In this document: piece by piece, positions 1 through 64,000 of the stretch
Layout: every line of letters starts with the position of its first letter
Numbering within the stretch: the stretch's first letter is position 1
NCBI RefSeq assembly: GCF_030409845.1
Contig: NZ_JAUFQQ010000003.1
Location: forward strand, 1,302,001-1,366,000
From: Flavobacterium branchiarum
Lineage (GTDB): Bacteria > Bacteroidota > Bacteroidia > Flavobacteriales > Flavobacteriaceae
Direction: 5' to 3'
Length of the DNA: 64,000 bases
Made by a program: the position numbers and the translations under genes
Notes under the pieces: generated by a model
Told to the model about the DNA's origin: nothing
The model's database searches: none
Seen by the model: the letters and a program-made list of their open reading frames with translations, nothing else

Positions 1-774
1 GATAAATTTTCATGGGATACTACAATAAACTATTCTCAAAACAAGAATACAGTTAAAGAAATCCCTTCAGAATTAGGAGGTTCAATTCCTTTAACTCCTG
101 TAAACAATGTTAACTACAGATATGCTTTAACTGAAGGTAGACCTTTTGGAATTATTGAAGGAAAAGAGATTCTTAAAAACGATAAAGGGGAAATTATTTT
201 AGATTCAAAAGGTAATTTATCTGTTGATGGTAAATTTAAAGAAGTAGGGAATTCAAATCCAGATTTTATGTTAGGTTGGTCTAACACATTTAAAATTGGT
301 GCTTTTACGGCTAACTTCTTGATTGACGGACGTTTTGGAGGAGATGTAATGAGTATTACTGAGGCTATGAATGACTCTTATGGAGTTTCAAAAAGAACTG
401 GAGATGCAAGAAATGCTGGTGGTGTTCCAATTAATGGAGTTAAACCAGATGGTTCAAAAGTGACTTCAATGCCAGCTGAACAATATTACAGTGCAGTTGG
501 TGGATTTGCTGGAGCTACTGCTGAGTATGTTTATGATGCAACAAACGTTAGTTTAAGAGAGGTTTCATTAGGTTATACTTTTAATAAAAAAGTTATTCCA
601 TTTGTTAACACAGCGACTTTATCATTAATAGCAAGAAATTTATTCTTCATTTATAAAGATGCTCCATTTGATCCTAACATTGCTTTAAGTACAGGTCAAG
701 GTTTACAAGGTGTTGATATATATGGTGCACCATCAACAAAAAGCATTGGACTTAATTTAAATGTAACTTTCTAA
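1..774 (+). CDS. SusC/RagA-type TonB-dependent outer-membrane receptor, 3' part
   Basis: The frame is open from base 1 to the stop at 772-774, so this is the last 257 residues of a protein that begins outside the window. The visible part is alternating beta-strand sequence typical of a TonB-dependent barrel, with late-barrel features such as a '[11 protein letters not shown]' stretch and a C-terminal '[10 protein letters not shown]' ending in Phe, as outer-membrane barrels usually do. SusC proteins form the channel through which SusD-captured glycans enter the periplasm. A susD gene follows after 11 bases, which fixes the family. The downstream amino-sugar genes suggest a GlcNAc-oligomer substrate, but that is inference from context. 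Confidence 0.93.
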
Positions 775-785
775 TTTAAAAAATC

Positions 786-2363
786 ATGAAAACAAATCAT
801 ATAAAAAAATCATTAATCTGTTTTGGTCTTTTAACCTTAGTTGGTTGTACAGATAATTTTAATGAAATTAACAGTAATCCTGATGCTTTTACCTATTTGG
901 AAACAACTCAGGACTTTAATCACATCAACGGGCCTTTTAAAACTATGTTTGACAACGTAGGAGTTAATACTCCAGGTTGGAAATACCAGTTGGCTAATGA
1001 TTTATCTGGAAACAATTGGGGTGGATATACAGCTGCACCAGGTTTCGATGGGGCCAATAATCTTTCGTATGCACTTTCTGACAACTGGAATCTTTGGGCT
1101 TGGGAAGCAGCTTATGCACAAGTGATGGCGAATTTCTTCAAAGTAGAAAGAGAAGCTAAAGGTAAATATGATGAGTTTTTTGCTCTTGCTACAATTATAA
1201 AAGTACAAACTTTACATAAAGTAGCAGATGCATGGGGTCCAATTGTATACTCTAAATTTGGTACTACCGATCCAGCAATTGGGTATGATTCTCAAGAAGA
1301 AGTTTATGGATTTATGTTTAAAGACTTAGATTTTGCTGTTGCAGAATTGACAAAAAGAGTTGATGCAGGAGAGGAAAGTTCTTTTAATAATATTGATCGT
1401 TCATCATACAAAGGAGATTACAAAAGATGGGTTATATATGCTAATTCTTTAAGATTAAGATTAGCGATGCGTATTGTAAAAGTTAATCCAGCATTAGCAA
1501 AAGCAGAAGCTGAAAAAGCAGTTAGTCAAAAATTTGGTGTAATGACTACGGCTGATGATACTTTTATCGTAAATAAAGATGTGTCGCAACATCCTCTTAG
1601 AGTAGTTTCTTATGATTATAATGATAGTCGTATGTCTGCAGATATGGAGTCTATTATGGGTGGATATAATGATCCTAGAATGAAAGTTTATTTTGCTACC
1701 TCTATAAAATATCCTGGAGAATATAAAGGAATTCGTACTGGAGGAATTATGGGAGACAAAACGTTACATCAAGATTTTTCTAACTTCGGTAAGATAATTA
1801 AAGAAGACAAACAAGTTGTTTGGTTAAATACGGCTGAAATTTATTTCTTAAGAGCTGAAGGAGCTTTAAGAGGTTGGAATATGGGTGGTGATGCAGGAAC
1901 ATTTTATAAAGCTGGTATTACTGCATCTTTTGATCAACTTGCTACTGGTGGTGCCGCTGATTACATTCTAGATAATGTAAAAACGGCTAAAGATTACGTA
2001 GATCCAGTTGCTTCATTTAATAGTGGTTTAGCTGTAAATAAAGTGACTATTGCTTGGGATCCTGCAGCAACTAATGAGGTGAAATTACAAAAAATTATCA
2101 CTCAAAAATGGATTGCTAACTTCCCTGATGGTTTCGAAGCTTGGTCTGATCACCGTAGAACGGGTTATCCTAAATTGTTACCAGTTCTTAATAATCAAAG
2201 TGGAGGTAAAATTAGTACCGAACTTGGTGTAAGAAGAATAAATTTTGTACAGACTGAAAAAGATGGAAATCCTGAAGGTCTTAAAACAGGTATTGCAAAA
2301 CTTGGAGGACCTGATCATGGTGGAACTAGAACTTGGTGGGATACTACTGGTCCTAACTTCTAA
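786..2363 (+). CDS. SusD/RagB family glycan-binding outer-membrane lipoprotein
   Basis: This 525-residue protein starts with a lipoprotein signal ending in 'LLTLVGC' (lipobox, Cys21), so it is expected to be lipid-anchored at the outer membrane. The body shows SusD-like features: a helix-rich N-terminal half with a TPR-like section ('SLRLRLAMRIV'), 'TAEIYFLRAEGALRGW' in the C-terminal half, and an ending rich in Gly and aromatic residues ('GGTRTWWDTTGPNF'). SusD proteins sit as a lid on the SusC channel and bind the oligosaccharide. It is 11 bases downstream of susC and is followed by a strong terminator, so susC-susD form the 3' end of one operon. Ligand specificity cannot be read from the sequence. 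Confidence 0.92.
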   Translation: MKTNHIKKSLICFGLLTLVGCTDNFNEINSNPDAFTYLETTQDFNHINGPFKTMFDNVGVNTPGWKYQLANDLSGNNWGGYTAAPGFDGANNLSYALSDNWNLWAWEAAYAQVMANFFKVEREAKGKYDEFFALATIIKVQTLHKVADAWGPIVYSKFGTTDPAIGYDSQEEVYGFMFKDLDFAVAELTKRVDAGEESSFNNIDRSSYKGDYKRWVIYANSLRLRLAMRIVKVNPALAKAEAEKAVSQKFGVMTTADDTFIVNKDVSQHPLRVVSYDYNDSRMSADMESIMGGYNDPRMKVYFATSIKYPGEYKGIRTGGIMGDKTLHQDFSNFGKIIKEDKQVVWLNTAEIYFLRAEGALRGWNMGGDAGTFYKAGITASFDQLATGGAADYILDNVKTAKDYVDPVASFNSGLAVNKVTIAWDPAATNEVKLQKIITQKWIANFPDGFEAWSDHRRTGYPKLLPVLNNQSGGKISTELGVRRINFVQTEKDGNPEGLKTGIAKLGGPDHGGTRTWWDTTGPNF

Positions 2364-2396
2364 TAAAAAATCAAATTTTTAAGAAAGAATGTAAGT

Positions 2397-2430
2397 GGCA
2401 TAAGTAATGAAAATTACTTATGCCTCTTTT
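2397..2430 (+). terminator. Terminator of the susCD operon
   Basis: A perfect 12-bp stem (GGCATAAGTAAT, 2397-2408, with its complement at 2413-2424) closes a GAAA tetraloop and is followed by TCTTTT. It lies 34 bases after the susD stop. An ATG at 2407, in frame with the next gene, falls inside the stem, which argues against that start. Confidence 0.85.
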
Positions 2431-2472
2431 AAACTTGCATGTCTTTACAATAAATATTATAAAAAAAATAAA

Positions 2473-4410
2473 ATGAAAAGTGCTATAGAAATTAAACCAG
2501 ACATTAGTTATAAAAGCGCTGGTAAATTTGAAGAGACACGATTTGAAAAAATCCACAATGAAATCTTCAAGAATTCTACCGAAGCATCGATAATTGTTGC
2601 GCAGGAAATTGCTCAATTAATTAGATCAAAACAAGAAAAGAACAAATCTTGTGTACTAGGTTTAGCTACAGGTTCTTCACCTATAAAAGTGTATGAAGAA
2701 TTAGTTAGAATGCACAATGAAGAAGGATTAAGTTTTAGCAATGTTGTTACTTTTAATTTGGATGAATATTATCCGATGACTAAAGAAAACAAACAGAGTT
2801 ACCACCATTTCATGCATCAACATTTGTTTAATCATATCGATATTAAACCAGAGAATGTAAATATTCCAGATGGTACGGTTTCGATTGATGAATTGAATCA
2901 ATATTGTATTGATTATGAGATGAATATTAAAAATGCTGGAGGACTAGATTTTCAATTATTAGGAATTGGTCGTACAGGGCACGTAGGATTTAACGAGCCG
3001 GGTTCACATATAAATTCAGGAACACGTATTATTACTTTGGATCATATAACGAGAGTAGATGCTTCTTCCGATTTTAACGGGATTGATAATGTGCCAAAAA
3101 GGGCTATTACAATGGGAGTATCTACAATTCTCAGATCCAAAAGAATAGTACTGATGGCTTGGGGACAAAACAAAGCCGATATTATTAAGAGAACCATTCA
3201 AGGTGATATTAGCTCAGAAGTTCCAGCTACATTTTTGCAAAACCACGGTAATGCAACTTTTGTATTAGATCAATCGGCGGCATCAGAACTAACACGTTTT
3301 AAAACACCTTGGCTAGTAGGAGAATGTATTTGGAATCAAGAATTAAAAAGTAAAGCGATTGTTTGGTTGTGTCAAAAAACAAAACAATCTATTTTAAAAT
3401 TAACTGATAGAGATTACAACAATAACGGAATGTCCGATTTATTGGCTCAAGAAGGTTCTGCTTACGATTTGAACATTAATATGTTCAACGTATTACAACA
3501 TACGATTACAGGATGGCCAGGAGGAAAACCCAATACAGACGATTCACATCGTCCAGAGAGAGCCAATCCAGCTAAGAAAAGAATTATCCTTTTTAGTCCA
3601 CATCCGGATGATGACGTTATCTCAATGGGGGGAACATTCTCAAAATTAATAAAACAAGGGCATGATGTACACGTAGTATATCAAACCTCTGGAAATATTG
3701 CAGTAACTGATGATGAGGCATTAAAGTTTGCTGAGGTTAGTAATGATTTTATTGCTGATGCAGGCGCAAAAATAAATTTCAAATCTGTGATTGACTTTCT
3801 GAATAATAAATCGGAAAATCAAATTGATTCATTGGAAGTGAGGAAGTTAAAAGGACTTATCCGTCGAAGAGAATCGTATGCAGCAACGAGATATATTGGA
3901 TTAAAAGATGAAAATACCCATTTCCTAGATCTTCCATTTTATGAGACAGGACAAATCAAGAAAAATCCGTTAGGTCTTGAAGATATAGCTATCGTAAAAG
4001 ATATTATCGAAAAAATAAAACCACATCAGGTATTTGCCGCAGGAGATTTAGCAGATCCACACGGAACGCACGAAGTATGTTTAAATGCCATATTCGCAGC
4101 AATGAAGGAATTAAAACCACAACCTTATATGGATGATTGTTGGTTATGGTTGTACCGAGGTGCTTGGCACGAATGGGATATTCATGAAATAGACATGGCA
4201 GTACCGTTAAGCCCATCAGAAGTGTTATTAAAACGTCATGCGATTTTGTATCACCAATCTCAAAAAGATAGAGTGATGTTTCAAGGTAACGACTCAAGAG
4301 AGTTTTGGGTTAGAGCCGAAGATCGTAATAAAAACACAGCAATTTTATATGACGATTTAGGACTAGCAGAATATGAAGCAATCGAAGCTTTTAAACGTTT
4401 TGATTATTAA
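2473..4410 (+). CDS. nagB: Glucosamine-6-phosphate deaminase fused to a PIG-L/LmbE deacetylase domain
   Basis: The product is 645 residues. Residues about 1-290 are a NagB-type deaminase/isomerase (GlcN-6-P to fructose-6-P plus ammonia), with 'LATGSSP' at 64-70, 'NLDEYY' at 95-100 and 'GRTGHVGFNEPG' at 166-177. Residues about 370-645 are a PIG-L/LmbE N-deacetylase-like domain with the metal motif 'PHPDDD' at 376-381 and a later 'DPHGTHE'. I chose ATG 2473 because the in-frame ATG at 2407 lies inside a terminator stem. At the position of the E. coli NagB catalytic Asp141 (GVDGH) this protein has Thr168 (GRTGH), while the equivalents of Asp72 (D97), His143 (H170) and Glu148 (E175) are kept. The fused form is common in Bacteroidota as far as I recall. 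The substrate of the second domain is unknown to me; GlcNAc-6-P is a guess from context. Confidence 0.88.
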   Translation: MKSAIEIKPDISYKSAGKFEETRFEKIHNEIFKNSTEASIIVAQEIAQLIRSKQEKNKSCVLGLATGSSPIKVYEELVRMHNEEGLSFSNVVTFNLDEYYPMTKENKQSYHHFMHQHLFNHIDIKPENVNIPDGTVSIDELNQYCIDYEMNIKNAGGLDFQLLGIGRTGHVGFNEPGSHINSGTRIITLDHITRVDASSDFNGIDNVPKRAITMGVSTILRSKRIVLMAWGQNKADIIKRTIQGDISSEVPATFLQNHGNATFVLDQSAASELTRFKTPWLVGECIWNQELKSKAIVWLCQKTKQSILKLTDRDYNNNGMSDLLAQEGSAYDLNINMFNVLQHTITGWPGGKPNTDDSHRPERANPAKKRIILFSPHPDDDVISMGGTFSKLIKQGHDVHVVYQTSGNIAVTDDEALKFAEVSNDFIADAGAKINFKSVIDFLNNKSENQIDSLEVRKLKGLIRRRESYAATRYIGLKDENTHFLDLPFYETGQIKKNPLGLEDIAIVKDIIEKIKPHQVFAAGDLADPHGTHEVCLNAIFAAMKELKPQPYMDDCWLWLYRGAWHEWDIHEIDMAVPLSPSEVLLKRHAILYHQSQKDRVMFQGNDSREFWVRAEDRNKNTAILYDDLGLAEYEAIEAFKRFDY

Positions 4411-4571
4411 TAAGTTTTAAAGAGTATTTAGAATAATTTTAGTTACAAAATTCAGATGGCAATCTTAGTGATAAAGAGGTTCAAATAGGTTTTCTTCTGA
4501 GTTTTGTTTTTACCCCCGAGTTTTTTAGGTCAATATTTATTGATTGCAAAAGGCTCTTTACAACAAAAAGT

Positions 4572-6638
4572 ATGAAATATATATTGATTTTATTATTTTC
4601 TGGGATAGTTGCAAATGCTCAAATAAAGAAAGAGCAATTAAACCTTATGCCCTGGCCACAAACAGTAAATTTAAGCCAAGGCACATTTGCTCTAACTAAA
4701 GGTTTTAGAGTGAATATTACTGGAAATCCTAATCCAAGAATCTTTAGTGCAGCAACTCGTTTTTTAAGACGATTAGATGGAAGAACAGGTTTGTTTTTTG
4801 AACAAGATTTTTTGACTAAGTTAAATTCGGCACCTACAGCACAATTACAAATAAATTGCACTAAGAGTGGTAAAATTGGTTTATATGAAGACGAGAGTTA
4901 TCATCTTGATATAAAACAAAATCAAATTACTATTAATGCAACAAGTGATTTAGGAGCATTGCATGGTCTTGAAACATTGTTACAAATGTTACAAAACAAT
5001 AGTACTTCTTACTATTTTCCAGTTTCTCAAATTTCAGATTTCCCAAGATTTACTTGGAGAGGTTTAATGATGGATGTTGCAAGACATTTTCAACCTGTAG
5101 ATGTTGTTAAAAGAAATTTAGATGCCTTAGCAGCTGTTAAAATGAATGTTTTTCATTGGCATTTGGTAGATGATCAAGGTTGGAGAATTCAATTAAAAAA
5201 ACATCCTAAACTTACTGAATTAGCATCGGATGGTTTTTTCTATACGCAAGAAGAAATTAAAGATATTGTAAAATATGCTGATGAACGTGGAATTATGGTA
5301 GTACCAGAAATTGATGTTCCAGGTCATGCATCTGCTATTTTAACAGCTTATCCAGAAATAGGAAGTAAAGTAGTTAATATCTCTACTGGAAATGCAGAGG
5401 GTAGTGCAACAGCGGCAGTAGTTTCGACATATAGCATTGAACGTAATGCAGGAGTTTTTAGCCCTACATTAGATCCAACAAATCCTAAAACATATCAATT
5501 GTTAAGTGAAATATTTGACGAGACTTGTCCATTATTTCCAGGTGCATACTTTCATATTGGAGGAGATGAAAACGAAGGGAAAGATTGGGATTCAAACCCT
5601 AAGATTCAAGAGTTCAAAAAGAAAAATAAGTTAGTAACGAATCATGACTTGCAAACTTATTTTACAATGAAATTGGTTCCAATGCTTAAAAAACATGGTA
5701 AACAATTGATGGGATGGGAAGAGATTATGACCAAAGATATGTCTAAAGATGCTATCATTCATGCATGGAGAGGTCCGAACGAAGGAGTTGCAGTTGGAAA
5801 ATCATTAACAGATGCTGTTAAAAATGGATATAAAACGGTTTTATCAAACGGATATTATATTGATTTGGTTCAAGGTGTAGAAGCTCATTATTTAAATGAT
5901 CCATTGCCTAAGAGTGCCAATTTTACTACGGAAGAAAAAGCTAGAGTATTAGGTGGTGAAGCTACGATGTGGACTGAACTTGTTACACCTTTGACAATGG
6001 ATTCAAGACTTTGGCCAAGAACTGCAGCTATTGCAGAAAGATTATGGTCTGCTGAAGATGTTAGAGATTTAAGTAGCTTACGCAAAAGATTAGCAGTTGT
6101 TTCTTTTAGATTAGAAGAATTAGGAATCACACATATTAGAAACAAAGATGTGATCTTAAGAAATATAGCAAATAATCAAAATATTGCTCCTTTAAGCGAT
6201 TTTTCAAATGTATGTGAGCCTTTAAAAGGATATAAGAGAAACAAAGGAGGAGTTGAATATCAAACATATTCTCCATTCACGCTTTTTGCAGATGCTTGTA
6301 CACCAGATGCTTCAGATGCAATTGCTTTTGATGAGGTTGTAAAAGAATATTTAGCAGATAAATCGGTTGCAAATAAAGCTAAAGTTACTGCTTTCTTGAA
6401 TAAATGGATTGGATTAAAAGCTAGTCTTGCAAGTTTAAGTGAAAATGCACCTTTGATTCAGCCTATTTTACCTCTAGCAAATAATCTTAGTGATCTATCA
6501 CAACAACTAGTAAATGTGTTGGATAATAAAGCAACAGTTGCTCCAGCAGTTTTAAATGAGTTATTAGAAAAATGTAACTCTAAAGAGTATGGTGATGTAG
6601 AATTGGCTGTTTATGAAAGTTTGAAAAAATTAATATAA
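4572..6638 (+). CDS. Beta-N-acetylhexosaminidase, GH20
   Basis: A 688-residue exported glycoside hydrolase. It has a signal peptide ending 'IVANAQ' (about residue 17), a GH20 N-terminal beta/alpha domain (about 25-155), and a (beta/alpha)8 catalytic domain from 'FTWRGLMMDVARHF' (160-173) onward, including 'FHWHLVDDQGWR' (194-205). The catalytic Asp-Glu pair is D332-E333 in 'HIGGDENEG'. Such enzymes release terminal GlcNAc or GalNAc from chitooligosaccharides or glycans using the substrate acetamido group. The C-terminal 150 residues are helical and look like a non-catalytic extension. It lies 161 bases after nagB on the same strand and fits with SusCD and NagB in a GlcNAc-oligomer pathway. 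Location is likely periplasmic. Confidence 0.94.
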   Translation: MKYILILLFSGIVANAQIKKEQLNLMPWPQTVNLSQGTFALTKGFRVNITGNPNPRIFSAATRFLRRLDGRTGLFFEQDFLTKLNSAPTAQLQINCTKSGKIGLYEDESYHLDIKQNQITINATSDLGALHGLETLLQMLQNNSTSYYFPVSQISDFPRFTWRGLMMDVARHFQPVDVVKRNLDALAAVKMNVFHWHLVDDQGWRIQLKKHPKLTELASDGFFYTQEEIKDIVKYADERGIMVVPEIDVPGHASAILTAYPEIGSKVVNISTGNAEGSATAAVVSTYSIERNAGVFSPTLDPTNPKTYQLLSEIFDETCPLFPGAYFHIGGDENEGKDWDSNPKIQEFKKKNKLVTNHDLQTYFTMKLVPMLKKHGKQLMGWEEIMTKDMSKDAIIHAWRGPNEGVAVGKSLTDAVKNGYKTVLSNGYYIDLVQGVEAHYLNDPLPKSANFTTEEKARVLGGEATMWTELVTPLTMDSRLWPRTAAIAERLWSAEDVRDLSSLRKRLAVVSFRLEELGITHIRNKDVILRNIANNQNIAPLSDFSNVCEPLKGYKRNKGGVEYQTYSPFTLFADACTPDASDAIAFDEVVKEYLADKSVANKAKVTAFLNKWIGLKASLASLSENAPLIQPILPLANNLSDLSQQLVNVLDNKATVAPAVLNELLEKCNSKEYGDVELAVYESLKKLI

Positions 6639-6684
6639 ATTATATAAAGTAAAGTTTGAGTGATTAATAATTGAAGTTTAGTTG

Positions 6685-6736
6685 CCATAATTAGTGATTA
6701 TCTCTCCTAGAGATTTCTGGGAGAGATAGGTTATGG
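6685..6736 (+). terminator. Extended hairpin after the hexosaminidase gene
   Basis: Inner arms ATCTCTCC (6700-6707) and GGAGAGAT (6720-6727) are nested inside outer arms CCATAA (6685-6690) and TTATGG (6731-6736). The structure begins 47 bases after the GH20 stop. There is no T-tract, so intrinsic termination is uncertain; it may instead be a 3'-UTR stabiliser. Confidence 0.45.
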
Positions 6737-6907
6737 TAAAAGCAATTAGATTAGATTTTTTCGAATCAAAATTTATATTTAAGCTTATATATGAGATATA
6801 GTTTAATATTTAAGATTTCAAAAAAATGAGAAATTGGGGCAGTTAAAATTGAGTTTGGTTATTTATTTTTTAATTAGATTTTTCATATTTTGGACAAATG
6901 CATAGAA

Positions 6908-6981
6908 TTTAGGTAATTTGTTATTTGGTTTTTACCTAAAGGAAATCATTATAAACCTGGCACATTGTGTCAGGTTTTTTT
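6908..6981 (+). ncRNA. Candidate small structured RNA with its own terminator
   Basis: Within a 468-base gene-free stretch (6639-7106) there are two hairpins in series. The first has a perfect 9-bp stem (TTTAGGTAA 6908-6916 with TTACCTAAA 6932-6940). The second is a terminator-like hairpin (AAACCTG 6953-6959 with CAGGTTT 6971-6977) followed by a T-run. No reading frame of note lies here and the preceding gene already has a hairpin 220 bases earlier. I saw no convincing promoter, so it could also be a long 3' UTR. Confidence 0.35.
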
Positions 6982-7050
6982 AGTTTAAATGGGCTTGTAT
7001 GACTTATATGGTTCAAAAACATATAAAAAAAACTTACCTCCTTAGTTTCT

Positions 7051-7081
7051 TTGTACCTCTGAACCTTTTTCACTACTTTTG
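7051..7081 (+). promoter_or_regulatory. Promoter of the ABC-F gene
   Basis: The Bacteroidota-type -33 TTG (7051-7053) and -7 box TACTTTTG (7074-7081, consensus TAnnTTTG) are separated by 20 bases. The expected transcript start is about 7086, some 20 bases before the ATG. Confidence 0.7.
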
Positions 7082-7100
7082 CACAAAATTAATTAAATAG

Positions 7101-8723
<1,623 letters not shown>

Positions 8724-8744
8724 TACTTAAAAGATATCTTTTAA

Positions 8745-8780
8745 AAATCCCATTTGCTTAGTTTGTAGCAAATGGGATTT
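8745..8780. terminator. Bidirectional terminator between the ABC-F and small lipoprotein genes
   Basis: A perfect 14-bp stem (AAATCCCATTTGCT 8745-8758, complement 8767-8780) with an 8-base loop is flanked by A's and by T's. It can end both the plus-strand ABC-F transcript and the minus-strand transcript of the 57-aa gene. Confidence 0.88.
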
Positions 8781-8785
8781 TTTTA

Positions 8786-8959
8786 TTATTTCTTTCCGAG
8801 GATTTTACTAATTATGAAAATTATTAAAACGATTATTGCAATTACGGCAAAAGCACCCACTCCCATTCCTGCTTTAAAAATTCCTGCTATGGCTTCACAA
8901 CTGGTAAATGAAAAAGATACTATTAAAGCGACTAGTATTGTAGTTAATTTAATTTTCAT
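8786..8959 (-). CDS. Small lipoprotein with one C-terminal membrane helix (57 aa)
   Basis: Translation of the minus strand from the ATG at 8959 gives 57 residues: a lysine-containing start, a hydrophobic signal with lipobox 'FTSC' (Cys21), a short Gly/Ala linker ('AIAGIFKAGMGVGAF'), a 15-residue Ile/Val/Leu membrane helix and a basic end 'SKILGKK'. The combination of lipobox, transmembrane helix and positive-inside tail is unlikely by chance, whereas the plus-strand frame over the same bases has no such design. It ends 6 bases from a bidirectional terminator. I recall similar mini-proteins in other flavobacteria, sometimes mislabelled as phosphatidate cytidylyltransferase; no function is known to me. 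Confidence 0.8.
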   Translation of the reverse strand: MKIKLTTILVALIVSFSFTSCEAIAGIFKAGMGVGAFAVIAIIVLIIFIISKILGKK

Positions 8960-9173
8960 GATTTTATGTTTTTAAATTAATAAAAAAAGACAATCGTTAT
9001 TATGGTATTGTGAAATTAAGAAAAAAAACAAATGAGATGTTATAGAATTTCTCTAAAATGTTTTATTATTCTATTTTTAGTATTTGTTAAAATAGATGAT
9101 AATAATTGAAAATTAAGTTGTTAGGTTACGTAATAATTGAGGATTTTGATTATAGATTTTAGAGGAATAAAAT

Positions 9174-9181
9174 TATATTTG
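9174..9181 (+). promoter_or_regulatory. Putative -7 box for the DUF418 gene
   Basis: TATATTTG matches TAnnTTTG and lies 34 bases before the ATG at 9216. The nearest upstream TTG (9146-9148) is 25 bases away, which is rather far for a -33 element. Confidence 0.45.
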
Positions 9182-9215
9182 AGTCTATTTACTATACTAA
9201 AACCCTTAAAAGAAT

Positions 9216-10421
9216 ATGTCAGAAAATGCCTTTAGTTTAAAATCTCCTCGAATAGAAGTGATAGATGCATTACGTGGTTTAGCCATTATGGCGATAATGT
9301 TGCTCCATAATTTAGAACATTTTGATTTCTATTATTTACCCGAATATTTACCTGAACCAATTAAAGTATTGGATAAGATTATCTGGGATACTTTGTTTTT
9401 TATTTTTGCAGGAAAATCGTATGCCATTTTTTCACTACTCTTTGGGTTTAGTTTCTTTATTCAATATGATAATCAGCGTAAAAAAGGAAACGATTTTAGA
9501 TGGAGGTACGTTTGGAGACTCGCTATATTATTTGTTTTTGGATTAGTGAATACAATCTTTTTTTCTGGAGATATATTAATGATGTATGCCGTTTTAGGAT
9601 TGCTATTAATTCCAGTTTGTAACCTGAAAACCAAATATGTATTGATAATTGCTACTTTCTTGTTATTGCTTCCGATGGAATGGTTTAATTTATTTAATAT
9701 TCTTTATAATCCAGATTATGTTTTGCCACTCAATTTATCAAATGCTTATTATGGAAATATGCATACTTATTTTAGCGGAAATTCATTTATAGATCATTCA
9801 GTTGGAAATCTATCAATCGGGAGATGGGCTTCGATATTTTGGTCATGGGAAAATGGAAGGTTTTTTCAGGCTCCTGCTTTGTTTATGTTCGGAATGATTG
9901 CTGGAAGGAAACAACTTTTTGTAGCCTCAGCTGCTAGTATTGCATTTTGGAAAAAAGCGTCGCAATATGCAATTCTATTATTTATTCCCTTTTTTGCATT
10001 CAAGACCTATTTGCCAGAACTAATCGCAAATAAAGATTTAGTAAATAGTCTGCTGATTATTTTTACCTCTTGGTCAAATGTAACTTTTATGGTTGTTTTA
10101 GTAAGCTCATTTGTGTTGTTGTACCAAAAAGAAGCAGTGAATAAAGTTTTAATTAAACTAATCCCTTTTGGAAAAATGAGTCTGACAAGTTATTTCTCTC
10201 AATCAATTTTGGGATCTTTTATTTACTACCGTTATGGTTTAGGACTTTATGAATATACAGGAGCAACCTTCAGTTTATTAATAGGTATCGTTTTATTTTT
10301 ATTACAATTAGGATTCTGTACCTGGTGGCTCAAAACGCATAAGCAAGGCCCATTAGAAGCGTTGTGGCACAAGCTGACTTGGATTTCTTTTGGAAAAGAA
10401 AAAAAGGCAGTTGTAGCATAA
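9216..10421 (+). CDS. DUF418-family polytopic membrane protein
   Basis: This 401-residue protein has about nine to ten hydrophobic helices. It starts with the typical 'PRIEVIDALRGLAIMAIMLLHN' of the DUF418/acyltransferase-like superfamily, contains 'LLFGFSFFIQ' and 'FALFVFGLVN'-like helices, and ends with the DUF418 signature region around 'GKMSLTSYFSQS' (about residues 320-331) and a 'WWLKTHKQGPLEALWHKLTW' C-terminus. DUF418 proteins are inner-membrane proteins related to YeiB; their substrate is not established. It stands alone, with a putative promoter just upstream. No paralog is seen in the window. Confidence 0.85.
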   Translation: MSENAFSLKSPRIEVIDALRGLAIMAIMLLHNLEHFDFYYLPEYLPEPIKVLDKIIWDTLFFIFAGKSYAIFSLLFGFSFFIQYDNQRKKGNDFRWRYVWRLAILFVFGLVNTIFFSGDILMMYAVLGLLLIPVCNLKTKYVLIIATFLLLLPMEWFNLFNILYNPDYVLPLNLSNAYYGNMHTYFSGNSFIDHSVGNLSIGRWASIFWSWENGRFFQAPALFMFGMIAGRKQLFVASAASIAFWKKASQYAILLFIPFFAFKTYLPELIANKDLVNSLLIIFTSWSNVTFMVVLVSSFVLLYQKEAVNKVLIKLIPFGKMSLTSYFSQSILGSFIYYRYGLGLYEYTGATFSLLIGIVLFLLQLGFCTWWLKTHKQGPLEALWHKLTWISFGKEKKAVVA

Positions 10422-10511
10422 TGTGCTGTGACTGTATAAAGACATAAAGTATGCGAACTTTCTATTATTGGTTATTGAGTATATTTTTATGGATTTTTTA
10501 TTTCTAATTGT

Positions 10512-10519
10512 TACCTTTG
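10512..10519 (+). promoter_or_regulatory. -7 box of the first XRE gene, 4 bases before its ATG
   Basis: TACCTTTG fits TAnnTTTG. Only GTT or AGTT separates it from the ATG at 10524, so transcription would begin at or next to the start codon, implying a leaderless message. No clear -33 TTG is seen. Confidence 0.5.
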
Positions 10520-10523
10520 AGTT

Positions 10524-10940
10524 ATGAGCACAATAACAAACCCATATCACATAGGGCGAAAAATTAGCCGTATTCGTGAACTGAAAGACATGAAGCAAGA
10601 AGCATTAGCGCAGGCTTTAGGAACTAATCAGCAAGCTGTTTCAATTATAGAAAACAGTGAGGCTATAGGAGAAGAAAAATTAATAGAAATAGCTAAAGCT
10701 TTAGGAGTAACTCCAGAAGCAATTAAGAACTTCTCTGATGAAGGCGTTTTTAATTATTTCAATAATTTTAATGATAATAGTATAAATCAAGGCCTTATAG
10801 GTACTAATAATATTTGTAATTTTAATCCATTAGATAAATTAATGGATGCTGTTGATGAAAATAAAAAATTATACGAGCGTTTATTAGAAGCTGAAAAAGA
10901 TAAAGTAACTTATTTAGAGAATTTACTAAAAGAGAAATAA
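10524..10940 (+). CDS. XRE-family transcriptional regulator, copy 1
   Basis: A 138-residue cytoplasmic protein. Residues about 10-68 are a Cro/C1-type helix-turn-helix ('ISRIRELKDMKQEALAQALGT', recognition region 'NQQAVSIIENSE'), followed by a linker rich in Asn and Phe (75-97) and a charged C-terminal coiled coil ('DENKKLYERLLEAEKDKVTYLENLLKEK', described by 'YERLLEAEKDKV' at about 117-128) that probably dimerises. It is nearly identical to the gene at 11128-11544; most amino-acid differences lie at residues 82-110, in the linker between DNA-binding domain and coiled coil. Targets are unknown. A terminator follows directly, so it is monocistronic. Confidence 0.88.
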   Translation: MSTITNPYHIGRKISRIRELKDMKQEALAQALGTNQQAVSIIENSEAIGEEKLIEIAKALGVTPEAIKNFSDEGVFNYFNNFNDNSINQGLIGTNNICNFNPLDKLMDAVDENKKLYERLLEAEKDKVTYLENLLKEK

Positions 10941-10964
10941 GAGTTGCAATATTAGAAATAGTGT

Positions 10965-10997
10965 AAAAAAGGAAGCTTAATTTGCTTCCTTTTTTTA
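10965..10997 (+). terminator. Terminator of XRE copy 1
   Basis: A-run plus GGAAGC (10971-10976) pairs with GCTTCC (10984-10989) and a following run of T's, with a 7-base loop. Confidence 0.88.
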
Positions 10998-11094
10998 TGT
11001 TTTATAGTTTTCATGTATTAAGAAATCTAATGTTGCTTACAAAAGGATTGTAGTTTGGCTTAGTGTTATTTTAAATTTTATTAATTTCAAAAGC

Positions 11095-11123
11095 TTGGTT
11101 TTTATTTCTAATTATTACCTTTG
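11095..11123 (+). promoter_or_regulatory. Promoter of XRE copy 2
   Basis: TTG (11095-11097) and TACCTTTG (11116-11123) are 18 bases apart. As in copy 1, the -7 box ends 4 bases before the ATG (11128), so the message is probably leaderless. The -33 element exists only here, so the two copies may differ in expression. Confidence 0.55.
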
Positions 11124-11127
11124 AGTT

Positions 11128-11544
11128 ATGAGCACAATAACAAACCCATATCACATAGGGCGAAAAATTAGCCGTATTCGTGAACTGAAAGACATGAAGC
11201 AAGAAGCATTAGCGCAGGCTTTAGGAACTAATCAGCAAGCTGTTTCAATTATAGAAAACAGTGAAACTATAGGAGAAGAAAAATTAATAGAAATAGCTAA
11301 AGCTTTAGGAGTAACTCCAGAAGCAATTAAGAATTTCTCTGATGAAGGCGTTTTTAATTATTTCAATAATTTTAGCGATAATAGCACGAATCAAGGACCG
11401 ATAGGTGCTCACAATATTTGTAATTTTAATCCATTAGACAAATTAGTTGAGTCTTACGATGAGAATAAAAAACTGTACGAACGTTTATTAGAAGCTGAAA
11501 AAGACAAGGTAACTTATTTAGAGAATTTACTAAAAGAGAAATAA
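11128..11544 (+). CDS. XRE-family transcriptional regulator, copy 2
   Basis: This 138-residue protein is the second member of the tandem pair. The DNA-binding domain (residues 1-70) differs from copy 1 at a single position (Ala to Thr near residue 50, 'NSETIGEE'), so both should bind the same operator. The linker differs more: 'SDNSTNQGPIGAHN' and 'LVESYDENK' replace 'NDNSINQGLIGTNN' and 'LMDAVDENK'. The coiled-coil end is identical, so heterodimers are plausible (inference). Promoter and terminator are duplicated with the gene. Confidence 0.88.
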   Translation: MSTITNPYHIGRKISRIRELKDMKQEALAQALGTNQQAVSIIENSETIGEEKLIEIAKALGVTPEAIKNFSDEGVFNYFNNFSDNSTNQGPIGAHNICNFNPLDKLVESYDENKKLYERLLEAEKDKVTYLENLLKEK

Positions 11545-11611
11545 GAGTTGTAGAATTTTAAAACTTATTGTTTTGATAATTTTTGGTTTATTGAATTCAA
11601 AAATATTTTTT

Positions 11612-11644
11612 AAAAAAGGAAGCTTAATTGCTTCCTTTTTTTTT
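11612..11644 (+). terminator. Terminator of XRE copy 2
   Basis: Run of A's plus GGAAGC (11618-11623) pairs with GCTTCC (11630-11635) and nine T's, with a 6-base loop. It is the counterpart of the terminator at 10965. Confidence 0.88.
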
Positions 11645-11737
11645 AATTGTCCGCCTGTGATTTTTATTTAAGGTTTGAAAATTTCAGGTATATGTAAAAA
11701 ATAATCTCTATCGTTGTGTATTTGAGTGTTTGGATTT

Positions 11738-12289
11738 TTAGATGCTTTTCATTTTTTCTTGTATTCTTTCAATTTGATGTAAGTGACGGATGATATGATT
11801 GATGAGAAATTGAAAAGTATCGCCTAATTTAAGCTTTAATAATTTTGAAATAGAGATTGGTATTTTTACTTTATTTAAGCTAATATTTTTTGATTGGTCC
11901 AATAATGCTAATAATTCAATTTGTTGATTAATAAATTTATCAATAACACTTTTGTCAAGTTTCGAGTTTAACGGGTTTTTGTCCTTAAAAGTTTTCATTT
12001 TGTTTAGCTTTTCTTTTGGTAACATGCTTTTGGTAAAGTAACTTCCTAGAACTCCGCTTTTGAAATGATTTTCTGGTTTGGTCTTTGAGTTTTTTATTTT
12101 GCTTTCTATTTGTGGTATATAAAAATCACTGTATAAATTTAGATGTTCTAAACATTCTAAAATGTTCCATGAAGCTGGGGTTTCTTTCCATTTCAAGATT
12201 TGTAAATCATTAGTTTTTAGTTCTTCAACCTGATTAATGATTTGTCTTGTTTGTTCAGTAAGTGATTGTATTAATTTTTCTGATTGCAT
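11738..12289 (-). CDS. DinB-like four-helix protein
   Basis: This 183-residue protein is all-helical and has the DinB/YfiT layout: 'ETPASWNILECLEHLNLYSD' (His near residue 49) in helix 2 and a C-terminal 'LINHIIRHLHQIERI' supplying two more histidines, together forming the usual three-His metal site. DinB-fold proteins include thiol-dependent transferases, for example with bacillithiol, but most flavobacterial members have no assigned reaction. The gene lies 57 bases downstream of a Crp-like regulator on the same strand and is probably co-transcribed with it; regulator-plus-DinB pairs are frequent. Confidence 0.82.
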   Translation of the reverse strand: MQSEKLIQSLTEQTRQIINQVEELKTNDLQILKWKETPASWNILECLEHLNLYSDFYIPQIESKIKNSKTKPENHFKSGVLGSYFTKSMLPKEKLNKMKTFKDKNPLNSKLDKSVIDKFINQQIELLALLDQSKNISLNKVKIPISISKLLKLKLGDTFQFLINHIIRHLHQIERIQEKMKSI

Positions 12290-12346
12290 AGTTTTAAGCT
12301 TTTGTGCAAAACTCCAAAAAGTATTTTTATAAAATATTGATTGAAA

Positions 12347-12853
12347 TCAATACTTTTTTAATCGTGATAAGGTTTCAGGACTCATTCTTAAATAATTGGC
12401 AATAAGTCTATTTGGGATTTCCTGAAAAAGTCGCGGACTTCTCTTTAGGACTCTCTCATATCTTTTTTTTGGTGAATTTGTCAAAATATCAATTTCACGT
12501 TCCATTTGTTGAACAGTTAAGTTTTCTAGAATTCCAATCCATAAATTTCTGTTAGCTTCAATTTTTAAAAAGGGCTCTATTTGTTGTTTAGTGATAACTT
12601 TTATTACAGATTTTTTAATTGCTTGAATAAACAAATCAGAAGGTTTGTTTGTTAAAAAAGAGTCAAGAGAAATGATTAAGTTCTCTTTATAACCAAATCG
12701 AATGGTATGTTCTTCGTTGTCATCTAAAACAAAAATTCGTAAGCTTCCGCTTTCTATAAAATAGATGTTAGTATCAATACTACCCTTTACTTTGAGGAAT
12801 TCGTTTCTATTAATAGTTATTGTTTTCTCAGAAAGTTCGATTATTTCTTTCAT
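12347..12853 (-). CDS. Crp/Fnr-family transcriptional regulator, short
   Basis: A 168-residue protein with an N-terminal cyclic-nucleotide-binding-like jelly roll (residues 1-110, 'IYFIESGSLRIFV') and a C-terminal helix-turn-helix ending 'IANYLRMSPETLSRLKKY'. It lacks the conserved cAMP-binding Arg/Ser pair, as far as the sequence shows, so the ligand is unknown. It is slightly shorter than the usual 185-195 residues, and the HTH stops soon after the recognition helix. It precedes the DinB gene, its likely partner or target. Confidence 0.87.
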   Translation of the reverse strand: MKEIIELSEKTITINRNEFLKVKGSIDTNIYFIESGSLRIFVLDDNEEHTIRFGYKENLIISLDSFLTNKPSDLFIQAIKKSVIKVITKQQIEPFLKIEANRNLWIGILENLTVQQMEREIDILTNSPKKRYERVLKRSPRLFQEIPNRLIANYLRMSPETLSRLKKY

Positions 12854-13094
12854 TGTATGATGTAATGATTGCTATATTTGTAGATAACCTTATTTTATAT
12901 CTTGTTAAAAAGCAAGTTAATGTTTTTTCTAAATATAATATTAAATCAAAATAATTCATGAAGACTAAGATTTAATTTTTGCTATAATAAAATGTTATAA
13001 CTCCAGGAACTATTTCAAAACCTCTCAAATCACCCTCAAAATCAAAAAATAATATTTCTCACTCGAACACCCCAACAAATAAAATCTGATTTTG

Positions 13095-13102
13095 TATATT
13101 TG
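13095..13102 (+). promoter_or_regulatory. -7 box for pyrR-pyrB
   Basis: TATATTTG matches TAnnTTTG and ends 24 bases before the chosen pyrR ATG (13127). It overlaps an upstream in-frame ATT/ATG-like start (13100), which supports the downstream start. No clear -33 TTG. Confidence 0.5.
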
Positions 13103-13126
13103 CCCAACCAAACACTACACTTTACT

Positions 13127-13666
13127 ATGAGTCAAAAAGTATTACTTAATTCAAAAGAAGTTACTATCATATTGCATCGTTTGGCCTGTCAATTGATAGA
13201 AAAGCATCTTGATTTTTCAGATACGATTTTGGTAGGAATACAGCCTAGAGGTGTCTACCTGGCAGAACGATTGAAAGAATTATTAGAAAAAGAATACAAT
13301 ACACCCGAGATTACGTTGGGTTATTTGGACATTACTTTTTTTAGAGATGATTTTCGAAGAACAGATAAACCATTAGAAGCTAATAAAACCCAAATCAATT
13401 TTATTGTAGAAGATAAAAAAGTCATTTTTATAGATGATGTTTTATTTACAGGACGAAGTATTCGATCGGCATTAACAGCCATTCAATCTTTTGGACGACC
13501 TGCAGAAATTGAATTATTGGTGTTAATAGACAGGCGTTTTAGCCGACATTTACCAATACAACCAGATTATCGTGGCAGACAAGTAGATGCTATCAATAAC
13601 GAGAAAGTGATTGTGAGTTGGAAAGAAAATGATGGTGAAGATGTTGTTTATTTGATAACTAGTTAA
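13127..13666 (+). CDS. pyrR: PyrR-like bifunctional regulator / uracil phosphoribosyltransferase
   Basis: The 179-residue product matches PyrR in size and motifs: 'LVGIQPRGVYLAERL' (about 39-53) and the PRPP-binding loop 'VIFIDDVLFTGRSIRSA' (about 95-115). PyrR belongs to the type I phosphoribosyltransferases; in Firmicutes it binds pyr mRNA and has minor UPRTase activity. I picked ATG 13127 because an earlier start would overlap the promoter box and add nine residues not typical of the family. pyrB follows 53 bases later, so the two probably form an operon; no attenuator hairpin was evident before pyrB. Confidence 0.88.
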   Translation: MSQKVLLNSKEVTIILHRLACQLIEKHLDFSDTILVGIQPRGVYLAERLKELLEKEYNTPEITLGYLDITFFRDDFRRTDKPLEANKTQINFIVEDKKVIFIDDVLFTGRSIRSALTAIQSFGRPAEIELLVLIDRRFSRHLPIQPDYRGRQVDAINNEKVIVSWKENDGEDVVYLITS

Positions 13667-13719
13667 ACAAACAGATTCATTAAAAGTCACCCATTCAAAA
13701 ATAATAATCGTAAAAGAAA

Positions 13720-14646
13720 ATGAAAGAATTAAGCGTAAATCACTTGTTAGGAATTAAATATATCAATGAAGATGATATTAACCTAATTTTTGAAACTGCC
13801 GATCATTTTAAGGAAGTTATTAATAGACCAATTAAAAAAGTTCCTACTTTAAGAGATATTACGATTGCCAATATATTTTTCGAAAATAGTACAAGAACAA
13901 AGCTTTCATTCGAACTAGCCCAAAAAAGATTATCAGCCGATGTTATTAGTTTTTCTGCTGCCCAATCATCGGTTAAAAAAGGAGAAACGCTTATTGATAC
14001 AGTAAACAACATCCTTTCAATGAAAGTTGATATGGTTGTTATGCGTCATGCCAATCCCGGAGCTGCTTATTTTTTATCTAAAAATGTAAAGGCTAGTATT
14101 GTAAACGCAGGTGATGGAGCACACGAACACCCAACTCAAGCATTATTAGATAGCTATTCGATTAGAGAAAAACTAGGTGATGTTTCAGGAAAGAAAGTAG
14201 TTATTGTTGGAGATATTTTACACTCAAGAGTGGCATTATCTAATATTTATGCTTTAAAAATGCAAGGAGCCGAAGTAAAAGTATGTGGGCCAAAAACATT
14301 AATTCCTAGATATATTGAATCGCTTGGAGTTACAGTTGAACCAAATTTACGTAAAGCTTTAGAATGGTGTGATGTTGCTAATATGCTTCGTGTACAAAAC
14401 GAAAGAATGGATGTAAACTTTTTTCCTTCAACAAGAGAATATTCACAACAATATGGCGTTGATAAAGCATTGCTGGACTCTCTCAATAAAGAGATTGTAA
14501 TTATGCACCCAGGACCAATAAATAGAGGAGTAGAGATAACATCAGAAGTAGCTGACTCAGAACATTCAGTTATTTTAAATCAAGTCGAAAATGGAGTAGC
14601 TGTTCGTATGGCAGTTATCTATCTTTTGGCTTCAAAAATTCAATAA
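13720..14646 (+). CDS. pyrB: Aspartate carbamoyltransferase catalytic subunit
   Basis: This 308-residue enzyme joins carbamoyl phosphate and aspartate in the second step of pyrimidine synthesis. The carbamoyl-phosphate motif 'FFENSTRTKLSFE' (about 50-62), the mobile loop region 'SSVKKGETLIDT' with Ser/Lys (about 80-92), 'HPTQALLD' (about 133-140) and the C-terminal 'MHPGPINRGVEI' (about 260-271) are all intact. The length fits a stand-alone catalytic chain and no pyrI regulatory gene is adjacent. It lies just downstream of pyrR. Confidence 0.96.
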   Translation: MKELSVNHLLGIKYINEDDINLIFETADHFKEVINRPIKKVPTLRDITIANIFFENSTRTKLSFELAQKRLSADVISFSAAQSSVKKGETLIDTVNNILSMKVDMVVMRHANPGAAYFLSKNVKASIVNAGDGAHEHPTQALLDSYSIREKLGDVSGKKVVIVGDILHSRVALSNIYALKMQGAEVKVCGPKTLIPRYIESLGVTVEPNLRKALEWCDVANMLRVQNERMDVNFFPSTREYSQQYGVDKALLDSLNKEIVIMHPGPINRGVEITSEVADSEHSVILNQVENGVAVRMAVIYLLASKIQ

Positions 14647-14718
14647 GTTCTAAAAAAGAAACACCTTCGTTATTCCATATATTTATTTGGAATAAATGAA
14701 AGTATAGCAATTGAAAAA

Positions 14719-15051
14719 ATGAAAGTAGATCAAAAAGGACATACTACAATAATTAAAGATACTCAAGGAGATTTCAATTCTTTTTTGGATAAAATCACGA
14801 GCCAGTTTAAGACTTACGAGAAGCACAATATTATTATCGATTTGTTAGCTCATAAAGATTTAACTATAAGTGATATTAAATTATTGTTGCCTCTTTCTAA
14901 GCAACAAAAAAAAGCTAAAAAATCTTTTATCATTGTAGTTTCAGATATTGACTATAATGCAGTTCCAAATGCTTTAGTTGTTGTTCCTTCTGTTTTAGAG
15001 GCACATGATATTATTGAAATGGATGAAATCGAAAGAGATTTAGGATTCTGA
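14719..15051 (+). CDS. 110-aa conserved protein of unknown function, upstream of RNase Z
   Basis: A small alpha/beta protein ('HNIIIDLLAHKDLTISDIKLLL', 'KSFIIVVSDIDYNAVPNALVVVPSVLEAHDIIEMDEIERDLGF' region) whose pattern of a beta strand, helix, strand and an ending with a conserved Asp/Glu cluster resembles a STAS-type fold. It has no signal peptide or catalytic motif. It lies between pyrB (72 bases upstream) and rnz (97 bases downstream) and in flavobacteria I recall it next to rnz, where it is often mislabelled ribonuclease Z. Role not known. Confidence 0.75.
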   Translation: MKVDQKGHTTIIKDTQGDFNSFLDKITSQFKTYEKHNIIIDLLAHKDLTISDIKLLLPLSKQQKKAKKSFIIVVSDIDYNAVPNALVVVPSVLEAHDIIEMDEIERDLGF

Positions 15052-15148
15052 AAATTGGATAATTTCGACTGTTTAATCGATTTATTTTGATGCTTTAATC
15101 TTAAACGATTAACCGATTTGCCAAATAAACGAATAAACAAACATAAAA

Positions 15149-16054
15149 TTGAAATTAACAATATTAGGCTGTTATGCCGCAACCCCAAGAACACTTACCA
15201 ATCCAACTTCGCAGGTATTAGAAATAAAAAATAGATTGTTTCTTATAGATTGTGGAGAAGGAACTCAGGTACAATTGCGTAAAAACAAAGTGAAATTTTC
15301 TAAAATTAATCATGTTTTTATTTCGCATTTACATGGAGATCATTTTTTCGGACTCATCGGATTAATATCTACATTCAGCCTTTTGGGCAGAACTACAGAT
15401 TTACATATTCATGGACCAAAAGGAATTAAAGAAATCATTTTGCTTCAGCTAAAACTATCTAGTTCGTGGACAAATTATGGTTTGTTTTTTCATGAGTTGA
15501 AATCAGATGAAAGTGAAATTGTTTTTGAAGACCAAAAGGTTATTGTAAGGACTATACCATTAAAGCACCGTGTATATACCAACGGGTTTTTATTTCAAGA
15601 GAAATTAAGTGAAAGAAAACTTGATATCGATGCAGTTCAACATTATAATATTGATACTTGTTACTTTCAGAAAATTAAAAATGGAGGAGATATAACTTTG
15701 GATGATGGAACAATCATTGCAAACGAAAAACTATCATCTGATCCTTTGCCTCCCAAAAGTTATGCATTTTGTTCTGATACAGTATATCATGAGGCTGTAA
15801 TTCCTATTATAGAAAATGTTGATGTCTTGTATCATGAAAGCACCTTTTTACAATCTGAAGAAAGCCTAGCATTAAAAACATTACATTCAACTGCAAAAGA
15901 AGCGGCTACAATTGCTTTAAAAGCCAATGCTAAACAACTGGTTCTAGGACATTACTCTACTAGATATGAAAGTATTGAATTGTTTAAAGAAGAAGCAGAA
16001 ACTGTCTTTCCGAACGTCCTATTGGCAGATGATGGAAGAAGTTTTGAATTTTAA
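15149..16054 (+). CDS. rnz: Ribonuclease Z (tRNase Z), TTG start
   Basis: The 301-residue metallo-beta-lactamase-fold enzyme trims tRNA 3' ends. The Zn motif 'HLHGDHFFG' (about 61-69), the upstream 'DCGEGTQVQL', the 'FCSDT' motif (about residues 207-211), 'HESTF' and the C-terminal 'LGHYSTRY' are all present. The protein begins 'KLTILGCYAATPR', as RNase Z proteins normally do directly after the start. No ATG precedes this; the only start that keeps the first strand is TTG at 15149, and an in-frame stop lies at 15134-15136. A TTG start suggests reduced translation. Confidence 0.93.
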   Translation: MKLTILGCYAATPRTLTNPTSQVLEIKNRLFLIDCGEGTQVQLRKNKVKFSKINHVFISHLHGDHFFGLIGLISTFSLLGRTTDLHIHGPKGIKEIILLQLKLSSSWTNYGLFFHELKSDESEIVFEDQKVIVRTIPLKHRVYTNGFLFQEKLSERKLDIDAVQHYNIDTCYFQKIKNGGDITLDDGTIIANEKLSSDPLPPKSYAFCSDTVYHEAVIPIIENVDVLYHESTFLQSEESLALKTLHSTAKEAATIALKANAKQLVLGHYSTRYESIELFKEEAETVFPNVLLADDGRSFEF

Positions 16055-16180
16055 AATTGGTAAGGCTCAGTGATTATGAGTTACAATAATTTTTCAGCTT
16101 ATAACAATCTAAAAATTAATTTTCCAGCGTTTAAAACCCAACAAACTAATTAAGACTAACAATCTAAGAAATCTAAGAAA

Positions 16181-16825
16181 ATGAATGATTTAAGTAATTA
16201 TAGAAAATCCTACGAGAAAAGTGAATTACTAGAAACCACAATTCCAGAAGATCCTATTAATCTTTTTAATAGATGGTTTCATGAGGTAGAAGATTTTGGT
16301 GGCGTTGATGAAGTAAATGCAATGACTGTTTCTACCATAGGTTTGGATGGTTTTCCTAAATCGAGAGTGGTGTTATTGAAGAAATTCTCAGAAGAAGGTT
16401 TTATTTTTTACACTAATTATAATTCTGAAAAAGGGAAAGCGATACAGAATAATCCACACGTTTGTTTGTCTTTTTTTTGGCCAAATTCAGAACGTCAGGT
16501 AATAATAAAAGGTATTGCTACAAAGACAGCTGAGGCAGTCTCTGATGGATATTTTGATACAAGACCAGACGGAAGCAAACTAGGCGCGATTGTATCTAAT
16601 CAGAGTGAGGTTATTCCGTCACGCACTTTTTTAGAAGAAAATTTAAAAGCTTTAGAGAAAGAATTTGAAGGAAAAGCAATTCCTAGACCTAAACATTGGG
16701 GAGGATTTCTTGTTACTCCAGTTGAGGTTGAGTTTTGGCAGGGTAGGCCAAATCGTTTACATGATAGAATTCGGTATGTTACGCAAGCGGATTATTCATG
16801 GAAGATTGAGAGGCTTTCGTCTTAA
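16181..16825 (+). CDS. pdxH: Pyridoxamine 5'-phosphate oxidase
   Basis: A 214-residue FMN enzyme that oxidises PNP or PMP to pyridoxal 5'-phosphate. Visible markers are 'NAMTVSTIGLDGFPKSRVVLLK' (about 47-68), 'FYTNYNSEKGKAI' (FMN/phosphate binding), 'PRPKHWGGF' and the C-terminal 'EFWQGRPNRLHDRIRY', which binds PLP phosphate; the end 'WKIERLSS' is standard (usually '...RLAP'). Length is normal. It stands alone, 126 bases after rnz, and is followed by a weak AT-only hairpin. Confidence 0.96.
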   Translation: MNDLSNYRKSYEKSELLETTIPEDPINLFNRWFHEVEDFGGVDEVNAMTVSTIGLDGFPKSRVVLLKKFSEEGFIFYTNYNSEKGKAIQNNPHVCLSFFWPNSERQVIIKGIATKTAEAVSDGYFDTRPDGSKLGAIVSNQSEVIPSRTFLEENLKALEKEFEGKAIPRPKHWGGFLVTPVEVEFWQGRPNRLHDRIRYVTQADYSWKIERLSS

Positions 16826-16833
16826 AAGTAAGA

Positions 16834-16856
16834 AAATTACTTTTTTAAAGTAATTT
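16834..16856 (+). terminator. AT-rich hairpin after pdxH
   Basis: AAATTACTTT (16834-16843) pairs with AAAGTAATTT (16847-16856). It starts 9 bases after the stop but has no following T-run, so termination is uncertain. Confidence 0.4.
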
Positions 16857-16999
16857 ATAATGTAGTTCATCGATTTTTTTTGGTATTTCAGCGATAAAAG
16901 ATGTAGATTTAAATAATAAAAAGAAACAAATTTTATAAAATACCATTTTTAAAAAGGAGTTTGCCCCACAATCTACTTTAAACTTAAACTGCTGATATC

Positions 17000-17509
17000 A
17001 TGAAACTAAAAAATCATATCCTATCGCTATTGATAATAGTGTTCACAATGAATTCTTGTGCTTCTGATTCAGTTGATTCTGTTTCTAACAAAGAATTAAG
17101 TGTTTCTTCTGCAGTTGTTACTGACTATACTTATGATCAGTCTGAACTTGAGACAATGAAATTGATTAATGAATATAGAGTTAGTATCGGATTAAATGAA
17201 CTAAAAGCAATTAATCATATCTCTTTTAAATCAGACGAGCATAATGCTTATATGATTACTAATAAAGTTGTAAATCATGATGATTTTGTAGCTCGTTCAG
17301 AAAATATTATCAAAGTTTTAGGTGCAATTAAAGTTTCTGAGAATGTAGCTTATAATTATAATACACCCGAAGCTGTATTAAAAGCATGGCTTGCAAGTGA
17401 AGGGCATAAACGTAATATCGAAGGAGATTTTACGAATTTTGGCTTAGCAATAAAAATTGATCCTGTAAATGGAAGAAAATATTATACTAATATTTTTGCA
17501 AAAATATAA
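17000..17509 (+). CDS. CAP/SCP-domain lipoprotein
   Basis: The 169-residue protein has a lipoprotein signal with lipobox 'MNSC' (about Cys19) followed by a Ser/Asp-rich linker, then a CAP domain (about 50-169). CAP markers are 'LMKLINEYRVSIGL'-type helix 1, 'SDEHNAYMI', 'VNHDDF', 'SENVAYN' and 'AWLASEGHKRNI', with the conserved His and Glu residues present. CAP proteins are extracytoplasmic; bacterial YkwD-like members lack an agreed enzymatic role. Gene stands alone; no operon partner within 170 bases on either side. Confidence 0.9.
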   Translation: MKLKNHILSLLIIVFTMNSCASDSVDSVSNKELSVSSAVVTDYTYDQSELETMKLINEYRVSIGLNELKAINHISFKSDEHNAYMITNKVVNHDDFVARSENIIKVLGAIKVSENVAYNYNTPEAVLKAWLASEGHKRNIEGDFTNFGLAIKIDPVNGRKYYTNIFAKI

Positions 17510-17587
17510 TTTGAATCTATTTTTTAGAATCTAAGAATAGATATTAAAGAGCCCTTTTTATGTTACTGGTTTATTTAAGTTGAGGTT

Positions 17588-17616
17588 ATAGCCGTTATTA
17601 ATTTAATAACGGCTAT
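17588..17616 (+). terminator. Palindromic hairpin after the CAP gene
   Basis: ATAGCCGTTATTAA (17588-17601) is mirrored by TTAATAACGGCTAT (17603-17616), 79 bases after the CAP stop. It is a near-perfect palindrome of 29 bases with only a weak T-run after it. Confidence 0.55.
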
Positions 17617-17633
17617 TTAATTTGTAGTGTAAG

Positions 17634-17660
17634 AGCTGTCTTTATTGACAGCTTTTTTTT
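17634..17660 (+). terminator. Second terminator after the CAP gene
   Basis: AGCTGTC (17634-17640) pairs with GACAGCT (17647-17653) and is followed by eight T's. It looks like a standard rho-independent terminator on the plus strand. The 17661-17900 stretch holds no gene or clear motif that I can see. Confidence 0.75.
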
Positions 17661-17902
17661 GCTTCCTGAGATATGATAAATCAATATGTAAACCTGTGGG
17701 AGATAAAAATCGAATCAAACCGTTAACACAAAATAGGATAGTAGTAAGAAATGAGCAAAGAATCCTAAAGAAGAGTTAACACAATACAAATTTTTATAGA
17801 ATCTGCATTACCCGTAATCTTGGTGCTCGACAGGTTTTGGTATTGATTTGTTGGCTAATGTTTTTTTGCTAAAAGTGTATTCAGTTAATCTTAAATAAAT
17901 AA

Positions 17903-17940
17903 AAAGCCAGTGAAGTTAATTTCACTGGCTTTAGTTTTTT
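17903..17940. terminator. Bidirectional terminator for the porP-ompA operon
   Basis: AAAGCCAGTGAA (17903-17914) pairs with TTCACTGGCTTT (17921-17932), followed by T's on one side and A's on the other. It lies 27 bases after the minus-strand OmpA-family stop. Confidence 0.82.
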
Positions 17941-17966
17941 AATATGTCTTATTGTTTGTATTCTTA

Positions 17967-19901
17967 TTATAAGGCAGTAATGATGAATTCACTTCGTCTA
18001 TTCATTTGATGTTCTGCTTCGGTACATGGTACTCCATCTGAGCATCCATTTACTAATTGCGTTTCTCCATATCCTTTACCAGTTAACCTGTTTGGAGCAA
18101 TGCCATTTTGAACAAGCCATTTTATGGTTGATTTTGCTCTTCTATCAGATAAAGCTTCATTGTATTTATGAGTTTGTCGACTATCAGTATGAGAACGAAT
18201 GTCTAATTTCATAGTTGGGTGCTCTTTTAAAACATCTAAAATTTTCTCTAAATCTAATGCCGCTTCTCTACGAATGTTTGATTTATCCAAATCGAAGTAA
18301 ATCATTTTTATACCAAAACATTTACCAAGATCATCTCCAATTGTTACTACGCATTCTGATTTTTCAAGAGCAATAGATAATTGAGTTCTTCCATTTTCTT
18401 TTAAAATAGTTACGTTTTGTTCCTTGGTCGTATATTTCTCTTTTTCTGCTCTTAGGTTGTATATTAGACCACATTCAACCGGAAAAGTATAATTTCCGTT
18501 TTGATCTGAATAGCCTGTGTTTATAATTTTAAAATTATTGTCGTACAATGTCAATTTTGCATTTGGTAATACTTCTCCTGTAGCCAAATCGGTTATGGTT
18601 CCGTATAATTCCTGAACACAAGCCAACCTTCTTGTTTCTATGAATTTATAAATATCGTCTGATCCTTCTCCTCCTTCTTTATTCGAAGTAAAGAATCCTC
18701 TTCGTGATTTGGTGTCTATTACATAAGCAAAATCATCTTGAGGGGAATTGATGTCAGATCCAACATTTTGGACATTACTAACTCCTTTATTGCTAAGTTT
18801 TCCAACAAAAACATCTAATCCACCAAGTCCAGGATGTCCATCGGAAGCAAAATAAATTTCGTTTTCATCAGTTATAAAAGGGAATGTTTCTTTTCCTTCG
18901 GTATTGATTCCAGGTCCTAAATTTTCTGGTGAACTAAATCCTCCATTGTTGTTAATAGATACTTTGTATATATCAGATTGTCCAAAAGTTCCAGGCATAT
19001 CCGATGCAAAATAGAGTGTTTTTTCATCAGGACTTAGTGCCGGATGTGCTGTGCTGTAATTATCACTATTAAATGGAACTTCCATTATATTAGTCCATTG
19101 GTTATTTTCGTTTGTAGCTTTGTATATTTTTATTAAAGTAATTTTGTTTTCATCTTTTCCTTTTTTGCCATCAATATAATTGTTTCTTGTAAAATAAACA
19201 GTCTTTCCATCTTTTGTGAAAACAGGTGTAGATTCATGAAATTTTGAATTTATTTTTGATTTAAATTTTTTGGGAGCACTTAGATTAAAATCTTGATCAA
19301 TATCCGACTCGTAAAGATTTGTAAAATATTCACCAGTCCATTTATGTTTGCGTTGACCTAAACTTCCTGTATCTCTTGCAGAGGCAAAAACAATTTTGTT
19401 TTGGTAAAAAGCAGTACCATAATCTGAGTATTTACTGTTGATACCTGCATTTTCAATTTTATAGCGCCCAGAGTTTAATTTGATCTGTTCAAGGTAATTT
19501 TTATCTTCTTCATAAAGTTTAGCTCTAGTATCTTTATTTGATTTTTGATTAAACAAATCTAGTATTTGATTGGCTTTTTTTATGTCACCAGCAGATTTTA
19601 ATGATTGTGCGTATCGATAATAATATTCTGGTTCTACTTCGGTATTCATAGCAAATAATTCGCCATACCATCTTGAGGCTTTGTCAAATTCGGAGTTGAA
19701 ATAATAAGAATTACCTAGTTTCTTAAACATATCTTCCGATTTGTATCCTTTTTCTGCAACGCGTTCATAAGTTTTAATGGCATCTATATAAGCATAGTTG
19801 TCATATTTCTTGTCACCAGCTGCAATCTTGCCTTGTTGTGAATAACTGTTTGTTGAAAAAACACTTATTATTGTTATGAAGAGGATTGTGAAATTTTTCA
19901 T
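17967..19901 (-). CDS. OmpA-family protein with TPR and PD40/beta-propeller segment
   Basis: A 644-residue outer-membrane-associated protein with a signal peptide ending 'STNSYSQ'. Residues about 25-130 carry TPR-like helices, about 150-400 are PD40/WD40-like repeats ('HPALSPDEKTLYFASDMPG', 'ETFPFITDENEIYFASDGHPG'), about 430-515 is a carboxypeptidase-regulatory (CNA-B-like) domain, and 530-644 is an OmpA peptidoglycan-binding domain ('YFDLDKSNIRREAALDLEKI', 'IRSHTDSRQTHKYNEALSDRRA'). This order matches PorE-like proteins linked to T9SS. It follows the PorP/SprF gene by 11 bases and belongs to its operon. Probable role: cell-wall anchoring of the export or adhesin complex (inference). Confidence 0.9.
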   Translation of the reverse strand: MKNFTILFITIISVFSTNSYSQQGKIAAGDKKYDNYAYIDAIKTYERVAEKGYKSEDMFKKLGNSYYFNSEFDKASRWYGELFAMNTEVEPEYYYRYAQSLKSAGDIKKANQILDLFNQKSNKDTRAKLYEEDKNYLEQIKLNSGRYKIENAGINSKYSDYGTAFYQNKIVFASARDTGSLGQRKHKWTGEYFTNLYESDIDQDFNLSAPKKFKSKINSKFHESTPVFTKDGKTVYFTRNNYIDGKKGKDENKITLIKIYKATNENNQWTNIMEVPFNSDNYSTAHPALSPDEKTLYFASDMPGTFGQSDIYKVSINNNGGFSSPENLGPGINTEGKETFPFITDENEIYFASDGHPGLGGLDVFVGKLSNKGVSNVQNVGSDINSPQDDFAYVIDTKSRRGFFTSNKEGGEGSDDIYKFIETRRLACVQELYGTITDLATGEVLPNAKLTLYDNNFKIINTGYSDQNGNYTFPVECGLIYNLRAEKEKYTTKEQNVTILKENGRTQLSIALEKSECVVTIGDDLGKCFGIKMIYFDLDKSNIRREAALDLEKILDVLKEHPTMKLDIRSHTDSRQTHKYNEALSDRRAKSTIKWLVQNGIAPNRLTGKGYGETQLVNGCSDGVPCTEAEHQMNRRSEFIITAL

Positions 19902-19912
19902 AGTAAATATTT

Positions 19913-20830
19913 TTAGAAGAAACGTGGGGTTGTAATTTTACCGTTGTTTTTGAATATTTCATAGCGCAAGAATATTTCATGCGACCCAGAATTATAGTTG
20001 TTTAAGTTTGTAGTTTCACGATCATAACCATATCCGATATATAGTCCATCGCTAACTTGAAACCCAACCATTGCGCTTAATGCAGCACTCCATCTATAGG
20101 CAACACCAACTACAAACTTGTTGATGAACATGAAATTAGCCGAAACATCAACTTGTAATGGTGCTCCCTCTACTATTTTGGCAAGTACAGCAGGTTTAAA
20201 TTTGATATCTTCATATTTGTCTAAATCAAATACATAACCAGCCATAGCATAATAATTGATTTTATCTTTGTAAATGGCATAATCATTATCATTATAGCGA
20301 TTGGTTTCGATAAAGTTTGGTACCGATAATCCGATGTATGCCTTATCTGAGTGATAATACACCCCAGCTCCAATATTTGGTCTAAAGACACTATTAAAAT
20401 TCTGAAATTGAGGATCACCTTGCTGTTCAGGATTTAATTTATCTACATCTAAATTAAATAAATTACCAGTGGCTTTAATACCAAAGGAAAGTTTATAGTT
20501 TACCGATGTTTGTATAGTGTAAGATAGGTCTACAGATAAATCATTCTCATTAGTGGGACCAATTTTGTCATTGATTAATGATACTCCTAAACCTAAATTA
20601 CTGTTGTTAATTGGTGTGTTTACCGAAAAACTACTTGTCTCAGGTGCACCATCAAGTCCAACCCATTGAGTACGGTATAAACCAAAAATACTTAGAGCTC
20701 CTCGCGACCCAGCATAAGCAGGGTTGATATTTATGGTGTTGTACATGTATTGTGTAAATTGTGCATCTTGTTGAGCGTAACTTACTATAGCTGTAAACAT
20801 CAAAACGAAAGAAAATAATTTTGTTCTCAT
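19913..20830 (-). CDS. PorP/SprF-family T9SS outer-membrane protein
   Basis: The 305-residue product has a signal peptide ending 'VSYAQQ' and the PorP/SprF start 'DAQFTQYMYNTININPAYAGSRG', followed by beta-barrel sequence ending 'EIFLRYEIFKNNGKITTPRFF'. PorP/SprF proteins act with large adhesins whose C-termini are type-B CTDs and are required for their export or surface attachment (SprF for SprB in F. johnsoniae). The giant adhesin is encoded immediately upstream, 155 bases away, so this copy is its likely dedicated partner. A separate -7 box (20904-20911) and an adhesin terminator in between suggest independent expression. Confidence 0.92.
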   Translation of the reverse strand: MRTKLFSFVLMFTAIVSYAQQDAQFTQYMYNTININPAYAGSRGALSIFGLYRTQWVGLDGAPETSSFSVNTPINNSNLGLGVSLINDKIGPTNENDLSVDLSYTIQTSVNYKLSFGIKATGNLFNLDVDKLNPEQQGDPQFQNFNSVFRPNIGAGVYYHSDKAYIGLSVPNFIETNRYNDNDYAIYKDKINYYAMAGYVFDLDKYEDIKFKPAVLAKIVEGAPLQVDVSANFMFINKFVVGVAYRWSAALSAMVGFQVSDGLYIGYGYDRETTNLNNYNSGSHEIFLRYEIFKNNGKITTPRFF

Positions 20831-20903
20831 AGTAGATATTTATTATTTTATTATTGCAATTGTTTTTCTTGTTTATGATAAAAATGGGTCAATACATTTA
20901 TAT

Positions 20904-20911
20904 CAAATTTA
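20904..20911 (-). promoter_or_regulatory. -7 box for porP/sprF-ompA
   Basis: On the minus strand the sequence reads TAAATTTG, matching TAnnTTTG, about 74 bases before the porP/sprF ATG. Instead of TTG there is CTG 20 bases further upstream. Confidence 0.5.
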
Positions 20912-20922
20912 CAGAATTTTTT

Positions 20923-20969
20923 TTCTAAAAACAGCTTACTGGTGATGTAATTAGTATATTACCAGTAAG
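20923..20969 (-). terminator. Terminator of the adhesin gene
   Basis: CTTACTGGT (read on minus from 20969) pairs with its complement at 20935-20943, with a 17-base loop, followed on the minus strand by T-rich sequence. It lies about 17 bases after the adhesin stop. Confidence 0.6.
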
Positions 20970-20985
20970 TTGTGTTTTTATGTTT

Positions 20986-23900
20986 TTATCTTGTTAGATA
21001 TAAATAACCATCTTTTTTATTGTTTTGAATTGCACCGTTTCCATCAACAGAAGTATAATTTAGGATATAAAAGTACGTTCCTGTAGGTAGTCCTGATGGT
21101 TGGCTTATAGTTGTTCTTCCTCTAGAAAATCCTTCAAAAGCATTTGTTGTGTTATTATAGTTTCTAGTTTCAAATACAAGGATTCCCCAACGGTTATATA
21201 TTTCGAGAGTATTATCAGGATAACAGGTTGTATTATCTATATTGTCGATAACAAATTTATCATTTAAGCCATCTCCATTTGGTGAGAATGCATTATGAAT
21301 TAATACGCTTCCGCATCCTAGGACTTTACATTCATCATTCACTACAAGGTTTACGAATAAGCTTCTTGGGCAAATTTCGTCTTGTATTTGATACTCGAAT
21401 GAGTAAGTACCAACAGGAAGTCCGTATGTAGTAACAGTATTACCTTGCAAAGCGTTTGTGTTATCAGTATCTACCCATGTACCTACCGTAGTTGTGTTTC
21501 TTGGTAGTGGGACAAACAAATTAACAGTTGATTCATCAGCATTACAAGCTTGATCAGGAAAGATCACTCTTGGTTGTATGGCTTGACGGCTTATTGTTAT
21601 TGTTTGTACCAATTGCGTTTTATTGCCCGCACAATCTGTTAAGGTGTAAGTTCTTGTTAGGATATACGGAACACCTGCGCAGCTAGAACCACCATTGTTA
21701 GTATCGCTTACTGTTATGTTTACAGTTGCACTACAATTATCGGCTGCATCTGTTATTGCATTTGGATTTGCTACTGGTATATCAGATATGTTTACCAAGT
21801 TTGTAATATCAGCAGGAGCAGTTCCTGTAGGAGGAGTTGTGTCTCTTACTGTAATTATTTGAGTAAATGAAGCTGTATTACCAGAACAATCACTAGTTGT
21901 CCATTTGCGAGTCAATATATAGTTCGTGCTACATTCGTTTTCAATGTTACTTTTTGTTTCTGTGTAAACTACAGGTACATCAAGGCTACAGTTATCAGAT
22001 GCTGTAATATTAGCAGCCTGAGGAACATTATCGCATGATGCAACCATATCTGCAGGAAGTACTCCATTAAATGTTGGTTTAGTAGTATCTTCGATAGTAA
22101 TCACTTGTGTGAAAGTATCCGCAACATTACCACAATTATCAGTAACGGTCCAGGTGTTAGTATATGTTCCTGCGTTTGTACAAGATTCAGATGCTACAAA
22201 TTGTCCACTTGTTTTTACAATATTGGCAAGATTACTATCGCAATTGTCAGTAGCAATAGGAGTATTCGCTTGTGCTGTTGCTAATCCAGAAGTATCACTA
22301 CATTGTAGAGTTACATTAAGAGCAGTTGCATTAGTTGTCCAAGTTGGTTTAGTAGTATCTTCGATAGTAATCACTTGCGTGAAAGTATCCGAAACATTAC
22401 CACAATTATCAGTAACTGTCCAAGTGTTAGTGTATGTTCCAGAGTTACCACAAGACGTAGAAGCTACAAACGCACCAGTTACTTTTGCAATATTTGCTAT
22501 ATCCGTATCACAATTATCAGTTGCAGTAGGGAAAGTTGCTTGCGCAGTTGCTAATCCTTCGGCATCGCTACATTGTAATGTTGTATTAAGAGCAGTTGCA
22601 TTAGTAGACCATACTGGTTTAGTACTGTCTTCGATAGTGATTACTTGCGTGAAAGTATCCGAAACATTACCGCAATTATCAATAACCGTCCAAGTGTTAG
22701 TATATGTTCCAGAGTTAGCACAAGACGTAGAAGCTACAAACGCACCAGTTACTTTTGTAATGTTTGCTACATCAGTATCACAATTATCAGTTGCTGTAGG
22801 GAAAGTTGCTTGCGCAGTTGCTAATCCTTCGGCATCGCTACATTGTAAAGTTGTGTTAAGCGCAGTTGCATTAGTAGACCAAGTTGGTTTAGTAGTGTCT
22901 TCAATAGTAATCACTTGTGTGAAAGTATCCGAAACATTACCACAATTATCAGTAACCGTCCAAGTGTTAGTATATGTTCCAGAGTTACCACAAGATTCAG
23001 ACGCTACAAACGCACCAGTTACTTTTGTAATGTTTGCTACATCAGTATCACAATTATCAGTTGCTGTAGGAAAAGTTGCTTGCGCAGTTACTAATCCTTC
23101 GGCATCGCTACATTGTAATGTTGTGTTAAGCGCAGTTGCGTTAGTAGACCATACTGGTTTAGTACTGTCTTCGATAGTGATTACTTGCGTGAAAGTATCC
23201 GAAACATTACCGCAATTATCAATAACCGTCCAAGTGTTAGTATATGTTCCAGAGTTAGCACAAGATTCAGAAGCTACAAACGCACCAGTTACTTTTGTAA
23301 TGTTTGCTATATCAGTATCACAATTATCAGTTGCTGTAGGGAAAGTTGCTTGCGCAGTTGCTAATCCTTCGGCATCGCTACATTGTAATGTTGTATTAAG
23401 AGCAGTTACATTAGTAGACCAAGTTGGTTTAGTAGTGTCTTCGATAGTAATCACTTGTGTAAAAGCTGCTGTGATATTACCGCAATCATCTTTAGCAACC
23501 CAAGTGTTAGTGTAAGTTCCACTGTTAGCACATGATTGTGATGGTGAAAACAAACCACTTGTTTTAGTATAAGTTACTATTGAGCAATTTGCAGTAGCAG
23601 AAGGCTCTTGATTCTGTGCAGTTGCTAAACCTGCAGTATCGCTACATTGTAATGTAATGTCTAATGTTCCAGCTTGAGTAATCCAATTTGGAATAGCAGT
23701 GTCTTCAATAGTTATAACTTGAGTAAAAGTATCAGAAACATTACCACAACTATCAGTTGCTGTCCATGTATTAGTGTATGTTCCTGTGCTTCCACAAGCT
23801 CCTCTTTGAAGAATACCAGTTGTTTTTGTATAACTAACAGTTCCGCAATTATCAGTAGCAACTGGAGCACTAGCTTGAGCATTGTTTAACCCTTCAGTAT

Positions 23901-26900
23901 CGCTACATTGTAAAGTTACATTAAGAGCAGTTGCATTAGTTGTCCAAGTTGGTTTAGTAGTGTCTTCAATAGTAATCACTTGCGTGAAAGTATCCGAAAC
24001 ATTACCACAATTATCAGTAACCGTCCAAGTGTTAGTGTATGTTCCAGAGTTAGCACAAGACGTAGAAGGTACAAACGCACCAGTTACTTTTGTAATGTTT
24101 GCTACATCAGTATCGCAATTATCAGTTGCTGTAGGGAAAGTTGCTTGCGCAGTTGCTAAACCTGCAGTATCGCTACATTGTAATGTTGTATTAAGAGCAG
24201 TTGCATTAGTAGACCATATTGGTTTAGTAGTGTCTTCGATAGTAATCACTTGTGTGAAAGTATCCGAAACATTACCACAATTATCAGTAACCGTCCAAGT
24301 GTTAGTATATGTTCCAGAGTTAGCACAAGACGTAGAAGCTACAAACACACCAGTTACTTTTGTAATGTTTGCTACATCAGTATCACAATTATCAGTTGCT
24401 GTAGGGAAAGTTGCTTGTGCAGTTGCTAATCCTTCGGCATCGCTACATTGTAAAGTTGTATTAAGCGCAGTTGCATTAGTAGACCATACTGGTTTAGTAG
24501 TGTCTTCGATAGTAATCACTTGCGTGAAAGTATCCGAAACATTACCACAATTATCAGTAACCGTCCAAGTGTTAGTGTATGTTCCAGAGTTAGCACAAGA
24601 TTCAGAAGCTACAAACGCACCAGTTACTTTTGTAATGTTTGCTACATCAGTATCACAATTATCAGTTGCTGTAGGGAAAGTTGCTTGCGCAGTTGCTAAT
24701 CCTTCGGCATCGCTACATTGTAAAGTTGTGTTAAGCGCAGTTGCATTAGTAGACCAAGTTGGTTTAGTAGTGTCTTGGATAGTAATCACTTGTGTGAAAG
24801 CTGCTGTGATATTACCGCAATCATCTTTAGCAACCCAAGTGTTAGTATAAGTTCCACTGTTAGCACATGATTGTGATGGTGAAAACAAACCACTTGTTTT
24901 AGTATAAGTTACTATTGAGCAATTTGCAGTAGCAGAAGGCTCTTGATTCTGTGCAGTTGCTAAACCTGAAGTATCGCTACATTGTAATGTAATATCTAAT
25001 GTTCCAGCTTGAGTAATCCAATTTGGAATAGCAGTGTCTTCAATAGTTATAACTTGAGTAAAAGTATCCGAAACATTACCACAACTATCAGTTGCTGTCC
25101 ATGTATTAGTGTATGTTCCTGTGCTTCCACAAGCTCCTCTTTGAAGAATACCAGTTGTTTTTGTATAACTAACAGTTCCGCAATTATCAGTAGCAACTGG
25201 AGCACTAGCTTGAGCATTGTTTAACCCTTCAGTATCGCTACATTGTAATGTTGTATTAAGAGCAGTTGCATTAGTAGACCATACTGGTTTAGTAGTATCT
25301 TCGATAGTGATCACTTGCGTGAAAGTATCCGAAACATTACCACAATTATCAGTAACCGTCCAAGTGTTAGTATATGTTCCAGAGTTAGCACAAGACGTAG
25401 AAGCTACAAACACACCAGTTACTTTTGTAATGTTTGCTACATCAGTATCGCAATTATCAGTTGCTGTAGGGAAAGTTGCTTGCGCAGTTGCTAAACCTGC
25501 AGTATCGCTACATTGTAATGTTGTATTAAGAGCAGTTGCATTAGTAGACCATATTGGTTTAGTAGTGTCTTCAATAGTAATCACTTGTGTGAAAGTATCC
25601 GAAACATTACCACAATTATCAGTAACCGTCCAAGTGTTAGTATATGTTCCAGAGTTAGCACAAGATGTAGAAGCTACAAACACACCAGTTACTTTTGTAA
25701 TGTTTGCTACATCAGTATCACAATTATCAGTTGCTGTAGGGAAAGTTGCTTGCGCAGTTGCTAAACCTGCAGTATCGCTACATTGTAATGTAGTGTTAAG
25801 GGCAGTTGCATTAGTAGACCATACTGGTTTAGTAGTATCTTGAATAGTTATTACTTGTGTAAAAGTTGTAGAAGAATTATTACACACATCTTTAGCAACC
25901 CAAGTATTAGTATATGTTCCTGCATTAGCACAAGTTGTAGAAACTGCAAAAGTTCCAGATACTTTAGTGTAAGTAACAGTTCCGTTACAAGAATCAGTTG
26001 CTACAGGAGCACTTGCTTGAGCAGTAGTTAAACCAGCAGTATCGCTACATTGTAAAGTAACATTAAGAGCCGTTGGTGCAGTAGTCCAAGTTGGAGGCGT
26101 TGTATCTTGAATAGTTATTACTTGTGTAAAAGTTGTAGATGAATTGTTACATACATCCTTAGCAACCCAAGTGTTAGTATACGTCCCTGCATTAGCACAA
26201 GTTGTAGAAACTGCAAAAGTTCCAGATACTTTAGTGTAAGTAACAGTTCCGCTACAAGAATCAGTTGCTACAGGAGCACTTGCTTGAGCAGTAGTTAAAC
26301 CAGCAGTATCACTACATTGTAAAGTAACATTAAGAGCCGTTGGTGCCGTAGTCCAAGTTGGAGGCGTTGTATCTTGAATAGTTATTACTTGTGTAAAAGT
26401 TGTAGATGAATTGTTACATACATCCTTAGCAACCCAAGTATTAGTATAAGTTCCTGCATTAGCACAAGTTGTAGAAACTGCAAAAGTTCCAGATACCTTA
26501 GTGTAAGTAACAGTTCCACTACAAGAATCAGTTGCTACAGGAGCACTTGCTTGAGCAGTAGTTAAACCAGCAGTATCACTACATTGTAAAGTAACATTAA
26601 GAGCCGTTGGTGCCGTAGTCCAAGTTGGAGGCGTTGTATCTTGAATAGTTATTACTTGTGTGAAAGTTGTAGAAGAATTATTACATACATCTTTAGCAAC
26701 CCAAGTGTTAGTATACGTACCTGCATTAGCACAAGTTGTAGAAACTGCAAAAGTTCCAGATACTTTAGTGTAAGTAACAGTTCCGCTACAAGAATCAGTT
26801 GCTACAGGAGCACTTGCTTGAGCAGTAGTTAAACCAGCAGTATCACTACATTGTAAAGTAACATTAAGAGCCGTTGGTGCCGTAGTCCAAGTTGGAGGCG

Positions 26901-29900
26901 TTGTATCTTGAATAGTTATTACTTGTGTAAAAGTTGTAGATGAATTGTTACATACATCCTTAGCAACCCAAGTATTAGTATAAGTTCCTGCATTAGCACA
27001 AGTTGTAGAAACTGCAAAAGTTCCAGATACCTTAGTGTAAGTAACAGTTCCACTACAAGAATCAGTTGCTACAGGAGCACTTGCTTGAGCAGTAGTTAAA
27101 CCAGCAGTATCACTACATTGTAAAGTAACATTAAGAGCCGTTGGTGCCGTAGTCCAAGTTGGAGGCGTTGTATCTTGAATAGTTATTACTTGTGTGAAAG
27201 TTGTAGAAGAATTATTACATACATCTTTAGCAACCCAAGTATTAGTATATGTTCCTGCATTAGCACAAGTTGTAGAAACTGCAAAAGTTCCAGATACCTT
27301 AGTGTAAGTAACAGTTCCACTACAAGAATCAGTTGCTACAGGAGCACTTGCTTGAGCAGTAGTTAAACCAGCAGTATCACTACATTGTAAAGTAACATTA
27401 AGAGCCGTTGGTGCAGTAGTCCAAGTTGGAGGCGTTGTATCTTGAATAGTTATTACTTGTGTAAAAGTTGTAGATGAATTGTTACATACATCCTTAGCAA
27501 CCCAAGTGTTAGTATAAGTTCCAGCATTAGCACAAGTTGTAGAAACTGCAAAAGTTCCAGATACTTTAGTGTAAGTAACAGTTCCGCTACAAGAATCAGT
27601 TGCTACAGGAGCATTTGCTTGAGCAGTAGTTAAACCAGCAGTATCATTACATTGCAAAGTAACATTAAGAGCCGTTGGTGCAGTAGTCCAAGTTGGAGGC
27701 GTTGTATCTTGAATAGTTATTACTTGTGTGAAAGTTGTAGAAGAATTGTTACATACATCCTTAGCAACCCAAGTATTAGTATACGTCCCTGCATTAGCAC
27801 AAGTTGGAGAAACTGCAAAAGTTCCAGATACTTTAGTGTAAGTAACAGTTCCACTACAAGAATCAGTTGCTACAGGAGCATTTGCTTGAGCAGTAGTTAA
27901 ACCAGCAGCGTCGCTACATTGTAGAGTTACATTAAGAGCCGTTGGTGCCGTAGTCCAAGTTGGAGGCGTTGTATCTTGAATAGTTATTACTTGTGTGAAA
28001 GTTGTAGAAGAATTGTTACATACATCCTTAGCAACCCAAGTGTTAGTATAAGTTCCAGCATTAGCACAAGTTGTAGAAACTGCAAAAGTTCCAGATACTT
28101 TAGTGTAAGTAACAGTTCCGCTACAAGAATCAGTTGCTACAGGAGCACTTGCTTGAGCAGTAGTTAAACCAGCAGTATCACTACATTGCAAAGTAACATT
28201 AAGAGCCGTTGGTGCCGTAGTCCAAGTTGGAGGCGTTGTATCTTGAATAGTTATTACTTGTGTGAAAGTTGTAGAAGAATTGTTACATACATCTTTAGCA
28301 ACCCAAGTATTAGTATACGTACCTGCATTAGCGCAAGTTGTAGAAACTGCAAAAGTTCCAGATACTTTAGTGTAAGTAACAGTTCCGCTACAAGAATCAG
28401 TTGCTACAGGAGCATTTGCTTGCGCAGTAGTTAAACCAGCAGTATCGCTACATTGTAAAGTAACATTAAGAGCCGTTGGTGCAGTAGTCCAAGTTGGAGG
28501 CGTTGTATCTTGAATAGTTATTACTTGTGTAAAAGTTGTAGAAGAATTATTACATACATCTTTAGCAACCCAAGTATTAGTATACGTACCTGCATTAGCG
28601 CAAGTTGTAGAAACTGCAAAAGTTCCAGATACTTTAGTGTAAGTAACCGTTCCATTACAATTATCAGTTGCAACAGGAGCTTGACCTTGAGCTGTTGTTA
28701 AGCCAGCTGTATCACTACATTGTAAAGTCGTATTAAGAGCCGTTGGTGCCGTAGTCCAAGTTGGAGCAGTTGTATCTTGAATCGTTATTGTTTGATTAGC
28801 GGTTACATTACCACAACCTGCAGTAACTTTGTAAGTTCTAGTTACGATTATTGGACAAGTGCCAGTTGTTGTATCAGAGTACGATATAGTATAAGTACCA
28901 ATTGAACCACTATTGGCTAATGAGCCTCCTGCAGTATTTAATTGAGCAAGAGTAATGTTTACGCTTGTAGCACTAAAAGGAAGACCTGTTATTGCATTTG
29001 TCCCACAACCTGCTATAGTTGAATTTGCAGGTGCCACTAGAGCAGCTGCAGGACTTATAGTTACTACTGATGGTGCAGAAGTTAATTCACAGTTTGTAGT
29101 TCCATTTTTTACTTTCACAGTATATGACCCACTTGCTGTTGCAACTAGTGTAGAAGAAGTTTGTCCGTTTATAACGATATTATCTTTAAGCCAGATATAA
29201 GTTGGAGAAGTTGCATTTGTAGTTGCAGTTAGTGTTGTTGAACCGCAAGCATTTAAAAGCCCTGTAATTACTGGGGCACACGGAACAAAATAGGGTAATG
29301 TTGTAATAGGAGTAGTACCATTGGCACAGGTAGAATTTTGATAAGTTAAACTAGATGTACTAACTGTTTGAGAACCACATGCCGTTCCATTTGGAGTTAA
29401 TTGATAATTTAAAGTAATAGTCTCAGAATTTAAAAAATCTGTATTCCAAGTAATTACTTGCCCAGCTGTAGAGGTTGTTCCTTTACTTATTGTGACAGCT
29501 CCTATTGTGAAGCCTGCAATTACTGTTTCTTTTTCAACTAAACTTTGGGCAACCCATGATATTTGAGTTGCTATCTGATTGTATATTGCAGTTAAATTAG
29601 CACCGCTTTGTGTGATATAAGCAGGACTTCCTTGAATTCCATCTAGAGTAAATTTAGCTACATATTGATCGCTTCCTACAGTATTTATATTACCAGGAAT
29701 ACCACCAAACAAACCAACAGAAAAAACTTGATTGTTATAGGTGATAGAAGATTTCACAGTAGTTTTTGCATTGGTAGCGGCAGTTATAGCACTGGTAACA
29801 CAAGTAGATGTTGTACTAGTATTGCAACTAGTATTACCACTAGTTCCAGTTAAGTTGGTTACACCATCGGTTAGTAAAATAATTGCTCTTGCTGTTTCAC

Positions 29901-30420
29901 AATTAAATCTACCTTTGCTTTCTAATTCTGTTTCTGCTTTTACTAGACCGTCTTGAATATTAGTCCCGCTAAGCGGAACCAAAGCATCAATTTTTGCGTT
30001 TATAGCAAGTACACCTGCTGCAGTCAAATTAGTTAAACCAATTTCTAACTTAGCAGTTGTTGTGTATGATACTATAGAAATTCGATTATTAGTATTTGTA
30101 GCAGCTTGATTAACGTAAGCTTTAGCCGCCGCTTTAGCGTAATCCATAGAGGTATTCATGTCATTATTAATGGCAAAACCCATACTACCAGATACATCTA
30201 TAACCAAAATTACATCAGAGTTACGAGATGGCGGATTAGAACCAGTAATGTCTACTTTTACATTAATAACACCGCAATTAGTTGCATTTGCAGTTATTGT
30301 TTTGTTAGTGTTTATTGATTGAGCAAAACCAAATAAAGAAGACAGAAGAAATAATATTACAAAGTATATTTTTTTTATATCTCGTAAATAATTGCTAGAA
30401 GAGTGTAATAGTTTTTCCAT
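20986..30420 (-). CDS. Giant T9SS-exported repeat adhesin with vWA domain and gliding-type CTD (3144 aa)
   Basis: The signal peptide ends 'LFGFAQ' (about residue 34). A von Willebrand A domain follows (about 60-300) with the MIDAS motif 'DVSGS' and 'LLTDGVTN'. Next come a vWA-adjacent region and an Ig/PKD-like segment (about 300-545), then eleven almost identical 89-residue repeats ('PPTWTTAPTALNVTLQCSD...'), fourteen related 87-90-residue repeats, and two diverged HYR-like repeats. Every repeat has two to four Cys and 'DNC'/'DSC' motifs, probably disulfide-bonded. The C-terminus 'AFSPNGDGLNDKFVIDN' to 'GTYFYILNY' and 'DGYLYLTR' is a gliding-motility-associated CTD (type B). It should be exported by T9SS and anchored on the surface as an adhesin, comparable to SprB/RemA. 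Assembly of the repeats should be treated with caution. Confidence 0.93.
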   Translation of the reverse strand: MEKLLHSSSNYLRDIKKIYFVILFLLSSLFGFAQSINTNKTITANATNCGVINVKVDITGSNPPSRNSDVILVIDVSGSMGFAINNDMNTSMDYAKAAAKAYVNQAATNTNNRISIVSYTTTAKLEIGLTNLTAAGVLAINAKIDALVPLSGTNIQDGLVKAETELESKGRFNCETARAIILLTDGVTNLTGTSGNTSCNTSTTSTCVTSAITAATNAKTTVKSSITYNNQVFSVGLFGGIPGNINTVGSDQYVAKFTLDGIQGSPAYITQSGANLTAIYNQIATQISWVAQSLVEKETVIAGFTIGAVTISKGTTSTAGQVITWNTDFLNSETITLNYQLTPNGTACGSQTVSTSSLTYQNSTCANGTTPITTLPYFVPCAPVITGLLNACGSTTLTATTNATSPTYIWLKDNIVINGQTSSTLVATASGSYTVKVKNGTTNCELTSAPSVVTISPAAALVAPANSTIAGCGTNAITGLPFSATSVNITLAQLNTAGGSLANSGSIGTYTISYSDTTTGTCPIIVTRTYKVTAGCGNVTANQTITIQDTTAPTWTTAPTALNTTLQCSDTAGLTTAQGQAPVATDNCNGTVTYTKVSGTFAVSTTCANAGTYTNTWVAKDVCNNSSTTFTQVITIQDTTPPTWTTAPTALNVTLQCSDTAGLTTAQANAPVATDSCSGTVTYTKVSGTFAVSTTCANAGTYTNTWVAKDVCNNSSTTFTQVITIQDTTPPTWTTAPTALNVTLQCSDTAGLTTAQASAPVATDSCSGTVTYTKVSGTFAVSTTCANAGTYTNTWVAKDVCNNSSTTFTQVITIQDTTPPTWTTAPTALNVTLQCSDAAGLTTAQANAPVATDSCSGTVTYTKVSGTFAVSPTCANAGTYTNTWVAKDVCNNSSTTFTQVITIQDTTPPTWTTAPTALNVTLQCNDTAGLTTAQANAPVATDSCSGTVTYTKVSGTFAVSTTCANAGTYTNTWVAKDVCNNSSTTFTQVITIQDTTPPTWTTAPTALNVTLQCSDTAGLTTAQASAPVATDSCSGTVTYTKVSGTFAVSTTCANAGTYTNTWVAKDVCNNSSTTFTQVITIQDTTPPTWTTAPTALNVTLQCSDTAGLTTAQASAPVATDSCSGTVTYTKVSGTFAVSTTCANAGTYTNTWVAKDVCNNSSTTFTQVITIQDTTPPTWTTAPTALNVTLQCSDTAGLTTAQASAPVATDSCSGTVTYTKVSGTFAVSTTCANAGTYTNTWVAKDVCNNSSTTFTQVITIQDTTPPTWTTAPTALNVTLQCSDTAGLTTAQASAPVATDSCSGTVTYTKVSGTFAVSTTCANAGTYTNTWVAKDVCNNSSTTFTQVITIQDTTPPTWTTAPTALNVTLQCSDTAGLTTAQASAPVATDSCSGTVTYTKVSGTFAVSTTCANAGTYTNTWVAKDVCNNSSTTFTQVITIQDTTPPTWTTAPTALNVTLQCSDTAGLTTAQASAPVATDSCNGTVTYTKVSGTFAVSTTCANAGTYTNTWVAKDVCNNSSTTFTQVITIQDTTKPVWSTNATALNTTLQCSDTAGLATAQATFPTATDNCDTDVANITKVTGVFVASTSCANSGTYTNTWTVTDNCGNVSDTFTQVITIEDTTKPIWSTNATALNTTLQCSDTAGLATAQATFPTATDNCDTDVANITKVTGVFVASTSCANSGTYTNTWTVTDNCGNVSDTFTQVITIEDTTKPVWSTNATALNTTLQCSDTEGLNNAQASAPVATDNCGTVSYTKTTGILQRGACGSTGTYTNTWTATDSCGNVSDTFTQVITIEDTAIPNWITQAGTLDITLQCSDTSGLATAQNQEPSATANCSIVTYTKTSGLFSPSQSCANSGTYTNTWVAKDDCGNITAAFTQVITIQDTTKPTWSTNATALNTTLQCSDAEGLATAQATFPTATDNCDTDVANITKVTGAFVASESCANSGTYTNTWTVTDNCGNVSDTFTQVITIEDTTKPVWSTNATALNTTLQCSDAEGLATAQATFPTATDNCDTDVANITKVTGVFVASTSCANSGTYTNTWTVTDNCGNVSDTFTQVITIEDTTKPIWSTNATALNTTLQCSDTAGLATAQATFPTATDNCDTDVANITKVTGAFVPSTSCANSGTYTNTWTVTDNCGNVSDTFTQVITIEDTTKPTWTTNATALNVTLQCSDTEGLNNAQASAPVATDNCGTVSYTKTTGILQRGACGSTGTYTNTWTATDSCGNVSDTFTQVITIEDTAIPNWITQAGTLDITLQCSDTAGLATAQNQEPSATANCSIVTYTKTSGLFSPSQSCANSGTYTNTWVAKDDCGNITAAFTQVITIEDTTKPTWSTNVTALNTTLQCSDAEGLATAQATFPTATDNCDTDIANITKVTGAFVASESCANSGTYTNTWTVIDNCGNVSDTFTQVITIEDSTKPVWSTNATALNTTLQCSDAEGLVTAQATFPTATDNCDTDVANITKVTGAFVASESCGNSGTYTNTWTVTDNCGNVSDTFTQVITIEDTTKPTWSTNATALNTTLQCSDAEGLATAQATFPTATDNCDTDVANITKVTGAFVASTSCANSGTYTNTWTVIDNCGNVSDTFTQVITIEDSTKPVWSTNATALNTTLQCSDAEGLATAQATFPTATDNCDTDIANIAKVTGAFVASTSCGNSGTYTNTWTVTDNCGNVSDTFTQVITIEDTTKPTWTTNATALNVTLQCSDTSGLATAQANTPIATDNCDSNLANIVKTSGQFVASESCTNAGTYTNTWTVTDNCGNVADTFTQVITIEDTTKPTFNGVLPADMVASCDNVPQAANITASDNCSLDVPVVYTETKSNIENECSTNYILTRKWTTSDCSGNTASFTQIITVRDTTPPTGTAPADITNLVNISDIPVANPNAITDAADNCSATVNITVSDTNNGGSSCAGVPYILTRTYTLTDCAGNKTQLVQTITISRQAIQPRVIFPDQACNADESTVNLFVPLPRNTTTVGTWVDTDNTNALQGNTVTTYGLPVGTYSFEYQIQDEICPRSLFVNLVVNDECKVLGCGSVLIHNAFSPNGDGLNDKFVIDNIDNTTCYPDNTLEIYNRWGILVFETRNYNNTTNAFEGFSRGRTTISQPSGLPTGTYFYILNYTSVDGNGAIQNNKKDGYLYLTR
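22090..25836 (-). repeat. Fourteen diverged repeats of the adhesin, with a duplicated block
   Basis: Units of about 264-270 bases alternate between subtypes: one with 'TATDNCDTDVANITKVTG', one with 'ATDNCGTVSYTKTTG' plus 'LQRGACG', and one with 'PNWITQAGTLDITLQCSD'. A five-unit block is present twice, offset by exactly 1,335 bases (for example 23674-23889 and 25009-25224 give the same frame translation). This is a recent segmental duplication inside one gene. Confidence 0.85.
25836..28790 (-). repeat. Eleven near-identical 267-bp repeats of the adhesin
   Basis: The element around TATCTTGAATAGTTATTA recurs every 267 bases (89 codons), for example at about 26099, 26366, 26633, 26900 and on to 28503. 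Protein differences between units are few (Ala-Asn/Ser, one Ser-Pro, Asp-Ala, Ser-Asn). Such identity indicates ongoing homogenisation or recombination, so copy number may vary between strains. Confidence 0.9.
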
Positions 30421-30457
30421 TTTTAATTATTTTAAGGGAATACTTGATATATTTATT

Positions 30458-31036
30458 TTAATCATTAGCTGGATTAATGACGTAGGTATGTAAAACGGTA
30501 GAAATTGAATAATTGGTACAGTTTTTTGAAGTCGCAGTAACCTGATTACAAGACCATTTTTCTACAGGAGTTCCCATCGGTAAAGTAACATGGATATAAA
30601 ATTTTGCAGATTGTCCTGCGCCTATAGTAATTTGACTAATATCATTTTTTTCAGAATCAATAAAATCAGTATTGATAATTACATTTTTGGATGTAGGACT
30701 ACCGTCGGTATTTGAACAGCTGGTATTTATGTTCTTAGCATCTAAAATGTATGTGTCAGTGGATGAGCTATTGTTAGTGAGAATCATTGAATAGTAAGTT
30801 CCATTGGGAGGAGTACTTCTATTGTTTCCGTTATTTTCGACGACAAGAGTTGCATTACAGGAACCTCTTTGTGCAAATGAAAATGTTGAAGTTAGTATGA
30901 CAATTAATACCAAAATAAATTTTGAATTAATTTTTGAAACTGGATTTGTATCAATTAAATCTTTTATTGAATATAAATTTAGCTTACAGAATCCTTTAGT
31001 TTTTGTTGTCGCTTTAAGAGTAGTTTTAGTTCCCAT
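30458..31036 (-). CDS. Secreted protein of unknown function upstream of the adhesin (192 aa)
   Basis: No family recognised. A charged N-terminal stretch of about 40 residues precedes a hydrophobic core 'FILVLIVILTSTFSFAQ' (about 40-56), an unusually late signal peptide, but no internal ATG offers a shorter start. The remaining 135 residues are beta-rich, with six Cys, an N-glycan-like Asn/Thr pattern and 'TIGAGQSAKFYIHVTLP', resembling a small Ig-like or DUF11-type domain. It lies 37 bases upstream of the adhesin on the same strand, so it is probably co-transcribed and may be a secreted partner of it (inference). Confidence 0.7.
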   Translation of the reverse strand: MGTKTTLKATTKTKGFCKLNLYSIKDLIDTNPVSKINSKFILVLIVILTSTFSFAQRGSCNATLVVENNGNNRSTPPNGTYYSMILTNNSSSTDTYILDAKNINTSCSNTDGSPTSKNVIINTDFIDSEKNDISQITIGAGQSAKFYIHVTLPMGTPVEKWSCNQVTATSKNCTNYSISTVLHTYVINPAND

Positions 31037-31082
31037 ATTATTAGCTTTATATTTTATTAAATTTTTAATTTTTTAACATAAT

Positions 31083-31090
31083 CAAAGTTA
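31083..31090 (-). promoter_or_regulatory. -7 box for the 192-aa gene and adhesin
   Basis: TAACTTTG on the minus strand matches TAnnTTTG, with a predicted transcript start about 40 bases before the ATG at 31036. No clear TTG at -33. Confidence 0.5.
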
Positions 31091-31671
31091 TATAGTCTAC
31101 TTTTAATTGATTTTTTTTCCTTTAAATAACCCAAATACTCGTTGAAATGTATTTTTTTGTTGAAAAAACCAAAAAAAACACCCTTTTTTTTTGTAAAATA
31201 TATTTTTTTTTATCCTAATTTTTAGAAAAAAATAGTCCGAAATTAAAAAACAAAAACTAGTCTAATTAATTAATAATCAAGTGTTTAGATAATCGTCTTT
31301 GTCAGAAAAAAATATCGACGAAATACATTTATCATAGATTAAATACATGTTTTCTTAAAAATATTTTTAATATTTCCTTGGAAAGTTAAAATTTATTAGT
31401 ATTCGCAATTTTAGAAATTGTTGTCGAAATCGGAAGATTTTTGTTTAAGGATTTATTATGATAAGTTATTTAACTATATAATCTGAAATATAAAAAATCG
31501 ATAAAAGAGATGCCTTTATAAAATTCTTTTGTAAATTGTAGCTAAATTTTCAACACTGTTTTTGAGGTTTAATCATAAAGTATCTTTTTTTAGTAGTGAT
31601 TTAAAAAAGAATATACTCAAGTCATAAAATTTAAAAGCATCTTCTTTATAAAAACAAATAGCATTCGTAAT
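31091..31671. other. 581-base gene-free AT-rich stretch
   Basis: This divergent intergenic region is very AT-rich, with long T- and A-runs (around 31110-31245). I found no credible coding frame, hairpin with T-tail, or repeat in it. It probably holds regulatory sites for the adhesin and sixA operons that I cannot resolve by eye. Confidence 0.5.
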
Positions 31672-32157
31672 ATGAAAAACTTAATATTAATCAGACATGC
31701 AAAATCAAGTTGGGAGGCACCTTTAAAAGATTTTGATCGGCCTTTGATGAAAAAGGGAATTCTTGATGCACACAACGTTTCAGCTAATATTTCAAAATTT
31801 CTGCCTAAGACCTTTTTGATATGGAGTAGTACTGCGGCGAGGGCTCTAGAAACAGCACTTATTTTTGCGCAAAACATTTCATATCCTTTAGAAAGTATCA
31901 TTTACAAAGACGATCTTTATACATTTGATGAGAAACAATTAGAAAAGGTTATTAAATCATGTGATAATGCTTTCGAAAGTGTTATTCTTTTTGGACATAA
32001 CGAGGCTATTACAAATTTTGTTAATAAATTTGGGGATGTTTTCATCGACAATGTGCCTACTTCAGGTTTTGTATCGTTACAATTTGATGCAGAAAGTTGG
32101 GACGAAATAGATAAAGGCAGAACCCAAAAAACCATTTTCCCTAAAGATTTAAAATGA
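31672..32157 (+). CDS. sixA: SixA-like phosphohistidine phosphatase
   Basis: The 161-residue protein opens with 'MKNLILIRHAKSSWE', the RHG motif of histidine phosphatases (His9), has 'SSTAARALETA' (Arg region) near 52-62 and a second catalytic His in 'FGHNEAI'. SixA acts on phosphohistidine in E. coli phosphorelays. Here it overlaps ppk1 by 4 bases (ATGA), so translation is probably coupled; Ppk1 itself forms a phosphohistidine intermediate, though a functional link is only inference. Confidence 0.9.
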   Translation: MKNLILIRHAKSSWEAPLKDFDRPLMKKGILDAHNVSANISKFLPKTFLIWSSTAARALETALIFAQNISYPLESIIYKDDLYTFDEKQLEKVIKSCDNAFESVILFGHNEAITNFVNKFGDVFIDNVPTSGFVSLQFDAESWDEIDKGRTQKTIFPKDLK

Positions 32158-34241
32158 ATACAGTGTACGAACAAAAATATATAGATAGAGAAAAAAGTTG
32201 GCTAGCATTTAATGCAAGAGTATTACAAGAAGCAGCCGATATTACAGTACCACTTTTAGACAGATTACGTTTTTTAGGAATTTTTTCGAATAACTTAGAT
32301 GAATTTTTTAGAGTTCGTTATGCCGCTATTCGTAGACTAAGTCTTTCAGGCATTTCAGGCGAAAAATATTTAGGAGGTATATCTGCCCAACAATTAGTTA
32401 AAGACATTACCGAAATTGTGATTCAGCAACAATCGGAGAGTTTAAGAATATTGAGCAATATTGAAGCTGAACTCGAAACAGAGAATATCTTTATTATTAC
32501 CGAAAATGAGATTACAAAAGATCAAGAAGAATATCTAAAGAATTTTTTCATTGAAAAATTAAGTCCTGAATTGGTTACAATCATATTAAATGATTTAGCC
32601 GAATTTCCTGTTTTAAAAGATACCTTAGGTTATTTGGCAGTACGTTTAGAAATGAATCATACTGGAGAAGTTAGATATGCTGTAATCGAAATACCTAAAA
32701 CAATCAATCGATTTGTTGTTTTACCATCTCATGACGATAAGAATTATATTATTCTGATAGATGACGTTATTAGACACAATTTGAGTAGCATTTTTACCAT
32801 TTTTGATTACAAGAGTGTCTCTGCACATATGATAAAAATTACTCGTGATGCACAATTGGATATCGATAGTGATTTGAGTAAGAGTATGTTGGAGAAAATT
32901 GCGTCATCAGTAAAAGATAGACGTATTGGTGAACCAGTTCGTTTTATTTACGATCAATTGATTGAACCAGATACATTGCAGTTTTTTCTCGAAAAAATGA
33001 AAATCATTTCTACTGATAGTATAATTCCAGGAGGTAGATATCATAACCGACGTGATTACATGAATTTTCCTAATTTAGGGAGGTATGATTTGTTATATAA
33101 AACAAATTTACCATTGCCAATTCCAGGGCTAAGTATGGAAGGAAGCATATTAGAAAAAATTGGAAAAAAAGATTATTTACTTAATGCACCATATCAGTCG
33201 TTTTCATACGTGACTAAGTTTTTACGTGAAGCAGCTTTAGACCCAAAAGTTACATCCATTAAGATTACGTTATATCGTTTGGCTAAGAACTCACAAATTA
33301 TTAGTTCGTTAATCAATGCGGCTAAAAACGGAAAAAAAGTAATTGTACAAATAGAATTACAGGCAAGATTTGACGAAGCTTCGAATATTTCGTATGCTGA
33401 GCAAATGCAAATGGAAGGAATTGAGCTAATTTTTGGAATTAAAGGACTAAAAGTGCACAGTAAAATATGTGTGATTGAAAGAGTTGATGAAGGGAAAACC
33501 AAAAGATATGGATTTATTTCGACAGGTAATTTCAATGAATCAACGGCTAAAATTTATACTGATGTTACCTTATTTACAAGTCATCAACAAATTCTAAAAG
33601 ATATATCTAAGATATTCGAATTCTTTGATATCAATTATAGAGTTCACCGTTACAAACATTTAATTGTATCGCCTCATTATACAAGAACTAAATTTGTAAA
33701 ATTAATCGACAGAGAGATTCTACATGCTTTGGCAGGTCGTAAGACATATATAAAGCTTAAAATGAATAGTTTGTCAGATTTTAAAATGATAGATAAATTA
33801 TACGAAGCAAGTAATGCTGGAGTGAAGATACAATTACAAGTAAGAGGAATTTGTTCTTTGATTCCCGGAATACCTGGAATGAGCGAAAATATAGAAGCAA
33901 TAAGTATTGTCGATAACTATCTAGAACATTCAAGAGTTTACATTTTTGGAAATGCAGGATTAAGCGAAGTGTATATATCATCTGCCGATTTTATGACAAG
34001 AAATCTAGATGGAAGGGTAGAAGTGACCTGTCCTATTTATGATCAATCGATTAAAAATGACTTAATTGATAATTTTAATATTGCTTGGAAAGGAAATGTA
34101 AAAGTGCGTTATCATTCTTATAAGTTAGATAACAAATACAAAGCTAGAAATCATCATGCTGTGTTTAGGGCACAATTAGAAACATACAAATATTATCAAA
34201 ACAAAGTAAATGCTATAGATGAAGTTGCTTTAAAACAATAA
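32154..34241 (+). CDS. ppk1: Polyphosphate kinase 1
   Basis: This 695-residue enzyme reversibly polymerises ATP gamma-phosphates into polyphosphate. It has the N-terminal PPK domain ('DREKSWLAFNARVLQEA', 11-27; 'RLRFLGIFSNNLDEFF'), a middle domain, and the C-terminal phospholipase-D-like pair with the catalytic His in 'LKVHSKICV' (about 438-446) and 'YGFISTGNFNE' (about 460-470). Size is normal. It sits between sixA (4-base overlap) and ppx (46 bases), forming a polyphosphate operon. Confidence 0.97.
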   Translation: MNTVYEQKYIDREKSWLAFNARVLQEAADITVPLLDRLRFLGIFSNNLDEFFRVRYAAIRRLSLSGISGEKYLGGISAQQLVKDITEIVIQQQSESLRILSNIEAELETENIFIITENEITKDQEEYLKNFFIEKLSPELVTIILNDLAEFPVLKDTLGYLAVRLEMNHTGEVRYAVIEIPKTINRFVVLPSHDDKNYIILIDDVIRHNLSSIFTIFDYKSVSAHMIKITRDAQLDIDSDLSKSMLEKIASSVKDRRIGEPVRFIYDQLIEPDTLQFFLEKMKIISTDSIIPGGRYHNRRDYMNFPNLGRYDLLYKTNLPLPIPGLSMEGSILEKIGKKDYLLNAPYQSFSYVTKFLREAALDPKVTSIKITLYRLAKNSQIISSLINAAKNGKKVIVQIELQARFDEASNISYAEQMQMEGIELIFGIKGLKVHSKICVIERVDEGKTKRYGFISTGNFNESTAKIYTDVTLFTSHQQILKDISKIFEFFDINYRVHRYKHLIVSPHYTRTKFVKLIDREILHALAGRKTYIKLKMNSLSDFKMIDKLYEASNAGVKIQLQVRGICSLIPGIPGMSENIEAISIVDNYLEHSRVYIFGNAGLSEVYISSADFMTRNLDGRVEVTCPIYDQSIKNDLIDNFNIAWKGNVKVRYHSYKLDNKYKARNHHAVFRAQLETYKYYQNKVNAIDEVALKQ

Positions 34242-34287
34242 AAGCAACACTTATATCAAAATACTAAATTTCAAATCATAAGCGAGA

Positions 34288-35178
34288 ATGATTAAAATAA
34301 AAAAATATGGAGCAATCGATATTGGATCAAATGCCATGCGATTGCTGATTTCCAATGTTGTAGAACAAGAGGGGAAGGAACCTCAATTTAATAAAAGTTC
34401 CCTAGTACGTGTGCCAATTCGTTTAGGTCAAGATGCCTTTACAGTTGGAGAAATATCTCAAGAAAATATCGAAAGAATGTGCGATGCAATGAAAGCATTT
34501 AATCTTTTGATGAAAGTACATAAAGTGGAGCATTATAGAGCATTTGCAACATCTGCAATGAGAGAAGCCTATAATGGAAAAGAAGTGGTAGAAATAATCA
34601 AGAAAAAGGCAGATATAAAGATTGAAATTATTGACGGTAAAAAAGAAGCAGCTATTATAGCTTCAACAGATTTACATCATTTGTTAAAAACAGATCAAAC
34701 CTATCTTTTTGTAGATGTTGGAGGTGGTAGTACTGAATTTACTTTATTTTCTAATGGTAAAATGGTTACTTCGAGGTCATTTAAAGCTGGAACAGTACGA
34801 TTGTTAAATGGTATGGTTTGCGATGTCGTATGGAATGAAATTGAAAAATGGATTAGAACAAATACAGAAGAATACGAAGAAGTTACTCTTATAGGATCAG
34901 GAGGGAATATTAATAAATTATTCAAAATGTCTGGTAAACAGCAAGAAAAGCCATTGTCATACATTTATGTGAACTCACAATATGCTTTCTTAAATTCCCT
35001 AACATATGATCAGAGAATTGCCGAATTAGGACTTAATCCCGATCGTGCCGATGTAATCATTCCAGCAACAAGAATCTATCTTAATGCTATGAAATGGAGT
35101 GGAGCAAGACAAATTTATGTTCCAAAAATTGGTCTTTCAGATGGTATTGTAAAAGCAATGTATTACGAAAAAATATAA
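34288..35178 (+). CDS. ppx: Exopolyphosphatase / pppGpp phosphatase (Ppx/GppA)
   Basis: A 296-residue sugar-kinase/Hsp70-fold protein with 'GAIDIGSNAMRLLI' (about 8-21), 'FVDVGGGSTEFTLF' (about 144-157) and 'GSGGNINKLF'. It lacks the C-terminal HD domain of the long E. coli Ppx, as do other Bacteroidota members I recall. It would degrade polyphosphate and counter Ppk1, its direct upstream neighbour. Sharing an operon supports joint regulation. Confidence 0.94.
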   Translation: MIKIKKYGAIDIGSNAMRLLISNVVEQEGKEPQFNKSSLVRVPIRLGQDAFTVGEISQENIERMCDAMKAFNLLMKVHKVEHYRAFATSAMREAYNGKEVVEIIKKKADIKIEIIDGKKEAAIIASTDLHHLLKTDQTYLFVDVGGGSTEFTLFSNGKMVTSRSFKAGTVRLLNGMVCDVVWNEIEKWIRTNTEEYEEVTLIGSGGNINKLFKMSGKQQEKPLSYIYVNSQYAFLNSLTYDQRIAELGLNPDRADVIIPATRIYLNAMKWSGARQIYVPKIGLSDGIVKAMYYEKI

Positions 35179-35200
35179 TTTTATATAAAATAAATAATTT

Positions 35201-35788
35201 ATGAATAAAACAAGATTAGAGGCATTTAGTGATGGCGTCTTGGCAATTATAATTACCATAATGATTCTTGAAATAAAAGTGCCTGAGAAAGAAAGTTTTA
35301 GTGACTTAATGCCTCTAATTCCTAAGTTTTTAAGTTATGTTTTAAGTTTTATCTATGTTGGTATTTACTGGAACAATCATCATTATTTATTACATGGATT
35401 ATCAAAAGTAAACGGAAAAATCCTTTGGGCTAATTTGCATTTACTTTTTTGGTTGTCGCTAATTCCTGTTTCTACAGGTTGGATGGGAGAACATAATTTT
35501 GCAAAAGCTTCAATGGCATTGTATGGAATTATCTTAATGCTTTGTGCCATTGCATATAACATACTTCAAAGATATATTATCTTGAATGAAGGAAAAGATG
35601 CTGCTTTAACTAAAGCATTAGGGAAAGATTTAAAAGGAAAAATTTCTATAGTTTTGTATTTTATCGGAATAGTTTCTTCTTTTTATAACGAATGGATATC
35701 AGGTTCATGCTATATAATAGTTGCTTTTTTATGGTTGATTCCTGATGTAAGAATCGAGAGAATTTTTAACACAATCGAAAAAGAATAG
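35201..35788 (+). CDS. TMEM175-family potassium channel-like protein
   Basis: A 195-residue membrane protein with about six helices. It opens with the TMEM175 selectivity-helix pattern 'RLEAFSDGVLAIIITIMILEIKVP' (RxxxFSDxxxAI, residues 4-16), then 'YVLSFIYVGIYWNNHH'. Prokaryotic TMEM175 proteins form tetrameric K+ channels. It lies 22 bases after ppx and might be part of that transcript. Function is from the family only. Confidence 0.88.
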   Translation: MNKTRLEAFSDGVLAIIITIMILEIKVPEKESFSDLMPLIPKFLSYVLSFIYVGIYWNNHHYLLHGLSKVNGKILWANLHLLFWLSLIPVSTGWMGEHNFAKASMALYGIILMLCAIAYNILQRYIILNEGKDAALTKALGKDLKGKISIVLYFIGIVSSFYNEWISGSCYIIVAFLWLIPDVRIERIFNTIEKE

Positions 35789-35837
35789 AGTCTTAAAGAC
35801 TAATCAATAAGAAGGACTTTATTTATATAAAAATACA

Positions 35838-36398
35838 ATGAAATCAATATTTCAATCTCTTCAAGTTTTACCTCTAAAGGAATTAGATAAATTAGATGGT
35901 TTAATCACTAAAAAGAAATTAAAAAAAGGAGATTTTTTAATTCAAGAATCACAAATTTCTCAAGAAATTGTTTTGATAAAATCGGGTGCCTTACGCTCAT
36001 TTTATATCAATACCGAAGGAGAAGAGATTACAAATTGCATTACATTTCAAAATGAATTCATGGCTGCCTTTTCCAGTTTTATTACTCAAAAACCCACCGA
36101 AGAAAATATTCAAGCCTTATTTGATACTGAACTCGAAGTGATTAATCATGCTAATATAGAGCAACTTTATGAGAATAGTATTCATTGGCAAAAAGTAGGA
36201 CGAATAGTAGCCGAAATGCAATATATGAATTTAGAAAAACGCATTTTATCTTTTCAGAAACTTACAGGAAAAGAGCGCTACGAAACATTATTTAAAAATC
36301 ACCCTAATTATATTCAGTTAATTCCATTACAATATTTAGCTTCATTTTTAGGAGTTACTCCAAGGCATTTAAGCCGTATTCGCAAAGCAGTTTTATAG
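35838..36398 (+). CDS. Crp/Fnr-family transcriptional regulator
   Basis: The 186-residue protein has a cyclic-nucleotide-like sensor domain (about 1-115, 'GDFLIQESQISQEIVLIKSGALRSFYI') and a C-terminal HTH ('LQYLASFLGVTPRHLSRIRKAVL'). Ligand-binding Arg/Ser of CRP are not evident. The gene is directly upstream of a dehydrogenase/quinone-reductase pair and is probably their regulator; a partial palindrome GGACA-TT-TGTCC begins at its stop codon (36398-36409). Confidence 0.9.
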   Translation: MKSIFQSLQVLPLKELDKLDGLITKKKLKKGDFLIQESQISQEIVLIKSGALRSFYINTEGEEITNCITFQNEFMAAFSSFITQKPTEENIQALFDTELEVINHANIEQLYENSIHWQKVGRIVAEMQYMNLEKRILSFQKLTGKERYETLFKNHPNYIQLIPLQYLASFLGVTPRHLSRIRKAVL

Positions 36399-36441
36399 GA
36401 CATTTGTCCAGTTACAAAGGAAAGTCTCATTATTATATTTG
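36398..36441 (+). promoter_or_regulatory. Promoter and possible operator before the dehydrogenase gene
   Basis: A -7 box TATATTTG (36434-36441) lies 20 bases before the ATG; the base at -33 is TTA rather than TTG. Upstream is an imperfect palindrome GGACATTTGTCC (36398-36409, arms of 5), a candidate site for the adjacent Crp-like protein or another regulator. Confidence 0.4.
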
Positions 36442-36460
36442 CCGAAAACAATAGATAATA

Positions 36461-37489
36461 ATGAAAAAAAATATTTTAGTAATTGGAGGAACGGGATTAG
36501 TTGGTAAAGTTATTTTGCGTATCCTTCAAGAACGAAATCCTGACTTTAATTTGTTTGTCGGAAGTCGAAATTTAGGAAATTCTAGTAATGATTTAGTCAT
36601 TGATGTAACAAGTCCTAATACTTTTAATTGCATCACAGATAACAAAATCGATTTGATTGTTATGTGTACAAAAGATAGTGATAACGTAATTTTACAGTTT
36701 GCAATCAAAAACGAATTGGATTATATTGATATCACAAAGCCAACGCCAGATTTAGCAATAGCATACGATTTAGCCAATACAAATGAGCAAAATATAAAAA
36801 ATCATATTGTTTTTGGTTCAGGTTGGATGGGAGGCATTGTAGGTAGTTTAATTGATTTTGTTGAGCCAGAGAAGCATAAAATTCAAGAAGTAAATCTTTA
36901 TATCTATTATTCAATAAAAGATTTAGCAGGCAAAAGTTCCGCTAATTTTTTGGCCGAAAATGTATGTAAGCCCTATATTGTTTATAATAATAACAAACCT
37001 CAAAAAGTAAAACATTTTCTAAACTCAGAAAAATTTAATTTTTCATTCGAAATAGGAAAACGACAAGTTTATAATCTTGATGTTCCGGAGTTGTTTATTT
37101 TGAATCAGATAGAAAAGATACCGACAGTTTCAGTCAAGATGACGTATAATTCTAAATTCGTTACCCGTTTAATGGGATATTTTCAGTCACTTAAGATTTT
37201 TAATATAATGTCTTTAAGAGAAAGAAAGTTGTTGTTTGGAGGAAGCGGAAATGGAGATCAAACTATTTTTGAAATTGTTGTTAAAACTCAAAATAAGACC
37301 AAAAAAATAAGTTTGCAAAGCGTAAAAGGCCAAGCTGAATTAACTGCATTTTCAACAGTTTTGCATATCGAAAAGATGTTGAATGATTCTTTGGTTGGTG
37401 GAATTTATTTTGGTCATCAAATACATACTTCAAAAGAAATTTTCGAAGCATTACATAATTATAACTCTATTAATCTTAAATTAAGTTAA
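36461..37489 (+). CDS. Saccharopine-dehydrogenase-like NAD(P)-binding oxidoreductase
   Basis: The 342-residue protein begins with a Rossmann motif 'ILVIGGTGLVGKVILRIL' (GxGxxG-like) and contains 'VMCTKDSDNVIL', followed by a substrate-type domain without a recognisable active-site signature. It is related to the saccharopine dehydrogenase NADP-binding family (SDR-atypical); substrate unknown. It is followed without gap by a flavodoxin-like oxidoreductase, with the next ATG 6 bases after its stop. Confidence 0.78.
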   Translation: MKKNILVIGGTGLVGKVILRILQERNPDFNLFVGSRNLGNSSNDLVIDVTSPNTFNCITDNKIDLIVMCTKDSDNVILQFAIKNELDYIDITKPTPDLAIAYDLANTNEQNIKNHIVFGSGWMGGIVGSLIDFVEPEKHKIQEVNLYIYYSIKDLAGKSSANFLAENVCKPYIVYNNNKPQKVKHFLNSEKFNFSFEIGKRQVYNLDVPELFILNQIEKIPTVSVKMTYNSKFVTRLMGYFQSLKIFNIMSLRERKLLFGGSGNGDQTIFEIVVKTQNKTKKISLQSVKGQAELTAFSTVLHIEKMLNDSLVGGIYFGHQIHTSKEIFEALHNYNSINLKLS

Positions 37490-37495
37490 TTGAAC

Positions 37496-38074
37496 ATGAA
37501 AAATATTCTTATAATCAACGGGCACCCTAATCCTTCAAGTTTTAATTTTGCTTTAGCAGAAGCTTATAAAAAAGGAGCTTTAGAGACCGATGCAAAAGTT
37601 GAAACAATTACAATTGCAGATTTAGAGTTTAACCCTAATTTGCAATTTGGTTATCAAAAAAGAACCGAATTAGAACCTGATTTATTAGAATCTTGGGAAA
37701 AAATAAAAAGAGCAGATCATCTGGTTTGGATTCACCCCGTTTGGTGGGGAGGTTTACCAGCAATTACAAAAGGATTTATTGATCGACTTTTTTTACCTGG
37801 AATGGCTTTTCAATATCGTGAAAACTCAATTTGGTGGGATAAATTATTAAAAGGTAAAACAGCTCACATTATTACAACTTTAGATCAGCCAGGATGGTAT
37901 TACAGATTGTTTTTTGGAAGACCAAGTGTTAATCAATTGAAGAAATCTACTTTAGAGTTTTGTGGTGTAAAGCCAGTTAAAGTTAGTTATATTGGAGTTA
38001 TTAAAACATCAAATAGTAATCAAAAAGATAAGTGGCTGAATAAAGTTTATAATTTTGGATTGAAAAATAGATAA
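37496..38074 (+). CDS. NAD(P)H-dependent oxidoreductase (flavodoxin-2/quinone reductase family)
   Basis: About 192 residues with the family start 'ILIINGHPNPSSFNFALAEAYKKGA', the FMN/FAD-region 'HPVWWGGLPAITKGFIDRLFLPGMAF' (about 80-105) and 'TLDQPGWYY'. The family includes MdaB, KefF and NQO1-like enzymes that reduce quinones or nitroaromatics. I prefer ATG 37496 over an in-frame TTG at 37490 adjoining the previous stop. It is the last gene of the Crp-oxidoreductase group. Confidence 0.88.
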   Translation: MKNILIINGHPNPSSFNFALAEAYKKGALETDAKVETITIADLEFNPNLQFGYQKRTELEPDLLESWEKIKRADHLVWIHPVWWGGLPAITKGFIDRLFLPGMAFQYRENSIWWDKLLKGKTAHIITTLDQPGWYYRLFFGRPSVNQLKKSTLEFCGVKPVKVSYIGVIKTSNSNQKDKWLNKVYNFGLKNR

Positions 38075-38079
38075 AGATT

Positions 38080-38171
38080 AACCCGTTGTGTGTAATACGT
38101 CAAGTGGTATTTAATACATATTCCCGCTAGCTATCAGGATTATGTGTTGAAATGATTACACCCAACGGGTT
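38080..38171. repeat. 92-base imperfect inverted repeat with 58-base loop
   Basis: AACCCGTTGTGTGTAAT (38080-38096) is complementary to 38155-38171 in 16 of 17 positions. The loop holds a smaller imperfect palindrome. It lies 6 bases after the oxidoreductase stop. It may be a terminator-like structure or a small mobile (MITE-like) element. Confidence 0.6.
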
Positions 38172-38258
38172 TGAATTTTATCACAATACCAAGAAATAAA
38201 AGTTTTATTTGGATTGTGATAAAAAAAAATTTAGGATAATTTGAATTATTGAGAGGTA

Positions 38259-38816
38259 TTAATAAGGTAAAACTTTTCTCTGTTTTATTTCTTCTAATAG
38301 TTCTGCCATTGCTAAGTAAAAAGCGCTACTACCACAAATGACACCAACGACTCCTGCAATGGTTGCAATTGATTTAATTCCTGTCCATTTTTCGATAGCT
38401 AATAAAAAGAATAAAATAGTTAAAGAAAGAAAAACAAAACGTAGTACTCTACTTGTTCCCCATGTTCCATACCACATAAAACCAGTGAATAATCCCCAGA
38501 GGGCTAAATAACATGCTAAAAAGGAGTCAGGAGTAGCACTTGCTAATGTAATTCCAGTATTTGGTAGCATCCATATAGCTACTAATGTGAGCCAGAAAAA
38601 ACCATAAGAAGTGAATGCAGTTGCTGCAAAAATATTTCCTTTTTTAAAAGAAATAAGCCCAGCAATTACTTGAGCTATTCCTCCATAAAAAAGTCCCATT
38701 GCTATAATTACAGCGCTAATAGGGAAAAAACCCATATTATGGATATTTAGTAAAATCGTGGTCATTCCGAAGCCTAATAATCCTAAAGGACCTGGGTTTG
38801 CAAATTGTTTTTCCAT
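38259..38816 (-). CDS. satP: GPR1/FUN34/YaaH acetate transporter
   Basis: A 185-residue inner-membrane protein with six helices. It begins with the family signature 'FANPGPLGLLGFGMTTILLN' (NPxPLGL, about residues 5-24) and has 'GLFYGGIAQVIAGLISFKKGN', a hallmark loop with the charged tail 'KKGN'. SatP-type proteins import acetate or succinate. The gene is isolated, with the inverted repeat 38080-38171 near its 3' side. Assigning the symbol satP is by family only. Confidence 0.82.
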   Translation of the reverse strand: MEKQFANPGPLGLLGFGMTTILLNIHNMGFFPISAVIIAMGLFYGGIAQVIAGLISFKKGNIFAATAFTSYGFFWLTLVAIWMLPNTGITLASATPDSFLACYLALWGLFTGFMWYGTWGTSRVLRFVFLSLTILFFLLAIEKWTGIKSIATIAGVVGVICGSSAFYLAMAELLEEIKQRKVLPY

Positions 38817-38936
38817 TTTTTTTAATTTAAAAAAGATTACTAATCTTTCAAAAATATAAAAAATAGATTACAGGGCAATTATTTTATGTAAGAATATTTG
38901 TTTTTTTTAATTGGATGTAAATTTTAAACAAAATAT

Positions 38937-39593
38937 TTAAGTATGTAAATCCAATCCAAAAGTAGTTCTTAAAAGCTCTATGTTTGGATTTATTTCTAAT
39001 AAACGATTGTAGCGATCTTGATCGTTAAGACTTTTTTTGAATTCAAAACTTTCATTTACAATAACATTAATAGTGACGTCGTGATTATGTAAATGCCCTC
39101 TTAAGTGTCCTAATAAACCATTCATCTCTTTTTCAAAATCTAGCTTAGAACCTTCATTAGGTAGTTCTATAGAGATGATTGTTCCGTTTAAAACAGGATC
39201 ATTTATAAGCAATAGTGATTCCATTATTTTAAAACCTTTCTCTCCTAAACGTTGTGCGTATTTATTCCATTGCAACAACATTTCGGTTTCTGTAAACTCC
39301 TCAGTAGGTAAATGAGTTGTTGGTTTTACATATGATTTGTTGCTTTCCTCTAATTCTTTTTTCTTACGAATGCTTGATAATGAAAATACAGAAACACCAG
39401 GTTTTACAGTATTTGCAGCTACAGGTTTAGCTTCAGCTACTTTTTCGGGAGCTTGAGTTTCAGACTTTACAGGGTCTGGAGTTGAATTTTGGGTTGCAAC
39501 AGTTTCTGCTTTCTTCTCGGCAGGAGCCTTAAGTTCTGTGATTGAGAAAGTAGGATTTCTATAATAAGTAGGCGGAATTATGTATTGGTTAAC
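38937..39593 (-). CDS. dnaX: Tau-specific C-terminal region of DnaX, in the -1 frame
   Basis: On the minus strand the frame opened by a -1 shift at the slip site continues without a stop from the G at 39593 to the stop at 38937-38939. Its 218 residues run 'VNQYIIPPTYYRNPTFS...' through a Pro/Ala/Glu/Lys-rich linker, 'VSVFSLSSIRKKKELEES' (about 60-80) and a conserved end domain 'TETEMLLQWNKYAQRLGEKGFKIMESLLLI' (about 103-130). That is the layout of tau domains IV-V. An ATG at 39281 exists internally but lies within the domain and is not a credible independent start. The frame can be used only by frameshifting, by an indel in the A-run, or by a sequencing correction. Confidence 0.85.
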   Translation of the reverse strand, partial: VNQYIIPPTYYRNPTFSITELKAPAEKKAETVATQNSTPDPVKSETQAPEKVAEAKPVAANTVKPGVSVFSLSSIRKKKELEESNKSYVKPTTHLPTEEFTETEMLLQWNKYAQRLGEKGFKIMESLLLINDPVLNGTIISIELPNEGSKLDFEKEMNGLLGHLRGHLHNHDVTINVIVNESFEFKKSLNDQDRYNRLLEINPNIELLRTTFGLDLHT

Positions 39594-40663
39594 TTTTTTT
39601 TTTCTCCATCATAATTGATAGAGGCTAATTGCATTAAACAAAGTTCGACCAATAAGCGTTGATTCTGACTCAGTTTGTATTTTAAATCACAATCATTAGC
39701 GATTTCGATTCCTTTTAAAAGAAATTCTTGACTCGTTTTTTGAGATTGCGACGCATACATTTGTTGTGCTTGTTCACCAACTTCAAGAAGAGCTATAGTA
39801 GCAGGAGTTTTGCTAACTAATAAATCTCTAAAGTGAGATGCTAGTCCAGCAATAAAATGATGACCGTCAAAACCTTTGGCTAAGATGTCATTGTAAGCAA
39901 CTAATAATTCAGGAATTTTATTTTCAAGTATAAAATCAGTAATAGCAATATAAGTTTCGTAATCTAAAACGTTTAGGTTTTCGGTAACTGCCTGACGTGT
40001 TAAATTAGTACCGCAATAAGAAACAACTCGGTCAAAAATAGACAAAGCGTCACGCATTGCTCCATCAGCCTTTTGTGCAATAATGTGTAGTGCATCGTCT
40101 TCATAAACGACACCTTGACTAGTTGCAACTTCAGCTAGGTGCTCTTTTGCATCTTTTACTGTGATTCTTTTGAAGTCAAAAATTTGACAACGAGATAAAA
40201 TCGTTGGAATGATTTTATGCTTCTCGGTTGTTGCTAATATAAAGATGGCATGTTTAGGCGGTTCTTCTAATGTTTTCAAAAAAGCATTAAAAGCGGCCGA
40301 AGATAACATGTGCACCTCGTCAATAATATAAACTTTGTATTGTCCTGTTTGTGGAGGGATTCTAACTTGATCAATCAAACTACGAATATCATCAACAGAG
40401 TTGTTTGAAGCAGCATCTAATTCAAAAACGTTAAATGCAAAATCTTCATTTGGATCATCATAACCAGGCTGATTTATTTTTCGAGCAAGAATACGTGCAC
40501 AAGTTGTTTTACCAACTCCACGCGGTCCAGTAAATAATAAAGCCGAAGCTAGGTGATTACTTTCTATGGCATTTAGTAAAGTGTTGGTAATGGCTTTTTG
40601 TCCCACAACATCTTTAAATGTCTGTGGGCGATATTTACGAGCCGATACTACAAATTGTTCCAT
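39578..40663 (-). CDS. dnaX: DNA polymerase III gamma/tau subunit, gamma-like N-terminal product
   Basis: The zero-frame product is 361 residues if the start is the ATG at 40663 ('MEQFVVSARKYRPQTF'; a start seven codons earlier is possible). It contains the AAA+ ATPase with Walker A 'GPRGVGKTT' (46-54), 'YIIDEVHMLS', sensor 'LATTEKHKI' and 'LSRCQIFDFKR', and the clamp-loader collar domain to about residue 350. The zinc-module cysteines of E. coli DnaX are missing; an acidic 'YDDPNEDF' stretch replaces them. After 'INYDGEKKK' the zero frame reaches a stop four codons later, just as E. coli gamma ends after its shift site. The tau continuation lies in the -1 frame (38937-39593). Confidence 0.95.
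   Translation of the reverse strand: MEQFVVSARKYRPQTFKDVVGQKAITNTLLNAIESNHLASALLFTGPRGVGKTTCARILARKINQPGYDDPNEDFAFNVFELDAASNNSVDDIRSLIDQVRIPPQTGQYKVYIIDEVHMLSSAAFNAFLKTLEEPPKHAIFILATTEKHKIIPTILSRCQIFDFKRITVKDAKEHLAEVATSQGVVYEDDALHIIAQKADGAMRDALSIFDRVVSYCGTNLTRQAVTENLNVLDYETYIAITDFILENKIPELLVAYNDILAKGFDGHHFIAGLASHFRDLLVSKTPATIALLEVGEQAQQMYASQSQKTSQEFLLKGIEIANDCDLKYKLSQNQRLLVELCLMQLASINYDGEKKKLTNT
39593..39603 (-). promoter_or_regulatory. Slippery run in dnaX: ten A's followed by G
   Basis: On the minus strand a run of ten A's (39603 to 39594) is followed by G (39593), ending in the heptamer A AAA AAG (39599-39593). A -1 shift here joins the 361-residue gamma-like frame to the 218-residue tau-specific frame. 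E. coli dnaX uses the same heptamer for ribosomal frameshifting and Thermus uses an A-run for transcriptional slippage. GGAG lies four bases before the run; no strong downstream hairpin is obvious. Confidence 0.7.
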
Positions 40664-40971
40664 AGATTGTTTATTGGATAGCAAAGATAGATTATAATTT
40701 AAAGATTTAAAAATTTAAATTTTGAAAGATTTACAGTGTTTTTATAGCCACTGATTTTTAAAGAATTACTAATTAATACTATCTCTTTATTTTTATCTTG
40801 TTGTTATATTTCGCTAATTTATGATTCACTTTTAGAAAGTTAATTTGTAATGGAAAAATGAATTATTTTAGCTAGATATTAAGCCATTCTTTATTGTTTA
40901 AGCAGTATAAAATGATTTAATCTTGTTATTTAGAAGAATTGTTTAATCGTGATTTTATAAAATTGAATAAC

Positions 40972-41538
40972 ATGAAGAATAATAAAAAAGAGTTATCACC
41001 AGAACAAAGTTCAGAACTACTTAAGATATTGAAAGCTCGTTTTGAGAAAAATAAGAATCGTCATGAAGCCATTGATTGGGTTAAAGTACAAACAAAACTA
41101 GAAGCAAGTCCCGAAAAATTATGGGTGCTCAATGAAATGGAAATAACAGAGGGCGAACCAGATGTTGTAGGTTTTGATACTGTGACCAATGAATATATTT
41201 TTTACGATTGTTCAGCCGAAAGTCCAAAAGGACGCAGAAGTATTTGTTACGATCATGAAGCACTAGAAAAAAGAAAAGAGAACAAACCAAAAGATAGCGC
41301 TGTGAATATAGCGGCTAATATGGGAATTGAGATTTTGAATGAAACCGAATATCGCCAGTTACAGCAACTTGGAAACTTTGATGCTAAAACATCGAGTTGG
41401 ATTGTAACACCTGCTAATATAAGAAAACTAGGAGGCGCTCTCTTTTCGGATTTTCGCTATGATACTGTTTTTGTATATCATAACGGGGCAGATTCTTATT
41501 ATGCTGCCAGAGGATTTAGAGGATCTTTAAGAGTTTAG
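40972..41538 (+). CDS. DUF4256 family protein
   Basis: A 188-residue protein with 'EINESPEKLWVLNEMEITEGEPDVVGFD'-type sequence (here 'KLWVLNEMEITEGEPDVVGF' at about 44-63), 'EYIFYDCSAESPKGRRSICYD' and 'GGALFSDFRYDTVFVYHNGADSYYAARGFRG'. This is DUF4256; I know no experimentally proven role. I chose ATG 40972 over the in-frame TTG at 40939 because the family begins around 'LSPEQSSELL'. It stands alone between dnaX and the nucleotidyltransferase duplication. Confidence 0.85.
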   Translation: MKNNKKELSPEQSSELLKILKARFEKNKNRHEAIDWVKVQTKLEASPEKLWVLNEMEITEGEPDVVGFDTVTNEYIFYDCSAESPKGRRSICYDHEALEKRKENKPKDSAVNIAANMGIEILNETEYRQLQQLGNFDAKTSSWIVTPANIRKLGGALFSDFRYDTVFVYHNGADSYYAARGFRGSLRV

Positions 41539-41569
41539 GTTTTTCTCTCAATCCTCTCATATTATTAGA

Positions 41570-41740
41570 AGGAAGTGTCTCACAAAGTGATTCGAAATAG
41601 TTTAAGGAGCATCTTTATGAGATTTCTCATTCTTCGAAATGACAAAATTGAGAGGGGAAAAGTATCATTGTAATTGCCATAAACAGTCATAATCTTGTCA
41701 CACTGACGAAGGAAGTGTCTCATAAAATGACTCGCTTTTT
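41570..41740 (+). repeat. Intergenic copies of a dispersed repeat motif
   Basis: The motif AGGAAGTGTCTCAYAAAG followed by TGATTCG or TGACTCG occurs at about 41570 and 41711. Related copies lie near 42755, 43003, 44046 and 44105. They flank both nucleotidyltransferase genes and look like mobile or recombinogenic intergenic repeats. Confidence 0.65.
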
Positions 41741-41830
41741 TTTTGATAATATTTTCTTTATTTTGTATTATTTTTCTGTAAATTGCAGCATTCAAAAATT
41801 TTCACTTCTAAAATAGAAGGAGAATATAAT

Positions 41831-41838
41831 TATCTTTG
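41831..41838 (+). promoter_or_regulatory. -7 box of nucleotidyltransferase copy 1
   Basis: TATCTTTG fits TAnnTTTG; the ATG (41860) is 21 bases on. An upstream TTG start at 41836 would lie inside this box, which supports 41860. A small hairpin CTTCTA/TAGAAG lies just upstream. Confidence 0.5.
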
Positions 41839-41859
41839 TTTCATAATAATAATCGCTCA

Positions 41860-42738
41860 ATGAAGAATTCTATTGCTTACCTGCCACAAAAGAAACAAAG
41901 AGATCTCGTTCGTTTTGTAGAAGAAATAACAAAAAGACTTCCGAAAACTCAGATGATTATTCTTTACGGAAGTTATGCAAGAAACGAATATGTAAATCAT
42001 GATGAAAAAGTAGAATTTGGTATTCCTACTTCATTCAGAAGTGATTATGATATTCTCGTAGTAACAGATAGTGTAACAGATCAACGTGCAAGCCGAATGC
42101 TTGATGCGATTGATAATATGTATTATCGGGATCCAGATTTGCAAACTCCAGTTGAGTTTATTCATGAAAACATCAAGCGATTAAATGAATATATCGATGC
42201 AGGGAGATATTTTTATACTCAAATAAAAGAAGAAGGAATTTTACTTTATAACAGTGAGAAATTTACTCTTGCCGAACAACGCCCGCTTCGTTTTGATGAA
42301 ATAAAAGAGCAGGCAGAAGAATATTTTAAAGATAAATTTGAAAAAGCAAATTTCTTTTTTGAAGATGCAATATTAAACTATGAAAAAGAACGCTATCAAA
42401 TGGCTTCTTTTTATTTGCATCAAGCTTGCGAAAACAGTTTTCAGACAATTCGATTGGTACATACGTTAACAAACCCAAAGCAACATAATTTGGAAAAATT
42501 GTTTTCTTTCACAAGAAAATATTCAACAGATTTACCTTCTGTTTTTCCCAATGATAATCCCGAAGAAAAACGATTATTCGAACTCCTGAAAAGTGCTTAT
42601 ATCGAGGCTCGTTATAATCCTAAGTTCATCGTAACCAAAGAAGATATCGATGCATTGTTGCCTAAAGTAAAACGTTTGTTAGAAATAACAAAGCGAATAT
42701 GTGAAGCTAAAATCGCCGAATACGCAAAACAGGTATAA
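41860..42738 (+). CDS. Nucleotidyltransferase-HEPN fusion protein, copy 1
   Basis: A 292-residue protein. The N-terminal half (about 1-130) is a Pol-beta-fold minimal nucleotidyltransferase with 'YGSYARNEY' (36-44; the GSxxR motif) and 'RSDYDILVV' (60-68). The C-terminal half (about 150-292) is a HEPN domain of paired helices with 'KSAYIEARYNPKF' (244-256). I see no R-x4-6-H RNase motif in it. Stand-alone MNT/HEPN proteins are toxin-antitoxin pairs; the fused type also has housekeeping or defence uses, so the role here is uncertain. It is a tandem duplicate of the gene at 43152 and differs from it mainly at residues 161-182. Confidence 0.87.
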   Translation: MKNSIAYLPQKKQRDLVRFVEEITKRLPKTQMIILYGSYARNEYVNHDEKVEFGIPTSFRSDYDILVVTDSVTDQRASRMLDAIDNMYYRDPDLQTPVEFIHENIKRLNEYIDAGRYFYTQIKEEGILLYNSEKFTLAEQRPLRFDEIKEQAEEYFKDKFEKANFFFEDAILNYEKERYQMASFYLHQACENSFQTIRLVHTLTNPKQHNLEKLFSFTRKYSTDLPSVFPNDNPEEKRLFELLKSAYIEARYNPKFIVTKEDIDALLPKVKRLLEITKRICEAKIAEYAKQV

Positions 42739-43122
42739 TCTTATAACGCTGACAAAGGAAGTGCCTTATGAAGAGATTCGATTCAGTTTGACGGTTAATT
42801 AACACGTAGGGTTTATTCTCAATCCGCAAAGACCTAACAGGTTTTAAAAACCTGTTAGGTCTGATAAAGTGATTCGATATAGCTTGGGGGGGCTTGATGA
42901 GATTTACTTCGTCTATTCGCTAAGGCTCGGGTCTCGTTCCTCGAAATGACAAGAATCCGCTTAATCCGCATTCCATCAACCCAATCTTGTCACACTGACG
43001 AAGGAAGTGTCTCATAAAATGACTCGCTTTTTTTTTGATAATATTTTCTTTATTTTGTATTATTTTTCTGTAAATTGCAGCATTCAAAAATTTTCACTTC
43101 TAAAATAGAAGGAGAATATAAT
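42739..43122 (+). repeat. Repeat-rich spacer between the two copies, with a 31-base perfect palindrome
   Basis: This 384-base gene-free spacer carries dispersed-repeat motifs near 42755 and 43003 and a 15-bp perfect hairpin GACCTAACAGGTTTT (42831-42861). A nearly identical hairpin occurs at 44180-44210. The segment from 42983 repeats the one from 41691 (offset 1,292). Confidence 0.7.
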
Positions 43123-43130
43123 TATCTTTG
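43123..43130 (+). promoter_or_regulatory. -7 box of nucleotidyltransferase copy 2
   Basis: TATCTTTG, identical in sequence and distance to the box of copy 1 because the whole upstream region is duplicated. Confidence 0.5.
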
Positions 43131-43151
43131 TTTCATAATAATAATCGCTCA

Positions 43152-44036
43152 ATGAAGAATTCTATTGCTTACCTGCCACAAAAGAAACAAAGAGATCTCG
43201 TTCGTTTTGTAGAAGAAATAACAAAAAGACTTCCGAAAACTCAGATGATTATTCTCTACGGAAGTTATGCAAGAAACGAATATGTTAATCATGATGAAAA
43301 AGTAGAATTTGGTATTCCTACTTCATTCAGAAGTGATTATGATATTCTCGTAGTAACAGATGGTGTAACAGATCAACGTGCAAGCCGAATGCTTGATGCG
43401 ATTGATAATATGTATTATCGGGACCCAGATTTGCAAACTCCAGTTGAGTTTATTCATGAAAACATCAAGCGATTAAATGAATATATCGATGCAGGCAGGT
43501 ATTTTTATACCGAAATTAAAGAAGAAGGAATTTTACTTTACGATAGCGGAAAATTTACTCTTGCAGAACAACGCCCGCTTCGTTTTGATGAAATAAAAGA
43601 ACAGGCAGAAGAATATTTTAAAGATAAATTTAGCAGAGCCAATAGTTTTATGAGAAGTTCTATGCATGGTTATAATGATAAAGATTTTAGAATAGTTTCT
43701 TTTTATCTTCATCAAGCTTGCGAAAATAGTTTTCAGACAATTCGATTGGTACATACATTAACAAATCCGAAGCAACATAATTTGGAAAAATTATTTTCTT
43801 TCACAAGAAAATATTCAACAGATTTACCTTCTATTTTTCCCAATGATAATCCCGAAGAAAAACGATTATTCGAACTCCTGAAAAGTGCTTATATCGAGGC
43901 TCGTTATAATCCTAAGTTCATCGTAACCAAAGAAGATATCGATGCATTGTTGCCTAAAGTAAAACGTTTGTTAGAAATAACAAAGCGAATATGTGAAGCT
44001 CAAATCGCCGAATACGCAAAACAGGTGCAATCTTAG
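43152..44036 (+). CDS. Nucleotidyltransferase-HEPN fusion protein, copy 2
   Basis: A 294-residue tandem copy of the preceding gene with the same 'YGSYARNEY' and 'SDYDILVV' motifs and two extra C-terminal residues. Outside residues 161-182 only about six residues differ. Inside that 22-residue window, at the first HEPN helix, most residues differ (copy 2 'SRANSFMRSSMHGYNDKDF' versus copy 1 'EKANFFFEDAILNYEKERY'). This pattern suggests replacement of a specificity segment, or gene conversion sparing it, rather than general drift. Confidence 0.87.
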   Translation: MKNSIAYLPQKKQRDLVRFVEEITKRLPKTQMIILYGSYARNEYVNHDEKVEFGIPTSFRSDYDILVVTDGVTDQRASRMLDAIDNMYYRDPDLQTPVEFIHENIKRLNEYIDAGRYFYTEIKEEGILLYDSGKFTLAEQRPLRFDEIKEQAEEYFKDKFSRANSFMRSSMHGYNDKDFRIVSFYLHQACENSFQTIRLVHTLTNPKQHNLEKLFSFTRKYSTDLPSIFPNDNPEEKRLFELLKSAYIEARYNPKFIVTKEDIDALLPKVKRLLEITKRICEAQIAEYAKQVQS

Positions 44037-44230
44037 AATACTGACGTAGGAAGTGTTACATAAGTAGCTCAGCAAATTACTTCCCCAATCTTGTCACACT
44101 GACGCAGGAAGTGTCTCATAAAGAGATTCGATATAGTTTGGCGTTAGTTAGTACGTTGAATTTATTCTCAATCCGCAAAGACCTAACAGGTTTTTAAAAC
44201 CTGTTAGGTCTGATAAAGATACTCGATTCA
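44037..44230 (+). repeat. Dispersed repeats and palindrome after copy 2
   Basis: Repeat-motif copies at about 44046 and 44105 and the palindrome GACCTAACAGG...CCTGTTAGGTC (44180-44210, 15-bp stem, single-base centre shift from that at 42831). The following 'gagattacttcgtctattcgctat' region also has a counterpart near 42900. Confidence 0.7.
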
Positions 44231-44349
44231 GTTTGAGGAGTTACTTGTTGAGATTACTTCGTCTATTCGCTATCGGCTCGGGTCTTCGTTCCTCAGGAAG
44301 AAAATATTGCAAAGAAAAATGCATAATTGAATCACTATCATTTTATGAA

Positions 44350-44442
44350 AACGATTGCCCTAGCCCTGATGGGAGCGGCATCCTTTTTCTGTTCGCCTCA
44401 ACGAACAGAAAAAGATACAGCGGACAGCAGGAATAGCTCCTG
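44350..44442. ncRNA. Structured intergenic element with a perfect 13-bp hairpin
   Basis: CTTTTTCTGTTCG (44383-44395) pairs perfectly with 44402-44414 over a 6-base loop. It is framed by GGAGC (44372-44376) and GCTCC (44436-44440), and a conserved-looking 'TAGCCCTGATGGGAGCGGCATCC' flank. It touches the 3' end of the small minus-strand gene at 44447. I recall similar elements ('...GCGGCATCC[hairpin]GATACAGCGGACAGCAGGAA...') scattered in other Bacteroidota genomes. Confidence 0.6.
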
Positions 44443-44446
44443 AAAA

Positions 44447-44740
44447 TTATCGTCCTCTTATGCTCAAGTCACTTAATATTTTGGCTGTTTCGGAATCTGT
44501 ATCTGCTGAAAAACCAGCTACGTAAACTCCTTTTTTGCCCGATGTGGATTTTATTCCATAAACCACTGCTTCGTCTCCAGGATCGGAGTTGCCTTCGTAT
44601 CGATACACATGTACGATTTCAAATTTTTCAGGATTTTTTTTAATTACATCTTCATTTAGATTAAAATCATATGTAAATCCTTTCTCGTTTAATTGATCCA
44701 AAGCCTTGGATACAGTTGCGTAATGATACATTCTAATCAT
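44447..44740 (-). CDS. Small conserved protein (97 aa) of unknown function
   Basis: The protein has '[19 protein letters not shown]', '[26 protein letters not shown]' and '[19 protein letters not shown]', the pattern of a small flavobacterial family that databases often mislabel as phosphoribosylpyrophosphate synthetase although it is far too short for that. No signal or membrane helix. It is the only gene between the nucleotidyltransferase repeats and rnpB and ends in the structured element. Confidence 0.8.
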
Positions 44741-44853
44741 AATAAATGAAATTTTAGTGGTTAACGCTTAAAGATAACTATTTTAAGATTAAGTGTTTGC
44801 AAAAGAGTGTTAAAGTAAATTTTGTAATGCTCGTAAGTATCCTATAAAAATGC

Positions 44854-44861
44854 TAAATTTG
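44854..44861 (+). promoter_or_regulatory. -7 box of rnpB
   Basis: TAAATTTG matches TAnnTTTG and lies 5 bases before the predicted RNA 5' end (44866), as expected for a start right behind the box. No TTG at the -33 distance. Confidence 0.6.
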
Positions 44862-44865
44862 CACC

Positions 44866-45181
44866 GCAGACCGCCTTATCGTCGTTTTGAGAAATCAAAA
44901 GGGAGGAAAGTCCGGACACCAAAGAGAAGCATAGCGGGTAACACCCGCCGGTCCCGATAACCATCGGGATTAGGACAAGTGCAACAGAAAGTATGTACAG
45001 GTAATGCTGTAGTGAAACCAGGTAAACTCTATGCGGTGAAATATCAAGTATATCAGCATTTAAGGGCTTCTCGTCCGTTGCTGAAGGGTAGATAGCTTGA
45101 ACTTATGAGTAATTGTAAGTCTAGATAAATGATAAGGTATTGTTAGTAATAACAAGAACAGAATCCGGCTTACAGGTCTGC
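44866..45181 (+). ncRNA. rnpB: RNase P RNA
   Basis: The 5' GCAGACC (44866-44872) pairs with the 3' GGTCTGC (45175-45181), the P1 stem. In between are the bacterial-type signature 'GGGAGGAAAGTCCGGAC' (44921-44938), 'AACACCCGCCGGTCC', the 'GTGCAACAGAAAG' region (conserved P4/P10-11 region) and the 3' 'GAACAGAATCCGGCTTACAG'. A T-run follows (45183-45190). RNase P removes tRNA 5' leaders. Confidence 0.96.
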
Positions 45182-45319
45182 ATTTTTTTTATTTTCGTGA
45201 GAGTATTAAATTAATTTTCATGAATGTATCTTCTTCAAATTATTTCTGAAAATTCAAATAAACAGGTTTGTAGTTCTTAATTAGCTGGAATCTTTTTTAT
45301 TTGTGCAAAAAATATCATA

Positions 45320-46252
45320 ATGAAAACAAGAATCGGAATTTTAGGATTGGGTGGAGTAGGTGGCTATTTTGGTGGACTTTTGGCGAAAGCTTACGCTGGA
45401 TCGGATGCTGTAGAAGTAGTTTTTATTGCTCGAGGAAAAGCCATGGAAGTTATTGCTGAATCTGGTTTGAAAATTTGTACTGACGAAGGTGAAACTACCG
45501 TTTTCCCAAGCGTAGTATCAAATGTTCCTGAGGTTATCGGTAAACTTGATTTTCTTATTTGTGCTACAAAAACCTATGATATCGAAGAAAGTCTTGAGGC
45601 TATAAGTAAATGTATTACTAAGAATACTGTTTTTCTTCCTTTATATAATGGTGTTGATGCTACGGAACGCATTAGTACTATGTTTCCTGACAACGAAGTC
45701 CTGCAAGGATGTGTTTATATTGTTTCGATGATTACTTCCCCTGGTGTTATTAAGAAAGTTGGGGTTTACGAAAAGTTGTTTTTTGGTTCTGATAGCGCTT
45801 CTATTTACAAGATGAAAGCGTTACAAACAATTTTTGAGAACGCTAAAATCGAAAGCTATTTGGTAGAGAATATCGAAGATACGGTTTGGGAGAAGTTTGT
45901 GTTTATTTCGTCATTGGCTTCGGCTACTTCTTATTTAAATCAGAATATTGGTGAAATTTTAGAAAGTGCTGCTGGTCGAAATTTATATGTTTCTTTACTG
46001 AATGAAATCACAATGATTGCTGCCGTAAAAGGACTGAATTTGCCCAATGATATTGTTATGCAAACAATTGTCAAATTGGAGAAATCGCCTCGTGAAGCAA
46101 CTTCGTCTATGCATCGTGATTTATTGGCAGGAAGAAAAATTGAACTTTCTTCGCTTACAGAGTTTGTTGTAAATGAAGGTTTAAAGTACGAAATCGATAC
46201 GCCAACTTATCAGATGGTTTTGGATAAATTAACGGAACAGGAAAGCAACTAA
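45320..46252 (+). CDS. Ketopantoate-reductase-family protein (ApbA/PanE)
   Basis: A 310-residue dehydrogenase with the Rossmann start 'IGILGLGGVGGYFGGLLAKAY' (GxGxxG), 'YNGVDATERI' (the hallmark NG motif, about 108-118) and the C-terminal helical 'SSMHRDLLAGRKIEL' with the conserved Lys/Glu. The family reduces 2-dehydropantoate to pantoate for coenzyme A synthesis, but paralogs of unknown substrate are common, so panE is not claimed. Its stop overlaps the stop of the convergent response-regulator gene by 4 bases. Confidence 0.88.
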   Translation: MKTRIGILGLGGVGGYFGGLLAKAYAGSDAVEVVFIARGKAMEVIAESGLKICTDEGETTVFPSVVSNVPEVIGKLDFLICATKTYDIEESLEAISKCITKNTVFLPLYNGVDATERISTMFPDNEVLQGCVYIVSMITSPGVIKKVGVYEKLFFGSDSASIYKMKALQTIFENAKIESYLVENIEDTVWEKFVFISSLASATSYLNQNIGEILESAAGRNLYVSLLNEITMIAAVKGLNLPNDIVMQTIVKLEKSPREATSSMHRDLLAGRKIELSSLTEFVVNEGLKYEIDTPTYQMVLDKLTEQESN

Positions 46253-46938
46253 TCGGTTATTTTAAATTCTAATCCGATATTGCGGATGCTATCAATACTT
46301 ATTCGAGAATCGTCTTTAAAGTATTTTCGAATTTTACTGATGTAAACATCCATGCTTCTTCCTGAGAAAAAGTCGTCATTGTGCCAAATTGATTTTAGAA
46401 TTTGTTCTCTTTTTAGCATTTGATTTTTATGTTGATAAAAGAAATGAATAAGTGCAGCTTCCTTTTCAGTAAGCTGTTGCGTTATGCTGTCTTTCTTTAG
46501 GCATAAACGTTTGGTATCGAATAAATAATTTCCAATTTGTAACTCGCTGGTCTTGTCAAAATGAAGCGTTTTTTGTTGGGTTCTTTTTAAGATATTATTG
46601 AGTCGTAAGATTAGTTCTTCGGCTTCAAAAGGCTTAACGATATAATCGTCTGCTCCCAGTTTTAATCCAATAATTTTGTCTTCTTTTAGCTTTCGGGCTG
46701 TCAAAAAGATGAATGGTATTTCGAGGTTTATTTTAATGATTTTTTCGGCAAGTGTAAATCCGTCGATAATAGGCATCATAACATCAAACACACAAATGTC
46801 GAATGTTGAGGTTTGAAAAATAGCTAAAGCTTCCTGACCATTTTCTGCCCAAGTAACTTCATAATCATACAATTCGAGGTATTGTTTGAGTACGTTTGCA
46901 AAATCGGAATCGTCTTCGGCTAAAAGTATTTTTTTCAT
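46249..46938 (-). CDS. Response regulator, OmpR/PhoB type
   Basis: About 229 residues starting 'MKKILLAEDDSDF' (the chosen ATG; an earlier ATG at 46974 adds a non-family 12-residue stretch). The receiver domain has the acidic pair 'EDD', the phosphoacceptor Asp in 'CVFDVMMPIIDGF' (about 53) and Lys in 'DDYIVKPFEAEEL'. The C-terminal winged helix carries 'SIDSIRNIGLEFKI'. It is the likely partner of the histidine kinase upstream (gap 225 bases). The gene's end overlaps the preceding plus-strand gene by 4 bases. Confidence 0.92.
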   Translation of the reverse strand: MKKILLAEDDSDFANVLKQYLELYDYEVTWAENGQEALAIFQTSTFDICVFDVMMPIIDGFTLAEKIIKINLEIPFIFLTARKLKEDKIIGLKLGADDYIVKPFEAEELILRLNNILKRTQQKTLHFDKTSELQIGNYLFDTKRLCLKKDSITQQLTEKEAALIHFFYQHKNQMLKREQILKSIWHNDDFFSGRSMDVYISKIRKYFKDDSRISIDSIRNIGLEFKITD

Positions 46939-47100
46939 TTTGAACTCTAAAATTATTTTGTAAATAAGACACAATGTTTGTGTTGAAATCTACCCTTTGG
47001 TAATATTGTGAAAAATCTTTTTACACATAAAGACATAGACTTTATGTGTAAAAAAGGATGCAACAAGAAATAAATTTCTTTTACATAGCTATCACGTTAG

Positions 47101-47152
47101 GACTGAAAACTGTCCTTCGACTCCGCTCAGGATGACAGTGCGACTGAAAACT
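47101..47152 (+). repeat. Small hairpin repeat flanked by direct repeats
   Basis: A 29-base palindrome-like motif (47110-47138, arms CTGTC and GACAG with an inner near-palindrome around CGACTCCGCT) is bracketed by GACTGAAAACT at 47101-47111 and 47142-47152. The flanking copies resemble a target duplication. It sits between RR and HK genes. Confidence 0.6.
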
Positions 47153-47163
47153 CAATTAAAAAC

Positions 47164-48525
47164 TTAATTCAACGGAATACTGATGTAAAATTGAGCTCCT
47201 TTTCCTAAATCGCTCATTACGGCAATTGATCCTTGATGGGCTTTGATGATTTGATTTACATAATAGAGTCCTAGACCTAATCCTTTTGTATTGTGTAGGT
47301 TGCCTTGTTCTACTCGGTAAAATTTATCAAAGAGTAAGGAATGTTTGTTTTTAGAAATTCCAATTCCGTTATCCTGAATGCTCAAACTAAATTGGTTTTT
47401 ATCTAATGTTGTTTTTATCGTAATTGTATTTGAACCATATTTTACTGCGTTTTCAAGTACATTTAAAATGGCAGTTGTTAAATGAAACTTGTCTAATACC
47501 AAAATGGTTTCGCTTGTAGCAAAATAGGTTTGAATGTTAACCTTTGGGTATGCAATCTTAAAATCTTCAATAATCGAATTTAAGAAGGATTCGGCAACGA
47601 TTCTTTCTTTCTGCATATCCATTTCATTTTCATCTAGTGAATTTGCCAAAACTTGATCGATTAAACTCTGTAAACGATTATTTTGGCGTGAAATAGTATT
47701 AAGAATTGATGTGAAATGAATTTCGTTATCACGAATGTCTTTTCGCTCTAGTATTTTGGTCGAAATAGCCAGAGTTGTTAGTGGCGTTTTGAGTTCGTGG
47801 GTGATGTTATTAATAAAATCAGTTTTAATGTCACTTACCTTTTTTTGCTTGATTAATGCCCTTAGAGCAATTACAAAAAGTGTAATTAGAGTTAGAATTG
47901 ATACCAGGGATAAGAACAAAATTAGGCTCATTCTTTTTAGTATTATCATTTCCCAATCAACTACCGAAACATACATAGAATCTTCGGTAAGCAAATTGTA
48001 ATCTTGCATTTGTGTAGTTACAGTTGCGGTGCTAGCATAATTTCGAACTAAAAAAGCATGGTCTAATGAAGCTAGATTGCCATATAATTTGTTTTTTATA
48101 AATGGCTTTTCGGAGAAAATAGTATCTGCTTTTTGTGTGCTATTGTAAATAATGAATTTGTTGAGGACAATAGCAAAATCAATAGAGAAATTAGGAATCT
48201 CTCTTTCGAACTTCAGTTGTAATTTTCGGGTTAGTTCGCTTCGGAATTCATTTTGAAGTAAAGCTGTTGTAATATCCGATTTAGTCTTTTTATTATGAAC
48301 ATAATTCTCGGCTAATCGCTTGTATAGATGTTCTTTTTTGTAAACAATTGTCGAATCAATGTCATTATAATCATTTGTGATGCTGGCGATTTCATTTTTT
48401 ATCTCAGCATGAAATTGTGCTACTTTATAATCATAAGTCGTTTTTACTAAATAGCATTGCACTACAGATAATGCGACCAAGGCAAGAGCTGAAAAAAAGA
48501 TTAATAGATTGATTCTGTGTTTCAT
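47164..48525 (-). CDS. Membrane sensor histidine kinase
   Basis: About 453 residues (start chosen at ATG 48525). One membrane helix at the N-terminus (about 5-26), a 160-residue periplasmic or extracellular sensor region, a second helix near 195-220 ('ILFLSLVSILTLITLFVIAL'), then HisKA with 'NNITHELKTPLTTLA' (His about 243) and HATPase_c with N-box 'VLENAVKYGSN', 'DNGIGI' and 'GLGLGLYYVNQII'. Partner response regulator lies 225 bases downstream. Signal sensed unknown. Two minus-strand -7-like boxes (CAAAAATA at 48532-48539 and 48545-48552) lie just upstream. Confidence 0.92.
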   Translation of the reverse strand: MKHRINLLIFFSALALVALSVVQCYLVKTTYDYKVAQFHAEIKNEIASITNDYNDIDSTIVYKKEHLYKRLAENYVHNKKTKSDITTALLQNEFRSELTRKLQLKFEREIPNFSIDFAIVLNKFIIYNSTQKADTIFSEKPFIKNKLYGNLASLDHAFLVRNYASTATVTTQMQDYNLLTEDSMYVSVVDWEMIILKRMSLILFLSLVSILTLITLFVIALRALIKQKKVSDIKTDFINNITHELKTPLTTLAISTKILERKDIRDNEIHFTSILNTISRQNNRLQSLIDQVLANSLDENEMDMQKERIVAESFLNSIIEDFKIAYPKVNIQTYFATSETILVLDKFHLTTAILNVLENAVKYGSNTITIKTTLDKNQFSLSIQDNGIGISKNKHSLLFDKFYRVEQGNLHNTKGLGLGLYYVNQIIKAHQGSIAVMSDLGKGAQFYISIPLN

Positions 48526-48577
48526 TGTTATCAAAAATACATTTCAAAAATAAGCCTTTTATTTTTTAGTTGATACA

Positions 48578-48592
48578 TTAACGTCGCGTTAA
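48578..48592. promoter_or_regulatory. Palindrome in the HK/hydrolase divergent region
   Basis: TTAACGTCGCGTTAA (arms TTAACG/CGTTAA, spacer TCG) is followed 6 bases on by another TTAAC (48599-48603). It lies between the divergent kinase gene and the hydrolase gene. It could be bound by the response regulator (inference). Confidence 0.35.
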
Positions 48593-48661
48593 CCTACGAT
48601 TAACTCAGAATAGTAATTTTTAGAGCAATTTTTGCAATCTAATTAATTGAGAATATAAACT

Positions 48662-49615
48662 ATGAAAAAACGATTGTTAATGTTGTTTCTACTTGGAATT
48701 ACATTTTGTTATGGACAAAAACTCGAGAAAGTTACAGTTGATTACTTAGATACGAGTGATTTATATGTAAACGATGGAGATTTTAATGCTTTGCATTATT
48801 ATAAAATGGTTCCGAAAAATAAAATCATTGGGGCTTTGGTTATTTTGCCTTCTGGTGGGGAAACTACAGAGAATTTATTGAAACAAATAACATTACATCA
48901 ACTTGCTGTTGAAAAAGGAATCTTAGTAATTATTCCTTCGGTCAATTTAGGAACAGATACACGAGAGGCTGAGTTTCAATTTTTAGATAAAATTTTTAGC
49001 GAGATTGTTGAAAAATATAAGGTTTCAAAAGATAAATTCATTTTGGGTGGATTATCAAATGGAGGTATGATTTCATTAACGTATGCCGAACAAGCAGTAA
49101 AAAATCCAAATAAATTTTTCTTAATTCCTAAAGGTGTCTTTGCATTAGATGCGCCATTAGATCAAGCGCGTTTTTATAATTATTGTGAAAGAGAGATTAA
49201 AAGAAATTTTTCTGAAGCTGGTGCTAATGAAGCAAATTGGATAAAAAGTAATTATGATAGTTTGTATGGAGGTTCACCAGATAAATTTAGAGAAAAATAT
49301 ATCGAGGCTTCTATTTTTTCTTACGGAGCAGAAGAAGGTGGAAATGCTAAATATTTAAAAAATGTGCCTATCCGAATGTACACTGACTTAGATGTTGATT
49401 GGCTATTAAATGAACGTCACCGTGATTTGTATGATTGGAACGGAATTGATATAGTCGCTATGATTAACCAATTAAAAGTTATGGGGAATAAAGATGCAAA
49501 TGTAATTGTTTCTCAAGCTAAAGGAGTGAGATTAGACGGTAGTAAAAATCCGCATTCTTGGTCAATAATGGATTCTGGAGATTGTTTGAATTGGATTTTA
49601 AATTTGCTTAAATAA
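48662..49615 (+). CDS. Secreted alpha/beta-hydrolase-like protein
   Basis: A 317-residue protein with a signal peptide ending 'ITFCYGQ' (about residue 18). The nucleophile elbow 'LGGLSNGG' (about residues 128-136, GxSxG) is preceded by a typical beta-strand and 'GALVILPSGGET' oxyanion-like turn, and 'NPHSWSIMD' near the end provides a candidate catalytic His. Family not named. Its stop codon overlaps by one base the ATG of the outer-membrane receptor gene (TAATG), so the two are translationally coupled and probably work together, perhaps in processing an exported peptide or ester (inference). Confidence 0.8.
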   Translation: MKKRLLMLFLLGITFCYGQKLEKVTVDYLDTSDLYVNDGDFNALHYYKMVPKNKIIGALVILPSGGETTENLLKQITLHQLAVEKGILVIIPSVNLGTDTREAEFQFLDKIFSEIVEKYKVSKDKFILGGLSNGGMISLTYAEQAVKNPNKFFLIPKGVFALDAPLDQARFYNYCEREIKRNFSEAGANEANWIKSNYDSLYGGSPDKFREKYIEASIFSYGAEEGGNAKYLKNVPIRMYTDLDVDWLLNERHRDLYDWNGIDIVAMINQLKVMGNKDANVIVSQAKGVRLDGSKNPHSWSIMDSGDCLNWILNLLK

Positions 49616-51711
49616 TGAATAGTATTAAAATAATTATCATTTTCTTTTTTATTTCTGGATTTGCTTATGCGCAAAATGAAACTCCAAAAGACAGTATTTC
49701 GAATAAGTTAAAAGAAGTTGTTATCGATGCTAAAACAAAAACGTTTACCAATAAAAATGGAAATATAAAGGTAGATGTTGCGAATTCTATTTATAATTCG
49801 ATTCCTAATACTTTGGATTTACTATCTAAATTACCTAAAGTTCTTTTAAGTCCCAATAAAGAGAATATTTCGATAGTAGGTAAAGGAACGCCACTAATTT
49901 ATATTGATAACCAAAAGGTAGGTATTAATGATTTAAATGCTCTTTCTGTTGATGATATTAAGAGCATAGAAATTATACAGAATCCATCTGTGAAATATGA
50001 AGCTGATGGAAGAGCAGTAATTTTGATTACAAGAAAGTTTAGTAAAAAAGAAGGCTTCAAGACAATTTTATCTGAAACAGCTTCTTTTAAGAAAGACTTT
50101 AATAATTATATTGGATTTAATTCTAGTTTTAAGAAAGGTAAACTAGAATGGAAGGCTAATTTTAATTACAATCAGTTGCAACCTTGGGAATACCAGAGCG
50201 TCGATTATGCAATTCCGAGTGCTTCTATTGTCTCCAATTATGATGTTGATGCTTTTACTAAAAGGAAACAGTTTGTGTTTGGAGGTAGTATGTTTTATAA
50301 GATAAATGAGGATGATTATCTGTCATTTACTGTTAGTAGTAAGTTACAAGGTGATACGTTTGGTATTAATTCAAATACTTATAATAAAAAAGAGGATGTC
50401 ATAAACAATGTTTTAACTTATACAGATAACGATAATAACAAGGACTTTGTAAATTCTTTTTTAAATTATTCTAAAAAAATAAAATCTATTGATACGCAAA
50501 TTTTTACAGGGATTTTGTACTCAAACTTTAATCAAGGTTTGTTTAGTGAAATTGAAAATAACTATAATAATACTGAGTTTGAATTAACGCAAATTAGAGA
50601 CCAAAAGTTTAAAGTTGATTTTTTTTCAGGAAGAGTTGATATTGAGAAAAAGTTCAAAAATGAAATGCTAGTTGAAATTGGTGGTTTGTACTCTTCTGCA
50701 AATTCAAAGTCGGATTTTGATATTTTCAGCTATGACACAAATCAAAACATACGGAGTCATTATGATTTTAAAGAGCAAAATCTAGCTGGATATGGTCAGT
50801 TATCAGGGAAAATTAATAAAATCGATTTTGCGGTTGGACTAAGGGTTGAGAATACTAATGCAAACGGAAAATATAAAACAGATGTAACGCCTCTAATTGA
50901 AAAAAACTATACCAATTTTTTTCCGAAAGTAGAATTTACATTTCCGATAGACAGCACAAAAAGTATCAGTGTAAATTATTCTAAAAGTATTTCTAGACCT
51001 AACTATTCCTCTTTAAGCCAAGGAACAACTTATATTAATCCTTATTTTGTATATGCGCGAAATATTAATATTGATCCGACATTCAATAATGAGATTTCTA
51101 CCGTTTTTCAGTATCATGATAAATCTGTTAAGCTAGGTTATTATCGAAATATAAACCCGGTTTATAGTAGTTTTAGTTATGATAAAGAGCAGAATATATT
51201 GACCTTTAAAGATGTGAATTTCGATAGAGAATCAGGATTTTCGGTTGATTTTACCTTGCCTTTTAGTTATAAATTTTGGACAACGACAAATTCATTAATT
51301 TTTATTTTAGAGAAAATTGAGGACAAATCGGCTCTGTTTTTATCTTCAAAACCTCATTTGTTTTATTATTCAAGTAACGAATTTAAACTTCCAAAAGGAT
51401 ATACTTTTTCTGTTTTTTGTTGGGGAATAACCAAACAAAATATTGGAATATTAGAAAAAAATGAAAGGTTTGTTATGGATATGGGGCTTTCTAAAACTTT
51501 TTTTAAAAACTGGAATTGTACTTTGAGTTTTAATAATGTGTTTAATGATAGAGAAATGAAAGAACAATTTGTTGTTAATAATATAAACTCACAAACAAGA
51601 TATTTGCTAGATTCTCAGGAAATTTCTTTTGCAGTAAAATATTCTTTTGGTAAAATGAAAGACACTGAATTTAAAGGAAAAAGCATAGATGATTCAGGTA
51701 GGATTAGGTAG
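49615..51711 (+). CDS. Outer-membrane beta-barrel / TonB-receptor-like protein
   Basis: A 698-residue protein with a signal peptide ending 'FISGFAYAQ'. Residues about 28-140 are a plug-like domain ('LKEVVIDAK', 'LPKVLLSPNKENISIVGKGTPLIYID', 'SIEIIQNPSVKYEADG'), and the rest is a 20-odd-strand barrel. It resembles the OMP_b-brl_3 family of receptors that lack the N-terminal CarboxypepD-reg domain. It is coupled to the hydrolase and lies near the two-component system, so it may be a regulated uptake gene. Substrate unknown. Confidence 0.88.
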   Translation: MNSIKIIIIFFFISGFAYAQNETPKDSISNKLKEVVIDAKTKTFTNKNGNIKVDVANSIYNSIPNTLDLLSKLPKVLLSPNKENISIVGKGTPLIYIDNQKVGINDLNALSVDDIKSIEIIQNPSVKYEADGRAVILITRKFSKKEGFKTILSETASFKKDFNNYIGFNSSFKKGKLEWKANFNYNQLQPWEYQSVDYAIPSASIVSNYDVDAFTKRKQFVFGGSMFYKINEDDYLSFTVSSKLQGDTFGINSNTYNKKEDVINNVLTYTDNDNNKDFVNSFLNYSKKIKSIDTQIFTGILYSNFNQGLFSEIENNYNNTEFELTQIRDQKFKVDFFSGRVDIEKKFKNEMLVEIGGLYSSANSKSDFDIFSYDTNQNIRSHYDFKEQNLAGYGQLSGKINKIDFAVGLRVENTNANGKYKTDVTPLIEKNYTNFFPKVEFTFPIDSTKSISVNYSKSISRPNYSSLSQGTTYINPYFVYARNINIDPTFNNEISTVFQYHDKSVKLGYYRNINPVYSSFSYDKEQNILTFKDVNFDRESGFSVDFTLPFSYKFWTTTNSLIFILEKIEDKSALFLSSKPHLFYYSSNEFKLPKGYTFSVFCWGITKQNIGILEKNERFVMDMGLSKTFFKNWNCTLSFNNVFNDREMKEQFVVNNINSQTRYLLDSQEISFAVKYSFGKMKDTEFKGKSIDDSGRIR

Positions 51712-51737
51712 TATTTGTATAAAAATGAGTTAAATAT

Positions 51738-51777
51738 AATAAGCCCTCTTGATAATTCAAGAGGGCTTATTGTTTTA
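51738..51777 (+). terminator. Terminator of the hydrolase-receptor operon
   Basis: AATAAGCCCTCTTGA (51738-51752) pairs with TCAAGAGGGCTTATT (51757-51771), then TGTTTT. It is nearly the same as the terminator at 53272-53303. Confidence 0.85.
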
Positions 51778-51794
51778 TGATAAATTAGGTTTAA

Positions 51795-51860
51795 TTACCC
51801 TTCGTCATCTTCAGTGCTTTTTCTAGAAGATTCATTGTTTATTTCTTTATTCTCGGAGGT
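51795..51860 (-). pseudogene. Remnant of the rsmD 3' end (acidic tail)
   Basis: On the minus strand this stretch encodes 'INNESSRKSTEDDEG' then stop, matching the tail 'INNESSTKSTEDDEG' of the intact RsmD at 53326-53928. It lies at the same distance from a similar terminator (24 versus 25 bases). Upstream of these 17-18 codons the similarity ends. It has no start codon or body, so it is a duplicated fragment. Confidence 0.85.
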
Positions 51861-51997
51861 ATTAGATGCCTTGTAACTAGCAAACGAAGTATCACATTTT
51901 TTTCTTAATGGAGTATATGCTCAATTGTTTTTTTATTATTCTCTAAATTTTAAATATAAGTTTTTATTTACTTTATTTGTTATATTTCTATGTAATA

Positions 51998-52029
51998 TTG
52001 TTTTATTGTAAGGTAATTATGTATTTTTG
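51998..52029 (+). promoter_or_regulatory. Promoter of the outer-membrane pair
   Basis: TTG (51998-52000) and TATTTTTG (52022-52029) are 21 bases apart, with the ATG at 52047, so the predicted leader is about 13 bases. Confidence 0.55.
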
Positions 52030-52046
52030 AATTTAATCTATTAAAA

Positions 52047-52595
52047 ATGATAACAATTATGAGTAAATATTATATTATGGTATTGAGTATTTTGGGAATA
52101 TATAGTTTATCTGCCCAATCTAGATCTTCCGTCGAGAAAAATCAATTTAAGATTAATGTTTTGTCGCCAGGTTTTGTTTATGAACACGGTTTTAATGCAA
52201 AAAATACATTACATTCCGAAGTAAGGACTTGGTTTGGCTTTCGTAGCAATTATTATGGAGGTTCGTCATGGTTCCTTTTTTCTACTATTAATGAGCAGTT
52301 TCGTCATTATTATAATTTGGATAAAAGAGCTTTAAAAGGAAAAAGGACAGCTCATAATTCAGGTAATTTTGTTGCGTTAAATGCGATTTATAATTTTAAA
52401 GCAATTTCTTTAAATGATGGTTTTTTTGAAAAGATTTCATCTATTACAATTGCGCCAGTTTGGGGATTTCAGCGTACATATAAAGGTAATTTTAATCTAG
52501 GTTTGGTTTTAGGTGTTGGATATAATATTGATAAATATGAAAAGGAATTGATTCCAGTAATCAATTTTTCTCTAGGCTGGGTGATAAGTAAATAA
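52047..52595 (+). CDS. Putative outer-membrane beta-barrel protein (182 aa)
   Basis: Signal peptide 'YYIMVLSILGIYSLSAQ' (the second ATG at 52059 is equally possible), followed by a beta-rich body with alternating polar/hydrophobic strands and an end 'INFSLGWVISK'. No family recognised. It is 6 bases upstream of the next gene and forms a two-gene operon with it between two copies of the rsmD-tail sequence. Confidence 0.72.
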   Translation: MITIMSKYYIMVLSILGIYSLSAQSRSSVEKNQFKINVLSPGFVYEHGFNAKNTLHSEVRTWFGFRSNYYGGSSWFLFSTINEQFRHYYNLDKRALKGKRTAHNSGNFVALNAIYNFKAISLNDGFFEKISSITIAPVWGFQRTYKGNFNLGLVLGVGYNIDKYEKELIPVINFSLGWVISK

Positions 52596-52601
52596 AATAA
52601 G

Positions 52602-53255
52602 ATGAAGAACATAATTTATATTTTGGTTTTTATGTTTTCGATAAATGTAACTGCACAAAGGATGCGTCCTTTTATAGGAGGAACAGCTTATTTACACACT
52701 GATTTTGAAAGGTCTAGTTTTGTGAATTTTTCATTAGGTTCAGAAATTAAAGTGATTAAATTTTTTAGTCCTGAAATTGAAGTAAGCTACATGTTTGGAA
52801 CCCTTCAAGAGGTTGTAATTAGGGATGAAAAAGGACTAACAATGAGTATTTCAAAAAAATCGTCCTCAGCGATAAATTATAGTTTTTGTCCAAAAATAAT
52901 AATAGGGGATTATGAAGAAGACTCAGCATACTTACAAATACTTCCAAGATATACGTTTTCTAGAATTGAAGCTAAAAGAGAATTTGCTTCAAGGAATCCT
53001 ATTGATCTTTCAAAACCAATTTTTATAACTGAAAAAACATCAAATACGCAACATTCATTAGGAATAGGAGTTGGCTATCTCTATAATTTTTCAGGAGAAT
53101 ATTCAAATTCTTTAGCATTGAATTTATATTATAATGGGGTTAATTTAGGAAAAGCTCTTAATAAGTTAAATTCAGGTAGTTATAGTTACGGTACTCAAGA
53201 TGTTATGGGATTGGGAATAAATTTTTATTTTGGTTTAAAAAAGGAAAAAGAATAA
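52602..53255 (+). CDS. Putative outer-membrane beta-barrel protein (217 aa)
   Basis: Signal peptide 'ILVFMFSINVTAQ' (about 19 residues), then a barrel-like body ('FSPEIEVSYMFGTLQ', 'LQILPRYTFSRIE', 'HSLGIGVGYLYNFSG') ending 'MGLGINFYFGLKKEKE'. It may be an outer-membrane porin of the flavobacterial OMP beta-barrel type; I cannot name a family. It follows the 182-aa gene by 6 bases and is closed by the terminator at 53272-53303. Confidence 0.75.
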   Translation: MKNIIYILVFMFSINVTAQRMRPFIGGTAYLHTDFERSSFVNFSLGSEIKVIKFFSPEIEVSYMFGTLQEVVIRDEKGLTMSISKKSSSAINYSFCPKIIIGDYEEDSAYLQILPRYTFSRIEAKREFASRNPIDLSKPIFITEKTSNTQHSLGIGVGYLYNFSGEYSNSLALNLYYNGVNLGKALNKLNSGSYSYGTQDVMGLGINFYFGLKKEKE

Positions 53256-53271
53256 GAAGCCATTTAAAAGT

Positions 53272-53303
53272 AAAGCCCTCTTGATATTTCAAGAGGGCTT
53301 TTT
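53272..53303 (+). terminator. Terminator between the outer-membrane pair and rsmD
   Basis: AAAGCCCTCTTGA (53272-53284) pairs with TCAAGAGGGCTTT (53289-53301), followed by T's. It can serve both the plus-strand pair and the minus-strand rsmD. It is almost a copy of 51738-51777. Confidence 0.85.
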
Positions 53304-53325
53304 GGTGTATTATGATAACTAGGTT

Positions 53326-53928
53326 TTAACCTTCGTCGTCTTCGGTACTTTTTGTTGAAGATTCATTGTTTATTTCTTCATCTTCTAATGAATCAAATTC
53401 GAAGAAACTAAAGAATGAACCACCGTAACTTTTCTTGAATGAGAAATTACTTAAATGATCAAGTTTTGTGTATTTAGAATGTTCGATAATCATCATTCCA
53501 TCTTCTTGCAATAGTTCTCTTTCGAAAACAAGCATTACAATTTTTTCAAATGTAGCTTGATCCATTGCATATGGAGGATCTGCAAAAATAATGTCGTAAG
53601 ATGTTTTACTGCTCTCTAAGAATTTAAAAACATCACTCTTAGTAGCTGCAATATTAAAGTCATATTCTGCGGCAACTTGCTTGATGAATTTTACACAACC
53701 AAAATCACCATCTACAGAGGTGATTGGAGTGCATCCACGAGAAGCAAATTCATAACTGATGTTTCCAGTTCCTGCAAATAAATCTAATATTTTTAAGCCT
53801 TCAAAACTAAAATGGTTATTCAAAACATTAAATAATGCTTCTTTAGACATGTCAGTTGTAGGTCTTACTGGAAGGTTTTTTGGTGGAAAAATGCGTCTTC
53901 CTTTGTGTTTTCCTGAAATGATTCTCAT
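53326..53928 (-). CDS. rsmD: 16S rRNA (guanine966-N2)-methyltransferase RsmD
   Basis: A 200-residue SAM methyltransferase beginning 'MRIISGKHKGRRIFPPKNLPVRPTTDMSKEALFN', with SAM motif 'ILDLFAGTGNISYEFASRG' and the catalytic 'FADPPYA' (NPPY-type, about residues 117-123). Length is slightly above the core family because of an acidic C-terminal tail 'EDEEINNESSTKSTEDDEG', of which a fragment is duplicated at 51795. It overlaps the upstream DUF3822 gene by 4 bases; rsmD-DUF3822 pairs are typical of flavobacteria. Confidence 0.93.
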   Translation of the reverse strand: MRIISGKHKGRRIFPPKNLPVRPTTDMSKEALFNVLNNHFSFEGLKILDLFAGTGNISYEFASRGCTPITSVDGDFGCVKFIKQVAAEYDFNIAATKSDVFKFLESSKTSYDIIFADPPYAMDQATFEKIVMLVFERELLQEDGMMIIEHSKYTKLDHLSNFSFKKSYGGSFFSFFEFDSLEDEEINNESSTKSTEDDEG

Positions 53929-54746
53929 GATTGAAAAAGTATAAAATGTTGTTGATTTTGAGCTGTTGTAAAAGAATTTTTTCTTTTTAAATTAGATACG
54001 TCAAATAGGGATACATTTCGGATATACTTATAAACAATTTTAAAAAAGTCATCTTCTTCAGAAATCGTACCTAGTAATTCTAGTTTAAAAATCTCTGGGT
54101 TCATATTAAGCTGTTCTGCCGTAAACAGTATGTAGTAAATAAAATCCTCAGGAGTTTGATATTCAAAAGAATTAAATAATAATAGTTTTTTGTTTTGCAC
54201 AACGATGATTTCAAAATGACCTAAATTAAAATTGACAATCATTGTTTTCTCGTCATTGTTTTTGGATACATCCAAAAGTTTTTCTACAAGAATACTATTG
54301 GCATGTTTGTATTCGAAAGAACCAAACTGGTCAATAAAAAAGTTATTGATATTTACATACGGAATGTAAACAGCATTCATTTGATAATTAGGAATTGTAT
54401 CGAAAGCAAAAAAATCGGTTTCAAAAACCTTGGTGTTATACTGTAAATAACTGCCTAAATAGTTTTCATCAAAAAGAGCACTAGGAACAAAAGTTGACAA
54501 ATTGTTGTTATGAACAACCGTAATTTCGTCATACGTATCTTTCAACTCAGGATATTTGTTGAAAGCATCAGCAAATAAATCTTCAATTTTGGTAGTTTTA
54601 TGAAACGTATCAAAAGTAACCTCGCTTAAAGATAAGATGGTATCGTTTAAAGTATCAATACAACAAAATGAAAGCCCCGCCAGAGAAACCTGAATGGAAA
54701 GTTTTTTGTATTTTTTTGATGTTATATTTGTATTCTGTGATTGCAT
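53925..54746 (-). CDS. DUF3822 family protein
   Basis: A 273-residue protein without signal peptide, with 'LSIQVSLAGLSFCCIDTLNDTIL' near the start, 'VVHNNNLSTFVPSALFDE', 'VYIPYVNINNFFIDQFGSFEYKHAN' and 'MIVNFNLGHFEIIVVQNKKLLLFNSFEYQTPEDFIYY', the DUF3822 pattern (an actin/Hsp70-like fold). Its role is unknown. It overlaps rsmD by 4 bases and is co-transcribed with it, so a link to ribosome modification is possible (inference). Confidence 0.88.
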   Translation of the reverse strand: MQSQNTNITSKKYKKLSIQVSLAGLSFCCIDTLNDTILSLSEVTFDTFHKTTKIEDLFADAFNKYPELKDTYDEITVVHNNNLSTFVPSALFDENYLGSYLQYNTKVFETDFFAFDTIPNYQMNAVYIPYVNINNFFIDQFGSFEYKHANSILVEKLLDVSKNNDEKTMIVNFNLGHFEIIVVQNKKLLLFNSFEYQTPEDFIYYILFTAEQLNMNPEIFKLELLGTISEEDDFFKIVYKYIRNVSLFDVSNLKRKNSFTTAQNQQHFILFQS

Positions 54747-54863
54747 AAATGATTTTGAAATTCAATTCTTGTTAAGAATCAAGATTGAATTATTCGTGAT
54801 GACAAACTTACAATTTTTTTTTATTCATTTGGTGTTTTATGTGGTTCCCTCATGTTTGATGCC

Positions 54864-54871
54864 TATATTTG
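54864..54871 (+). promoter_or_regulatory. -7 box for the helicase gene
   Basis: TATATTTG lies 28 bases before the ATG at 54900. It is in the divergent region with DUF3822; no TTG at -33. Confidence 0.45.
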
Positions 54872-54899
54872 ATGATAATTTTACATTAAAATAACTGTT

Positions 54900-56324
54900 A
54901 TGAGTTCTTCCCTGTTTTATAGTCTTTTACAAAAAAAGTTTCCTTTTTCTCCTACATACAAACAGGATATTTTTTTTCAAAAGATTGCTATATTTTTAAC
55001 CGATACAGCAAATGAAACAATTTTTGTGCTTAAAGGATATGCAGGAACGGGAAAAACGACAGTAATTTCTACTATTGTAAACAATTTACTAGAGATTGAT
55101 AAAAAATATGTTTTGCTTGCACCAACTGGTCGAGCGGCTAAAGTAATTGCAAATTATTCGAGTAAGCCAGCTTTTACAATCCATAAAAAAATATATTTCC
55201 CTAAAAAAGCCTCAGGTGGAGGCGTTTCTTTTACCATTCAGCAAAACAAACATAAAAACACCGTTTTTATCGTCGATGAGGCTTCGATGATTTCAGATAG
55301 CAATTCGGATTCTAAATTATATGAAAATGGTTCTTTATTGGATGATTTAATATCATATGTCTATTCGGGAACCAATTGTAAAATGATTCTTTTGGGAGAT
55401 ACGGCTCAGTTGCCTCCAGTAAATTTAGATATTAGTCCAGCTCTAGATATTCATACATTGAGTGTTCACTATAATAAAGAGATTGAACATATCGAACTTG
55501 ACGAAGTAATGCGTCAAGAAGAAAATTCAGGAATCTTATTTAATGCTACTGAATTACGTGAATTGCTTAAAGATAGTTTTATTACTGAATTTAGATTTGA
55601 TTTAAAAAAGTTTAAAGATATCGTTCGATTAACTGATGGTTACGACATACAAGATGCAATTAATTCGGCTTATAGCAATTATAGTATTGAAGATACAGCA
55701 TTTATTGTACGTTCTAATAAAAGAGCCAATCAGTATAATGAGCAAATCAGAACTAAGATTTTATTTAAGGAAAGCGAGCTTTCTACAGGTGATTTCTTGA
55801 TGGTGGTTAAGAATAATTATTTTTGGCTAAAGGATTCAGATGAAGCTGGTTTTATAGCCAATGGAGATATTATCGAAATTCTTGAAATTTTCAGTATTCA
55901 GGAGTTATACGGATTCAAATTTGCCAAAGTAAAAATACGAATGGTCGATTATCCAAATCAAAAACCCTTTGAAACCGTTTTATTATTAGATACCATTAAA
56001 AGTGAATCTCCTTCACTAACTTTTGAAGAATCAAATCGATTGTATGAAGAGGTTATGAAGGATTATGAAGATGAAACAACTAAGTATAAGAGATTTCAGA
56101 AAGTGAAAGCCAATGAATATTTTAATGGTTTACAGGTAAAATTCTCTTATGCGATAACGTGTCATAAATCACAAGGTGGACAATGGGATACAGTATTTAT
56201 TGAGCAACCTTATTTACCAAACGGAATCGACAGAGATTATATTCGCTGGTTGTACACTGCTATGACAAGAGCTAAAAATAAATTATATTTGATAGGTTTT
56301 AAAGACGAACATTTTGTTGAGTAA
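54900..56324 (+). CDS. RecD-like AAA/superfamily 1 helicase
   Basis: A 474-residue protein with Walker A 'GYAGTGKTTV' (about 46-55), 'LLAPTGRAAKVI' (motif Ia, about 77-88), Walker B 'FIVDEASMIS' (about 121-130), 'LLGDTAQLPP' (motif III) and the C-terminal UvrD-C2-like 'FSYAITCHKSQGGQWDTVFIE', with arginine finger region 'YTAMTRAKNKLYLIG'. This is the short RecD2/TraA-like type without an N-terminal domain. Role probably in DNA processing; a Pfam AAA_30-type assignment is expected. Confidence 0.9.
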   Translation: MSSSLFYSLLQKKFPFSPTYKQDIFFQKIAIFLTDTANETIFVLKGYAGTGKTTVISTIVNNLLEIDKKYVLLAPTGRAAKVIANYSSKPAFTIHKKIYFPKKASGGGVSFTIQQNKHKNTVFIVDEASMISDSNSDSKLYENGSLLDDLISYVYSGTNCKMILLGDTAQLPPVNLDISPALDIHTLSVHYNKEIEHIELDEVMRQEENSGILFNATELRELLKDSFITEFRFDLKKFKDIVRLTDGYDIQDAINSAYSNYSIEDTAFIVRSNKRANQYNEQIRTKILFKESELSTGDFLMVVKNNYFWLKDSDEAGFIANGDIIEILEIFSIQELYGFKFAKVKIRMVDYPNQKPFETVLLLDTIKSESPSLTFEESNRLYEEVMKDYEDETTKYKRFQKVKANEYFNGLQVKFSYAITCHKSQGGQWDTVFIEQPYLPNGIDRDYIRWLYTAMTRAKNKLYLIGFKDEHFVE

Positions 56325-56350
56325 TCAATGAGATTAATCTAATATAGATT

Positions 56351-57181
56351 ATGAACACACTAAACGATTTACATAGTATTTCACAAACTTTTTCGAATAC
56401 CGATAAAATGCCCGTTTTGTTTCTAGGACATGGTAGTCCGATGAACGCTATCGAAGAAAATGAGTTTGTTGCAGGATTCAGAAACTTAGCAAAAACATTA
56501 CCACAGCCCAATGCAATTTTATGTATCTCCGCGCATTGGTACACCAAAGGAACAAAGGTTACGGCTATGGAAATGCCTAAGACTATTCATGATTTTGGAG
56601 GTTTTCCTCAAGCTTTGTTTGATGTGCAATATCCTGCCAAAGGAAGTCCTGAATTGGCTATTGAAACCAAAAGAATATTAAGTCCTGTTGAGATAGAATT
56701 AGATGAAACATGGGGTTTGGATCATGGGGCATGGAGTGTGATAAAGCATTTATATCCTGAGGCAAATGTGCCAGTGATTCAGCTAAGTATTGATTATACA
56801 AGATCTGGACAATATCATTTTGAATTGGCTCAAAAACTACAATCGCTACGTCATAAAGGTGTTTTGATTATTGGTAGTGGTAATATTGTTCATAATTTAA
56901 GACTGATTGATTTTCATAACTACGACAAGGATAATTATGGTTTTGATTGGGCGATTGAAGCTCGACAAACAATTAATGATTATTTGTTAGACGGAAATTT
57001 CCAACCGCTTATCAATTTTGAAAAAATGGATCGCGCGATACAATTAGCAATCCCAACGCCCGACCATTATTTACCTTTGCTTTATACTTTAGGATTAAAA
57101 GAAAAATCAGAAGAACTAAGTTTATTTAACGATAAGTTGATCGCAGGTTCATTGAGCATGACATCGGTTAAGATTATTTAG
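56351..57181 (+). CDS. ygiD: 4,5-DOPA dioxygenase extradiol family (YgiD-like)
   Basis: A 276-residue LigB-type enzyme. Metal ligands are visible in 'LFLGHGSPMNAIE' (His about 28) and 'CISAHWYTKG' (His about 63), followed by 'GLDHGAWSVIKHLYPEANVPVIQLSID' (about 120-145) and 'GSGNIVHNLRL' (His about 183). YgiD-type proteins cleave dihydroxyphenyl substrates in vitro; the physiological substrate is uncertain. It lies 26 bases after the helicase gene, so it may share that transcript. Confidence 0.9.
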   Translation: MNTLNDLHSISQTFSNTDKMPVLFLGHGSPMNAIEENEFVAGFRNLAKTLPQPNAILCISAHWYTKGTKVTAMEMPKTIHDFGGFPQALFDVQYPAKGSPELAIETKRILSPVEIELDETWGLDHGAWSVIKHLYPEANVPVIQLSIDYTRSGQYHFELAQKLQSLRHKGVLIIGSGNIVHNLRLIDFHNYDKDNYGFDWAIEARQTINDYLLDGNFQPLINFEKMDRAIQLAIPTPDHYLPLLYTLGLKEKSEELSLFNDKLIAGSLSMTSVKII

Positions 57182-57198
57182 TTTTCAAGTTTTCAGTC

Positions 57199-57474
57199 GC
57201 AGTATTCAGTATTCAGTATTCAGTATTCAGTATTCAGTATTCAGTATTCAGTATTCAGTATTCAGTATTCAGTATTCAGTTCCCAGTCCCAGTATTCAGT
57301 TGTATGATGCGAGTGTAAACTGATAACAACGTCAGCATACTGTTTAAAGTTTCAAGTTTTGTACTGAGACTGCAAACTGAATACTGAATACTGAGAACTG
57401 TAAACTGTTTTAGGTTTTGTACTGTGACTGTAAACTGTGCCTGTAAACTGAATACTGAGACTGTAAACTGAAAA
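57199..57474 (+). repeat. Heptamer tandem repeat with an inverted-complement patch
   Basis: About eleven copies of AGTATTC run from 57201 to 57277. From about 57361 to 57470 the opposite orientation (CTGAATACTG, AACTGAATACTG, CTGTAAACTG) appears repeatedly. This fills most of the 293-base spacer between convergent genes; I see no gene in it. Confidence 0.8.
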
Positions 57475-58794
57475 CTAATAACCTGTTGTTAGTCCAATTG
57501 CATAAAAATAGCCATCGGCACTACCAAAATAAACAGTATTGTTGCTAATAAATGGCGATGAAACAATCGGTCCAAGTTTATAGAATTCATCCATAACTTT
57601 TTTGGAGTCTTTGTATTGTGATAAATCAGAGCCTTTAGCGGCATAAGTAAAATCTAGATTGTCATTGTTTAATATTTCGCTTGCATGTTTTTTTCTGGCA
57701 TCAGTACTTATAAAATTTGATATTTTGCCCGCTGAAAGAATGTCTAGAGAAAAGAAGTTACCTGTAAAGTCTCCAAAGTAAATTGTGTTTCCTGCAATTG
57801 CTGGTGACGAATAAACGTATCCACTAGTTCTAAAGCGATAGCGTTCTCTACCTGTTTTAGAATCTAAAGCAAGTAAAGCATAGGTGTCTGAAGTGCCAAC
57901 ATATAAAATGTTGTTTAATACTACTGCTGAGCTTAGGATCCATGAATTTTCGGCATCATATCTCCAAATTTCCTTTCCTGTTTCGGAGTCTAAAGCAAAA
58001 AGGTAAGGATCTCTTGCTCCAAAATAGACCATCCCATCAGCAACTGCTACAGACGATTGAATCCCTTTGAATCCTGTTTTTGTTCCAGTAGAAAACTTCC
58101 ACTTTTCTTTTCCTGTTGTGCAGTTGATCGCATACAAATTAGCGTCCCATCCGCCAATATATACTATGTTTTTGTCGATAACTGGTGTACTATGTATTGG
58201 ACCGTCGGTTTTAAATTTCCAATTAAGAATTCCCTTTTTTGCATCAAGTGAATATACATTTCCATCACTGCTTCCAAAAAGAACAGAAGCTTGCTTGTTG
58301 TCTTTGTAAATTACAGGTGAAGATAAAAAATAATCCCATAAATCGGCCATTGTATTGCCAATACCAATTTCTCCATACCAGTTTTCTCCACCAGTTTTGA
58401 ATTTCCAAATCTCTTTGCCTGTTTTGGCATTTACAGCATAATAGTAACCATCAAAGCTTCCATAATAAATAATGTTTTCATAAATACTTGGCGAACTATG
58501 AACTGCACCATTTGTTTTAAATTTCCATTTTAAATTTCCATTTATTTCATCGATAGCATAGAGATAACCGTCTTCGCTACCAATAAAAACGATTCCCTCT
58601 TTTGCTATTGTTGAAGAAAAGATTTTGCCATCGGTTTTAAACTTCCATTTTACATCCCCTAAAGGCAGATAACCGTGACCAGTAAAGACTCTGTCGGAGA
58701 ACGAATTTATAATTGATGCCTCATTTTTTTGTGCAAAGGTGCTATGAATAACTAAAAAGAAAAAGATAGGGAGAAATGCTAATGATCTTTTCAT
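57475..58794 (-). CDS. PQQ-binding-like beta-propeller repeat protein
   Basis: A 439-residue secreted protein with a signal peptide ending 'HSTFAQ' (about residue 22). Seven to eight repeats of the PQQ/WD-like type are seen, such as 'GYLYAIDEINGNLKWKFKTNG', 'GYYYAVNAKTGKEIWKFKTGG' and 'LYAINCTTGKEKWKFSTG' (motif Y-A-hydrophobic-D-x2-T/S-G-K). It resembles outer-membrane-associated BamB-like or PQQ repeat proteins; no catalytic residues. Probably periplasmic. Role unknown; it stands alone between two repeat-rich spacers. Confidence 0.9.
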   Translation of the reverse strand: MKRSLAFLPIFFFLVIHSTFAQKNEASIINSFSDRVFTGHGYLPLGDVKWKFKTDGKIFSSTIAKEGIVFIGSEDGYLYAIDEINGNLKWKFKTNGAVHSSPSIYENIIYYGSFDGYYYAVNAKTGKEIWKFKTGGENWYGEIGIGNTMADLWDYFLSSPVIYKDNKQASVLFGSSDGNVYSLDAKKGILNWKFKTDGPIHSTPVIDKNIVYIGGWDANLYAINCTTGKEKWKFSTGTKTGFKGIQSSVAVADGMVYFGARDPYLFALDSETGKEIWRYDAENSWILSSAVVLNNILYVGTSDTYALLALDSKTGRERYRFRTSGYVYSSPAIAGNTIYFGDFTGNFFSLDILSAGKISNFISTDARKKHASEILNNDNLDFTYAAKGSDLSQYKDSKKVMDEFYKLGPIVSSPFISNNTVYFGSADGYFYAIGLTTGY

Positions 58795-58897
58795 GAGTTT
58801 GTTTTTTGTATAAAAATAAAAAATTTATAATTCATTAAACTTCAGTTATTTAATAAATATGTTATAATTAAATTTTTAAAACCTGATTGTGAATAAG

Positions 58898-58905
58898 TAT
58901 ATTTG
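58898..58905 (+). promoter_or_regulatory. -7 box for kdsB
   Basis: TATATTTG lies 34 bases before the ATG at 58940. No TTG at the usual -33 distance. Confidence 0.45.
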
Positions 58906-58939
58906 TTTTCAGGATTGAACATTAATAATACTATCAAAA

Positions 58940-59674
58940 ATGAAAATAATAGCAGTTATTCCCGCACGTTACGCTTCTACACGATTTCCAGCGAAACTAA
59001 TGCAAGATTTGGGAGGTAAAACAGTAATTTTAAGAACCTATCAAGCTGCAATGCAAACCAACTTGTTTGATGATGTATTTGTTGTGACCGATTCGGATAT
59101 TATATTCGATGAAATTGTTTCTAATGGAGGTAAGGCCATAATGAGCATCAAAGAGCATGAATCGGGAAGTGATAGAATTGCCGAAGCCATACAAGGTTTA
59201 GATGTAGATATTGTAATAAATGTTCAAGGTGACGAGCCTTTTATAGATGCTGAACCATTGGCTAAGGTTATTGAGGTTTTTAGAAATGATTTGGATAAAA
59301 AAGTTGATTTAGCTTCTTTAATGCGTGAAATCAAAGACGAAGCAGAAATTAATAATCCAAATAATGTAAAGGTAGTTGTGGATCAAAGCGGATTTGCTTT
59401 GTATTTTTCTCGCTCAGTAATTCCGTATCCTAGAGACAAAGATGTAGGAGTGCGTTACTTTCAGCATATCGGAATTTATGCTTTTAGAAAACAGGCCTTA
59501 TTAGATTTTTATAGCCTTCCGATGAAATCTCTTGAAGCTTCAGAGAAGTTAGAACAATTACGTTATTTGGAGTTCGGGAAACGCATTAAAATGATTGAAA
59601 CGACTCATGTAGGAATTGGTATTGATACGCCAGAAGATTTAGAAAGAGCAAAAGTACTTTTAGCTTCGAAGTAG
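58940..59674 (+). CDS. kdsB: 3-deoxy-manno-octulosonate cytidylyltransferase
   Basis: The 244-residue enzyme activates Kdo with CTP for lipopolysaccharide inner-core synthesis. The nucleotide-binding start '[19 protein letters not shown]' (GxG-free, R/S/T pattern, residues 2-20), 'VVTDSDII' and '[10 protein letters not shown]' (about 95-104) are standard, as is '[18 protein letters not shown]'. Length is normal. It is isolated with a strong downstream terminator. The presence of kdsB agrees with a Gram-negative cell. Confidence 0.95.
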
Positions 59675-59827
59675 TTTTTTTGAGTTACTAAGATTTAGGA
59701 GAGGTTCAAAGTTGCAAAGGCTCAAAGTTACAGAGGTTTTAAGGTTTAAAAAGGTGAAACTATAAATGAAGAGTTTCTTAGTATATTTCTCTCCCTAGTA
59801 TTCGTAAAAATAAAACGCAATGAAACC

Positions 59828-59864
59828 AAAAAAGCTCCAAATCGTACTGATTTGGAGCTTTTTT
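59828..59864. terminator. Bidirectional terminator between kdsB and the E1 gene
   Basis: A 16-bp stem AAAAAAGCTCCAAATC (59828-59843) with its complement at 59849-59864 and a 5-base loop, T- and A-flanked. It can serve both convergent genes. The preceding spacer (59690-59800) holds degenerate CAAAGTT-type repeats. Confidence 0.88.
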
Positions 59865-59889
59865 ATATTTAAATCGAGATTGAACTCTC

Positions 59890-62295
59890 TTAGTATAAAT
59901 TTGGATATTTAGATGGGTTTACCTCATTCATCATGCTATATACTTTTTCATAAATGTCTTCAGTAGAAGGTTTAGAAAAGTAATCTCCATCAGTACCGTA
60001 AGCAGGTCTGTGTGCTTTAGCAGTTAATGTTTGTGGTTTGCTATCTAAATGTAAATAAGCGTCTTGTTGTTCAACAATTTGTTGCAAGATAAAAGCAGAA
60101 GCTCCACCAGGTAAATCTTCATCGATAACCAATAGGCGATTAGTTTTTGCGATACTCTTTACAATATCTTGATTAACATCAAACGGAAGTAGAGATTGTA
60201 AATCAATAATTTCACAATCGATACCAGCTTGAAGTAATTCAGTAGCCGCTTGTTCTACTAATCTTAAAGTTGAACCGTATGAAACTAGCGTAATATCTTT
60301 ACCTTCTTTTAGAGTCTCAATAACTCCAATTGGGGTTTTGAATTCTCCGTAATTGCTTGGTGCTTTTTCTTTCAACCTGTATCCATTTAAGCACTCGATT
60401 ACAAGAGCAGGCTCATCACATTCTAATAATGTATTATAGAAACCAGCAGCTTGAGTCATGTTTCTTGGTACTAACACATGAATTCCACGTATAGCATTTA
60501 TAATCATCCCCATTGGTGAACCCGAATGCCAGATTCCTTCTAAGCGGTGACCACGTGTTCTAATGATTAATGGTGCTTTTTGTTTACCTACAGTTCTATA
60601 TTGTAAAGTAGCCAAATCATCACTCATAATTTGGATTGCATATAGCAGATAATCTAAATATTGAATTTCAGCAATAGGACGTAAACCTCTTAAAGCCATT
60701 CCAATTCCTTGACCAATTATGGTTGCTTCACGAATACCAACATCGGCAACACGAAGTTCTCCATATTTTTCTTGCATGCCTTCTAATCCTTGGTTAACAT
60801 CACCAATGTTACCAACATCTTCTCCAAAGATTAATGTTTCTGGATATTTAGTGAATATTGCATCAAAATTATCTCTAACAATCATTCTTCCATCAACATC
60901 TAAGGTATTGTCCTCATATTTTGGTAAAACTTTTTCTACAGAGAAAACATTTAGATCAGAGTCAGAAAATAAATTACTACTGAATTTTTCTTGTGTTGTA
61001 GCAATATAAGATGTAATCCAGTTTGCTAATTCAGTTTTACTATCTTCATTAATAATTAGACGTAATACTTTACGAGCAACAGCAAGCATTTCTTTCTTTA
61101 AAGGCGATTTAATAGTGCTTAAATCAGTAGTTAGTTTTGCTATTTCGTCTTTTTTAGCGCTTTTTGAAGCAATGTTTTCTAGTAAAGAAAGTAATTCCTT
61201 TTGATCGTGTATAATTGGATCTATAAAAGAATTCCATGCTTCTTTTTTAGCATCAAAAACTTCTTTTTTCAGCTCAAGTTCCATTTCAGCCAATTCTTCA
61301 GGAGAAGCAATATTAATTGCAATCATCCATAATTTCATCTGACGAATACAGTCAAAATCTTTTTCCCAAGCTAAACGAGCAGCATTCTTATAACGTTCGT
61401 GAGAACCAGAAGTAGAATGTCCTTGTGGCTGTGTTAATTCGTTTACGTGAATTAACACAGGAATATGTTTTTCGCGTGCAATAGCAGCTGCTTCTTCATA
61501 AGTAGCAATTAATTCAGCGTAATCCCAACCTTTTACTCTAAAGATTTCATATCCGTTAGCGTTTTCGTCGCGTTGGTATCCTTTTAATATTTCAGAGATA
61601 TTTTCTTTAGTGGTTTGATGTCTTGCGTGAACAGAAATTCCGTATTCATCATCCCAAACACTCATTACCATTGGTACTTGTAATACACCAGCAGCATTAA
61701 TAGTTTCAAAAAATAAACCTTCAGAAGTACTAGCGTTTCCAATAGTTCCCCAAGCAATCTCGTTACCATTAACAGAGAAATTATCTTTGATTTTTATACC
61801 ATCAACATTTCGATATATTTTAGATGCTTGAGCAAGTCCTAATAATCTTGGCATTTGCCCAGCAGTAGGAGAGATATCAGCACTAGAGTTTTTTTGTTTA
61901 GTTAGATTTTTCCAAGAACCATCTTCATTTAAACTATGAGTAACAAAATGTCCACCCATTTGTCTACCTGCAGACATCGGATCAAAATCTATATCAGTAT
62001 GTCCGTACAAACCAGCAAAAAACTGTTTTGGAGTTAATTGTCCAATTGCCATCATGAAAGTCTGATCGCGGTAGTATCCCGAACGGAAGTCACCATTTTT
62101 GAAAGCTTTAGCCATCGCCAATTGAGGAACTTCTTTTCCGTCACCAAAAATTCCAAATTTAGCTTTTCCTGTCAACACTTCCTTACGACCTAATAAGCTA
62201 CATTCCCTGCTAATTATAGCGATTCTGTAGTCGTTCAAAACTTCAGTTTTGAAATCTTCGAAAGTAAGTGTAGTATTGTTTTTTTCTTTTATCAT
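59890..62295 (-). CDS. Fused 2-oxoacid dehydrogenase E1 alpha/beta subunit (BCKDH/PDH-like)
   Basis: An 801-residue fusion of E1-alpha (about 1-430) and E1-beta (about 450-801). The alpha part contains 'YYRDQTFMMAIG' and 'GNASTSEGLFFETINAAG' and the beta part 'FGEDVGNIGDVNQGLEGMQEKYG', 'EIQYLDYLLYAIQ' and the transketolase C-domain 'VIDLQSLLPFD'. E1 decarboxylates a branched-chain or other 2-oxoacid with thiamine diphosphate and passes acyl groups to E2. The usual TPP motif GDG...NN reads G-N187-A ... D-D216, with the same 29-residue spacing; Asp and Asn have apparently exchanged places. The separate E2 gene is not in the window. Substrate is inferred only. Confidence 0.92.
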   Translation of the reverse strand: MIKEKNNTTLTFEDFKTEVLNDYRIAIISRECSLLGRKEVLTGKAKFGIFGDGKEVPQLAMAKAFKNGDFRSGYYRDQTFMMAIGQLTPKQFFAGLYGHTDIDFDPMSAGRQMGGHFVTHSLNEDGSWKNLTKQKNSSADISPTAGQMPRLLGLAQASKIYRNVDGIKIKDNFSVNGNEIAWGTIGNASTSEGLFFETINAAGVLQVPMVMSVWDDEYGISVHARHQTTKENISEILKGYQRDENANGYEIFRVKGWDYAELIATYEEAAAIAREKHIPVLIHVNELTQPQGHSTSGSHERYKNAARLAWEKDFDCIRQMKLWMIAINIASPEELAEMELELKKEVFDAKKEAWNSFIDPIIHDQKELLSLLENIASKSAKKDEIAKLTTDLSTIKSPLKKEMLAVARKVLRLIINEDSKTELANWITSYIATTQEKFSSNLFSDSDLNVFSVEKVLPKYEDNTLDVDGRMIVRDNFDAIFTKYPETLIFGEDVGNIGDVNQGLEGMQEKYGELRVADVGIREATIIGQGIGMALRGLRPIAEIQYLDYLLYAIQIMSDDLATLQYRTVGKQKAPLIIRTRGHRLEGIWHSGSPMGMIINAIRGIHVLVPRNMTQAAGFYNTLLECDEPALVIECLNGYRLKEKAPSNYGEFKTPIGVIETLKEGKDITLVSYGSTLRLVEQAATELLQAGIDCEIIDLQSLLPFDVNQDIVKSIAKTNRLLVIDEDLPGGASAFILQQIVEQQDAYLHLDSKPQTLTAKAHRPAYGTDGDYFSKPSTEDIYEKVYSMMNEVNPSKYPNLY

Positions 62296-62321
62296 AATCG
62301 GGAAAGGGTCATGTTAGGTCA

Positions 62322-62329
62322 CAAAATTA
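62322..62329 (-). promoter_or_regulatory. -7 box for the E1 gene
   Basis: On the minus strand it reads TAATTTTG (TAnnTTTG), 27 bases before the ATG at 62295. A TTG lies 12 bases further, too near for -33. Confidence 0.45.
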
Positions 62330-62482
62330 CTTAAAAAGTAGCAATTATCATAATTCGTTAAAAAAAATATAATTTAATTATCTGTATTTAAATGGGTATT
62401 ACAGGATGCTTTTTTTATTGTATTTTTATTGTTTTGTTTAATTTTGTGATAATAATTTATGTTTTGTTAATTTTTTATTTGA

Positions 62483-64000
62483 TTAAAACCACTTTCTTGT
62501 AAAAAGATTGGTTAATGTTTTAGGTGATAAAGTGACTACAAATCGTATTTTTTCACCATAATTATCTTGAGAAATTTCCCATCCGTTGTTAGAATACACA
62601 GGGAAATACAATTCAAAGTAATCAGGAACAAAGTTTAAGCGTATACCACTATCGTATATAAATTTCTCAGAAAGGGCTTTGCTCTTAATAAAGCCAACGT
62701 CTCCATAGATCTCTATCCAGTTCCAAAGGGAATAACTCGCATTTAAAGTTCCTATCCATTGATTGGCAAACTGAGGAGTTAATTTTGATTTAAAACCACC
62801 TTCGGCCATTATAAATTGCTGACTAAAAACACCAGTATTTTCAGATCTACCATAATAATTATAGTCAAATAAATAATCAGTAGGGCGATCAATACCGAAA
62901 CTGAAATAATCAGAATTAGTGGTGTTGTATAAAAAAGCTCCGGCGTACATTCTTAGATTAATTTGACGATTGTTTTCAAAAAGTTTTCTGAATTCTATTT
63001 CGCTGGCAAGTTTTCCAAATTGACTTGCAAATTGTACTTCCGACATAAAATTAAAATGATTCGTAATCTCCGTTTTTGTATTGTAATATCGAGCATTAAA
63101 TACAGAGTAATTTGGACTAGAATTATCGGTTATATAATCACTTTTTTCTCTATTCACAATAACCTGACGAATCGTGATAAGTTGCTTTCTGTTATCACGA
63201 AAATTTTCTTCTCTAATTCGTAACTGCACCATCGGATTCAATTTTAAGTACGTTGCGTCAGGAGCATAATGAAAATAGGCCTCAGAAAAAGAATATTTAA
63301 CATTGTATAAAGTACTATTTCTATAATTTTGAACAAATGAAAATATTGACGAACCTGATATAGTCTTTGCTTTTATAGAATAGGCTGGGTTAACATCAAA
63401 CAGGAAAGGTTTGTCTAGTATAGTTTTATTATGAAAACGTATTCCAGGAGTAATTCCGTCATAATAATTATAATTTAGAGTTGGAATATAGATGATCTGA
63501 TTGTAATAAGGATCTTCTAAGTCTTTGGCAAAATTAAACTTTATAGGACGATTAGTAGGTGAAAAACCTTTTAAAGATTTCCAGTTGTTTCTCAAATTGT
63601 ATTCAGGAGCTTCATTATGGTAATTAAGAACAATTTTATCTGCATTTTTTCTTTCCACAGTAAATGTAGTATCGGTACTTTTAGTGTCCATCCATTGTTT
63701 AAACATGACTTCTTTTTTCTTCACTCCATAAATAGGAATCGGAAGATAATTGTCTGTTTTGTTTCTTATAGAAAACGTAATGCTATCTTTAGTTTTAGAA
63801 ACATTATGGAATTTGTAATCAATTATTTTTCTGGAGTTAATTATAATATCAAAGAACCAATTGATGTCTTTTTTAGCATTGTAACTCATTAAGCTTTCAA
63901 AGTTTGTACGACTTACTTGCTCAATTTTATTAAGTTCGTAAAAATCCTGAATACTTGTTTGTACACTATTGTTGCCCAAATAATCGTCTAGATAGCTAAG
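62483..64000 (-). CDS. M1-type metallopeptidase-like protein, C-terminal part
   Basis: The frame is open from the window end (the first codons read 'LSYLDDYLGNNSVQ'), so the N-terminus is outside. The visible 505 residues include 'NWFFDIIINSRKIIDYKFHNV', which resembles the C-terminal part of M1 aminopeptidases, then a beta-rich region ('FSFGIDRPTDYLFDYNYYG', 'YGDVGFIKSKALSEKFIYDSGIRLNFVPDYFELYFPVYS') that looks like a surface/outer-membrane barrel domain. The catalytic HExxH would lie upstream of the window, so peptidase activity cannot be checked. It could alternatively be only a surface antigen-like protein. Confidence 0.65.
   Translation of the reverse strand, partial: LSYLDDYLGNNSVQTSIQDFYELNKIEQVSRTNFESLMSYNAKKDINWFFDIIINSRKIIDYKFHNVSKTKDSITFSIRNKTDNYLPIPIYGVKKKEVMFKQWMDTKSTDTTFTVERKNADKIVLNYHNEAPEYNLRNNWKSLKGFSPTNRPIKFNFAKDLEDPYYNQIIYIPTLNYNYYDGITPGIRFHNKTILDKPFLFDVNPAYSIKAKTISGSSIFSFVQNYRNSTLYNVKYSFSEAYFHYAPDATYLKLNPMVQLRIREENFRDNRKQLITIRQVIVNREKSDYITDNSSPNYSVFNARYYNTKTEITNHFNFMSEVQFASQFGKLASEIEFRKLFENNRQINLRMYAGAFLYNTTNSDYFSFGIDRPTDYLFDYNYYGRSENTGVFSQQFIMAEGGFKSKLTPQFANQWIGTLNASYSLWNWIEIYGDVGFIKSKALSEKFIYDSGIRLNFVPDYFELYFPVYSNNGWEISQDNYGEKIRFVVTLSPKTLTNLFTRKWF

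What the first reader, a model, noticed from the sequence alone, without database searches (positions are those of the whole stretch)
38937..40663. dnaX is split at an A10-G slip site, giving gamma-like and tau-like reading frames
The zero frame ends four codons after 'EKKK', while the -1 frame runs on for 218 residues with typical tau linker and C-terminal domain. The junction ends in A AAA AAG, the same heptamer used in E. coli dnaX for -1 frameshifting; the long A-run also fits transcriptional slippage as in Thermus. Whether other flavobacterial dnaX genes are continuous is not something I can establish here, so this could be a programmed event, a recent mutation, or a homopolymer sequencing error.
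Basis: partly seen in the sequence, partly recalled or inferred. Interest (0 to 1): 0.75.

Follow-up and report, generated by a model that had tools for sequence, protein, structure and literature searches.

The report
Slippery A-run splits replication gene dnaX
In this Flavobacterium a core gene of the DNA-copying machine is written in two reading frames joined by a run of ten A's that its relatives also keep, so the cell most likely relies on RNA polymerase stuttering at the run to make both the short and the long protein; this is a known kind of trick, seen here to be widespread and strikingly indifferent to which frame the DNA itself uses.

Summary
On the minus strand dnaX (38937-40663) has a 361-codon zero frame ending EKKK-LTNT-stop. 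An A10 run (39594-39603) lies at the end of it, and the tau half continues for 218 codons in the -1 frame.

It is neither a sequencing error nor a recent mutation. Of 320 distinct related loci, 306 have 9-11 A's here. In the 303 of these where the tau frame could be assigned (266 with exactly ten), tau lies in frame 0 (164), -1 (132) or +1 (7). In 287 of 303 both non-tau frames stop within 8 codons, against 22-25% at other positions of the same genes. The frame switched at least 16-34 times on a DnaX tree, depending on branch support. Of 14 loci without the run, 13 are continuous and one is split.

The conserved element is thus "about ten A's plus stops in both other frames", not the E. coli heptamer. 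Best explanation: programmed RNA-polymerase slippage, as in Thermus dnaX. Unslipped mRNA gives gamma and slipped mRNA gives tau.

Two-ORF dnaX with ten A's was reported in 2013 (PMC3711429), so this is a member of a known kind. I did not find the repeated frame drift described. No RNA or protein data were available.

The parts
39578..40663 (-). Zero frame of dnaX, 361 aa: clamp-loader ATPase, lid and domain III; gamma-like product ending KKKLTNT
   Evidence: Pfam PF13177, PF22608, PF12169; NCBIfam TIGR02397 at 379 bits, cut-off 250
39594..39603 (-). A10 slip tract (T10 on the plus strand)
   Evidence: 9-11 A's in 306 of 320 distinct related loci
39578..39580 (-). TAA closing the zero frame, four codons after the tract; it lies inside the tau-frame codons ATA-ATT
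   Evidence: the first Ile of this Ile-Ile is ATA in 184 of 189 genus and family genes in which the motif was found, against 75 of 690 Ile-Ile pairs in N domains
39589..39591 (-). TAA closing the third (+1) frame directly after the tract
   Evidence: Sequence; frame +1 open for 0 codons
38937..39593 (-). tau linker and C-terminal region in the -1 frame, 218 codons plus stop
   Evidence: NCBIfam gamma/tau model positions 412-613 of 614, 83 bits; dN/dS 0.11-0.24 in 12 pairs with close relatives

Best explanation
dnaX here is a two-frame gene decoded by programmed transcriptional slippage. RNA polymerase meets ten template T's, about the length of its RNA:DNA hybrid, and can re-align there without mismatch, so the mRNAs carry varied numbers of A's. 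mRNAs with the templated ten A's are read to KLTNT-stop and give a gamma-like clamp-loader subunit (361 aa). mRNAs with 9 or 12 A's stop at once and give nearly the same gamma (357-358 aa). mRNAs with 11 (or 8, 14) A's enter the open frame and give tau (about 575 aa). Shown: the anatomy, the conservation of the run and of the flanking stops, and the indifference to template frame. Inferred: that RNA polymerase rather than the ribosome slips, that both products are made, and in what amounts.
For: Run of 9-11 A's in 306 of 320 loci while tau moves between frames 0 (164), -1 (132) and +1 (7) in the 303 assigned. Both non-tau frames stop within 4 codons in 253 of 303 and within 8 in 287 of 303, against 8.3% and 24.9% (N domain) and 7.4% and 22.0% (linker and C part) at other positions. 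At least 34 frame switches on the tree, 31 or 16 when branches under 80 or 95 are collapsed favourably. Tau in +1 in 7 genes is out of reach of a -1 ribosomal shift. The heptamer is in register in only 8 of 39 split genes outside the genus set. The 60 bases downstream are not more stable than other windows of the gene. Bacteroidia ribosomes fail to recognise Shine-Dalgarno sequences (PMC9976891, abstract). The hybrid of T. thermophilus RNA polymerase is 9-10 bp, and slippage at nine T's makes tau and gamma there (PMC5009743, passages). Predicted products per run length.
Against: No RNA or protein data. The genome shows only tRNA-Lys(UUU), the situation that favours ribosomal slipping on A AAA AAG in E. 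coli (passage). A GGAG motif abuts the run in 108 of 111 genus and 71 of 122 family genes (1 of 68 class), although it is also what Asp-Gly-Glu codons give. Ribosomes may slide on poly-A in more than one direction (recalled), which would also ignore the frame. L246 is split with no run. In six of 303 genes one alternative frame stays open for 14-85 codons. In the class alone the link between having the run and a non-zero frame is not significant (17 of 68 against 0 of 12, p = 0.06).
Confidence: 0.8

Rival explanations
1. Programmed -1 ribosomal frameshifting on A AAA AAG (or A AAA AAA within the run): an E. coli-type event with the roles of gamma and tau reversed. It may act alone or add to polymerase slippage in this genus.
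For: The heptamer is in register in the window and in 97 of 100 split genus genes. Only tRNA-Lys(UUU) was found. Atkins et al. discuss reversed dnaX as apparent ribosomal frameshifting, with Chlorobium phaeobacteroides as a candidate (PMC5009743, passage).
Against: Heptamer in register in 8 of 39 split genes outside the genus; tau in +1 in 7 genes; run kept near ten although seven bases would do; no stable downstream structure; 5-base Shine-Dalgarno motifs upstream in 0 of 111 genus, 2 of 122 family and 6 of 68 class genes. F. johnsoniae prfB frameshifting is reported as low (PMC12421855, passage).
Confidence: 0.15
2. Homopolymer sequencing error, a recent mutation or a pseudogene in this strain.
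For: Homopolymers are error-prone in some methods; the gene is split in the assembly.
Against: Same A10 and same split in the nearest relatives (L032, L033) and in 97 of 111 genus genes with A10 and tau in -1. C part under purifying selection, dN/dS 0.11-0.24 in 12 pairs. Only one strong dnaX match in G000 was listed.
Confidence: 0.02
3. Gene fission: the C half is made as a separate protein from its own start, with no frameshift.
For: The C half is not in frame with the N half, and a 114-aa ORF starting with ATG at 39281 exists in it.
Against: In 134 of 139 split genes no ATG, GTG or TTG lies within 10 codons after the run; in the genus the first lies a median of 87 codons in and varies from 14 to 134. 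The same gene is fused in frame in 102 of 122 family genes.
Confidence: 0.02
4. DNA-level phase variation: replication slippage in the run switches the gene between on and off states in the population.
For: Long A-runs are prone to replication slippage; one genus gene with A9 (L048) puts tau in +1.
Against: The run keeps its length (266 of 303 exactly ten), stops in both other frames are kept, and a core replication gene is an unlikely switch (inference). I had one genome per species, so strain variation was not tested.
Confidence: 0.01

Closest known systems
Two-ORF dnaX with poly-A (GeneTack dnaX cluster; Antonov et al. 2013, PMC3711429; abstract and passages seen)
   Same: N-terminal ORF and tau remainder in the -1 frame; ten A's at the junction in nine of their 17 genes; recoding needed for tau; transcriptional slippage suggested
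   Different: I could not see their species list (Supplementary Figure S3), so whether Flavobacterium is among them is open. They report -1 cases only; here frames 0, -1 and +1 occur among relatives with the run kept.
Thermus thermophilus dnaX, transcriptional slippage at nine A's (passages in PMC5009743, and PMC1088944; original paper not read)
   Same: Long A-run, stops close by in the non-tau frames, gamma and tau from one gene
   Different: There the templated frame is tau and slippage gives gamma; in the window the templated frame is gamma. Slippage there is measured, here it is inferred.
Escherichia coli dnaX, -1 ribosomal frameshift at A AAA AAG (passages in PMC3711429 and PMC5009743)
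   Same: Heptamer in the zero-frame register; two products; tRNA-Lys(UUU) as the only lysine tRNA found
   Different: There the shift gives gamma and is helped by a Shine-Dalgarno-like sequence and a hairpin; here the templated product is gamma and no such hairpin or 5-base Shine-Dalgarno motif was found in the genus.

Membership tests
Two-ORF poly-A dnaX (PMC3711429) | dnaX split into two ORFs with tau in the -1 frame | tested here: met
Two-ORF poly-A dnaX (PMC3711429) | Poly-A stretch (ten A's in nine of 17) at the junction | tested here: met
   A10 at 39594-39603
Two-ORF poly-A dnaX (PMC3711429) | Conserved across genera rather than a private mutation | tested here: met
   Genus, family, class and further loci
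Thermus-type transcriptional slippage | Run of about nine or more A's | tested here: met
   A10
Thermus-type transcriptional slippage | Stops soon after the run in both non-tau frames | tested here: met
   Window: 4 and 0 codons; within 8 codons in 287 of 303
Thermus-type transcriptional slippage | mRNAs of mixed run length | not testable with these tools
   No RNA data
Thermus-type transcriptional slippage | tau in the templated zero frame | tested here: not met
   Window tau is in -1; met in 102 of 122 family genes
E. coli-type ribosomal frameshift | A AAA AAG in the zero-frame register | tested here: met
E. coli-type ribosomal frameshift | Shine-Dalgarno-like stimulator upstream | tested here: inconclusive
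   No 5-base motif in 111 genus genes, but a 4-base motif in 108, GGAG abutting the run; Bacteroidia ribosomes are reported not to use such sequences (PMC9976891)
E. coli-type ribosomal frameshift | Stable hairpin downstream | tested here: not met
   In 40 genus genes sampled, the 60 bases after the run are weaker than the gene average (mean -5.0 against -8.2 kcal/mol)
E. coli-type ribosomal frameshift | The frameshift yields the shorter product | tested here: not met
   The templated product is the short one

The most novel reading that the evidence does not exclude
Across the Bacteroidota dnaX is a frame-blind gene. The A-run makes the templated frame of the tau half nearly irrelevant, so that frame drifts (at least 16-34 switches among 0, -1 and +1 on the tree) while selection holds only the run length and stops in whichever two frames are not tau. 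The order 0 > -1 > +1 among lineages outside the genus would then be an evolutionary read-out of how often the polymerase adds none, one or two A's.
Probability: 0.65. Interest if true: 0.65.

Novelty: new member of a known kind. Interest (0 to 1): 0.5.

Why it matters
Gene finders will see this core replication gene as two fragments in a genus where the split is normal. The comparison also bears on an open point, polymerase or ribosome, for the two-ORF dnaX: a run that stays while the frame wanders to all three positions points to the polymerase and can be tested directly by sequencing RNA. If true, the templated reading frame of a large part of a core gene is free to drift, and the lineages are natural replicates for studying bacterial slippage.

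Tried and rejected
Sequencing error or recent mutation: rejected through relatives. E. coli-type signal as the conserved element: rejected as a general account, not excluded as a helper in the genus. Own start for the C half: start codon within 10 codons in 5 of 139 split genes. Amino-acid constraint in the 15 codons after the run: dN/dS 0.18-1.35 in 12 pairs, too few codons to conclude; dS there was 0.11-0.64 in 11 of 12 pairs (1.46 in one), against 1.05-1.70 over the C part, a hint of synonymous constraint only (14 pairs were asked for, two had been removed as duplicates). Class-only test of run against frame: p = 0.06.

Rows dropped or not taken. Four loci without a clear tau frame: L246 (split, no run), L252, L270, L367. 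Of 118 non-genus family genomes, two were not analysed (G298 without full match, G236 at a contig end). The genus search covered 199 genomes but its listing was cut; I took its 30 loci and later 13 chosen genomes, ten of them because their open frame was near 600 aa, so frame-0 genes are over-represented in the genus set. That set also holds named loci chosen by similarity, some from misnamed bins. Class: 82 loci taken, not all class matches. The 20 loci were chosen by open-frame length (15 split, 5 continuous) and the 20 from rows with long open frames; these 40 are outside the counts of 303, 306, 316 and 320. One search left out 16 reverse-oriented of 111 loci; later scripts took them in. 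The tree used 243 of 316 rows and a quick method; frames are still clustered on it (34 switches against a shuffled mean of 60.3).

Full report
What is there. On the minus strand, window 38937-40663 is dnaX. The zero frame (39578-40663) has 361 codons and ends YDGEKKK-LTNT-stop. The A10 run is at 39594-39603. The frame one base back is open for 218 codons, with the stop at 38937-38939. The N part carries the clamp-loader ATPase, lid and domain III. N and C parts match the same NCBIfam gamma/tau model in order, with 612.6 and 83.0 bits; each alone is under that model's cut-off of 685. The C part has no Pfam match.

Relatives. In the genus (199 genomes searched, all with a match, listing cut) the open frame of most listed rows ends near 360-415 aa, as in the window; I saw ten listed rows near 600. 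With named loci and searches of the family (120 genomes), phylum (118) and class (99), I held 320 distinct loci. Of these, 306 have 9-11 A's at the place, and 316 have an assigned tau frame, 303 of them with the run. Genus set, 111: A10 in 107, A9 in 1, A11 in 3; tau in -1 in 99, 0 in 11, +1 in 1. Family outside it, 122: A10 in 104, A11 in 14, A9 in 4; tau in 0 in 102, -1 in 16, +1 in 4. Order, 2: A11, -1. Class, 80: 68 with the run (tau in 0 in 51, -1 in 15, +1 in 2) and 12 without (all 0). Phylum, 1: no run, continuous. Twenty further loci, chosen by open-frame length and mostly from one family coded f15, have A9-A10 in 20 of 20, with 15 tau in -1 and 5 in 0, and both other frames closed within 8 codons in 20 of 20. 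Twenty more phylum loci, chosen among long open frames, have A9-A10 near the same place in 10 and not in the other 10.

Why this is a programmed site. In the rest of the 303 genes there are six A-runs of nine or more in 530 kb. Both non-tau frames meet a stop within 4 codons in 253 of 303 (genus 110 of 111, family 97 of 122, order 0 of 2, class 46 of 68) and within 8 in 287 of 303. At other codons of the same genes the shares are 8.3% and 24.9% (N domain, 96,359 positions) and 7.4% and 22.0% (linker and C part, 28,785 positions). The stop in the tau+1 frame is made by ATA followed by AT within an Ile-Ile pair; its first Ile is ATA in 184 of the 189 genus and family genes where the motif was found, against 75 of 690 Ile-Ile pairs in N domains. 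Related sequences are not independent, so these are descriptions and not p-values.

Why RNA polymerase rather than the ribosome. The run is kept while the frame of tau moves. The least number of switches on a DnaX N-domain tree of 243 rows is 34; it is 31 with branches under 80 collapsed and resolved favourably, and 16 at 95. Shuffled labels give 60.3, 54.5 and 25.8 on average, so the frame is still clustered. Seven of 303 genes have tau in +1. Outside the genus set 8 of 39 split genes have A AAA AAG in the zero-frame register; inside it 97 of 100 do. The 60 bases after the run are not unusually stable: mean share of other windows that are more stable is 0.76 in 40 genus genes, 0.62 in 40 family, 0.50 in 40 class. 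Bacteroidia ribosomes are reported to fail to recognise Shine-Dalgarno sequences (PMC9976891, abstract), and prfB frameshifting is reported low in F. johnsoniae (PMC12421855, passage). Ten A's match the 9-10 bp hybrid given for T. thermophilus RNA polymerase (PMC5009743, passage).

Results against that reading. Only tRNA-Lys(UUU), five copies, was found by ARAGORN among the loci scanned; these cover each distinct score among the 76 tRNA hits, while some equal-scoring copies were not scanned. A GGAG motif abuts the run in 108 of 111 genus and 71 of 122 family genes, 1 of 68 in the class. Within the class the link between run and non-zero frame is not significant (p = 0.06). One family gene, L246, is split with no run. 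L252 has A10 at the place in an open frame and the tau-like end in another frame after a later A11 run. L082, L159, L161, L364, L369 and L378 have one alternative frame open for 14-85 codons. Ribosomal slipping or sliding in this genus is therefore not excluded.

What each mRNA would give in the window: ten A's, 361 aa ending KLTNT; nine, 357; twelve, 358; eleven, 575 (tau); eight, 574; fourteen, 576. Without slippage there would be no tau; if tau is needed, as in other bacteria (recalled), slippage must be frequent. The order 0 > -1 > +1 among family and class genes fits a polymerase that mostly copies exactly, less often adds one A and least often two; this is an inference.

Known or new. 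Antonov et al. 2013 (PMC3711429, abstract and passages) described two-ORF dnaX in 17 genes of 12 genera, nine with ten A's, and suggested transcriptional slippage. Atkins et al. [quoted passage not shown] The window's gene is of that kind. The searches listed no paper on the Flavobacterium case; the frame drift was not itself a search term, and the library is open-licence PMC only.

Noticed in passing
41836-42738 and 43128-44036 (+): Two near-identical neighbouring ORFs (300 and 302 aa) with a nucleotidyltransferase-like N part and a HEPN domain (Pfam PF05168), each with a T9 run about 100 bases upstream: a recent tandem duplication beside dnaX.
   Followed up: partly
L246 (G216): dnaX of a family member with a small genome, split into two frames without any long A-run at the junction; it does not fit the slippage account.
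   Followed up: partly
L252 (G256): dnaX with A10 at the usual place but the tau-like end in another frame after a second run, A11, about 200 bases on: possibly a moved or doubled slip site.
   Followed up: partly
L404-L408, L410-L412: Distant phylum members with exactly nine A's after codon 358-365 of a continuous dnaX and both other frames closed within 0-12 codons: the Thermus-like arrangement.
   Followed up: no
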